This document shows positions 1 through 32,982 of a DNA stretch of 32,982 nt, piece after piece. The DNA is from Oscillospiraceae bacterium (GTDB lineage: Bacteria > Bacillota > Clostridia > Oscillospirales > Oscillospiraceae), in assembly GCA_021205095.1 (NCBI GenBank), contig JAJPYE010000032.1:1-32982 (forward strand), given 5' to 3'. The notes beneath the pieces are model-generated. The model was not told where the DNA came from and made no database searches. It worked only from the letters and a program-made list of their open reading frames with translations. How positions within the stretch are numbered: position 1 is the first letter of the stretch; every line of letters begins with the position of its first letter. Both the position numbers and the translations under genes were made by a program.

Positions 1-52
1 TCAATATCCGGTACCGAACCTATGAACTTTACACAAACTATTTTACACTACC
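1..52. repeat. Left copy of a 52-bp terminal inverted repeat (IS256-like end)
   Basis: The first 52 bases are the exact reverse complement of the last 52 bases of the window; identity stops abruptly at position 52. Read from 52 outward, the sequence starts GGTAGTGTAAAATAG and continues with TTTGTGTAAAG, the style of IS256/Mutator-family terminal repeats (GG, then TGTAAA-rich blocks). I infer that position 52 is the outer edge of an insertion sequence whose body lies outside the window. No transposase is visible. A shared assembly-graph overlap without an IS remains possible. Confidence 0.7.
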
Positions 53-105
53 TTTGTTTCCTAAGCGCGCAGGGGCGTTGGTTTACGGGGGGGCGTTTTC
101 TCCTT

Positions 106-135
106 CGCAGAGGCGTTCAGCCTTTGCGGTTTTTT
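106..135 (+). terminator. Terminator-like hairpin facing in from the left IS end
   Basis: CGCAGAGGC (106-114) and GCCTTTGCG (120-128) form a 9-bp stem with one G-U pair and a 5-base loop, followed by six T at 130-135. The T tract lies on the plus strand, so it would stop transcripts coming out of the left-hand element before they run antisense into dpaB, whose stop codon it touches. In the dpaB direction no T tract follows. Confidence 0.4.
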
Positions 136-709
136 ATGCCAAAAGCACGGGCTGAAGCTGGCGGCCCCTGGCCGCGGCCTCCACCGTGGCGGCGATTTGG
201 GCATAGTCGCAGCTCAGAGACGCAGGCTTTTCGGCGGGAGCGTCCTGGCGGAAGGGAACAAAATAAATATTCCTCCGATTCAGCAGCCGCCCGATGCTCT
301 CCGCCGATGCGCCCAGGCCGTCGTTGGTGGACACGCCGACGACCAGGGGCTTGCCGTTTCGCAGATGGCCCTTGGCGGCCATGGTGACGGCGGTGTCCGT
401 AATGCCGTGGGCAAGCTTCCCCAATGTGTTTCCCGTGCAGGGGACGATGGCCAGCACGTCGATGACGTTGCCGGGGCCAAGAGGCTCCGCGTCGAAAATG
501 GTTGTGACGGCGCTGTGGCCGCTCTCATTCTCCAGCAGAGACAGCCAGTCCCTGCCGGGGCCGAAGCGGCTGTCCTTTTGGGCGTTCTCGCTGAAAATAG
601 GGTATACCTGAAACTGTCCGCACAGGGCGGGCAGCACCTGGGCCAGCTTTCCAAAGGAGCAGTAGGAGCCGGTCAGGGCAAGCCCCAGGCGCAGCTTATT
701 GTTTTCCAT
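134..709 (-). CDS. dpaB: Dipicolinate synthase subunit B
   Basis: This is the flavoprotein-like subunit (SpoVFB) of dipicolinate synthase, which with DpaA converts a lysine-pathway dihydrodipicolinate-stage intermediate to dipicolinic acid in the mother cell; the acid is then loaded into the forespore core. The 191-residue product has the family's N-terminal LALTGSYCSF segment (about residues 10-19) and the PCTGNTLGKL phosphate-binding-like loop near residue 93. The ATG at 709 is chosen over the one at 730 because GAGGAGGAAG lies just upstream and it overlaps the end of dpaA by 14 bases, implying translational coupling. The length is normal for the family. The gene is last before the left-hand repeat. 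Confidence 0.93.
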   Translation of the reverse strand: MENNKLRLGLALTGSYCSFGKLAQVLPALCGQFQVYPIFSENAQKDSRFGPGRDWLSLLENESGHSAVTTIFDAEPLGPGNVIDVLAIVPCTGNTLGKLAHGITDTAVTMAAKGHLRNGKPLVVGVSTNDGLGASAESIGRLLNRRNIYFVPFRQDAPAEKPASLSCDYAQIAATVEAAARGRQLQPVLLA

Positions 710-1313
710 TTTCTTCCTCCTCGATGACACGATAAATGGCTTCGGCCATCACGTCCGCCGCCGCCTTGGGCGCATACAGACCGGGCAGCCCCGGCGCCTT
801 CAAAACGGCGGCGCCGTCGGCCCAGCCGCCGGGCGCGCTGGCAAGCTCCAGACACAGCGCCCCGCCGTAGTCCCCGGCGAGGACGGGAGCGGGGATGGTG
901 TTCACCACAATGTCAAATTTGCGGGGGATGGCCGTCAGCTCTACAGCCCGGCAGCCCACCGCTCTGGCGGCGGCCCGGTCGCTCCGGCTTCTGGCCGCTA
1001 CGGTGACATGAACGCCCAGGGAGGACAGCATCCCCGCCAAAAACCGCCCGATCCGGCCATACCCGGCCACCAGCGCCTCCGCGCCCATCATGGCCCGGTT
1101 CGACCGGCGCATCAGCAGCTCCAGGGCCCCCTCCGCCGTCAGGGCGGCGTTTTCGATAACGTATATTTCGTCCCTCCAGTAGGGGAGGCCGGTTTTCATC
1201 GCCGGGGGCGCGATGATACGGCCTCCCTCCGCCGTAATGGAGTGCCCGTCCGTCTCCAGCCGCCGCCGCAGATACAAAAACCGCGGGTCGGCTCCCAAAA
1301 AGGTAAAATCCAC
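696..1313 (-). CDS. dpaA: Dipicolinate synthase subunit A, short form
   Basis: This is the NAD(P)-dependent subunit (SpoVFA) of dipicolinate synthase. The Rossmann motif VAGYGRIGRF begins near residue 82, and the family's NTIP, ELASAPGG and KAPGLPG blocks follow in order to the C-terminus. The start is GTG at 1313, with GGAGGTG seven bases upstream; longer readings run through the upstream terminator region and lack a ribosome site. The protein is 205 residues, whereas the Bacillus subtilis protein is close to 300. The loss is in the N-terminal domain, about 80 residues before the Rossmann loop instead of about 145. The catalytic half is intact, so I infer a functional compact form. It overlaps dpaB by 14 bases. 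Confidence 0.9.
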   Translation of the reverse strand: MDFTFLGADPRFLYLRRRLETDGHSITAEGGRIIAPPAMKTGLPYWRDEIYVIENAALTAEGALELLMRRSNRAMMGAEALVAGYGRIGRFLAGMLSSLGVHVTVAARSRSDRAAARAVGCRAVELTAIPRKFDIVVNTIPAPVLAGDYGGALCLELASAPGGWADGAAVLKAPGLPGLYAPKAAADVMAEAIYRVIEEEENGKQ

Positions 1314-1390
1314 AGTTATCACCTCCCGCCATGCTATGCGATTGCGGTCATTTTTGCTAAAAGGCGCAGGGGGAAGACAGAGGATGTACA

Positions 1391-1434
1391 CAAAAAAGGA
1401 GAAGCCGTGCAAGACGCACGAGCTTCTCCTTTTA
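1391..1434 (-). terminator. Intrinsic terminator of the VanY-like gene
   Basis: AAAAGGAGAAGC and GCTTCTCCTTTT form a perfect 12-bp stem, with a second short stem (CGTGC/GCACG) inside. In the minus direction the hairpin is followed by TTTTTTG. It lies 30 bases past the stop of the VanY-like gene and separates it from dpaAB. Confidence 0.85.
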
Positions 1435-1465
1435 AGGCGGGGCAAAAGGCCCCGCTGCAATCAGC

Positions 1466-2311
1466 TTATTGATACTGCTCCAGCAGATCCAGGAACTCTT
1501 CCAGGCACAGGTCGTTTTCCATCATGTACATGGCGGCGTCCGCGCCGACATAGCGGAGATGCCACGGCTCGTATTCCACGCCGGTGATGTCCGTTTTGCC
1601 GTCTGGATAGCGGATGACGTAGCCAAAGGCGGCGCAGTTTTCCTCCAGCCACAGCATCAGGCCGGAGCCGCCGATATACGGCTCCATATCCTGGCCGGAA
1701 TATTCCAGAATATCCGCCGCTAGGCCGGACTGATGCTCGCTGGCGCCGGGGTAGTTGACGGCCAGGCGGGTGGCGGCCTCCGCCTCCTCCTGGGTCATGC
1801 CCTCCTCCATGTAGCTGTCCACATGGTTCCAATATATGCTGTACTGTGTGCTGTAGGAGCGATAACAGGAGCAGACGTAGACCGAGTACCCGCTGGCTCT
1901 GGCGGCGGCGATCATGTCGATCAGGGCGTTGGCCACGCGGGAGTCCATGTATTCTCCGTCCTCTATCTCCGTCAGGGAGGGCGGCTCATAGTCCTCCCCC
2001 AGGGGGTATTCATACCGAATAAGCTGCAAATACCATTCGGAGGTGTCCAGATCCGGCAGGCCCAGGGGCGTGGCGAACGGGGTTGGATCCGGCTCCGCCG
2101 TGGCGATGGTCGTCCCCGTATATGCCTCGGATATTTCCGCCTGACTGCCCTGGCTCAGCGCCCCAATTTTGTCTGCAATCAAAATCAGGACTGCCGTGAC
2201 GATAAGCAGGACGGCGAACAGCGACAGCAGTCGGCTGCGGGCCTCCGCCCGCTGCCGGGCGGATTGCCGGTAGGGTCTTCTGTTTTTCTGTTGTGTGGCG
2301 ATAAGGAACAC
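1466..2311 (-). CDS. D-alanyl-D-alanine carboxypeptidase, VanY/M15B family, membrane-anchored
   Basis: This is a cell-wall peptidase that would trim the terminal D-Ala from peptidoglycan stem peptides outside the membrane. Of 281 residues, a basic N-terminus is followed by one membrane segment at about 27-47 and a spacer. The M15B domain fills the C-terminal half: CSCYRSYSTQ, then SEHQSGLAADI (the SxHxxGxxxD zinc motif), then EPWHLRYVG with the catalytic Glu and third zinc ligand His. The start is taken as GTG at 2311, but the ribosome site is weak, so a few residues could be lost. The gene has its own promoter at 2340-2369 and a strong terminator. Being next to dpaAB hints at spore cortex or wall work, but nothing in the sequence proves it. 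Confidence 0.88.
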   Translation of the reverse strand: MFLIATQQKNRRPYRQSARQRAEARSRLLSLFAVLLIVTAVLILIADKIGALSQGSQAEISEAYTGTTIATAEPDPTPFATPLGLPDLDTSEWYLQLIRYEYPLGEDYEPPSLTEIEDGEYMDSRVANALIDMIAAARASGYSVYVCSCYRSYSTQYSIYWNHVDSYMEEGMTQEEAEAATRLAVNYPGASEHQSGLAADILEYSGQDMEPYIGGSGLMLWLEENCAAFGYVIRYPDGKTDITGVEYEPWHLRYVGADAAMYMMENDLCLEEFLDLLEQYQ

Positions 2312-2339
2312 CCCTGTCTGTCAAAATAAATCCTGTTAA

Positions 2340-2369
2340 AGAATACCATCCCGCCTTGCTATAAGTCAA
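2340..2369 (-). promoter_or_regulatory. Sigma-A promoter of the VanY-like gene
   Basis: On the minus strand TTGACT (2364-2369) is followed after 18 bases by TATTCT (2340-2345). The -35 element sits in the loop of the hairpin at 2348-2384, so the pta terminator and this promoter share bases. Confidence 0.55.
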
Positions 2370-2384
2370 TAGAAAAGGCGGGAT
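2348..2384 (-). terminator. Hairpin after pta
   Basis: ATCCCGCCTT (2348-2357) and AAGGCGGGAT (2375-2384) form a perfect 10-bp stem with a 17-base loop. It is the only terminator-like structure downstream of pta. In the minus direction only GGTATTCTTT follows, so termination is likely weak. Confidence 0.5.
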
Positions 2385-2436
2385 GATGTTGGATTTTAGC
2401 AGATTTTTGCGTTTTCCGGCGCTTTTCGCCGAACGC

Positions 2437-3414
2437 TTACAGCGCCTGAGAGGCGGTGATGATGGCCATCTTATAGACCTCGTCCGCCACGCAGCCGCGG
2501 GACAGGTCGTTGATGGGGGCGTTCAGGCCCAGCAGCAGGGGGCCGTAGGCCGCGAAGCCGCCGAAGCGCTGGGCGATCTTATAGCCGATGTTGGCCGCGT
2601 TCACGTCCGGGAAGATGAAGGTGTTGGCATAGCCGGCCACAGGGCTGCCGGGGAATTTGAGCTGGCCCACGGTGGGGGACACGGCGGCGTCGAACTGCAT
2701 CTCGCCGTCCACGGGGGTGTCGGGCATGGCGGCCTTGGCCTTGGCGCAGGCGTTCTGCATCAGGGTGACGGTGTCGTCCTTGGCGGAACCCTTGGTGGAG
2801 AAGCTCAGGAAGGCTACCTTGGGGTCAATGCCGAACTTGCGGGCCACCTTGGCGGTTTCCACAGCGGACTCCACAAGCTGATCCTCGGTGGGATGGATGG
2901 TGATGGCGCAGTCGCCCATGGCGTATTTCTCCTCCACGCCGTCCTTCTCGCGGACCATAATAAATGTGCCGGACACGTTGCTGTTGCCGGGCTTGGTCTT
3001 GATGAGCTGGAGCGCGGGACGCACGGTGTCGGCGGTGGAATAGGTGGCGCCGCCCAGCAGGCAGTCGGCCTTGCCCATCTTCACCAGCATGGTGCCGAAG
3101 TAGTTGCCCTTGAGCAGGTTCTTGCGGCAGTCCTCCGGGGTCATCTTGCCCTTGCGAAGCTCCACCATTTTGTCCACCATGGCGTCCATCTCAGGATAGG
3201 TGGCCGGGTCGATGACCTCCACGCCGTCGATGTTGAAGCCGCCGGCCTTGGCCGCCGCCTGCACGTCCGCCACGACGCCGATCAGGATGGGCTGCAGAAA
3301 GCCGCCCTTCATCAGCCGGTCGGTGGCCTCCAGGATACGGGCGTCCGTACCCTCGGTGAATACGATGGTCTTTTTCTCGGCGGCCTTCAGCGCCTCGATC
3401 AGTTCCTCAAACAT
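2437..3414 (-). CDS. pta: Phosphate acetyltransferase
   Basis: This cytosolic enzyme interconverts acetyl-CoA and acetyl phosphate, the first step of the Pta-Ack route that yields ATP and acetate. The 325 residues match the short single-domain Pta of Gram-positives (about 325-330). The PTA/PTB domain spans the whole protein: an N-terminal TIVFTEGTDARILEA block, then GKMTPEDCRKNLLKGN, LLGGATYSTADTVRPALQ, AFLSFSTKGSAKDD and the C-terminal NDLSRGC block. The ATG at 3414 is chosen because GGAGG lies 10 bases upstream. No ackA is adjacent. A weak promoter candidate lies at 3446-3476. Confidence 0.96.
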   Translation of the reverse strand: MFEELIEALKAAEKKTIVFTEGTDARILEATDRLMKGGFLQPILIGVVADVQAAAKAGGFNIDGVEVIDPATYPEMDAMVDKMVELRKGKMTPEDCRKNLLKGNYFGTMLVKMGKADCLLGGATYSTADTVRPALQLIKTKPGNSNVSGTFIMVREKDGVEEKYAMGDCAITIHPTEDQLVESAVETAKVARKFGIDPKVAFLSFSTKGSAKDDTVTLMQNACAKAKAAMPDTPVDGEMQFDAAVSPTVGQLKFPGSPVAGYANTFIFPDVNAANIGYKIAQRFGGFAAYGPLLLGLNAPINDLSRGCVADEVYKMAIITASQAL

Positions 3415-3445
3415 AGGCTTGTATCCTCCAAATTTAAAAATATGT

Positions 3446-3476
3446 ATAATACGCGAAAAATCCAGGCGGAACGCAA
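3446..3476 (-). promoter_or_regulatory. Possible pta promoter
   Basis: On the minus strand TATTAT (3446-3451) has TTGCGT (3471-3476) 19 bases upstream. The spacing is long and the -35 imperfect, so this is only a candidate. Confidence 0.3.
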
Positions 3477-3530
3477 AATCCGCCCACAACCACCATGGTA
3501 ACACTTAACCGGCTGAAATGCAAGTTTCTG

Positions 3531-3559
3531 TTTACAAAAAAACCGCCGTCGTTTATAAT
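3531..3559 (+). promoter_or_regulatory. Sigma-A promoter of the XRE-lepA operon
   Basis: TTTACA (3531-3536), a 17-base spacer and a consensus TATAAT (3554-3559) lie 37 bases upstream of the XRE gene. The promoter would also drive lepA, whose start overlaps the XRE stop. Confidence 0.8.
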
Positions 3560-3595
3560 ACTAACTGTTATCGAAAAAATCAGGAGGAGATAGGC

Positions 3596-3898
3596 GTGGA
3601 TCAGCGGAAGTTTTGCGAAAACCTGGCCAAGCTGCGCCGGGAGAAGGGAGTGTCCCAGCGAAAGGCCGCCGGGGATCTGCAAATATCCCAGGCGCTGCTG
3701 AGCCATTATGAAAACGGCGCAAGAGAGCCGGGGCTGGCCTTCGTGTGCCGGGCCTGCGACTATTACGGCGTGACGGCGGACTTTCTTTTGGGCCGCACGA
3801 ACGACCGGGAGGAAACGAATTCCAGCGCGGCCTGTCTGGGCCGTCTGACCCAGCAGCTTCGGAAGCTGGCAGAGGAGGCAGAACAGTATATAAAATGA
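3596..3898 (+). CDS. XRE-family helix-turn-helix regulator
   Basis: This small cytosolic DNA-binding protein (100 residues) has an N-terminal Cro/C1-type HTH at about residues 5-60: [19 protein letters not shown] as the first helices, [15 protein letters not shown] as the recognition region, and [12 protein letters not shown] closing the domain. The rest is a short helical tail. The start is GTG at 3596, with AGGAGG eight bases upstream; an upstream in-frame ATG at 3518 would precede the promoter and is rejected. The stop overlaps the lepA start (ATGA), so the two are co-translated. Its target is unknown; autoregulation of this operon is possible. Confidence 0.85.
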
Positions 3899-5682
3899 AG
3901 CAGGAGAACATTCGGAATTTTTCCATCATTGCCCATATCGACCACGGCAAATCCACCCTGTCCGACCGGCTCATCGAGCTGTGCGGCGCGGTGGAGGCCC
4001 GGCAGATGGAGGATCAGATCCTGGACAACATGGATCTGGAGCGGGAGCGGGGCATCACCATCAAGGCGCGGGCCGTCACCCTCTACTGGAAGGACTATCA
4101 GCTAAACCTGATCGACACGCCGGGCCATGTGGACTTCAACTATGAGGTCAGCCGCTCCCTGGCCGCCTGCGAGGGGGCGGTGCTGGTGGTGGACGCCTCC
4201 CAGGGGGTGGAGGCCCAGACCCTGGCCAACACCTACCTGGCCATGGAGCATGACCTGGAGATACTGCCGGTCATCAACAAAATCGACCTGCCCGCCGCCG
4301 ACCCCGCCCGCGTGAAGGCGGAGGTGGAGGACATCATCGGCATCCCGGCCATGGACGCCCCGGAGATCTCCGCCAAAAACGGGGTGAACATCCCGGCGGT
4401 GCTGGAGGGGATTTTAAGCTCTGTTCCCGCCCCCAGCGGGGACGAGTCCGCCCCTCTGAAGGCCCTGGTGTTCGACAGCCAGTATGACAGCTATCGCGGC
4501 GTCATCGTCCTGGTGCGCTTAAAGGACGGCGTTCTGGAAAAGGACATGGACGTGAGCTTTATGGCCACCGGTGCCTCCTATAAGGTGGTGGAGGTGGGCC
4601 ATCTGCTCCCCACCCATCTGGAGCCGTGCCAGCGGCTGACCGCCGGAGAGGTGGGCTACTTTACCGCCAGCATAAAAAACGTGGCGGACACCCGTGTGGG
4701 CGATACCGTCACCGGCACAGCCCGGCCCGCGGCGGAGCCGCTCCCCGGTTATCGTCCTGCCCGGAGCATGGTCTACTGCGGCATTTACACGGAGGACGGC
4801 TCCAAATACCCCGACCTGCGGGACGCCCTGGAAAAGCTGCGCTTAAACGACGCGTCCCTGGCATTTGAGCCGGAGTCCTCCGCCGCTCTGGGCTTTGGCT
4901 TCCGCTGCGGTTTTCTGGGGATGCTCCACCTGGAGATCGTCCAGGAGCGGCTGGAGCGGGAGTTCGACCTGGATCTGGTGACGACATTGCCCTCCGTGGT
5001 CTATGAGATCGAGATGACGGACGGCACGGTCAGGCACGTATCGAACCCCCACGACTACCCGGAGGTGTCCGCTATCCTGGAGGCCAGGGAGCCGTACGTG
5101 AATATGACCATCATCACCCCTTCGGAATTTGTGGGGAACATCATGCCCCTCTGCCAGGAGCGGCGGGGAGAATATAAGGGGATGCAGTATCTTGACCAGC
5201 GCCTGGTGGAGTTGACCTATGAGATGCCCCTGGGAGAGATCATCTATAACTTCTTCGACACCCTGAAGGCCCGCACCAAGGGCTACGCCTCCATGGATTA
5301 TGAATATTCCTGCTATAAGCCCTCGGAGCTTGTGAAGGTGGATCTGCTCTTAAACGGCGACCCGGTGGACGCCCTGAGCCTGATCGCCCATAAGGACAAG
5401 GCCTACCCCAGGGCCAGAAAGCTCTGCGAAAAGCTGAAGGAGAACATCCCCCGCCAGCTTTTCGAGGTGCCGATTCAGGCGGCTATCGGGGGCAAGATCA
5501 TCGCCAGGGAAACGGTGAAGGCCCTGCGGAAGGACGTCCTGGCCAAGTGCTACGGCGGCGACATCACCCGGAAAAAGAAGCTGCTGGAAAAGCAGAAGGA
5601 GGGCAAAAAGAAAATGCGCTCCCTGGGCAGCGTCCAGCTCCCAACCGAGGCGTTTTTGGCCGTCCTGAAGCTGGACGAGTGA
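3895..5682 (+). CDS. lepA: Elongation factor 4 (LepA)
   Basis: This is the translational GTPase that acts on stalled or mistranslocated ribosomes. It has 595 residues, normal for LepA. The G domain carries AHIDHGKS (residues 13-20), the ERERGITIK switch, DTPGH near 80 and NKID near 132. Domain II and the EF-G-like domains follow, then the LepA-specific C-terminal region rich in Lys ([15 protein letters not shown]). The ATG at 3895 lies inside the stop of the XRE gene. A short GGCCG/CGGCC hairpin soon after the stop is at best a weak terminator. Confidence 0.97.
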
Positions 5683-5774
5683 CGGTCAGGCCGCCGGACG
5701 GCCCGCTTCTTTGCCCTTAAAAAAATCTTAAGGCCCCCTTTTGCGGAGCTTAAAACACTTTTTCGCCCGCTGGT

Positions 5775-5783
5775 GCTATACTG
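5775..5783 (+). promoter_or_regulatory. Extended -10 promoter of the NlpC/P60-like gene
   Basis: TGC followed by TATACT (5778-5783) is an extended -10 element. No good -35 is seen at the usual distance, as is common for extended -10 promoters. The start codon is 35 bases downstream. Confidence 0.5.
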
Positions 5784-5818
5784 TTTTGACAGAAAAAGGA
5801 ACAGGGGGCGTGTGGAAT

Positions 5819-6517
5819 ATGAAGGTGCGGCGGCGGGTAAGGCTGGAGCTGCTATTGCTGGCGGTACTGATCGTGTGCCTGGCCTATGTCAGCCGATGGG
5901 CCTGGGGGAGCAGCTATGGAAACGGCGTTTATGTGACGGACGCCGGGAAGACCATCCGGGTGGAATACGGCTCCTCCACCGGCACGGAGATCGACGTCAG
6001 TCTTTTTACTGATCCCTATGTGAAAACCGGCGGGGATCTGGCGGTTTGGGTGCAGATCGCCTGGGAGAACCAGTGGGGCTATGTGTGGGGAACCTTTGGA
6101 AACGTTTTGACCATGGACGAGTATGCGTCGAAGCTTGCCCAGTACCCGGACAATGTGGGGCGCTACAGCAGCTTTATCCTGCAAAACTGGATAGGCCGCC
6201 GGACAGCGGACTGCGTGGGGCTGATTAAATCCTACGGCTGGTACGACCCGGACACGGGGAGCATTGAATATGGTTCCAACGGCATGGAGGACGTGGACAC
6301 AGAGGGAATGTATGAGGCCGCCACGGTGAAGGGGGAAATCGACACCCTGCCGGAAACGTCGGGCGTGATAGTCTATATGCCCGGCCATGTGGGGGTATAC
6401 ATCGGCGGCGGCTATGTCATCGAGTCCATTGGCACCGAAGGAGGCGTGGTCAAAACCAGGCTGGATGGCCGGGGCTGGACGGACTGGTTCCAGTGTCCAT
6501 ATATTACATATTACTGA
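5819..6517 (+). CDS. Secreted NlpC/P60-like cell-wall hydrolase
   Basis: This is probably a cysteine peptidase acting on peptidoglycan or another exported substrate. The 232 residues start with a basic patch and one hydrophobic segment (about 7-25, LELLLLAVLIVCLAYV) that serves as signal or anchor. The catalytic pattern is readable as TADCVGLIKS (Cys132), PGHVGVYIGG (His190) and YVIES (Glu202), spaced as in NlpC/P60 domains. No SH3 or LysM domain is present. The ATG at 5819 is used; an in-frame GTG at 5810 is an alternative with an equally plausible ribosome site. It has its own promoter and terminator. Similarity is at motif level only, so the substrate is unknown. Confidence 0.75.
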   Translation: MKVRRRVRLELLLLAVLIVCLAYVSRWAWGSSYGNGVYVTDAGKTIRVEYGSSTGTEIDVSLFTDPYVKTGGDLAVWVQIAWENQWGYVWGTFGNVLTMDEYASKLAQYPDNVGRYSSFILQNWIGRRTADCVGLIKSYGWYDPDTGSIEYGSNGMEDVDTEGMYEAATVKGEIDTLPETSGVIVYMPGHVGVYIGGGYVIESIGTEGGVVKTRLDGRGWTDWFQCPYITYY

Positions 6518-6534
6518 TACGACCGAAGAACAAG

Positions 6535-6573
6535 GGCAGCATCGAAGTGGGTACACTTGATGCTGCCTTAAAT
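6535..6573 (+). terminator. Terminator of the NlpC/P60-like gene
   Basis: GGCAGCATC (6535-6543) pairs with GATGCTGCC (6559-6567), extended inward by AAGTG/CACTT with one bulge. TTAAATAATT follows on the plus strand. Confidence 0.75.
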
Positions 6574-6575
6574 AA

Positions 6576-6725
6576 TTCTTAAGTAACGGTTCCGCCGGAC
6601 TTGAGACACGCTCTCGAAGCTATGGGTTTGTAAAACGGATTGCTGTGATCCGATTTCTTTCTGATAGCCATAGCAGAAAACGGTTTGAAGGGAGTAGATA
6701 AATCAGAAAGCGCGTTGAGCATGGA
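6576..6725. other. AT-richer spacer with nested and competing dyads
   Basis: No gene is seen here. GCTATGG (6619-6625) pairs with CCATAGC (6668-6674) and encloses CGGAT/ATCCG (6636-6640, 6648-6652). A competing pair TTTCTGAT (about 6658-6665) and ATCAGAAA (about 6702-6709) overlaps the first. This marks the left border of the lower-GC block that begins with the HxlR gene and could be a remnant of an integration boundary or a structured RNA. Confidence 0.3.
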
Positions 6726-7052
6726 TTAGCTCATGCTATTTTTATAAGCCGTCCCCCACGCCTCCATAGCGTCCAGGATAGGATTCATTGACTCTCCCAA
6801 TGCACTGAGAGAATACTCTACTCTCGGCGGAACCTCAGCATAAACAGTACGAATCACAATCCCATCATCCTCCATAGATCGCAGGCTGTCTGTCAATACC
6901 TTCTGACTGATCCCCTCCAAATCGCGCCGCAGCTCATTAAACCGCCAGGGACGGGTTCGCAGATTCCGCAAAATCAGCAGTTTCCATTTACTTCCTATCA
7001 ATTCAACCGTCGTTGCAACAGGGCAAGCCGGCAGCTCGTCCTTTGTTTTCAT
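6726..7052 (-). CDS. HxlR-family transcriptional regulator
   Basis: This is a winged-helix regulator of the HxlR/DUF24 type, a family that often senses electrophiles or redox change through an N-terminal cysteine. The 108 residues carry the family signature from the start: CPVATTVELIGSKWKLLIL with Cys10, the RFNELRRDLEGISQKVLT recognition region, then the wing VYAEVPPRVEYSLS and a C-terminal dimerisation helix. The ATG at 7052 is chosen because GAGGTG ends six bases upstream; a GTG three codons earlier is possible. It is transcribed away from the peptide/radical SAM operon from its own promoter at 7109-7137, and is the likely regulator of that operon (inference from divergence). Confidence 0.9.
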   Translation of the reverse strand: MKTKDELPACPVATTVELIGSKWKLLILRNLRTRPWRFNELRRDLEGISQKVLTDSLRSMEDDGIVIRTVYAEVPPRVEYSLSALGESMNPILDAMEAWGTAYKNSMS

Positions 7053-7108
7053 AAAAGGCACCTCACATTCTATTTTCCTCTAACATCAAATCCGAATGTT
7101 ATACTCGA

Positions 7109-7137
7109 ATTATAATGCAGCACGCCATCAAAATCAA
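7109..7137 (-). promoter_or_regulatory. Sigma-A promoter of the HxlR regulator
   Basis: On the minus strand TTGATT (7132-7137), a 17-base spacer and TATAAT (7109-7114). Just downstream, around 7094-7108, CGAATGTTATACTCG is an imperfect dyad overlapping the expected transcription start and could be an autoregulatory operator. Confidence 0.7.
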
Positions 7138-7223
7138 TAGATAGAACGTGAAGATTCTCTGGACAAACCCGTGGAAAATCCATGGGTCACTTTTTTGTGC
7201 CTATGTAATAAAAAGGTGCGTAC

Positions 7224-7251
7224 TTGTTTTCAGGATCGGCACCGATATAAT
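7224..7251 (+). promoter_or_regulatory. Promoter of the Cys-repeat peptide operon
   Basis: TTGTTT (7224-7229), a 16-base spacer and TATAAT (7246-7251). The -35 overlaps GTGCGTACTTGTT, a word I suspect could be the HxlR operator, though that is a guess. The start codon of the peptide gene is 53 bases downstream. Confidence 0.6.
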
Positions 7252-7304
7252 AAAAATTACAGAGAGCCGGACAGCTCCTGAATACAAATCAGAGGTAATG
7301 AACA

Positions 7305-7493
7305 ATGGCACTTTCTAATCTTTTTGGCTGGAACAACAAAGCGGTTTCCGCCTCTTCCTGCGGTACGGCCTGCGGAGCGTCGGACAAGCCGGAAGAAAAG
7401 CCTGCCGCCTGCGGCTCTGCCTGTGGCGCTGCTGACAAACCGGCAGAGGCTCCCACGGCCTGCGGGTCTGCCTGCGGAGCGGCTGACAAGTAA
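7305..7493 (+). CDS. ACGX-type Cys-repeat peptide, probable RiPP precursor
   Basis: This is a 62-residue peptide. Residues 1-17 form a leader-like segment (MALSNLFGWNNKAVSAS). The rest is three copies of a 17-residue unit, each starting CG(T/S)ACGA(S/A)DK, with Cys at 19/23, 36/40 and 53/57, so the period is exactly 17. The linkers are Pro, Glu, Lys and Ala rich, and the third copy ends at the stop after DK. There is no signal peptide or membrane segment. AGAGGT lies eight bases before the ATG. The next gene is a radical SAM/SPASM enzyme, and the pair matches what I recall as the ACGX-repeat peptide family, predicted but not characterised. A metal-binding peptide is the main alternative. Confidence 0.85.
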   Translation: MALSNLFGWNNKAVSASSCGTACGASDKPEEKPAACGSACGAADKPAEAPTACGSACGAADK

Positions 7494-7511
7494 TCCTGTC
7501 CGCAAACCAAT

Positions 7512-7558
7512 CGCCTGGTGAATCGGTATCCATATATCGGGTATCGGCTCATCAGGCG
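7512..7558 (+). promoter_or_regulatory. Long hairpin between peptide and radical SAM genes
   Basis: Arms 7512-7531 and 7539-7558 pair over 20 positions (15 Watson-Crick, 4 G-U, 1 mismatch) around a 7-base loop. No T tract follows, so it is not a standard terminator. A small ATCCG/CGGAT hairpin with TTTTA follows at about 7572-7590. I infer an mRNA-stabilising or processing element, or partial attenuator, giving more precursor than enzyme. Confidence 0.65.
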
Positions 7559-7619
7559 CCTGCGAAACAATATCCGTTCATCGGATTTTACGATATAAAC
7601 CCAAAGGGGACCATGCTTT

Positions 7620-8669
7620 ATGAAACAGTATTTTTCCTTTCAATGGCATATTACAGACGAATGTGATCAGCGGTGCAAGCACTGCTACATTTTCTCCGAA
7701 GACGTCTGCAAAAAGCCGGACGCCATGAGCTGGGAGCAGATGCGGGACACGTTTTACAACTGCCTGGATTTCTGCGAGGTGTATCACCGTCTGCCGTATT
7801 TTTATATCACCGGCGGCGATCCCATCCTTCACCCGGACTTCTGGAAGCTGCTGGGGCTGATGAAAGAGCATGACATTCCCTTTACCATTCTCGGCAATCC
7901 GTTTCATCTGACGGATGAGGTGTGCCGCCGTCTGAAGGAGTACGGCTGCCAGAAGTACCAGCTTTCCATTGACGGAATGCAGGAAACACACGACTGGTTT
8001 CGTAAGCCCGGCTCCTTTGACATTACACTGGAAAAGATCGGCTGCATCAACCGGGCGGGCATCCGCAGCGTAATCATGACCACCGTTTCCGGCACGAACA
8101 TTGATGAAGTACCTGACATCATTGACGCTGTGGTTGCAGCCGGGGCGAATGTGTTCGCCTTTGCCCGCTACTGCCCCACATCAGAAGAAAAGGATACCGG
8201 CATCGATCCGCTCCGCTATCGGAAGCTGCTGGCGGACTGCGACAGGAAATTCAAAGCGTATGAAGCCGCCGGGTGCCAGACTTACTTCAACAAAAAAGAC
8301 CACCTCTGGACGCTCTACGAATACGAGACCGGCGCTTTCAAAATCCCCGAAACCGTGGAGGAGGGGATGATTTACGGCGGCTGCAACTGCGGCAACTGTC
8401 ACCTGACCATCCTGCCCACCGGGGATGTGTACGCCTGTCGCCGGGTACAGAACAGCAGGGTCGGCAATGTGTTTGAAGACCGTCTGGCGGATGTTTGGGT
8501 CTGCGAGATGGAGCGTTTCCGGGACTATACGAAGTTTGAGAAATGCTCCAAATGCGAGCTGCTGGCGTTCTGCCGGGGCTGTCCCGCTGTAGCCAGTGGG
8601 AAGGACGGGAATTTCTACGCCGCTGACCCGCAGTGCTGGCATGAAATATCGGAAAAGGAGGCCATATAA
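7620..8669 (+). CDS. Radical SAM/SPASM peptide maturase (ACGX system)
   Basis: This is a radical S-adenosylmethionine enzyme expected to modify the Cys-repeat peptide encoded just upstream, for example by forming thioether or other side-chain crosslinks. The 349 residues start almost directly with the cluster motif CDQRCKHCY (Cys15, Cys19, Cys22; CxxxCxxC). A TIM-barrel core follows, with GGDP near residue 64 and QLSIDGMQETHDWFR near 120. A C-terminal SPASM domain carries Cys255, 257, 260, 273, then Cys309-xx-312-x5-318-xx-321 and Cys339, enough for two auxiliary [4Fe-4S] clusters. No separate RRE domain is seen. The start is ATG at 7620 with AAGGGGA upstream. Substrate and chemistry are inferred. 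Confidence 0.9.
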   Translation: MKQYFSFQWHITDECDQRCKHCYIFSEDVCKKPDAMSWEQMRDTFYNCLDFCEVYHRLPYFYITGGDPILHPDFWKLLGLMKEHDIPFTILGNPFHLTDEVCRRLKEYGCQKYQLSIDGMQETHDWFRKPGSFDITLEKIGCINRAGIRSVIMTTVSGTNIDEVPDIIDAVVAAGANVFAFARYCPTSEEKDTGIDPLRYRKLLADCDRKFKAYEAAGCQTYFNKKDHLWTLYEYETGAFKIPETVEEGMIYGGCNCGNCHLTILPTGDVYACRRVQNSRVGNVFEDRLADVWVCEMERFRDYTKFEKCSKCELLAFCRGCPAVASGKDGNFYAADPQCWHEISEKEAI

Positions 8670-8670
8670 A

Positions 8671-9258
8671 ATGGGCGAACTGATGGAAACGATCATGCAC
8701 CGCAGAGCGATTCGCCGCTTTGACACAAGGCAGATCGAAGAGGCGGCATTGCAGGAAATCTTACAGGCCGGTTTATATGCTCCCAGCGCCGGAGGGAAAC
8801 AGGGGGTGATTCTTGTCGTCTGCCAGGACAAAGAGGTCAACGAACGGCTGGGACGCATCAAGCGGGCTAACTCCAATCCCCATATGGCGACTGCCACAAG
8901 CTATGTTTCAAAGGAGCAGCCCAGCATTGCGGATGACCCGAATATCAAAAATGCTTTTTATGATGCGCCCACGGTCATCACCATGTTTGCGCCAAAGAAC
9001 TTCCTCTTTGCCGCGGAGGACTGTGCAGTAGCCGCCGAAAACATGATGCTGGCGGCGGATTCGCTGGGCATCGGTTCCTGCTATCTTGGGCAGGGCTGGC
9101 CGGCGTTTGCCGACCCATACGGGCAGGAAATCCTGAAAAAATGGAATATCCGCACGGATTATTACGCGGTCATGCAGCTCCTGCTGGGCTATCCCCGTGA
9201 GGGAGATCCTCATCCCGCAGGAAAGCCACGCAAAAATGACCGTATATTAAGGTTTTAG
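8671..9258 (+). CDS. Nitroreductase-family FMN oxidoreductase
   Basis: This is an FMN-dependent NAD(P)H oxidoreductase of the nitroreductase fold, 195 residues. The family N-terminus reads HRRAIRRFD (phosphate-binding Arg residues), followed by LYAPSAGGKQ, the AAEDCAVAAENMMLAADSLG helix, GSCYLGQGWP and the C-terminal LLLGYP. It starts one base after the stop of the radical SAM gene, with AAGGAGG upstream, so it belongs to the same operon. Nitroreductase-fold proteins serve as dehydrogenases in some RiPP pathways (SagB/McbC azole formation). That role, or disposal of an electrophile sensed by the HxlR protein, is inference. Confidence 0.88.
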   Translation: MGELMETIMHRRAIRRFDTRQIEEAALQEILQAGLYAPSAGGKQGVILVVCQDKEVNERLGRIKRANSNPHMATATSYVSKEQPSIADDPNIKNAFYDAPTVITMFAPKNFLFAAEDCAVAAENMMLAADSLGIGSCYLGQGWPAFADPYGQEILKKWNIRTDYYAVMQLLLGYPREGDPHPAGKPRKNDRILRF

Positions 9259-9268
9259 ATGGGGGCTT

Positions 9269-9886
9269 ATGATGGATGCACAAACCTGTTTGAAGAAATT
9301 GCAGTATGTTGGCGTGCTGGCGTTCTCGACTGTGGATTCTGATGGAAGCCCACAAATCAGAAATATCAGCGCCATTCACTATGAGCCTGACGCAATGTAC
9401 TTTTTCACAGCGAAGGGAAAGAACTTCTGTCGGGAACTGTTATCCGACGGGCGGGTACAGGTGCTGGGCTACACCCGCTACAAGGAAATGATTCGTCTCT
9501 CCGCACGGGCGGTTCCCGTCCCCCAGGAGGAGCAGCAGAAATGGACGGACGTCATCTTTGAGGAGCAGCCCTATCTCGCCAATGTTTATCCCGGTGATAC
9601 AAGAAAAATCGGCATCGTTTTTGAAATACGGGATGCCGAAATCGAATACTTTCATCTCGGCGTCAACCCGATTTTCAGGGAGACCTATACGATTGGAAAG
9701 GGAACGATCCGCCCGAAAGGGTATCATATCACGGATGCTTGTACAGGCTGCGGAAAATGCGTGAAGGTATGTCCGCAAAGAGCAATCGAAAAGGGCAAGC
9801 CCAGCGTAATCCATCAGGAGCATTGTCTTCACTGCGGCAACTGTTTTGAAAGCTGCCCGGTAAAGGCAATCGAGAGACAGGGGTAA
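9269..9886 (+). CDS. FMN split-barrel protein fused to 2[4Fe-4S] ferredoxin
   Basis: This is a 205-residue fusion. Residues 1-140 are a pyridoxamine-5-phosphate-oxidase-like split barrel expected to bind a flavin (YVGVLAFSTVDSDGSPQIRN, then FFTAKGKNF). Residues 150-205 are a bacterial ferredoxin with two complete motifs: Cys158/161/164/168 (CTGCGKCVKVCP) and Cys186/189/192/196 (CLHCGNCFESCP). It can thus pass electrons between flavin and iron-sulfur clusters. It follows the nitroreductase after 10 bases and precedes a strong terminator. I infer it feeds electrons to the radical SAM enzyme or to the nitroreductase. The start is ATG at 9269; the next codon is also ATG. Confidence 0.88.
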   Translation: MMDAQTCLKKLQYVGVLAFSTVDSDGSPQIRNISAIHYEPDAMYFFTAKGKNFCRELLSDGRVQVLGYTRYKEMIRLSARAVPVPQEEQQKWTDVIFEEQPYLANVYPGDTRKIGIVFEIRDAEIEYFHLGVNPIFRETYTIGKGTIRPKGYHITDACTGCGKCVKVCPQRAIEKGKPSVIHQEHCLHCGNCFESCPVKAIERQG

Positions 9887-9937
9887 TATGGCACAGAAAG
9901 AACGAAGGATATTTTTGATTTAGACGCTTCTTTAATA

Positions 9938-9978
9938 AAGCATCCCGCCCCATTTTTCAGGGCGGGATGCTTGTATTT
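9938..9978. terminator. Bidirectional terminator between the peptide operon and the cvpA operon
   Basis: AAGCATCCCGCCC (9938-9950) and GGGCGGGATGCTT (9960-9972) form a perfect 13-bp stem with a 9-base loop. TGTATTT follows on plus and TATTAAAG on minus, so it can end both converging operons. Confidence 0.88.
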
Positions 9979-9987
9979 GAGAGGCTT

Positions 9988-10671
9988 TTATAAATACAGG
10001 CTGACAAAAATGGTGCTGTTCAAAATGGCGGGGGAGAGCCAGCTCACAGTGATGAAGGAGGCCAGCAGGGACAATACGTAGGCGTAGATATACCCGACGA
10101 TCAGGGCCTCCAGCGCGCCCAGGGCGCCGCCCAGAAGGCGGTTGGTGCGGTTGAGAATACCGCCGCCCCGTCTGCGGGAGGAGGTCAGCCGGGCCAGCAG
10201 GCCGAACAGCAGAAGGGAAACGATCAAAATCAGGATCGACAGCAGGATTTGAATCACCACCAGCAGCACCGGCTCCAGAATGGCCTGAACGATGGCCTGG
10301 GCCAGGGTGGTTCCGTCTGTGCGGAGAAGAGAGGTAATGGTTTCCAGATCCGAATCGCTGACGACCTGACCGCCCAGCAGTCCGCCCAGGTTGTCCAGCA
10401 CCTCCTGCACGTCGTCCAGGGCGTCTGCGCCGTTGTTCATGGCGGTGATGGCGTCTGCCGGGATGGCGGATTCCACCGCCGAGACCACCGGGGCCTCCAC
10501 ATAGTTGTCATAGATGGTCTGCGACCAGGAAGCGCCCCAGGTGGCGATCAGCACCAGGGCCACGGCCCAGCCCAGCATACGCAGCAGGGCGGATAACATT
10601 CCGTGCCGCCAGCCCTTCCAAATCATGGAAAGAAACAGGGCGACCAGTATTAAATCGTATATCCAGTTCAT
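9988..10671 (-). CDS. CvpA-family membrane protein
   Basis: This 227-residue integral membrane protein is related to CvpA (colicin V production family), whose role in Firmicutes is not established. Two hydrophobic segments lie in the first 45 residues (LILVALFLSMIW and LGWAVALVLIATW). An extracytoplasmic-looking stretch at about 50-115 is rich in Asp and Ser. Two or three more membrane helices follow (LLVVIQILLSILILIV, LGALEALIVGYIYAYVLSLLA), with a basic SSRRRGGG loop between. The ATG at 10671 is chosen for AAGGAG eight bases upstream. It follows the LTA-synthase-like gene after 37 bases and is probably co-transcribed with it. Confidence 0.8.
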   Translation of the reverse strand: MNWIYDLILVALFLSMIWKGWRHGMLSALLRMLGWAVALVLIATWGASWSQTIYDNYVEAPVVSAVESAIPADAITAMNNGADALDDVQEVLDNLGGLLGGQVVSDSDLETITSLLRTDGTTLAQAIVQAILEPVLLVVIQILLSILILIVSLLLFGLLARLTSSRRRGGGILNRTNRLLGGALGALEALIVGYIYAYVLSLLASFITVSWLSPAILNSTIFVSLYL

Positions 10672-10708
10672 GGATTCGCTCCTTTGCTTGTGCAGTCTGT
10701 TTGATCTG

Positions 10709-12817
10709 TCAGCCAAACAGATAGCGGTAATAGTCCTTGTCGATGACCTGGCCGGAAAAGTTCAGCTTGTTGGAGACGAGCTGTTTGATGCGGCTGATAT
10801 AGTCCTCGTCCTCCGTATAGCCCTCGTTGGGGTAATAGGTGCCGGTGGTGGAGTCGTATTTTCCCTGCTCCGTTACCCAGCTATAGTTATTCCAGAGAAC
10901 CAGCGCCTCTGCATCGGAGAACACGTCCCGTCCCACCAGCAGGCGGGAGTCAAATTCCAGACCGAACAGGTTCGAGAGGGTGGGGACGATGTCCAGGCTG
11001 TAGGTGGGAGAGGAGATCTCGCAGGCCATATCCTGGTATTCGTTTTCCAGACAGCCTGACCAGATGATCAGGGTGTTGTGATCCTGCTCCCAGCTATTGG
11101 TGTATGTATAGCCGTACAGATCCGCCACATAGTCCTCGCTGTTTCCGAAGGTGGCGGAGTTTTCCAGCCCATAAGGATAGTGGTCGGCGGTCAGGCAGAT
11201 GACAGTGTTGTCGGCGATCCCTGCTTTATAGGTCAGGGCCTCCTCCAGCACCATCTGATAGCAGATATAGTACAGGGTCGTGTCCTTATAGCTGTCGCCC
11301 AGCACCTCTTTGACCCGGTCGAGGTAGGTGTAGACCTGGGGATAGTTGGACAGATAGGTGCAGTGGCCGCTGATAGTCATATAATAAATGCTGAAGGGCT
11401 GATTGTCAATATAGGTTTGCAGCGTAGTCTGGAACATGACCAGGTCGTTGGCGCTGTCGGCGCCGACGATGTCCTCCAGTCCGTTTCCAAAGCCCAGGTA
11501 CACGTCGTAGCCAAGATTTTCATGGGTCAGGTTCCGGCTGTAGACAGAGTAGACCCCGTTGTGGAAGGCGGCGCTGTAATAGCCCAGCCGCTGAAGCTGA
11601 GAGCCCAGGGTGAAGTAATTTCGGGTATACTGGGTGTCCCGCATACTCTCCACGGCGTTGATGGGAGCCAGCCCCATCAGGAAGGAAAACTCCCCGGTGG
11701 AGGTGCTGCCGCCCCAGGAGGGCTGGTAGTAGTCGGAGAAATAAAAGCCGTTGTGGGCCAGCCGGTACAGGGTGGGGGTCAGCTCCTCGTTAATGACGCA
11801 GTCGGAAAACGCCTCGGCGCAGATGAGGATCAGGTTCATCCCTTCAAACAGGCCGGTGTATTCGTTTTTGCTGCTGGCGGTCAGGGAGGAGACGTATTCG
11901 TTCAGCGCCAGATATTCCTCGTCCGTGGTGAGAACGTTATAGGACTCAAAGTCGATGTCCATCATGTTCAGGCCATAGTCCTCCTCCGCCTCCCCGGTAT
12001 CCTCAGCGGTCTCGGTCGATTCCTCCGTCTCCGATTCCGTTTCCTCGACGGTTTCCAGCACAAAGCTTGTGGTGGAGCGGGAGTGGGAGGCGTTCAGCCG
12101 CAGGCTGGTGACAAGGCCGAAGGTCTGGGTGGCGGTATTGAACTCATAGCTGGCGCTGTATTTGTCGCTTTGATGGCCGTGGCTGGCGGCCAGAACGCCC
12201 ACGCCCTGCACCAGCAGGGCCAGCACCAGCAAAATCCCCACAAAGGCGGGGCGGTACCGTCTGGCCGGAATGTGCCGCCGCCCGGCGAAGATATAAAACA
12301 GCGCCGGGAGGAAAAACAGGAATATCTTCGGCAGGCCGAAGAAGATGGCCCGGAGCAGATCGGATGTGAAGGTTCCCACCACGTTTCCCGTGCCGCTCAG
12401 AATGGAGCCGATGGTCATATAGACCTGATAGCTGTACTCCACCAGACATTCCACCGTGAACAGCAGCCCGATCAGAAGCAGCAGGATGACGCTGATGATG
12501 CGGCTGATTTTTGCCCGGAAAAGGGAGGTCAGGCAGGCGGCGACCAGCCCGGCGGCCAGACCGAAAAGGATGGGATAAATCAGGCTCTGAAAAAAGCCCG
12601 CGCCGCCGAACAGGCGCAGCAGAACCTCCTCATAGACCATCACCACAGGGAACAGGGCCAGATGGGGCAGCGTCCAGGTTTGCTCCCGGCTCCAGCGCCG
12701 CAGTCTCTGCCAGTTGCCCCGCAGAACGAAAAGAATTGCACCGAATCGGGCCTTCAGCTCCCCGCGTTGGCGCTTGCGCTTGGGCGGAGGCGGCTCCTTC
12801 AAATGAGCAGGTGCCAT
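10709..12817 (-). CDS. LTA synthase-like sulfatase-fold membrane enzyme
   Basis: This is a membrane phosphoglycerol transferase-type enzyme of the LtaS family, 702 residues. The cytosolic N-terminus is very basic and Pro-rich (PPPPKRKRQR), membrane helices lie at about 50-210, and a strongly acidic Glu/Thr linker at about 253-280 is longer than usual. The extracellular sulfatase domain follows. Catalytic landmarks of LtaS are present: the metal-binding Glu in LILICAEAF, the nucleophile region GGSTSTGEFSF with Thr, SGHCTY, and LTADHYPYG (Asp-His pair). The family makes polyglycerolphosphate lipoteichoic acid or adds phosphoglycerol to glycans; which one applies cannot be told here. The ATG at 12817 has AGAGG upstream. 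Confidence 0.9.
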   Translation of the reverse strand: MAPAHLKEPPPPKRKRQRGELKARFGAILFVLRGNWQRLRRWSREQTWTLPHLALFPVVMVYEEVLLRLFGGAGFFQSLIYPILFGLAAGLVAACLTSLFRAKISRIISVILLLLIGLLFTVECLVEYSYQVYMTIGSILSGTGNVVGTFTSDLLRAIFFGLPKIFLFFLPALFYIFAGRRHIPARRYRPAFVGILLVLALLVQGVGVLAASHGHQSDKYSASYEFNTATQTFGLVTSLRLNASHSRSTTSFVLETVEETESETEESTETAEDTGEAEEDYGLNMMDIDFESYNVLTTDEEYLALNEYVSSLTASSKNEYTGLFEGMNLILICAEAFSDCVINEELTPTLYRLAHNGFYFSDYYQPSWGGSTSTGEFSFLMGLAPINAVESMRDTQYTRNYFTLGSQLQRLGYYSAAFHNGVYSVYSRNLTHENLGYDVYLGFGNGLEDIVGADSANDLVMFQTTLQTYIDNQPFSIYYMTISGHCTYLSNYPQVYTYLDRVKEVLGDSYKDTTLYYICYQMVLEEALTYKAGIADNTVICLTADHYPYGLENSATFGNSEDYVADLYGYTYTNSWEQDHNTLIIWSGCLENEYQDMACEISSPTYSLDIVPTLSNLFGLEFDSRLLVGRDVFSDAEALVLWNNYSWVTEQGKYDSTTGTYYPNEGYTEDEDYISRIKQLVSNKLNFSGQVIDKDYYRYLFG

Positions 12818-12873
12818 AATAAACGCCTCTCTTTTGTAAAACTTTGTAAAATGAATGACAAGATTTTATAATG

Positions 12874-12901
12874 ATTATAACATGATTTTTATATTTCGCA
12901 A
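12874..12901 (-). promoter_or_regulatory. Promoter of the LtaS-like/cvpA operon
   Basis: On the minus strand TTGCGA (12896-12901), a 16-base spacer and TATAAT (12874-12879), 57 bases before the start codon. Confidence 0.65.
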
Positions 12902-12950
12902 CAAAAATCGACAAAACAGGGGGAATATCCCAGGCGTTCGCCTTTGCGTT

Positions 12951-12979
12951 TTGACAGTCCTTTGCCTTTGCGGTATAAT
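12951..12979 (+). promoter_or_regulatory. Consensus sigma-A promoter of the C_GCAxxG_C_C operon
   Basis: A perfect TTGACA (12951-12956), a 17-base spacer and a perfect TATAAT (12974-12979). This is the strongest promoter in the window by consensus match, implying high constitutive expression unless repressed. Confidence 0.92.
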
Positions 12980-13013
12980 GAAGGCACTATATTTATAGGA
13001 GAGAATGTCAGCT

Positions 13014-13448
13014 ATGAGCGAACGAAGCGAACGGGCGCTGGCCAAGCATAGAGAGGGCTGCAACTGCAGTCAGTCCGTGGCCTGCGCCTATTGCGACCTG
13101 GTGGGGCTGGACGAGGCCCAGGCCCGCCGGATCATGGGAGGCTTTGGCCTTGGCATGGGCTGCATGGAGGGTACCTGCGGCGCGCTGTCCGGGGCCGTGG
13201 TGATTGCCAGCCTGAAATTGAGCGATACCCTGCCGGAAGGCCCCGCGAAGAAAAAGCAGATTTATGATGTCTGCGGCCAGATCCTTCGCGCCTTTCAGGA
13301 GAAAAACGGCTCTGTGATATGCCGGGAGCTGAAGGGCGTCGGCAGCGGAAAGGTTCTCCGCTCCTGCGACGGATGTATTCAGGACGCGGCGGAGCTGCTG
13401 GAGGCCGCACTGTTTGCCCCGGACGGAGAGAAGGAGGGCAACCCATGA
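13014..13448 (+). CDS. C_GCAxxG_C_C family putative redox protein
   Basis: This is a small cytosolic Cys-rich protein, 144 residues, of the C_GCAxxG_C_C family, thought to be redox-active but without a defined reaction. The Cys pattern is visible: CNCSQSVACAYC at about 16-27, GMGCMEGTCGALSGA at about 47-61 (the GC-x-x-G-x-C core), then single Cys near 87 and 104 and the CDGC pair near 118. ATG 13014 is preferred over 13005 because AGGAG lies only two bases before the latter. It overlaps the downstream FMN enzyme by ATGA, so the two are made together, and I infer they exchange electrons or form a complex. Confidence 0.85.
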   Translation: MSERSERALAKHREGCNCSQSVACAYCDLVGLDEAQARRIMGGFGLGMGCMEGTCGALSGAVVIASLKLSDTLPEGPAKKKQIYDVCGQILRAFQEKNGSVICRELKGVGSGKVLRSCDGCIQDAAELLEAALFAPDGEKEGNP

Positions 13449-14467
13449 CCTATGAGGAGATCTTGGCGGCCTCCCGGAACGAGCTTGGCCCCCACTGCAA
13501 GGGCTGCCCGGTGTGCAACGGCCTGGCCTGCGGCAATTCCATGCCCGGCCCTGGGAGCAAGGGGCCGGGAAACGCTGCCGCCCGGAACTATTCCAAGTGG
13601 CAGGAGATCTGCGTCAACATGGACACCCTATGCGAAAACAGGCCGGTGGACATCTCCGTGGAGCTGTTTGGCCATCGGTTTTCCGCCCCCATTTTTGCCG
13701 CGCCCCTGGGGGCCGTGAATCTGCACTATGGGGACAAGTATGACGACCTGACCTATAACGACGTGCTGGTGCCCGCCTGCGCGGACTACGGCATCGCCGC
13801 CTTCACCGGGGACGGGGCCGACCCCGGCGTTATGCGGGCCGCCGGGGAGGCCATCAGCCGCTGCGGCGGCATGGGCATCCCTACGGTGAAGCCCTGGAAC
13901 AAGGAGGCCATTTTTGAAAAGCTGGACTACATAAAGTCCAAAGGCGGCTCCTTTGCCGTGGCCATGGACGTGGACGCGGCGGGCCTGCCCTTTTTGAAGG
14001 CCCTGAACCCCAACGCGGGCAGCAAATCCGTTTCGGAGATGAAGGAGGTCATCGCCTACGCCGACGCCCCCTTCATCATCAAGGGAATTATGACCCCCGC
14101 CGGGGCGGAGAAGGCCATCCAGGCCGGGGCCGCCGCCATTGTGGTCTCCAACCACGGGGGCCGGGTGCAGGGCGGCGTACCCTCTACGGCGGAGGTGCTG
14201 CCCGGCATTGCCAGGGCGGTGGCCGGGCGCATCCCCATCCTGGTGGACGGCGGCGTCCGCAGCGGCCTGGACGTGTTCCGCGCCCTGGCTTTGGGGGCCA
14301 GCGCCGTTTTGATTGGCCGTCCCATCGTCCCCTTCATCTACGCCGCCGGTCGGGAGGGCGTTCAGGTCTATCTGGACAGAATCACCGACGAGCTGCGCTC
14401 CACCATGACCATGTGCGGAACCCCCGCGCTGAAGGACATTGGGGAGGATAATATTTTCCGGGGATGA
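13445..14467 (+). CDS. FMN-dependent alpha-hydroxy-acid dehydrogenase with Cys-rich N-terminus
   Basis: This is a TIM-barrel flavoenzyme of the lactate dehydrogenase/glycolate oxidase (FMN_dh) family, 340 residues, expected to oxidise a 2-hydroxy acid. Family landmarks: PIFAAPLGAVNL near 76, FIIKGIMTPAGA near 215, catalytic His237 in VSNHGGRVQGG, and the phosphate-binding DGGVRSGLDVFRALALGA near 264. Unusual is residues 18-29, CKGCPVCNGLAC, four cysteines in the pattern CxxCxxCxxxxC, absent from classical members and able to hold an iron-sulfur cluster or metal. The natural electron acceptor is unknown; the coupled C_GCAxxG_C_C protein is a candidate. AAGGAGG precedes the ATG, and a strong terminator follows. 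Confidence 0.88.
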   Translation: MTYEEILAASRNELGPHCKGCPVCNGLACGNSMPGPGSKGPGNAAARNYSKWQEICVNMDTLCENRPVDISVELFGHRFSAPIFAAPLGAVNLHYGDKYDDLTYNDVLVPACADYGIAAFTGDGADPGVMRAAGEAISRCGGMGIPTVKPWNKEAIFEKLDYIKSKGGSFAVAMDVDAAGLPFLKALNPNAGSKSVSEMKEVIAYADAPFIIKGIMTPAGAEKAIQAGAAAIVVSNHGGRVQGGVPSTAEVLPGIARAVAGRIPILVDGGVRSGLDVFRALALGASAVLIGRPIVPFIYAAGREGVQVYLDRITDELRSTMTMCGTPALKDIGEDNIFRG

Positions 14468-14491
14468 GGGATCCCTTTTGTCTATAAAACC

Positions 14492-14526
14492 CGGAGGCGG
14501 TTCCTCAGGAACCGCCTCCGATGTTT
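14492..14526 (+). terminator. Terminator of the FMN dehydrogenase operon
   Basis: CGGAGGCGGTTCC (14492-14504) pairs perfectly with GGAACCGCCTCCG (14508-14520) around a 3-base loop; ATGTTTT follows. It may also serve the converging toxin-like gene that ends at 14535. Confidence 0.85.
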
Positions 14527-14534
14527 TGCACGGG

Positions 14535-14906
14535 TCAGCTTATGTCCGATAGAATAATGCGGTCATAAGCCCCGTTCTTTTTGTCCTCTGGATGGGGTTC
14601 CAGACCAATAACGGTGATTTCCTGCTTACCCGGCCCATAAACCCAGTACATACGCATTGCGCCACTTGTTCTGTTTTCCAGATACGACTGCCACACTCTG
14701 AGTCCATATCGTTTTGTCAGCGGCGGAATTTCATGGGTGTGGAGACTGGGATAGGATGGATTTTCCGCCAGCTTCTTCAGCGCCTTGCCCCATTTTTTGT
14801 ATATCTGTTCGTCCTGCCTTTTTATGCTCCCGGAGCGATATTCCTGCTGAAGTCCGCTCCACAGCCGTTCCATCTCCGGGATACCCATTCGTATTGCGTA
14901 ACCCAT
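14535..14906 (-). CDS. Putative toxin-like protein of a type II toxin-antitoxin pair
   Basis: This is a 123-residue protein I do not recognise with certainty. It is basic in the middle (KKWGKALKKLAENP) and ends with strands like the RelE/ParE fold: MRMYWVYGPGKQEITVIGLEPHPED, where an Arg before alternating hydrophobics and a final His resemble the RelE-type core. No signal peptide or membrane segment is present. It follows the antitoxin-like gene after 21 bases from the same promoter, the usual antitoxin-first order. If real it would be an mRNA interferase or gyrase inhibitor. The alternative is a small conserved protein of unknown function. Confidence 0.6.
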   Translation of the reverse strand: MGYAIRMGIPEMERLWSGLQQEYRSGSIKRQDEQIYKKWGKALKKLAENPSYPSLHTHEIPPLTKRYGLRVWQSYLENRTSGAMRMYWVYGPGKQEITVIGLEPHPEDKKNGAYDRIILSDIS

Positions 14907-14927
14907 CGTTTTCTCTTGTCACGCGCA

Positions 14928-15167
14928 TTAAAAATCAGACAAATCAACAGCAGGAGAAACTGTGCCTTGATTAAAATTGGCGATGGCACGATCCATCTCG
15001 GCCAGCGTTTTTGCGGATATAGACTGGGGTATCACCAGCTCTCTTGGCTCCAGCACAATGCAGCCGTTGTCATATTCTCTGACGCTATAGTATTGATACT
15101 CCGCCCCCCGGAGTGTGATTCTTTTCTTGCTGTCAATGTGTACAATGTAATCTTTTGCCGCTTCCAT
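14928..15167 (-). CDS. Putative AbrB-like antitoxin
   Basis: This is a 79-residue protein. Residues 7-45 (YIVHIDSKKRITLRG, then YYSVREYDNGCIVLEPREL) have the strand pattern of a swapped-hairpin AbrB/SpoVT DNA-binding domain. The tail (SISAKTLAEMDRAIANF and VDLSDF) would be the toxin-binding part. ATG 15167 has GGAGGT six bases upstream; an upstream in-frame GTG at 15239 has no comparable site. The promoter is near consensus, and two overlapping dyads lie between it and the gene, as expected for autoregulation. Assignment as antitoxin rests on size, fold pattern and gene order. Confidence 0.6.
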   Translation of the reverse strand: MEAAKDYIVHIDSKKRITLRGAEYQYYSVREYDNGCIVLEPRELVIPQSISAKTLAEMDRAIANFNQGTVSPAVDLSDF

Positions 15168-15241
15168 CAAAAAACCTCCAAGACTTGCCCCTGCTGGGGT
15201 ATTTGCTGCTGTCAGTATTCCCTCAAAAATGACGTTCACTC

Positions 15242-15263
15242 ATCCCAATGTGGGATTTCCCAC
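15242..15263. promoter_or_regulatory. Two overlapping dyads, candidate autoregulatory operator
   Basis: ATCCCA-ATG-TGGGAT (15242-15256) and GTGGGA-TT-TCCCAC (15250-15263) are both perfect inverted repeats and share TGGGA. They lie just downstream of the expected transcription start of the toxin-antitoxin-like pair. Confidence 0.55.
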
Positions 15264-15273
15264 TTCTGCTATT

Positions 15274-15320
15274 ATTATATTCATCACAGATTCTCCTGTC
15301 AAGTCCCTATTGCAAATAGG
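15274..15320 (-). promoter_or_regulatory. Sigma-A promoter of the toxin-antitoxin-like pair with upstream dyad
   Basis: On the minus strand a perfect TTGACA (15297-15302), a 17-base spacer and a perfect TATAAT (15274-15279). Immediately upstream, CCTATT-GCA-AATAGG (15306-15320) is a perfect dyad that may bind a regulator. Confidence 0.85.
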
Positions 15321-15342
15321 TGGGGTGCGTTAGGAGACCGCA

Positions 15343-16497
15343 TTAGGATAGCGCAGTCTTAAAAAACGCCTCGATCTCCGCCCTGGTTCCGGCGCAGCGG
15401 CCGGAGATCATGCGCTCCTGGCCGCCGCCGCGGGCTTTCAGGGCGGGGCCGTTGGCTTTGATGAAGGCCCGCATATTGACGGCCCGGCTCGCCATGACGA
15501 ACTGATAGGCCCCCTCCTGGCCGGAGAACACGGCGCAGACGCCGCCGCATTTTTCCATTCCGGCGTTGGCCAGGATCCGCATGGCGGCGTCGTCCCCCTG
15601 GACGAACAGGGCCAGATTTCCCTCCGTCTCCTCCAGGGCGGCGGCCTGGGCCTCGATCTGCTGGCGCTGAAGGCCGGTGAGCTGGTGCTTCAGCTCGTCC
15701 CGCTGGGCCAGCAGCTTCGCCCCGGCGGGGACAATCTTTTCCTGGGGCGTGTTCAGCATGGCGGAGAGGGCGGCGGTGTCCGTATACCGGCGGCGGTAGT
15801 CGGAAAGGGCGTCCCGCCCGGCCCGCATCCAAAGCCGTATGCCGCCCCGGTGGCGCATGAAGTCCAGGATTTTGATAAGTCCGATCTGCCCGGTGGCGGA
15901 CACATGGGGGGCGCAGCAGGCGCATATGTCAATGCCGGGGATGGTGACGATCCGCACGTTTTCCGTCAGCTCCAGCTTGCTGCGGTAGGGGAGAGTGGCC
16001 AGCTCCTCCGCCGGGGGAAAGGCGGCTGTCACGGGAAGATCGGCCCACACGGCGGCGTTGGCCGCATCCTCAATCTCGTCGAGCTGGGCGCGGGTCAGCT
16101 CCCCGCTGAAATCCATGGTGCAGCCGTCCTCCCCCAGATGGAAGCCCACGTTTTCATAGCCGTACCGGCTGTGAATCAGGCCGGAGACGATATGCTCCCC
16201 GGAGTGGTTCTGCATTTTGCGGAAACGGTCGGGCCAGTCAATGCGGCCCTCTACAGTATCTCCTACCGGCAGGGGGGCGTCCGTGCGGTGATAGACGAGG
16301 CCGCCCCGCTCGTGGACGTCCAGCACCGCCGCGCCGCCCAGGCGGCCTGTGTCCGCCGTCTGGCCCCCGCCCTCCGGGAAAAAGGCGGTCTGGTCAAGGA
16401 CAATATCCCACCCCTCCCCGGCGGCCTCACAGGAGAGAACGGCGGCCTGGAAGGACTGGGTGAAGGCATCTTCATAGTAAAGCTTTCGCGTGGGCAT
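15343..16497 (-). CDS. alaX: Alanyl-tRNA editing protein, AlaX long type
   Basis: This is a free-standing editing enzyme that hydrolyses Ser- or Gly-tRNA(Ala). It has 384 residues. An N-terminal AlaRS-like barrel (FFPEGGGQTADTG at 39-51) precedes the zinc editing core with HSGEH (His98, His102) and CACCAPH (Cys194, His198; CxxxH). A coiled region at about 260-300 and a C-terminal DHHA1-like domain with GGGQERMISGR make it the long form. GGAGGT ends five bases before the ATG at 16497. On the opposite strand this ribosome-site region is also the -35 of the DUF1294 gene. Confidence 0.9.
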   Translation of the reverse strand: MPTRKLYYEDAFTQSFQAAVLSCEAAGEGWDIVLDQTAFFPEGGGQTADTGRLGGAAVLDVHERGGLVYHRTDAPLPVGDTVEGRIDWPDRFRKMQNHSGEHIVSGLIHSRYGYENVGFHLGEDGCTMDFSGELTRAQLDEIEDAANAAVWADLPVTAAFPPAEELATLPYRSKLELTENVRIVTIPGIDICACCAPHVSATGQIGLIKILDFMRHRGGIRLWMRAGRDALSDYRRRYTDTAALSAMLNTPQEKIVPAGAKLLAQRDELKHQLTGLQRQQIEAQAAALEETEGNLALFVQGDDAAMRILANAGMEKCGGVCAVFSGQEGAYQFVMASRAVNMRAFIKANGPALKARGGGQERMISGRCAGTRAEIEAFFKTALS

Positions 16498-16499
16498 GG

Positions 16500-16528
16500 T
16501 TGACCTCCAAAGAAAAAAAGTGTATACT
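16500..16528 (+). promoter_or_regulatory. Promoter of the DUF1294 gene
   Basis: TTGACC (16500-16505), a 17-base spacer and TATACT (16523-16528). The expected start of transcription is at about 16535-16537, at the ATG itself, so the mRNA would be leaderless. Confidence 0.7.
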
Positions 16529-16536
16529 AAACATCT

Positions 16537-16818
16537 ATGGATACGTTTTCTGTTTTACTGATATACTTTGAGCTTGTGAATCTGCTGGCCCTGGCTGCGA
16601 TGGGTATTGACAAGCACCGGGCCAGAACCAACCGGGAGCGAATCCCGGAGGCGGCGCTGATGACCCTGGCCGTCATTGGCGGCAGCATTGGGGCCTTGGG
16701 CGGGATGTACCTGTTCCGCCACAAGACAAGAAAGCCAAAATTCACCGTCGGCGTCCCTGTGATTTTGGGGATGCAGGTATTTTTTGCCCTGCTTTTGTTT
16801 TTCGCGGTAGGCTATTGA
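16537..16818 (+). CDS. DUF1294 membrane protein
   Basis: This 93-residue membrane protein is of the DUF1294 family, function unknown. A first hydrophobic helix covers about 5-22, followed by the family motif MGIDKHRAR (about 22-30) and RIPEAALM. A Gly-rich helix LAVIGGSIGALGGMYLFRHKTRKPKF is typical of the family, and a last helix spans about 72-90. There is no Shine-Dalgarno sequence before the ATG, and the promoter places the transcript start at or within two bases of the start codon. The gene is divergent from alaX and followed by psuG 55 bases later. Confidence 0.85.
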   Translation: MDTFSVLLIYFELVNLLALAAMGIDKHRARTNRERIPEAALMTLAVIGGSIGALGGMYLFRHKTRKPKFTVGVPVILGMQVFFALLLFFAVGY

Positions 16819-16873
16819 AGCGGGCATGACATATTATATTAAAGTATAAGAGCATTTTGGAGGTACGTCAAGC

Positions 16874-17791
16874 ATGAATCAGCGATTGGATATTAAGCCG
16901 GAGGTGGCCCAGGCCCTGGCGGAGGGCAGGCCGGTGGTGGCCCTGGAAAGCACCATCATCTCCCACGGTATGCCCTGGCCCCAGAATGCGGAGACCGCAT
17001 TCGCCGTGGAGGACGTTATCCGGGCCCATGGGGCCGTTCCGGCCACCGTTGCCATCATTGGAGGCCGCCTGAAGGCCGGATTGGATAAGGAGCAGATTGA
17101 GTACCTGGCCAGGAAGGGTCAGGCCGTGACCAAGGCCAGCCGCCGGGATCTGCCGGTGCTGTGTGCCCGCGGTCAGGACGGGGCCACCACCGTGGCCTCT
17201 ACCATGATCGTGGCGGCCATGGCGGGCATTTCCGTGTTTGCCACCGGGGGCATCGGCGGCGTACACCGGGGGGCCGAGGTGACGATGGACATCTCCGCCG
17301 ACCTGGAGGAGCTGGCCCGTACCCCTGTGCTGGTGGTCTGCGCCGGGGCCAAGTCCATTCTGGATCTGGGTCTGACCCTGGAATATCTGGAGACCAAGGG
17401 GGTTCCTGTCTGCGGCTATCAGACCGACGAGCTGCCCGCTTTCTACACCCGTACCAGCGGCTTCGGGGTGGATTTCCGGGCGGACACGCCGGAGGAGCTG
17501 GCCGCCGCCTTCGCCGCCCAGCGGGATCTGGGCTACCCCGGCGGTATGCTCTGCACAAACCCCATCCCGGAGGAGTACTCCATGGATCCGGCGGTGATCA
17601 ACGCCGCCATCGACCAGGCCGTGGCCGACAGCGTGGCCCAGGGCATCAAGGGCAAGCAGGTGACGCCCTTCCTCCTGGCCCGCGTCAAGGACATCACCGG
17701 CGGGGACAGCCTGGAGGCCAACATCAAGCTGGTGCTGAACAACGCCGCCCTGGCCGCCGACACCGCCGCCGTGCTGGCGGGGAAGAAGTAA
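16874..17791 (+). CDS. psuG: Pseudouridine-5'-phosphate glycosidase
   Basis: This enzyme splits pseudouridine 5'-phosphate into uracil and ribose 5-phosphate (the reaction is reversible), serving pseudouridine salvage in the cytosol. The 305 residues cover the whole family. Seen are ALESTIISHGMPWPQN near 23, RRDLP and GATTVASTM near 100, the FATGGIGGVHRGAE glycine loop near 123, AGAKSILDLG with the Lys (160) expected to form the Schiff base, and GYQTDELPAFY near 180. GGAGG precedes the ATG. No pseudouridine kinase (psuK) or transporter is adjacent, which is unusual for this pathway, so the kinase must be elsewhere. Confidence 0.95.
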   Translation: MNQRLDIKPEVAQALAEGRPVVALESTIISHGMPWPQNAETAFAVEDVIRAHGAVPATVAIIGGRLKAGLDKEQIEYLARKGQAVTKASRRDLPVLCARGQDGATTVASTMIVAAMAGISVFATGGIGGVHRGAEVTMDISADLEELARTPVLVVCAGAKSILDLGLTLEYLETKGVPVCGYQTDELPAFYTRTSGFGVDFRADTPEELAAAFAAQRDLGYPGGMLCTNPIPEEYSMDPAVINAAIDQAVADSVAQGIKGKQVTPFLLARVKDITGGDSLEANIKLVLNNAALAADTAAVLAGKK

Positions 17792-17794
17792 GAA

Positions 17795-17950
17795 CCAGTA
17801 TTCACAGGCGACCAACACCGTCTGAGCGAGCCTTTTTCCGCTGCTCTGCGTTAAAATTTCTTGACATACACAAAGTATGCCTGCGAAAATTTGCCTTGAC
17901 CAGCGAAAAAATTCTTCGCCCATCCGGCATCGTCCGCCGGTGAATACAGG
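17795..17950. repeat. Palindromic repeat, divergent copy D
   Basis: The outer arms (about 17795-17810 and 17935-17950) match over 14 of 16 positions around GTATTCAC. Inside, TTGACATAC-acaaa-GTATGCCTGCG has the same core as the other copies, flanked by AAAATTT/AAATTTT. It fills the psuG to T-box gap and ends 19 bases before the -35 of the tryptophan operon promoter. Confidence 0.6.
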
Positions 17951-17968
17951 TTCTATTCAAAAAAGGTC

Positions 17969-17997
17969 TTGACAATTCCCCTGAGAGGGTTTAAAAT
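17969..17997 (+). promoter_or_regulatory. Sigma-A promoter of the T-box leader
   Basis: TTGACA (17969-17974), a 17-base spacer and TAAAAT (17992-17997). Transcription would begin near 18004, just before stem I of the T-box. Confidence 0.85.
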
Positions 17998-18004
17998 TAT
18001 AGCC

Positions 18005-18300
18005 AAATTGAATCTCAAACCGATGACGGAGAGTAAGTAGCCCTTCCTTGTGTGGCACAGAGAGCCGCAGGCGCTGGAAATGCGGTACAGACAGGATCGT
18101 GTGAATGGACTCCTGAGGGCAATCGGAAGGCGGAATGTTTAGGTTCCGCTCTATGTGCGACGGAGAGGGCGCTCCGTTATCAACGCCGCCGTATGACCGT
18201 ACGGAGCAAAGCGGGCGCGGAAGCGTCAAGCCGGGTGGCACCGCAGGATATAACATTTCATCCTGTCCCAGCAGTATCATGCTGGGACAGGATTTTTTAT
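18005..18300 (+). ncRNA. T-box riboswitch, probable tryptophan (UGG) specifier
   Basis: This tRNA-sensing leader controls the tryptophan uptake operon by antitermination. The GA motif GGAGAGTAAG is at 18029-18038. The stem I apical features (AGAGAGCCGCAGG, CTGGAAATGCGG) lie near 18059-18085. GAATGGACTCC near 18103 offers UGG followed by A as specifier codon. The T-box sequence CCGGGTGGCACCGC is at 18231-18244. The terminator, ATCCTGTCCCAGC/GCTGGGACAGGAT (18260-18272, 18281-18293) plus six T, is the competing structure. Uncharged tRNA(Trp) would stabilise the antiterminator. The specifier reading is by position and by downstream genes, not by a folded model. Confidence 0.92.
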
Positions 18301-18390
18301 TCCCCTGGGGTTCCTGCCACCATAGAATATCATGCTGGCAATAATAATTTTATTGTTATAAAACCAAAAACTGAAAAGGAGAACAAAACC

Positions 18391-19536
18391 ATGAAAAACC
18401 TGAAAAAGCTCTTGTGCCTTGTGCTGGCCCTGGCGATGATTTTCGCCCTGGCCGCCTGCGGCAGCTCCGCTGACACCGAGGAGGAAGAGACCACCACCGA
18501 GGCTGAGGCCGAGACCGAAGCCGCCGAGACCGAGGACGCCGCCGAGGCGGAGGAGGAAGAGGAGGCCGAGACTGAGGCCGAGGCCGTTGTCTACAAGGTT
18601 GGTATCTGCAACTATGTGGACGACGCCAGCCTGAACCAGATCGTTGAGAACGTCGAGTCCCAGCTGGAAGCGCTGGGCGAGGAATACGGCGTGACCTTCG
18701 AGATCTCTTATGACAACTGCAACGCGGACGCCACCGTCCTGGATCAGATCATCGCGAACTTCATCGCCGATGGGGTAGACCTGATGGTGGGCGTGGCCAC
18801 CCCTGTGGCCATGGCCATGCAGGCCGCTACCGAGGATAACCAGATCCCCGTGGTCTTCGCCGCCGTTTCCGACCCCCTGAGCGCTGGCGTGGTGGACTCC
18901 CTGGAGGAGCCGGGCAGCAACATCACCGGCACCTCTGACTACCTGGACACCACCGCCATTATGAACCTGATTTTCGCTGCCGACCCGGATGCCGACAAGA
19001 TCGGCCTGCTGTATGACGTGGGCCAGGACTCCTCTACCACCGCCATTGCCGAGGCCAAGGCTTATCTGGATGAGCTGGGAATCGAATATGTGGAGCGCAC
19101 CGGCACTACCGTGGACGAGGTCATGCTGGCTGCTGAGGCCCTGGTGGCCGACGGCGTGGACGCCGTGTTCACCCCCAGCGACAACACCGTTATGACAGCC
19201 GAGCTTTCCATCTATGAGACCCTGGCCGAGGCGGGCATCCCCCACTACACCGGGGCCAACTCCTTCGCCCTGAACGGCGCTTTCGTGGGCTACGGCGTGG
19301 ACTATGAAAACCTGGGCGTGGAGACCGCCAACATGGTGGCCGACATCCTGGTGAACGGCGCCGACCCCGCCACTACCGCCGTCATGACCTTCGACAACGG
19401 CACCGCCACTGTCAACACCGAGATCTGCGAGGTTCTTGGCTTTGACTATGACGAGATCGTGGAGGTCTTCTCTCCCCTCTGCACCCAGGTCGTGAGCATT
19501 ACCACGGCTGAGAGTTTTAGTGATTTGGAAGGTTAA
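18391..19536 (+). CDS. trpX: ABC transporter substrate-binding lipoprotein, TrpX type
   Basis: This is an extracytoplasmic solute-binding protein, 381 residues, with a lipoprotein signal (MKNLKKLLCLVLALAM, lipobox LAAC with Cys23). A Glu/Thr/Ala linker of about 40 residues is strikingly acidic. A two-lobed ABC_sub_bind domain begins at YKVGICNYVDD, with VGVATPVAMAMQ, FAAVSDPLSAGVV, NITGTSDYLD and FTPSDNTVM. This family serves aromatic amino acid uptake. The Trp T-box upstream and TrpB2 downstream support tryptophan or indole-related ligands (inference). AAAAGGAG lies before the ATG at 18391. A long palindrome separates it from the next gene. Confidence 0.88.
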   Translation: MKNLKKLLCLVLALAMIFALAACGSSADTEEEETTTEAEAETEAAETEDAAEAEEEEEAETEAEAVVYKVGICNYVDDASLNQIVENVESQLEALGEEYGVTFEISYDNCNADATVLDQIIANFIADGVDLMVGVATPVAMAMQAATEDNQIPVVFAAVSDPLSAGVVDSLEEPGSNITGTSDYLDTTAIMNLIFAADPDADKIGLLYDVGQDSSTTAIAEAKAYLDELGIEYVERTGTTVDEVMLAAEALVADGVDAVFTPSDNTVMTAELSIYETLAEAGIPHYTGANSFALNGAFVGYGVDYENLGVETANMVADILVNGADPATTAVMTFDNGTATVNTEICEVLGFDYDEIVEVFSPLCTQVVSITTAESFSDLEG

Positions 19537-19552
19537 GCGTTTTTAACGCACA

Positions 19553-19783
19553 GGGCGGGTCTTTTGCCCGCTGGACTTCGTTGGGCCTCCTTGACGTACT
19601 CACGGTACGCCTGCGTCGGCCCGCCTCGCCATAATAGCTCTCGTAAAAAGTACAATTTGAAAAATTGGACTTTTTTAGCGCGAAGCGCGTCGAGAACTTA
19701 TGAGACGCCTTTTGCGCCCACGGGCGCAAAAGGGCAGCGCTTTTGGCGATGCCATAAGTTTCAGCGGACAAAATCCCTCGCCC
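19553..19783. repeat. Compound palindromic repeat, copy A, inside the trp operon
   Basis: Outer arms GGGCGGGTCTTTTGCCCGCTG (19553-19573) and its near complement (19762-19783) enclose two structures. The first is the shared core 19583-19625, CTTGACGTAC-tcac-GGTACGCCTGCG within GGGCC/GGCCC. The second is AACTTATG (19695-19702)/CATAAGTT (19753-19760), enclosing a perfect 12-bp hairpin CCTTTTGCGCCC/GGGCGCAAAAGG (19708-19733). It fills the 309-base gap between trpX and trpB2. No gene is seen there. Confidence 0.85.
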
Positions 19784-19845
19784 GGCATAATCTAACATAA
19801 AATAGGTATAGTCTTCCGCCGCTGGCGGGGAAAGGAATTGGAATT

Positions 19846-21219
19846 ATGAGCGACATCCCCTATAAAATTTATCTGGACGAGAGCGATCTGCCGACCGAAT
19901 GGTATAACGTCCGGGCGGACATGAAAAACAAGCCCGCGCCCCTGCTGAATCCCGGCACCGGCCAGCCCCTGACGGCGGAGGAGATGGGGGGCATCTTCTG
20001 CGAGGAGCTGGTGGCCCAGGAGCTGGACGACGACACCGCCTATGTCCCCATCCCCGCGGAGATTCGGGAGTATTATAAAACCTATCGCCCCAGCCCCTTG
20101 GTGCGTGCCTATAACCTGGAAAAGCGTCTGGGCACCCCCGCGAAGATTTACTATAAGTTCGAGGGCAACAACACCAGCGGCAGCCATAAGCTGAACTCCG
20201 CCATCGCCCAGGCCTATTACGCCAAAAAGCAGGGCCTGAAGGGCGTCACCACAGAGACCGGGGCCGGGCAGTGGGGTACCGCCCTGTCCATGGCCTGCGC
20301 CTACTTCGACCTGGACTGCAAGGTGTATATGGTGAAGGTCTCCTATGAGCAGAAGCCCTTCCGCCGGGAGGTCATGCGTACCTACGGGGCCTCCGTCACC
20401 CCGTCCCCCTCTATGGAGACCGAGGTGGGCCGGAAGATCCTGGCCGAGCATCCCGGCACCACCGGCAGCCTGGGCTGCGCCATATCCGAGGCCGTGGAAG
20501 TGGCCGTCACCAACCCCGGCTACCGCTATGTGCTGGGCAGCGTCCTGAACCAGGTGCTGCTGCATCAGTCCGTGGTGGGCCTGGAGACCAAGACCGCCTG
20601 CGATAAATTCGGCATCGTGCCGGACGTGATCATCGGCTGCGCCGGGGGCGGCAGCAACCTGGGCGGCCTGATCGCCCCCTTCATGGGGGAGAAGCTCCGT
20701 GGCGAGCGGGATTACCGCATCGTCGCCGTGGAGCCTGCCTCCTGCCCCAGCTTCACGAGAGGCAAATTCGCCTTCGACTTCTGCGACACCGGGAAGATTT
20801 GCCCCCTGGCCAAGATGTACACCCTGGGCAGCGGGTTCATCCCCTCGCCCAACCATGCTGGTGGCCTTCGTTTCCACGGCATGAGTCCCATTTTGAGCCA
20901 GCTCTACCATGACGGCCTGATGGAGGCCGTGGCCGTGGAGCAGACCGCCGTGTTCCAGGCGGCGGAGGAGTTTGCCCGTGCCGAGGGCATCCTGCCCGCC
21001 CCGGAGAGCAGCCACGCCATCAAGGTGGCCATGGACGAGGCCATGCGCTGCAAGGAGACCGGGGAGGAGAAGACCATCCTCTTCGGCCTGACCGGCACCG
21101 GCTATTTCGACCTGGTGGCCTATCAGTCCTTTAACGACGGCACCATGACCGATTCCATCCCCACGGACGAGGATCTGGAAAAGAGCTTTGCCACGCTGCC
21201 TGTCGTACCCGGAACCTGA
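19846..21219 (+). CDS. trpB2: TrpB2-type tryptophan synthase beta-like PLP enzyme
   Basis: This PLP enzyme makes tryptophan from indole and serine (or phosphoserine) and belongs to the TrpB2 group, which lacks the usual TrpA contacts. It has 457 residues, typical of TrpB2 and longer than TrpB1 at about 400. PLP Lys115 lies in NNTSGSHKLNSA, the substrate region in TETGAGQWGTAL, the phosphate cup in GCAGGGSNLGG, and the C-terminal cofactor contact in GLTGTGYFDL. No trpA is nearby. Encoding with a T-box-controlled transporter fits salvage of external indole or a backup to tryptophan uptake (inference). AAAGGA precedes the ATG. Confidence 0.93.
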   Translation: MSDIPYKIYLDESDLPTEWYNVRADMKNKPAPLLNPGTGQPLTAEEMGGIFCEELVAQELDDDTAYVPIPAEIREYYKTYRPSPLVRAYNLEKRLGTPAKIYYKFEGNNTSGSHKLNSAIAQAYYAKKQGLKGVTTETGAGQWGTALSMACAYFDLDCKVYMVKVSYEQKPFRREVMRTYGASVTPSPSMETEVGRKILAEHPGTTGSLGCAISEAVEVAVTNPGYRYVLGSVLNQVLLHQSVVGLETKTACDKFGIVPDVIIGCAGGGSNLGGLIAPFMGEKLRGERDYRIVAVEPASCPSFTRGKFAFDFCDTGKICPLAKMYTLGSGFIPSPNHAGGLRFHGMSPILSQLYHDGLMEAVAVEQTAVFQAAEEFARAEGILPAPESSHAIKVAMDEAMRCKETGEEKTILFGLTGTGYFDLVAYQSFNDGTMTDSIPTDEDLEKSFATLPVVPGT

Positions 21220-21248
21220 AAAACACATCCATTCGCCGGGAGCGAGGC

Positions 21249-21278
21249 TTGACGCCCCGCCCCCGGCTTGTGTATAAT
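21249..21278 (+). promoter_or_regulatory. Internal promoter upstream of the permease gene
   Basis: TTGACG (21249-21254), an 18-base spacer and TATAAT (21273-21278). The -35 and spacer lie within a GC-rich dyad GCCGGG...CCCGGC (21236-21267). The promoter would let permease and ATPase be made without passing the T-box. Confidence 0.6.
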
Positions 21279-21308
21279 TAGATGATTAAAAAACCTCTTA
21301 ATACGCAC

Positions 21309-21405
21309 GGCGAGAGATTTTGGCTTTAGACGAGGCGGGCCGACGAAGGCGTACTTTTAGGACGTCGAGGAGGCCCAATGAAGTATAAAGCCAAAAGATC
21401 CGCCG
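21309..21405. repeat. Palindromic repeat, copy B
   Basis: Arms CGGCGAGAGATTTTGGCTTTA (21309-21329) and its near complement ending at 21405 pair almost throughout. The core 21332-21375 reads GAGGCGGGCCGACGAAGGCGTAC, then GACGTCGAGGAGGCCC. This is clearly the reverse complement of the core in copy A. The repeat stops about 15 bases before the ribosome site of the permease. Confidence 0.85.
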
Positions 21406-21435
21406 GTCTCCCAATCGAAGGAGGAACCTACACCT

Positions 21436-22377
21436 ATGTCCATATCAACCATCCTGAGCCTGACCCAGACGGCGCTGGAGCTGGGGCTTTTGTGTTCCCT
21501 GACCGTGCTGGCCCTGTTTTTGAGCTATTCCATGCTGAACGTCTGCGACCTGTCCACCGACGGCTGCTTCACCCTGGGGGCGGCTGTGGGGGCCATGGTG
21601 GCCGTTGCCGGTCATCCCTGGCTTTCCATCCCGGCGGCCATGGCGGCGGGCGTCGTCTCCGGCTTTATCACCGCCCTTTTGCAGACCCGCATGGGGGTGG
21701 AGAGCCTGCTTGCCGGTATCATTGTGAATACGGGGCTGTATTCCATCAATATCGCCGTCATGGGCAACTCCTCCCTGGTGAACATGAATAAAACCGAGAC
21801 CGTGTTCACGATGGTAAAGGACGCCCTGTCCGGCACCTTCCTGTCCGGGCAGTATAAGCTGGTGGTGGCCCTGATCGCGGTGGCGCTGGTGGTGGCGTTT
21901 TTGTCTGTGTTTCTCCGCACACGCCTGGGGCTTGCCATCCGGGCCACGGGGAACAACCCGGACATGGTGCGTTCCTCCTCCATAAACCCGGTGTTCACCA
22001 CCACTGTGGGCCTGTGCGTGGCAAACGCCTTCACCGGCCTGTCCGGCTGCCTCCTGGCCCAGAGCCAGAAGTCCGTGAACATCGACATCGGCTCCGGCAT
22101 GGTGACAATCGCCCTGGCCTCCCTCCTGATCGGCGGCACGTTTATGGGCAAGGGGGGCGTGACCCTCCGGGCCATCGGCGTGGTGCTTGGCTCCTTCATC
22201 TTCCGGCTGGTGTATACTATCGCCCTGCGGTTCAATATGCCCGCCTCTATGCTGAAGCTGGTGTCCTCCGTCATCGTCATTATCGCCATCGCCGGGCCGT
22301 ATTTCAAAACCCAGTGGCCCATGCTGAAGCGCCGCCTGGAGCATCGGCCCCAAAAGGCCGGAAGGGGGGAGAAGTGA
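21436..22377 (+). CDS. trpY: ABC transporter permease, TrpY type
   Basis: This inner-membrane permease of the branched-chain/ribose type (BPD_transp_2 family) has 313 residues and about eight hydrophobic segments. Family marks are LSYSMLNVCDLSTDGCFTLGA near 29-49, TRMGVESLLAGIIVNTGLYSIN near 84-105, RTRLGLAIRATGNNPDMVRSS (cytosolic coupling loop) near 161-181, and LIGGTFMGKGGV near 235. AAGGAGG lies before the ATG. It ends one base before the ATPase gene start. With trpX and trpZ it forms a complete importer; tryptophan is inferred as substrate from the T-box. Confidence 0.9.
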   Translation: MSISTILSLTQTALELGLLCSLTVLALFLSYSMLNVCDLSTDGCFTLGAAVGAMVAVAGHPWLSIPAAMAAGVVSGFITALLQTRMGVESLLAGIIVNTGLYSINIAVMGNSSLVNMNKTETVFTMVKDALSGTFLSGQYKLVVALIAVALVVAFLSVFLRTRLGLAIRATGNNPDMVRSSSINPVFTTTVGLCVANAFTGLSGCLLAQSQKSVNIDIGSGMVTIALASLLIGGTFMGKGGVTLRAIGVVLGSFIFRLVYTIALRFNMPASMLKLVSSVIVIIAIAGPYFKTQWPMLKRRLEHRPQKAGRGEK

Positions 22378-22378
22378 T

Positions 22379-23164
22379 ATGCTGACCCTCTCCCATATCT
22401 CCAAAACCTTCAACCCCGGCACCGTGAACGAAAAAACTGCCATCGAGGATTTGTCCCTCCACCTGGACAAGGGGGAGTTCGTCACCATCATCGGGGCCAA
22501 CGGCGCGGGGAAATCCACCCTCTTTAACGCCATCGCCGGGAGCTTTTACGCCGATACCGGCTCCATAGTCCTGGATGGGGAGGACATCACCTTCCTCCCG
22601 GAGTATAAGCGGGCCAGGGAGATTGGCCGCCTGTTCCAGGATCCCATGCGGGGCAGCGCCCCCGGCATGACCATCGAGGAGAACATGGCCCTGGCCGCGG
22701 GCAGCGGCGGCTGGCTCAGCCATATCACCAAGGAGGACAAGGCCCGCTTCCGCGATAGGCTTGCCCTGCTGAATATGGGGCTGGAGGATCGGATGCGCCA
22801 GCCCGTCGGCCTGCTCTCCGGCGGTCAGCGCCAGGCCCTTACGCTTATGATGGCCACCATGGTGGAGCCGAAGCTCCTGCTGCTGGACGAGCATACCGCC
22901 GCCCTCGACCCCGCCACGGCGGACAAGGTGCTGGAGCTGACGGAAAAGATTGTCCGGGAGGGCAACCTGACCTGCCTGATGATTACCCACAATATGTCCT
23001 CCGCCCTGGCCCTTGGCACCCGTACCCTGATGATGGACGCCGGGCATATCATCTACGACGTGGGCGGCCCGGAGCGGGAGGGCCTCACCGTGGACGACCT
23101 TCTCGAGCGCTTCAAGGCCGGTGTCGGCAAGGCGCTGGATAACGACAGGATGCTGCTGTCATGA
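22379..23164 (+). CDS. trpZ: ABC transporter ATP-binding protein, TrpZ type
   Basis: This is the cytosolic ATPase of the importer, 261 residues. Walker A GANGAGKST is at about 41-49, Q-loop GRLFQDPM near 83, signature LSGGQRQ near 144, Walker B LLLLDEH near 167, and H-loop MITHN near 203. The active Glu follows the Walker B Asp as expected. The start lies one base after the permease stop with GGGGGGAG upstream. The last codons overlap the next gene (ATGA), so the DUF3267 protein is translationally coupled. Confidence 0.94.
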   Translation: MLTLSHISKTFNPGTVNEKTAIEDLSLHLDKGEFVTIIGANGAGKSTLFNAIAGSFYADTGSIVLDGEDITFLPEYKRAREIGRLFQDPMRGSAPGMTIEENMALAAGSGGWLSHITKEDKARFRDRLALLNMGLEDRMRQPVGLLSGGQRQALTLMMATMVEPKLLLLDEHTAALDPATADKVLELTEKIVREGNLTCLMITHNMSSALALGTRTLMMDAGHIIYDVGGPEREGLTVDDLLERFKAGVGKALDNDRMLLS

Positions 23165-23742
23165 AAAGCTGTCTGGAGCTGCCCGAGGGGTATGAGGCGT
23201 TGTTTGCCATTGATTTGCAAAAGGACAAAAAGCTGGCCCTGCTGGTAAACAGTCTGGCCCTTGTCATCGCGCTGGCGTTGATTGTCCTGGGCGGGGCGTT
23301 GATGCTGAGGCATTCCGAAATCATTATTGAGCTTACCCTGGTCAAGACACTGGCGCTGCTGGCGGGACTGGTCGTCTATATCCTCCTTCATGAGCTGGTG
23401 CATGGGATTTTTATGCGCCTTTACAGCGGCCAGCGGCCAAAATACGGCTTCACGGGCTTGTATGCCTACGCCGGGAGCCAGGCGTATTTTGCCAAAAAGC
23501 CCTATATCGTCATTGCCCTGGCCCCCATCGTGGTGTGGGGCGTGGTGCTGGCCGCACTTTGTGTCCTGCTTCCCCGGGACTGGTTCTGGGTTGTGTGGCT
23601 CATTCAGGTCATCAACCTCTCCGGTGCGGCGGGAGATCTGTATGTTACCGTTCGCTTTTCCCATCTCCCCAGGAACATTTTAGTGCAGGACACCGGCGTG
23701 TCCATGACGGTGTTCGGGCGTGGTTTGGAAAAAAACGGCTGA
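23161..23742 (+). CDS. DUF3267 membrane protein with HExxH motif
   Basis: This is a 193-residue membrane protein. Helices lie at about 25-48 and 58-85, the second carrying HELVH (His77-Glu78-His81), the zinc-metalloprotease motif within the membrane as in site-2-protease-like families. Two further hydrophobic segments at about 115-138 and 140-160 follow, with NLSGAAGDLYVT; the Asp may be a further metal ligand. The family is DUF3267, with no known substrate. It is fused by ATGA overlap to trpZ, so it is made with the transporter; a role in transporter turnover or regulation is only a guess. A bidirectional terminator follows. Confidence 0.82.
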   Translation: MKSCLELPEGYEALFAIDLQKDKKLALLVNSLALVIALALIVLGGALMLRHSEIIIELTLVKTLALLAGLVVYILLHELVHGIFMRLYSGQRPKYGFTGLYAYAGSQAYFAKKPYIVIALAPIVVWGVVLAALCVLLPRDWFWVVWLIQVINLSGAAGDLYVTVRFSHLPRNILVQDTGVSMTVFGRGLEKNG

Positions 23743-23812
23743 CACCGACTGAGTCCCTGCGATATATGGAGGAAGAGTTTTTTAAACCTGGTGTATGCCC
23801 GTAAAACATAAA

Positions 23813-23851
23813 CCCGCCGCCTCTCCAATACGGAGAAGCGGCGGGATTTAT
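23813..23851. terminator. Bidirectional terminator between trp operon and rplA
   Basis: CCCGCCGC (23813-23820) and GCGGCGGG (23838-23845), extended inward by TCTCC/GGAGA, with ATTTATAT following on plus and TTTATGTTTT on minus. It ends both the DUF3267 gene and the rpmG-rplA operon. Confidence 0.82.
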
Positions 23852-23867
23852 ATGTGCTGGGCTTGGA

Positions 23868-24560
23868 TTACACAGCCTTCTGGGCGTTGACCTTGATGCC
23901 GGGGCCCATGGTGGAGGCGGTGACGCAGGTACGGATATACTGGCCTTTGGCGGCGGCGGGCTTGGCCTTGATGATAGCGCCGATGAGCGCCTCATAGTTC
24001 TCCTGAAGCTTTTCGGGGCCGAAGCTGACCTTGCCGATGGGGCAGTGGATGATGTTGGTCTTGTCCAGGCGGTACTCGATCTTACCGGCCTTGACCTCGT
24101 TGATGGCCTGGGTCAGGTTGGGGGTGACGGTGCCGGCCTTGGGGGAGGGCATCAGGCCCTTGGGGCCAAGGACTTTACCAAGACGGCCCACAACGCCCAT
24201 CATATCCGGGCTTGCGATGACCACGTCGAAGTCAAACCAGTTCTCGGTCTGAATCTTCTGAACCAGCTCCTGGCCGCCGGCGTAATCGGCTCCAGCCGCC
24301 TTGCACTCTTCCTCGCGCTCCGGCTTGCAGAACACCAGAACGGTGCGGGACTTGCCGGTGCCGTGGGGCAGCACGATGGCGCCGCGCACCTGCTGGTCGG
24401 CGTGACGACCGTCCACGCCCAGCTTGACGTGCAGCTCGACGGTCTCGTCAAACTTGGCCTTGCTGGCCTTGCACACCAGCTCGAAGGCGTCCTTGGGATC
24501 ATATACGGTCTGTTTATCAATGAGCTTGGCGCTCTCTTTATAATTCTTGCCTCTGAACAT
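23868..24560 (-). CDS. rplA: 50S ribosomal protein L1
   Basis: This is the ribosomal L1 stalk protein, 230 residues, normal length. The family block [32 protein letters not shown] is near residues 112-144 and [13 protein letters not shown] near 170. GGAGG precedes the ATG at 24560. It is last in the operon. L1 commonly represses its own operon by binding the leader, but no clear site could be placed here. rplJ and rplL do not follow, unlike in most bacteria. Confidence 0.98.
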
Positions 24561-24617
24561 TCAAAATTTCCTCCAATAATGTGGTTAAGCGGAAGTTTTC
24601 CTCCCACATGAACGGGC

Positions 24618-25043
24618 TCAGTCGCCCACCAGAACGCCCATACTGCGGCAGGTGCCGGCGATCATGCTCATGGCCGACTCCAGACTGGTGCAGTTCAGGT
24701 CTGGCATTTTCTGCTCCGCGATCTTTTGCAGATCCGCCTTCGAAATGGTGGCTACCTTATCCCGCTGAGGCACGCCGGAGGCGTGTTCAATGTTGCAGGC
24801 CTTCTTGATGAGCAGGGCCGCCGGGGGCGTTTTGGTGATGAAGGTGAAGCTGCGGTCGGCATACACGGTGATGACCACGGGGATCATCATGCCCATGTCG
24901 CCCTTTGTGCGCTCGTTGAAGTCCTTGGTGAACTGGCCGATGTTGATGCCGTACTGGCCAAGGGCGGGGCCAACGGGAGGCGCAGGAGTGGCCTTGCCCG
25001 CCGGAACCTGGAATCTAACGTATCCAACAATTTTTTGAGACAT
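24618..25043 (-). CDS. rplK: 50S ribosomal protein L11
   Basis: This is the ribosomal stalk-base protein of the GTPase centre, 141 residues. The N-terminal proline-rich block ([20 protein letters not shown]) and the C-terminal rRNA-binding domain are standard. GGAG precedes the ATG. The gene order secE-nusG-rplK-rplA is the common one. Confidence 0.98.
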
Positions 25044-25090
25044 TTTTCATTACTCCTATTTGACCCTCTGTATAAAGAGGCTGTAAATAA

Positions 25091-25618
25091 TCAATCTTCC
25101 TTCACCGATTCGATCTGATCCATATCCAGATCTACCGGTGTTTCCCGCCCAAACATGGAGACAATGACCCGCACACGGTCTTTTTCCGGCTCCAGCTCGT
25201 CCACTGTGCCGAGGAAGCCCTCCAGCGGGCCTTCCGTGACCTTGACCGTGTCGCCCAGGTTAAAGCCTGTGACGATTTCATGCCGCTCTACGCCAAGACT
25301 CAAAACCTCTTCCTCAGTCAGGGGGACGGGCTTGCCGTCCATGGCCACGAAGCCGGTGGAGCCGCGGGCATTGCGGATGATATGCCAGGTGTCGTCCGTC
25401 AGGATCATTTTCACCAGGACGTAGCCCGGAAAGATCTTGCGGTCATAGGTTTTGTCGCCTTTGTCGGTATGTTCGGTGACACTCTCCATGGGGATCTTGA
25501 CCTCCAGGATCAGATCCTCCATATGGCGGTTCTCTGCCGATTTCAGGATGGAGGCAGAGACGGTATTTTCATAACCTGAGTATGTGTGAACCACATACCA
25601 TTTCGCATCCTCAGCCAT
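25091..25618 (-). CDS. nusG: Transcription termination/antitermination factor NusG
   Basis: This RNA polymerase elongation factor has 175 residues. The NGN domain (WYVVHTYSGYENTVSASI, then FPGYVLVKM and GSTGFV) is followed by a KOW domain (GDTVKVTEGPLEGFLGTVDEL). It starts four bases after the secE stop without an obvious ribosome site, so it is probably translated by coupling. Confidence 0.98.
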   Translation of the reverse strand: MAEDAKWYVVHTYSGYENTVSASILKSAENRHMEDLILEVKIPMESVTEHTDKGDKTYDRKIFPGYVLVKMILTDDTWHIIRNARGSTGFVAMDGKPVPLTEEEVLSLGVERHEIVTGFNLGDTVKVTEGPLEGFLGTVDELEPEKDRVRVIVSMFGRETPVDLDMDQIESVKED

Positions 25619-25622
25619 GATA

Positions 25623-25895
25623 TTATGCGAAGATGTTGATCAGCGCCTTCACAAGCGCCTGAGCCGCGCTGTCAAAGCCCCAAAGGACAATGGCGCACAC
25701 CACGATCATGACCACGGCAATGCCGGTGTTCTTGGCGGTCTGCTTGCGGGTGGGCCAAACCACCTTTTTCAGCTCGCTCTTCATATCCCGGAACCACTTG
25801 CCGATGCGCTTGAAGAAGCCAAGCTTTTCCGAGGTCTTCTTGACGGCGACCTTCGAGGTGGCGGGAGCGGTGTTGTTCTTCTTTTCCTCTGCCAT
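25623..25895 (-). CDS. secE: Preprotein translocase subunit SecE
   Basis: This is the small SecYEG subunit, 90 residues, with a polar N-terminus, the amphipathic helix FRDMKSELKKVVWPTRKQT (near 36-54) that is the family signature, and one membrane helix near 58-80. The ATG at 25895 is chosen for GGAGG eight bases upstream. Confidence 0.96.
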   Translation of the reverse strand: MAEEKKNNTAPATSKVAVKKTSEKLGFFKRIGKWFRDMKSELKKVVWPTRKQTAKNTGIAVVMIVVCAIVLWGFDSAAQALVKALINIFA

Positions 25896-25909
25896 AATTG
25901 TGGCCTCCC

Positions 25910-26071
25910 TTACTTGGTTTCCTGATGCAGCGTGTGCTTCCGGCAGAAGGGGCAATACTTGTTCAGTTCCAGCTTTTCCGTGGTGTTTTTCTTGTTTTTG
26001 AACGTATTGTAGTTCCTCTGCTTGCATTCGCTGCAGCGTAGCACGACCTTGATTCTCGCTTCTGCTGCCAT
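25910..26071 (-). CDS. rpmG: 50S ribosomal protein L33
   Basis: This short gene encodes 53 residues. The two zinc pairs CSEC (near 14) and CPFC (near 41) and the segments [17 protein letters not shown] and HQETK identify bL33 of the zinc-binding type. AAGGAGGTG precedes the ATG at 26071. It is first in the rpmG-secE-nusG-rplK-rplA operon. Confidence 0.96.
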
Positions 26072-26101
26072 ATTTTCGGCACCTCCTTGTTATATTGCCT
26101 C

Positions 26102-26142
26102 CCTGTTCCGGCCATAACGGGTTCTCCCGCCCGGACGGCAGG
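26102..26142 (-). promoter_or_regulatory. Structured leader hairpin of the rpmG operon
   Basis: CCTG/CAGG, TCCGG/CCGGA and GCGGG/CCCGT nest into one interrupted hairpin with a 4-base AGAA loop in the mRNA leader between promoter and rpmG. Its role is unknown; a ribosomal-protein autoregulatory site is possible. Confidence 0.4.
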
Positions 26143-26150
26143 TAAAACCT

Positions 26151-26179
26151 ATGTTATCACACTTCTATGAAGATTGCAA
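26151..26179 (-). promoter_or_regulatory. Promoter of the rpmG-secE-nusG-rplKA operon
   Basis: On the minus strand TTGCAA (26174-26179), a 17-base spacer and TAACAT (26151-26156). Confidence 0.55.
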
Positions 26180-26284
26180 CCCTTTTTCTTTCTTCGGGAT
26201 AAGTGTTTTTCCCATTCTCCCGCTGAACTACGCAAAGGCCGGGGCCTGCTTCTGGCCCCGGCCCTTGAATTTGCCGGTATGTGT

Positions 26285-27148
26285 TTATTTTACGACCTTC
26301 AGATGGCGGGTGCTGACAGGATGCTCCAAAAGCTCCGGGTTTGCCAGCAGCTCCTTCAGCCGGGCGAAAGCCAGGGCGAAGTAGTGGCCGGAGGCGATGC
26401 GCTCGTCCATAACAATGCCCAGGGGCAGGCAGTGGACAAGCTCGATCTCCCCGCCCTTGCCCCGCTTTGGCACCTCCCGCATATTGCCCATGGCCAGGGC
26501 GATGGAGGTGGTGCCGAAGTCGTAAACGTGGTGATAGATGTGGTTTGTGCGGATGCTGGTCAGGTTCGTCATCAAAAGGCTTGCGTGGAAGGGGCTGACG
26601 TCCACCAGCGCCTTGGGCAGAAGACCGTGCCGATCCATGAAGCGCAGCAGCCATCCGGCGATGTCCAGCAGGCCGCCCAGCTTGCACAGAACACCCATGA
26701 TTTTGTCCAGACCATTTGCGTCCTCCGCCGCCGGGGAGGCGTTTTTCTCTACATACTCGTCCAGCTTCCGCTGCACGTCGAAGATGGTGTCCTCCGGGTC
26801 GAAATAGAGCTTGCCCATGGTGCCGTTGTTGGCCCGGTCGCCGGGACGCAGCACCACCAGGGAGACGGAGATGTCGTTGTGCTGGTATATCCGCCGCCGA
26901 ACCACGAAGCGGTTCAGGGAGGGGAACTCCGACACCATCTGGACGTAGGCCGCCAGAATCAGGGACATATTGTTGATGCGGACGCCCTCCCGCCGCTTTT
27001 TATTCAAATATTTCCGCATTGGCTCCACGGGAATATCCACCGTGGTCATGTTCATGGCGTCATGGCGCTCGGTCATAAACTGGGGAACCAGGTAATACAT
27101 CGGCCCCTCGTCGCCCACACGCACACGGGTACCGTCAACTCTGCCCAT
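26285..27148 (-). CDS. E2 acyltransferase-like protein lacking the catalytic His-Asp pair
   Basis: This 287-residue protein resembles the catalytic domain of 2-oxo acid dehydrogenase E2/chloramphenicol acetyltransferase fold proteins: an N-terminal MTTVDIPVEPMRKYLNKKR, SLILAAYVQMVSEFP, and near the end LPLGIVMDERIASGHYFALAF followed by LLANPELLE. In active E2 the corresponding box is DHRxxDG; here it reads DERIASG, with Glu249 for the catalytic His and Ser253 for the Asp. There is no lipoyl or E1-binding domain and no E1 or E3 gene nearby. ATG 27148 is used because AAAGGAGG lies eight bases upstream. I infer a non-catalytic or altered-activity relative. A palindrome covers its promoter. Confidence 0.75.
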   Translation of the reverse strand: MGRVDGTRVRVGDEGPMYYLVPQFMTERHDAMNMTTVDIPVEPMRKYLNKKRREGVRINNMSLILAAYVQMVSEFPSLNRFVVRRRIYQHNDISVSLVVLRPGDRANNGTMGKLYFDPEDTIFDVQRKLDEYVEKNASPAAEDANGLDKIMGVLCKLGGLLDIAGWLLRFMDRHGLLPKALVDVSPFHASLLMTNLTSIRTNHIYHHVYDFGTTSIALAMGNMREVPKRGKGGEIELVHCLPLGIVMDERIASGHYFALAFARLKELLANPELLEHPVSTRHLKVVK

Positions 27149-27191
27149 TGTATTTGCCTCCTTTAAGGACACCGGCTGCCGCCGGAAAAAA

Positions 27192-27229
27192 CTTAAATAT
27201 ATTTAAGCATATTTTGCCATGAAATGCAA
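27192..27229 (-). promoter_or_regulatory. Promoter with palindromic operator for the E2-like gene
   Basis: On the minus strand TTGCAT (27224-27229) is followed after 17-18 bases by an extended -10 (TGC then TTAAAT/TAAATA). The -10 lies inside the perfect 16-bp palindrome CTTAAATATATTTAAG (27192-27207), a likely repressor site. Confidence 0.5.
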
Positions 27230-27283
27230 TACCTCGGCGCGTGAAAATGAAAATTTTAGCTATCTTGCCATACTGTTCAGAAC

Positions 27284-27318
27284 GAAAAAGGGAGCGGTTC
27301 CGAAAAACCGCCCCTTTT
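27284..27318 (-). terminator. Terminator of the secreted hydrolase gene
   Basis: On the minus strand GGGGCGGTT and AACCGCTCCC pair (one mismatch) and are followed by TTTTTCGTT. Confidence 0.82.
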
Positions 27319-27342
27319 CTCAGCTATATTGTGTTTTCATCT

Positions 27343-28341
27343 TTACTCCTTCACCTGCTGGAACAGCCAGTCCCGGACGGCGCTGATTTTGTAGGCGTGG
27401 TCGAAGGAATACATATGCTCCCCGGCGTTGCCGGCGGCGGACACGCCGTCGGGCAGGACGCTGCCCTCCTCCCAGGCGATGAAGTTTGCAAGATACCCCT
27501 CGTCGATCAGAGCCTGAACGGTTTCCTCGATAACCTCGGTCTCGTCCTTGGCGTTCAGCCGGGCCTGACCGTAGGCCACGCCGTCCTCGTCGAACATGGC
27601 GATGACGTTGGCCATGCCCTGGGAGGCCTTTTCATCGCCTTCGGCGGCAAAGTAGAAGAAGGGCTGCTCCTCCAGCGCGGTGAGAATCTCCACCGGCCAC
27701 TGGCCGTCCACATAGAGGCTGGCGGCGAACAGGTCGGGATAGGTGCCGTTGAGATACAGGGCCGTCATGCAGCCCATGGACTGCCCGGTGATGTACAGGC
27801 GGTTTTCGTCGATGCTGTAGGTCTCCTGCAGGACAGCCAGCAGGTTCAGGGTGGCCGCCACATAGTCCGTCACGTCCTCCTCCCCGTCCAGAATGTTCTC
27901 CGGGTATTCCGGAGCCAGGACGAAGCAGGGATGCTTCTCCTGATCCTCCTCCGTGGCCCATACCAGCGCGCCATAGCCCTGCTCCAGGGCGTCCGTGGTC
28001 TGGCCGCCCACCACGCTGGAATCGGGGATGAACAGCACCAGGGGGTAGGCCTGGGTCTCGTCATAGTCCTCCGGCACGAACAGGTTATAGGAAAAGCTCC
28101 GGCCTGTCTCCTCGTCCTCATAGTCGAGCTGCTGGAATTTCTCCTCTACCTCCGCCAGCAGGGCGGCCAGCTCCTCATCGTCGCTCTTGTCCACGCCGCC
28201 GCCTCCCGTCCGTCCGGCGTCCCGCCCGGCCATGGTCATCTCCCCGGAAGCGGACGGCTCCTCCGATGTGGCCCAGGCCCCCAGTGCCAGGCCGGAAAGG
28301 CACAGCGTCAGCGTCAGTACCGTCGCAATGATTCGTTTCAT
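27343..28341 (-). CDS. Secreted alpha/beta hydrolase, esterase-like
   Basis: This exported serine hydrolase has 332 residues. A signal peptide (basic MKRIIA, hydrophobic core to about residue 21, cleavage probably after LGAWA) is followed by a low-complexity Gly/Asp stretch. The hydrolase fold starts near 83 (SYNLFVPEDYDETQ, YPLVLFIPD). The nucleophile elbow is GQSMG (Ser188), and the catalytic His is probably His315 in SFDHAYKI. The layout is like PHB-depolymerase/feruloyl-esterase-type secreted esterases in gut Clostridia; the substrate cannot be named. ATG 28341 is chosen for TAGGAGG upstream. It has its own promoter and terminator. Confidence 0.82.
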   Translation of the reverse strand: MKRIIATVLTLTLCLSGLALGAWATSEEPSASGEMTMAGRDAGRTGGGGVDKSDDEELAALLAEVEEKFQQLDYEDEETGRSFSYNLFVPEDYDETQAYPLVLFIPDSSVVGGQTTDALEQGYGALVWATEEDQEKHPCFVLAPEYPENILDGEEDVTDYVAATLNLLAVLQETYSIDENRLYITGQSMGCMTALYLNGTYPDLFAASLYVDGQWPVEILTALEEQPFFYFAAEGDEKASQGMANVIAMFDEDGVAYGQARLNAKDETEVIEETVQALIDEGYLANFIAWEEGSVLPDGVSAAGNAGEHMYSFDHAYKISAVRDWLFQQVKE

Positions 28342-28385
28342 ATGATAGCCTCCTAAGTTCATTACTTTTTTAACAGGATGGGGTC

Positions 28386-28415
28386 AGTATACCACAAACC
28401 GAAAAAAGATGCTAA
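28386..28415 (-). promoter_or_regulatory. Promoter of the secreted hydrolase gene
   Basis: On the minus strand an extended -10, TGG-TATACT (TATACT at 28386-28391), with TTAGCA (28410-28415) 18 bases upstream. Confidence 0.5.
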
Positions 28416-28460
28416 GGGAAAATGAGGATCATAGAAAAATCCTTATGCAAAATATTAGAA

Positions 28461-28577
28461 TGTCCGATTATGCCAAACGATAAATTCCACCCGCCAATCT
28501 ATAATTTAAGGTTGTCCGACAATGCAGGGCGAATAATATTGCCCGCCAATCTACAATTTAAAGTGTCCGACGATGCA
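28461..28577. repeat. Tandem repeat, 51-52 bp unit, about 2.3 copies
   Basis: TGTCCGA starts at 28461, 28513 and 28564, and CCCGCCAATCT at 28490 and 28542, giving a period of 51-52. The unit also contains ATGCAGGGCGA and AATTTAA. The third unit runs directly into palindromic repeat copy C. The 394-base gap 28342-28735 contains no gene, only a promoter, this repeat, copy C and a terminator. Confidence 0.75.
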
Positions 28578-28676
28578 GGGCGAGGGATTTTGTTCGCTGG
28601 CTAGGCGCGGCGACGCAGGCGTACATCAGTACGTCAAGGAGCCGCAACGACGTCCAGCGGACAAAAGACCCGCCCC
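28578..28676. repeat. Palindromic repeat, copy C
   Basis: Arms GGGCGAGGGATTTTGTTCGC (28578-28597) and GCGGACAAAAGACCCGCCC (28657-28675) are near complements. The core GACGCAGGCGTAC-atca-GTACGTCAAGGAGCCGC (28612-28644) matches copies A and B. Confidence 0.85.
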
Positions 28677-28685
28677 GTCCGAAAG

Positions 28686-28723
28686 AAGGCCCCTGCCAAA
28701 ACGGGAGTTTTGGCAGGGGCCTT
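28686..28723 (-). terminator. Terminator of the sulfotransferase-cysD-cysNC operon
   Basis: AAGGCCCCTGCCAAAAC (28686-28702) and GTTTTGGCAGGGGCCTT (28707-28723) form a perfect 17-bp stem with a GGGA loop; TTCTTTC continues in the minus direction. It lies 12 bases past the cysNC stop. Confidence 0.9.
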
Positions 28724-28735
28724 CGGTATGCGCCA

Positions 28736-30607
28736 TTATATAGCTTTGTCTTCTAGGCGGGCTAGTATGGCCGCAGTCAGGGCCTCCACACATTCCTCCT
28801 CGTTCCACTTTTCGGTGTCCAGCACCAGGTCGGGGTTTGTGGGCGGCTCATAGGGGGAGGACAGGCCGGTGAAGTTGGGGATGTGACCCTCCAGGGCTTT
28901 TTTATAGAGCTTTTTGGGGTCGCGGGATTTGCACGTCTCCACGCTGGCCTTCACATAGACCTCCATAAAATCCTGGCCCACGATTTTGCGGGCCTGCTCC
29001 CGGCTGGCGGCGAAGGGGCTTATGAGCGTCACCAGCGTCACCATGCCCGCGTCCCGGAACAGGTTCGCGATCTCGCCCACACGGCGGATGTTCTCCGTTC
29101 TGTCCGCGTCGGAAAAGCCCAGGTCGGCGCACAGACCCCGGCGCACCTTATCCCCGTCCAGCACATAGGCCAGCACGTCCGAATCCAGCAGACGGCGTTC
29201 CACCTCCTGGGCGATGGTGGTCTTGCCCGCGCCGGAAAGGCCGGTCATCCACACCACCAGGCCCTTCATGCCGGACATACGGCGGCGCTCCTCCCCGGTG
29301 ACGCCGCCGGAGGACCAGCGGATGTTCCGGGTGTTGTAGTCGTATTCCTCCATGGCCTGGGTGATGATGCCGCCGCCGGCGATCTCATACCCGTCCACAA
29401 TGACGAAGCGGCTGGTGGCCTCCACTGTCCCGGCCAGGTCGAAGGCCACGGGCCGTTCCAGGGTGATGACGCACTCGCACACCTCGTTTTTCTCGCAGTA
29501 TTGCCGCTGTCCGGCGGACAGGGTGGAGGCGTTCACAATGCGCTCAATGCTCTCCAGGGCCATCTCCACCTTGGCGGTGCCGCATTTGAAGTAATACCGC
29601 CGGTTGCGGTCGAAGGGCTGCTTGCCGAGCCAGAAGACGTTTGCCTTCAGCCGCACCCCCACCTGGGGGGCGGGTTCGTCCCGGCGGCAGGCAATCTCGC
29701 CCCGGCGGACGAATATCTGCTCGTTCATGGTGAAGCCTGCGGCCATGCCTGCCTCGAAGGCCGTCGGCGTGGCGGCGTTGAATACCTCCAGGCTCTTGAC
29801 GCTGGTCTTCTTGCCGGAGGGGTAGAACACAATCTCGTCTCCGGCCCGGACGGAGCCGGACTCCACGGTTCCCGCCACAATGCGGCGGCTGTCGTTGTTG
29901 GCGGTGAATTTATATACCCCCTGCACCGGCATACGGAAGCTGGCCCGCTCCGGCGCGGGGACGGAGGCGAAATCGTCCATCTGCTGGAGCATGGTGGGGC
30001 CGGTATACCAGCTCATCCGCTGGGAACGGTTCGCGATGTTGTCCCCCTCCATGCCGGAGACGGGGATGAAGGACAGGGGATGGATGTCTACCTTTTCTAA
30101 GAAGGTGGACATTTCGGCCTTGATGTCCTCAAAAACCCGCTGGTCGTAGCCCACCAGATCCATCTTGTTCACCAGTACGGCGATTTGCCGGATGCCCAGC
30201 ATGGACAGGAAGTAGCCGTGGCGGCGGGTGTTTTCCTCCACGCCGCGGGCCGCGTCTATGACCATCAGGGCGGCCTCCGCGCGGGAGGCGCCTGTCACCA
30301 TGTTCTTTAAAAACTCGATGTGGCCCGGCGCGTCGATGATGATGTACTGGCGCTTATCCGTGTGGAAGAAGCAGCGGGCGGTGTCGATGGTGATGCCCTG
30401 GGCCTGCTCGTTTTTCAGCGCGTCCAGCAAAAAGGCGTATTCAAAGGGCTTGGAGTTGCGGCGGCAGTTTTCCCGCACCGCCTCCAGCTTTCCGTCCGGC
30501 AGGCCGTGGGCGTCCGCCAGCAGGCGGCCCACCACCGTGGATTTTCCGTGATCCACATGGCCCACGGTAACAATATTCAGGATTTCCTCGTTGTCCAAAG
30601 CAGTCAC
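28736..30607 (-). CDS. cysNC: Bifunctional sulfate adenylyltransferase subunit 1/APS kinase
   Basis: This is a fusion of the GTPase subunit of ATP sulfurylase (CysN) with APS kinase (CysC), 623 residues, as in NodQ. With CysD it converts sulfate and ATP to APS and then PAPS. The CysN part carries GHVDHGKS (16-23), DAPGH near 92, NKMD near 147 and EF-Tu-like domains to about 430. The CysC part has P-loop GLSGAGKTT (454-462), LDGDKVRRGL and PNFTGLSSPYE. The GTG at 30607 is only two bases after AAGGAG; a TTG at 30598 with better spacing may be the true start. No PAPS reductase follows, so the product is probably used for sulfonation. Confidence 0.96.
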   Translation of the reverse strand: MTALDNEEILNIVTVGHVDHGKSTVVGRLLADAHGLPDGKLEAVRENCRRNSKPFEYAFLLDALKNEQAQGITIDTARCFFHTDKRQYIIIDAPGHIEFLKNMVTGASRAEAALMVIDAARGVEENTRRHGYFLSMLGIRQIAVLVNKMDLVGYDQRVFEDIKAEMSTFLEKVDIHPLSFIPVSGMEGDNIANRSQRMSWYTGPTMLQQMDDFASVPAPERASFRMPVQGVYKFTANNDSRRIVAGTVESGSVRAGDEIVFYPSGKKTSVKSLEVFNAATPTAFEAGMAAGFTMNEQIFVRRGEIACRRDEPAPQVGVRLKANVFWLGKQPFDRNRRYYFKCGTAKVEMALESIERIVNASTLSAGQRQYCEKNEVCECVITLERPVAFDLAGTVEATSRFVIVDGYEIAGGGIITQAMEEYDYNTRNIRWSSGGVTGEERRRMSGMKGLVVWMTGLSGAGKTTIAQEVERRLLDSDVLAYVLDGDKVRRGLCADLGFSDADRTENIRRVGEIANLFRDAGMVTLVTLISPFAASREQARKIVGQDFMEVYVKASVETCKSRDPKKLYKKALEGHIPNFTGLSSPYEPPTNPDLVLDTEKWNEEECVEALTAAILARLEDKAI

Positions 30608-30673
30608 CGCTCCTTAATCAAAAACTCATAGGGGATGGGTGGATGGTATTTTCAGCAAAGAAGCCTCGCAGAG

Positions 30674-30870
30674 TTTGCGCCCGCAGGCGCAAATAAAGTT
30701 AAATCATTTTTTGCCGCGGCGTGTACGTGGCAAAAAATACTTCTCGGCCTGAGACTACCGCCCGCAGGCGGTGTGCAAACGCGCAACCGTGCGAAGCACG
30801 GCTCTTAGCGCGTGCAGTGCGCGGTTCAGGCCGCAACCCCCTTGTTTTGAAAGGCTTCGCCTTTCAAAAC
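30674..30870. repeat. Array of six hairpins between cysD and cysN
   Basis: The 266-base gap holds successive perfect hairpins. H1 TTTGCGCC/GGCGCAAA (30674-30693). H2 ATTTTTTGCC/GGCAAAAAAT (30706-30738). H3 ACCGCC/GGCGGT (30757-30772). H4 CCGTGC/GCACGG (30787-30801). H5 GCGCG/GCGCG (30808-30823). H6 a 12-bp stem GTTTTGAAAGGC/GCCTTTCAAAAC (30844-30870) three bases past the cysD stop. CGGCCTGA (30745-30752) and TCAGGCCG (30826-30833) enclose H3-H5. No gene is seen. Confidence 0.85.
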
Positions 30871-30873
30871 AGC

Positions 30874-31752
30874 CTACATATAGCCGTTGCGCCGGAGCGT
30901 TTCCAGACCGCCGTCCTCGGCGTCCTGGGCACGTCCTGAGCGCTCCGCGATGGAGGACAGGGCGCCGGTGCGAAGCTCCTCGATGATCTCGTGTACGTTG
31001 TGGGATTCCGATTTGATGGGCTTTGTGCAGGGGGCGCAGCCCAGGCTGCGGTAGCGGGTGCCGTCTCCTTGGTTATAGTAAAGACTCACGGTGGGGATAT
31101 TCTCCCGCTCGATGTACTCCCACACGTTCAGCTCTGTCCAGTCAAGCAAAGGATGGATGCGCACGTGGGTGCCGGGGGCGAAGTCGGTTTTGAACTGGTT
31201 CCAGAACTCCGGGGGCTGGTCGTCCAGATCCCAGTCGTTTTTCTGGTCGCGGGGGGAGAAATACCGCTCCTTGGAGCGGCTGCCCTCCTCGTCCGCCCGC
31301 GCCCCCACGATGACGCCGGTGTAGCGGTCGGTGTTGGTGTCCCGCTCGTATTCCCCGGTTTGAAGATTCAGCCGGTAGCGGGGCCAGGAGCCGTCCAGGG
31401 TGTGGGCCAGGGCCTCCGTCTTCAGAAGGCGGCAGCACTCCACATGGGATACGTTTCCGTCCGGGAAGGTGGTTTTGTTGTCCAGGGCCTCCTTATTCTC
31501 GCCATAAATCATATAAAGGCCCATTTCCTTGGCAAGCCTGTCCCGGTATTCGATCATCTCCGGGATTTTATAGTGGGTGTCTATATGCACCAGTGGGAAG
31601 GGCACATGCCCATAAAAGGCCTTCCGCGCCAGCCACAGCAGCACGGTGGAATCCTTCCCGATGGACCAGAGCATACACATATTGTCAAAGGCGGCGTAGG
31701 CCTCCCGCAGAATGTGGACGCTTTTTGCCTCCAGCTTGTCCAGATGATCCAT
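30874..31752 (-). CDS. cysD: Sulfate adenylyltransferase subunit 2
   Basis: This is the catalytic PP-loop subunit of ATP sulfurylase, which adenylates sulfate to APS together with CysN. It has 292 residues. PP-loop SIGKDST is at residues 30-36, then [26 protein letters not shown], and the C-terminal [13 protein letters not shown] and [16 protein letters not shown]. The gene starts two bases after the sulfotransferase stop; its ribosome site GGAGG lies in the end of that gene. The order sulfotransferase-cysD-cysNC makes a PAPS-producing and PAPS-using operon. Confidence 0.97.
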
Positions 31753-31754
31753 AA

Positions 31755-32921
31755 TTACAGTCCCTCCACGGCTTTCATGGGGTCGCCCTGCACCATTTCA
31801 TAGCCGTAATGCTCAAAATAAAAGCCAAGATTCTGATTGATTTTCTCCCGCAGCCGGGGGCGAATGGCGTGACGGTTGGTCTGATAGGATTTTTGCCCGG
31901 CGATAAAGGAACGCAGACGGGGCAGAGCGTTTTCAAAGCCGTCCAGCTCCAGCTCCTGATAGATGTACCGCAGGTACCGCTCCGGGTCGGTGACGAAGTC
32001 TTCATACTTCACGCTGACATAATGGTGGGGCTTGAAGGTGGATTTCTCCGCAATCAGCTTTTTATACATGGGAACGGTTATGCGGTGGATGACCATATCC
32101 TCCAGCAAATCGTCCACGTCCACATCGGGGAGCTTTGTCAGCGACACCAGATTTATCTGGCTTTTTATCATGTTTACCGTGCTGTCCACCACGGCGTAGG
32201 GGTCGCGGTAGATGTTCACGAATTTGGCGTCCGGGTAAAGCTCCCGTAGCATATCCGTCCGGGCGGTGTTGTCCGGGCTTTTCAGCACCAGGCGTTTCCC
32301 ACCGCCGGTCAGGGTTTTCTTCTTCAGAATGTGCTGGTAAGCCCGCCAGTAGCGCCGCTGCTGCCGGGGCGGAAGCTGGTCAACGAATACATAGGGGATG
32401 TATTTCTCCCATACCAGGGGGAAGGCCAGCAGATGATCCAGAATAAAGGGGGTGAAATTCCCCAGGGCAAAGGTCTCCTCCATGGGCAGATCCATGGTGT
32501 ACTGGACGTTATCCATGGGGCGGGCGTTTTTGATGCCGCTTTTCACCCCGCCCCGCAAAAGCCAGCCCAGCAACACATAGTTGGAGAACATGGCCGTGTT
32601 CATGGGGCTGAACCAGTCGAACTGGGGATCCCGGCTCATCAGATTTTGCAGGAAGGTGGTGCCGCTGCGCCAGTGGCCCAGGATGAACACCGGGTCTTTC
32701 GTGATCTTCGTCCGATGCAGGGGAATGGCGCACACAAGCCCCTCCAAAATGGCGAAGGGGAACAGGATAATACTGATGACGGTGATGAACAGCGCCTCCG
32801 GGATTTTACTGGGCTGGATGCGGAACCGGCATTGCCACAGCAGACGGAGCCAGTTGTCCAGCCGGACGCCCAGCAGGTAGTGGGATAGATTGAAAATCTT
32901 GGTTCTTTTTTTGTTACTCAT
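31755..32921 (-). CDS. PAPS-dependent sulfotransferase, membrane-associated
   Basis: This enzyme transfers the sulfuryl group from PAPS to an unknown acceptor. It has 388 residues. A basic N-terminus and one hydrophobic segment (about 43-66) suggest membrane attachment. The 5'-phosphosulfate loop [12 protein letters not shown] is at 79-90, followed by KSPDNTAR near 214. The 3'-phosphate site [10 protein letters not shown] is at 238-247, and a basic C-terminal [16 protein letters not shown] may close the pocket. Related gut-bacterial loci place sulfotransferase with cysD and cysN/C for sulfonating steroids or lipids; that parallel is from general knowledge. GGAG lies five bases before the ATG, and the IS-like end begins nine bases upstream of it, so the native promoter is missing. 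Confidence 0.88.
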
Positions 32922-32930
32922 GGAAACTCC

Positions 32931-32982
32931 GGTAGTGTAAAATAGTTTGTGTAAAGTTCATAGGTTCGGTACCGGATATTGA
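32931..32982. repeat. Right copy of the 52-bp terminal inverted repeat (IS256-like end)
   Basis: This is the exact reverse complement of positions 1-52, with the inferred element edge at 32931 and the body beyond the window. It sits nine bases upstream of the sulfotransferase start codon. Confidence 0.7.

Follow-up and report, generated by a model that had tools for sequence, protein, structure and literature searches.

The window, i.e., the whole 32,982-nucleotide stretch of gut-bacterial DNA analyzed here, carries a compact locus which we read, with somewhat better than even confidence, as an HxlR-controlled redox- or electrophile-stress operon organized around an intracellular Cys-repeat peptide. 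The reading is built on gene content, conservation, co-occurrence, recurrence of an operator-like site, and conservation of the peptide repeats. Four packed same-strand genes are followed by a strong terminator, and an hxlR gene lies divergently upstream (Table 1). A preliminary description of this DNA had proposed such a four-gene set between a promoter and a terminator, next to a divergent HxlR regulator, and the open reading frames, the family scans, and the folding of the terminator all confirmed it. Only 1 bp separates the radical SAM and nitroreductase genes and 10 bp the nitroreductase and flavo-ferredoxin genes. The terminator was missing from the output of a simple scan because its loop comprises 9 nt and the scan permits 8. 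The gap between the peptide and radical SAM genes contains a strong hairpin (whole gap, -40.8 kcal/mol, z -2.9) which is found in most relatives, 70 of 78 family gaps having a z below -2 against mononucleotide shuffles. A search of positions 6500 to 10100 of the window against Rfam gave no match.

Table 1. Features of the ACGX locus in the window
Feature	Position	Strand	Remarks
HxlR/DUF24-type regulator	6726-7061	-	111 aa; Pfam HxlR, 107.8 bits
Putative HxlR operator half-site GTGCGTACTT	7216..7225	+	overlaps the -35 region; left arm weak in the window
Probable promoter TTGTTT-16-TATAAT	7224..7251	+	read by eye (TTGTTT, 7224-7229; 16 nt; TATAAT, 7246-7251); absent from the list of the simple scan
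ACGX-repeat peptide (acgA-like)	7305-7493	+	62 aa; TIGR04341
Hairpin between peptide and radical SAM genes	7512-7558	+	folding of the gap
Radical SAM/SPASM maturase (acgM-like)	7620-8669	+	349 aa; TIGR04340
Nitroreductase-family flavoprotein	8671-9258	+	195 aa; start is the ATG at 8671; PF00881
Flavo-ferredoxin (FLF), PNPOx_N split-barrel fused to 2x[4Fe-4S] ferredoxin	9269-9886	+	205 aa; Pfam
Terminator hairpin followed by a T-rich tail	9940-9970	+	-28.6 kcal/mol, z -5.3

The peptide and the radical SAM enzyme belong to the ACGX system. The former scored 63.7 bits with TIGR04341 (acgA; cut-off 28) and the latter 604.6 bits with TIGR04340 (acgM; cut-off 400), besides matching the Pfam families Radical_SAM and SPASM; the ACGX identity suggested earlier thus held when checked against the curated NCBIfam models for both proteins. 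The same pair is annotated by NCBI in Roseburia sp. 831b. The two models cover the peptide and the radical SAM enzyme, but not the HxlR regulator, the nitroreductase or its MDR dehydrogenase substitute (see below), the flavo-ferredoxin, the zinc macrodomain, or the sirtuin SirTM, and this context of ACGX was not found in the literature searched. The peptide family has models and gene names, but no paper on its function was found in the same literature.

We then compared the locus with its relatives, a set of 97 loci that form 48 clusters at 90% identity of the radical SAM enzyme. The relatives kept were the best 80 of at least 555, some of which are perhaps not ACGX, and this selection favors close relatives. 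Three loci (L040 to L042), with a radical SAM enzyme below the cut-off and without an ACGX peptide, are outside the 97-locus counts and inside the gene-cluster run. Of the related loci with enough DNA, more than half share any given element of the arrangement, which is therefore not due to chance. The lack of a conserved neighborhood had been named in the preliminary description as one of two outcomes speaking against its proposal; the neighborhood proved to be conserved across the 97 ACGX loci. In viral contigs there was one pattern match and no relative was found.

The window peptide is composed of a 17-residue repeat with six Cys, each followed by Gly. This repeat, already noticed in the preliminary description, is real, and at the DNA level it appears as a 51-nt period with 2.6 copies and 73% matches. 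Across the family (84 peptides, 82 of them distinct, from 100 loci), Cys is followed by Gly in 536 of 542 cases and preceded by Ala in 513. This Cys context was used in place of a synonymous/nonsynonymous comparison of the repeat units (pN/pS 0.12, 272 pairs), which is biased because the units were chosen by their Cys and Gly. The 16 loci lacking a peptide at the first pass were L040 to L042, ten in which a motif search revealed a partial one, and L056, L072, and L080. A peptide gene or a recognizable part of it lies near the maturase gene in 94 of the 97 loci; none was found near it in L056 and L080, with less than 300 bp of upstream DNA, or in L072, with 8 kb.

All the cluster cysteines that the radical SAM/SPASM enzyme had been said to possess are present and are invariant in 12 aligned sequences, both those of the radical SAM motif (C15, C19, and C22; CxxxCxxC at 15-22) and those of the SPASM domain (C255, C257, C273, C309, C312, C318, C321, and C339). 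The enzyme has no N-terminal extra domain. Its best non-ACGX profile, which matches all 12 aligned maturases, was that of the thio(seleno)oxazole maturase SbtM (TIGR04082; 156 bits, below the cut-off of 350), closely followed by AhbD (120 bits), while PapB (NF047865) gave 62.7 bits and did not reach its cut-off of 340. Judged by profile score, the nearest maturase families are those of peptides and tetrapyrroles, and it is these scores that suggest a link between ACGX and SbtM. Both are radical SAM/SPASM enzymes of Cys peptides, and the chemistry of SbtM is thio(seleno)oxazole formation in the part of PMC11002830 consulted. The window enzyme differs in its substrate with many repeats and in that its match to SbtM begins at profile position 198 of 516, the first ~197 positions being absent. 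A search with TIGR04082 at E up to 1e-60 gave no match in 299 genomes of the phylum, which proves no absence, because the controls gave none either. The AlphaFold model of the maturase (mean pLDDT 77.9, poor in the SPASM part) had SkfB, 5why (presumably CteB), SuiB, and anSME as its best structural matches; the model is consistent with a peptide maturase and is no guide to the chemistry. In a scan against a defense library the radical SAM domain resembled viperin-type proteins (51.4 bits) and a ferredoxin was matched weakly; nothing else was found, and a defense-system reading was rejected.

The sequence of the peptides also invites other views of what the enzyme does. Position +4 from the family Cys is occupied by Asp in 280 and by the next Cys in 240 of 542 cases (together, 520), and a divergent archaeal peptide has an acid near each Cys, there as Cys-x2-Glu. 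Such spacing would suit a ranthipeptide-like reaction, in which the radical SAM enzyme would join the sulfur of Cys to a nearby acid (Cys-x3-Asp) at its beta or gamma carbon, with a loss of 2 H per link and formation of small thioether rings; Cys-Asp/Glu thioethers are formed by PapB, as stated in the portion of PMC9413430 seen. We consider this unlikely, since Cys (542) is nearly twice as frequent as Asp (295, the count starting at the first Cys), so that 1:1 Cys-Asp links are impossible for all Cys, and the PapB score lies well behind that of SbtM. More doubtful still is an unmodified buffer peptide, the Cys of which would themselves bind metal or scavenge electrophiles while the radical SAM enzyme acts elsewhere. 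The richness in Cys and the near absence of large hydrophobic residues across the family would agree with it, but the almost constant proximity of peptide and maturase genes and the nature of the nearest enzyme families argue against it.

A leader-like start (MALSNLFGW), near-equal repeat units, and a dedicated maturase are all features that a classical secreted RiPP, a bacteriocin or a signal, would show if its repeats were cut into several short modified copies and exported. Against this speaks the neighborhood, which consists of stress and redox genes: among the gene clusters present in at least four loci and within 4 kb of the maturase (five of them scanned with Pfam, the others judged by eye), no recurrent peptidase was recognized, and one transporter-like cluster was seen, in 4 loci. 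We regard an exported product as highly improbable.

The redox genes themselves favor the stress reading. The slot after the maturase, taken in the window by a nitroreductase (Pfam Nitroreductase, PF00881, 88.3 bits), encodes a nitroreductase in 56 and a quinone-oxidoreductase-like (MDR) dehydrogenase in 29 of 90 loci, one or the other being present in 85; no locus had both at the threshold used, and in L056 and L057 a distant nitroreductase-like match (23-24%) lies further along. The flavo-ferredoxin, which in Pfam comprises PNPOx_N plus two Fer4 units, is present in 55 of 85 ACGX loci. In genomes without the ACGX enzyme a related flavo-ferredoxin gene lies 4-22 bp upstream of the zinc macrodomain gene for 11 of 19 such genes. 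Likewise, 29 of 30 genomes with a flavo-ferredoxin match also have a zinc macrodomain. These observations disfavor the earlier proposal of a second peptide modification by the two flavin proteins: because the slot swaps and the flavo-ferredoxin adjoins the macrodomain without ACGX, both proteins look like redox partners rather than dedicated tailoring enzymes, and it is possible that the flavo-ferredoxin supplies electrons.

As for control, a divergent hxlR gene is present at 74 of 86 ACGX loci with at least 1.5 kb of upstream DNA. The PDB matches of the window regulator include entries for HxlR, YybR, and YodB, and the Cys of its N-terminal ELPACPV motif is aligned in three PDB matches; the N-terminal Cys of HxlR/DUF24 redox sensors has a redox role. 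In 74 of 84 loci the peptide gene is preceded by the exact 10-mer GTGCGTACTT, a putative half-site of the HxlR operator. Its 15-base form occurs in three copies in the window's genome (reversed control, 0), each with an hxlR gene on one side and a divergently oriented gene on the other, and may therefore mark each paralogue's own site and not one regulon. Without the extra bases, the 10-mer has one further occurrence, on contig C18 in sequence that looks unrelated (reversed control, 1).

A further link to stress came from the DNA downstream of the related loci. Among the 68 with enough of it, 38 have a gene for a zinc macrodomain, a protein-ADP-ribose hydrolase, and/or one for the class-M sirtuin SirTM, and 27 have both; the remaining 30, the window included, have neither within 4.5 kb. 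In the window's genome the macrodomain/SirTM pair is on contig C14, behind another hxlR gene and with a nearly identical half-site (one mismatch) in front of the operon, and being outside the window it was missed in the preliminary description. We surveyed 391 genomes, of which 16 had ACGX over cut-off and 71 the macrodomain over its curated cut-off (125 matched the latter at E up to 1e-40); the macrodomain was present in all 16 ACGX genomes and in 55 of the 375 others (hypergeometric 3e-13, although the genomes are not independent, the 16 representing 10 genera). The 20 macrodomain loci without ACGX that were retrieved for comparison come from the best-scoring such genomes and form a non-random set, two of them being on contigs shorter than 4 kb. 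The best PDB matches of the sirtuin and the macrodomain were 5a3a and 8rsi, which we take to be SpySirTM and a Zn-Macro, respectively. With ACGX and other loci pooled, 67 of 72 sirtuin copies have QG in place of HG, the class-M signature given in the part of PMC4518038 consulted, and the remaining 5 are pattern mismatches. The association suggests a stress-response use of the ACGX peptide and makes an intracellular stress response likelier than an exported natural product. GcvH is unlikely to be the missing SirTM target: in 36 genomes, of which 16 have ACGX and 20 lack it, the macrodomain has no GcvH nearby, and a match above 30 bits is absent from 14 of the 16 ACGX genomes, while in the other two it lies 51 kb away from the macrodomain or on different contigs.

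How tight the association is can be judged from sequence distances. Those of the radical SAM enzyme track the flavo-ferredoxin (Mantel r 0.63, 26 of 2000 permutations as high), the nitroreductase (0.31, 0/2000), and the MDR dehydrogenase (0.86, 1/2000), follow HxlR weakly (0.24, 156/2000), and do not follow the macrodomain (0.19, 263/2000, n=15) or SirTM (0.16, 250/2000, n=20); the ADP-ribosylation pair is therefore exchangeable and no co-inherited partner. This fits an alternative that falls only a little short of an even chance, namely, that the ACGX pair and the SirTM/macrodomain/flavo-ferredoxin group are two redox-stress modules, both under HxlR-type repressors, which often cluster without any direct chemistry between them. 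The flavo-ferredoxin-macrodomain neighbors without ACGX, the 30 ACGX loci without an adjacent pair, and the similar sites at separate hxlR loci point the same way. The constant presence of the macrodomain in ACGX genomes argues against it, as does the linkage itself, which on the macrodomain tree requires 15 changes, at least 6 of them forced by strong branches, and has therefore been gained or lost repeatedly. Counting against the single stress operon, on the other hand, is one genome (L162) that has lost the maturase and retains only a truncated peptide gene, yet keeps the flavo-ferredoxin, macrodomain, and SirTM genes. Were the modules separate, the mechanism that follows would stand except for the action of the ADP-ribosylation pair on the peptide.

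In the stress operon that we favor, the inducer would be an electrophile or oxidant hitting the N-terminal Cys of the regulator and thereby freeing the GTGCGTACTT operator. The peptide would then be made in excess over the maturase, aided by the intergenic hairpin. The Cys of the Ala-Cys-Gly units would be oxidized by the radical SAM enzyme, with 5-thiooxazole (a loss of 4 H per Cys) the likeliest outcome, as in SbtM, its closest named family, to give a multi-thiol redox or metal-binding carrier. The nitroreductase or MDR dehydrogenase, together with the flavo-ferredoxin, would perform the redox side, be it detoxification, reduction of the carrier, or supply of electrons to the maturase. Finally, the SirTM/zinc-macrodomain pair would add and remove ADP-ribose as an on/off switch, the target of which may be the peptide.

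A bolder and distinctly tentative extension is that the extended SirTM operon exists in a second form in gut Clostridia. Here, the modified Ala-Cys-Gly units would form a multi-site thiol carrier, ADP-ribosylated by SirTM (most simply at the Asp ending most units) and so kept inactive, released under stress by the zinc macrodomain, and recycled by the flavin/NAD(P)H enzymes. The extended operon of Staphylococcus and Streptococcus, as outlined in the sections of PMC4518038 and PMC11490716 available, shares with this the class-M sirtuin with QG, the zinc macrodomain, flavin/NAD oxidoreductases, a small carrier with its modifying enzyme, and the theme of redox stress. It differs in that the carrier would be a radical SAM-matured Cys-repeat peptide instead of lipoyl-GcvH-L, with the maturase in the stead of LplA2, and in that the window operon itself lacks the macrodomain and SirTM. 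Those same sections of PMC11490716 raise the question of which targets SirTM/Zn-Macro pairs have when they are not part of the GcvH-L operon, and the ACGX peptide is a candidate answer. Such an operon, if real, would join radical SAM peptide chemistry to ADP-ribosylation signaling, and the association gives the ACGX family a concrete candidate role, in redox or electrophile stress of anaerobes.

The peptide also resembles the captophorins and bufferins, thiooxazole metallophores whose repeated Cys-Gly motifs (EGKCG) are comparable to ACGxACGAxD and which, according to the excerpts of PMC12668002 and PMC12538549, arise through multinuclear iron (MNIO) enzymes together with an RRE partner. Neither of these was matched in Pfam by any of the five proteins encoded at the window locus. 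If the ACGX product is a thiooxazole, peptides with similar Cys-Gly repeats would be matured by another enzyme class, the radical SAM enzyme and its peptide being oxygen-independent counterparts of the MNIO system. The set comprises few, small parts, and all stand in order in a named isolate, Roseburia sp. 831b, where the NCBI annotation reads HTH regulator, acgA, acgM, nitroreductase, 4Fe-4S protein, protein-ADP-ribose hydrolase, Sir2, and DUF1848.

The reading frames of the window confirmed the four packed genes outlined in the preliminary description, flanked by a divergent hxlR gene on one side and a strong terminator on the other, and the search of the ACGX family models suggested there placed both the peptide and the radical SAM/SPASM maturase over the curated cut-offs. 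The host genome comprises 2.34 Mb in 66 contigs, of which the window is the entire contig C11. The ACGX pair itself, named acgA and acgM at NCBI, is already known by family model. No paper on it was among the matches listed in the open-access literature (subscription journals lie mostly outside this scope), and none of those listed dealt with radical SAM genes alongside SirTM or a zinc macrodomain. The new element is a macrodomain or SirTM-like sirtuin downstream in many of the related ACGX loci.

Genes of the ACGX operon in the window and 15-base sites in its genome
Feature	Location	Strand	Model score or setting
Peptide gene	7305-7493	+	TIGR04341, 63.7 bits (cut-off, 28)
Radical SAM/SPASM gene	7620-8669	+	TIGR04340, 604.6 bits (cut-off, 400)
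Nitroreductase gene	8671-9258	+	
Split-barrel/2[4Fe-4S] fusion gene	9269-9886	+	
15-base site 1	Window, C11		Upstream of the ACGX peptide gene
15-base site 2	Contig C14		Between hxlR and a flavoprotein-macrodomain-SirTM operon
15-base site 3	Contig C64		Flanked by a third hxlR and a flavin-reductase-like gene

We compared 97 ACGX loci, which formed 48 clusters at 90% maturase identity. Besides the window locus, they comprised 16 obtained by sampling 391 genomes of the class and 80 drawn from species genomes (the best 80 of at least 555 relatives). A divergent HxlR regulator was present in 74 of the 86 loci whose upstream DNA spans 1.5 kb or more. The position 3' of the maturase was occupied by a nitroreductase (56/90 loci) or an MDR dehydrogenase (29/90), and at the threshold used no locus had both; the best model for the MDR representative was quinone oxidoreductase, under the cut-off (152.9 of 296.8 bits). 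The split-barrel/2[4Fe-4S] fusion, hereafter flavo-ferredoxin, came next in 55 of 85 loci. Of 68 loci, 38 had a macrodomain or SirTM-like sirtuin within 4.5 kb downstream (27 had the two together), and 30 had neither adjacent. Roseburia sp. 831b carries the complete operon, whose order by NCBI names is HTH regulator, acgA, acgM, nitroreductase, 4Fe-4S protein, protein-ADP-ribose hydrolase, Sir2, and DUF1848. A DUF1848 gene is part of several ACGX or SirTM operons (L034, L038, L047, L058, and L196). The window nitroreductase shared only ~40% identity with its counterpart in the L024 group of loci, versus ~75% for the flavo-ferredoxin and maturase. The gap between the peptide and maturase genes contains a hairpin in the window; against mononucleotide shuffles, the median folding z of this gap was -3.5, with z < -2 in 70 of 78 loci, the window included, and the hairpin sequence was variable among the 14 loci printed out.

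The macrodomain representative was over the NF003163 cut-off for protein-ADP-ribose hydrolase (377.6 versus 272 bits); its top PDB match was 8rsi, and that of the sirtuin representative was 5a3a. In 67 of the 72 sirtuin copies, QG replaces the HG of other sirtuins, a replacement described as the class-M signature in text of PMC4518038. Across the 391 genomes, ACGX was over the cut-off in 16 and the macrodomain in 71, the latter including all 16 ACGX genomes, where it was linked to ACGX in 12 and located elsewhere in 4, the window's genome among them. The hypergeometric value of this overlap, 3e-13, overstates the evidence, since only 10 genera are represented among the 16 genomes.

Of the 30 genomes with a flavo-ferredoxin match at E ≤1e-25, 29 also encode the macrodomain, and in genomes without ACGX, 11 of 19 flavo-ferredoxin genes lay 4 to 22 bp upstream of a macrodomain gene. 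This family is therefore at least as much a partner of the ADP-ribosylation pair (SirTM plus macrodomain) as of the peptide. Flavo-ferredoxins sharing 60% identity or more with the window protein were present in 11 genomes that have ACGX and in two further genomes, G197 and G207. In G197 (locus L162, contig C14 of that genome), a natural deletion that starts within the ACGX peptide gene reaches into the nitroreductase gene; the pieces left of both show that the maturase was deleted, and the flavo-ferredoxin, macrodomain, and SirTM are retained downstream of an operator-like site. In G207, the contig ends ~0.7 kb upstream of the flavo-ferredoxin, and neither a maturase nor a nitroreductase was matched.

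Maturase distances were correlated with those of the flavo-ferredoxin, nitroreductase, and MDR enzyme and uncorrelated with macrodomain (r 0.19) or sirtuin (r 0.16) distances. Like the 30 loci with neither gene adjacent, this counts against a tie of the peptide to ADP-ribosylation. On the macrodomain tree, the ACGX-linked label required 15 changes versus 19.4 in shuffles (11/500 as low), with at least 6 changes forced by strong branches; thus, the linkage was gained and lost many times. Such turnover fits selection for a shared setting, and it also agrees with ACGX and the ADP-ribosylation pair being two loosely associated stress modules.

In 74 of 84 loci, the sequence GTGCGTACTT occurs without mismatch ahead of the peptide gene. 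At several other loci it belongs to a longer, imperfect palindrome; in the window, the left arm of this palindrome is weak. The bare 10-mer occurred three times in the window's genome, once in unrelated-looking C18 sequence (reversed control, 1). A 15-base form (G or T at one position) also occurred three times, versus 0 for the reversed pattern, a count that is descriptive and not a test, the pattern having been shaped after viewing the C11 and C14 sites and the C64 10-mer match. Through this putative site, the unlinked SirTM/macrodomain pair may be under common control with ACGX in the window's genome. Every 15-base site borders an hxlR of its own, so each hxlR may instead be separately autoregulated. 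At the C64 locus (L194:4265-5325), the third hxlR and a divergent flavin-reductase-like gene have the exact GTGCGTACTT between them; the C14 and C64 flavoprotein names were assigned by eye. Three ACGX loci (L053, L059, and L062) gave no hxlR match and have upstream a regulator gene that we take to be Rrf2-like. SirTM/macrodomain pairs without adjacent ACGX at L158, L166, L177, L178, and L179 lie, by eye, beside Rrf2-like regulators, not HxlR. This suggests that two kinds of redox regulator, HxlR and Rrf2-like, serve the pair.

Among 82 distinct ACGX peptides with 542 Cys (3 to 15 per peptide), Cys was followed by Gly in 536 cases and preceded by Ala in 513, and position +4 was Asp in 280 and the next Cys in 240; given the flanking residues, the usual unit is ACG[S/T]ACGAxD or ACGAxD. 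Large hydrophobic residues are nearly absent from the first Cys onward. The CxxxCxxC and SPASM cysteines of the maturase were invariant across 12 aligned sequences, and the protein begins at the radical SAM domain and therefore has no fused N-terminal recognition domain. The closest named non-ACGX family to the window maturase was SbtM (156 bits), which also matches all 12 aligned members. SbtM is described as converting Cys to thiooxazole with the loss of four hydrogens (PMC11002830). Reports on captophorin and bufferin precursors describe the same heterocycle, installed by unrelated iron enzymes, with EGKCG repeats as the commonest motif and a Cys-Gly preference (PMC12668002, PMC12538549). 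The near-invariant ACG of the ACGX peptides is consistent with thiooxazole chemistry for the ACGX maturase. Cys-to-Asp thioethers are an alternative with which Asp at +4 agrees, while the excess of Cys over Asp disagrees.

In the known extended SirTM operon, the lipoylated carrier GcvH-L is described as ADP-ribosylated, probably at Asp27 and only once lipoylated, and is thought to act with flavin oxidoreductases in redox stress (PMC4518038, PMC11490716). No GcvH was found near the macrodomain in 36 genomes tested, and a match over 30 bits was absent from 14 of the 16 ACGX genomes, which are drafts. By analogy with GcvH-L, the modified ACGX peptide is the obvious candidate to take its place and would serve as both carrier and ADP-ribosylation target of SirTM.

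Plasmid pNP174 of the archaeon Methanosphaera sp. ISO3-F5 carries a highly divergent ACG-repeat peptide gene together with an ACGX-like radical SAM gene that the annotation splits in two (L197:5673-7025). The TIGR04341 model gave no match to this peptide, in which Gly follows all 7 Cys, Ala precedes 6, and Glu is at +3 of all 7. Its neighbors are an HTH regulator, a 4Fe-4S protein, the radical SAM gene, and a zinc-binding dehydrogenase, and BREX genes lie a few kilobases away. This plasmid locus suggests transfer of ACGX between domains. Radical SAM/SPASM genes under the ACGX cut-off were found at L040:8534-9580, L041, and L042 (genomes G180, G112, and G348), the L040 protein scoring 307 bits on the ACGX model and 197 on SbtM. 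At L040 and L041, the gene is directly 5' of an AgrB-like membrane protein gene, with a GHKL-type kinase opposite (names by eye), and a peptide-modifying enzyme connected with agr-type quorum sensing is possible there.
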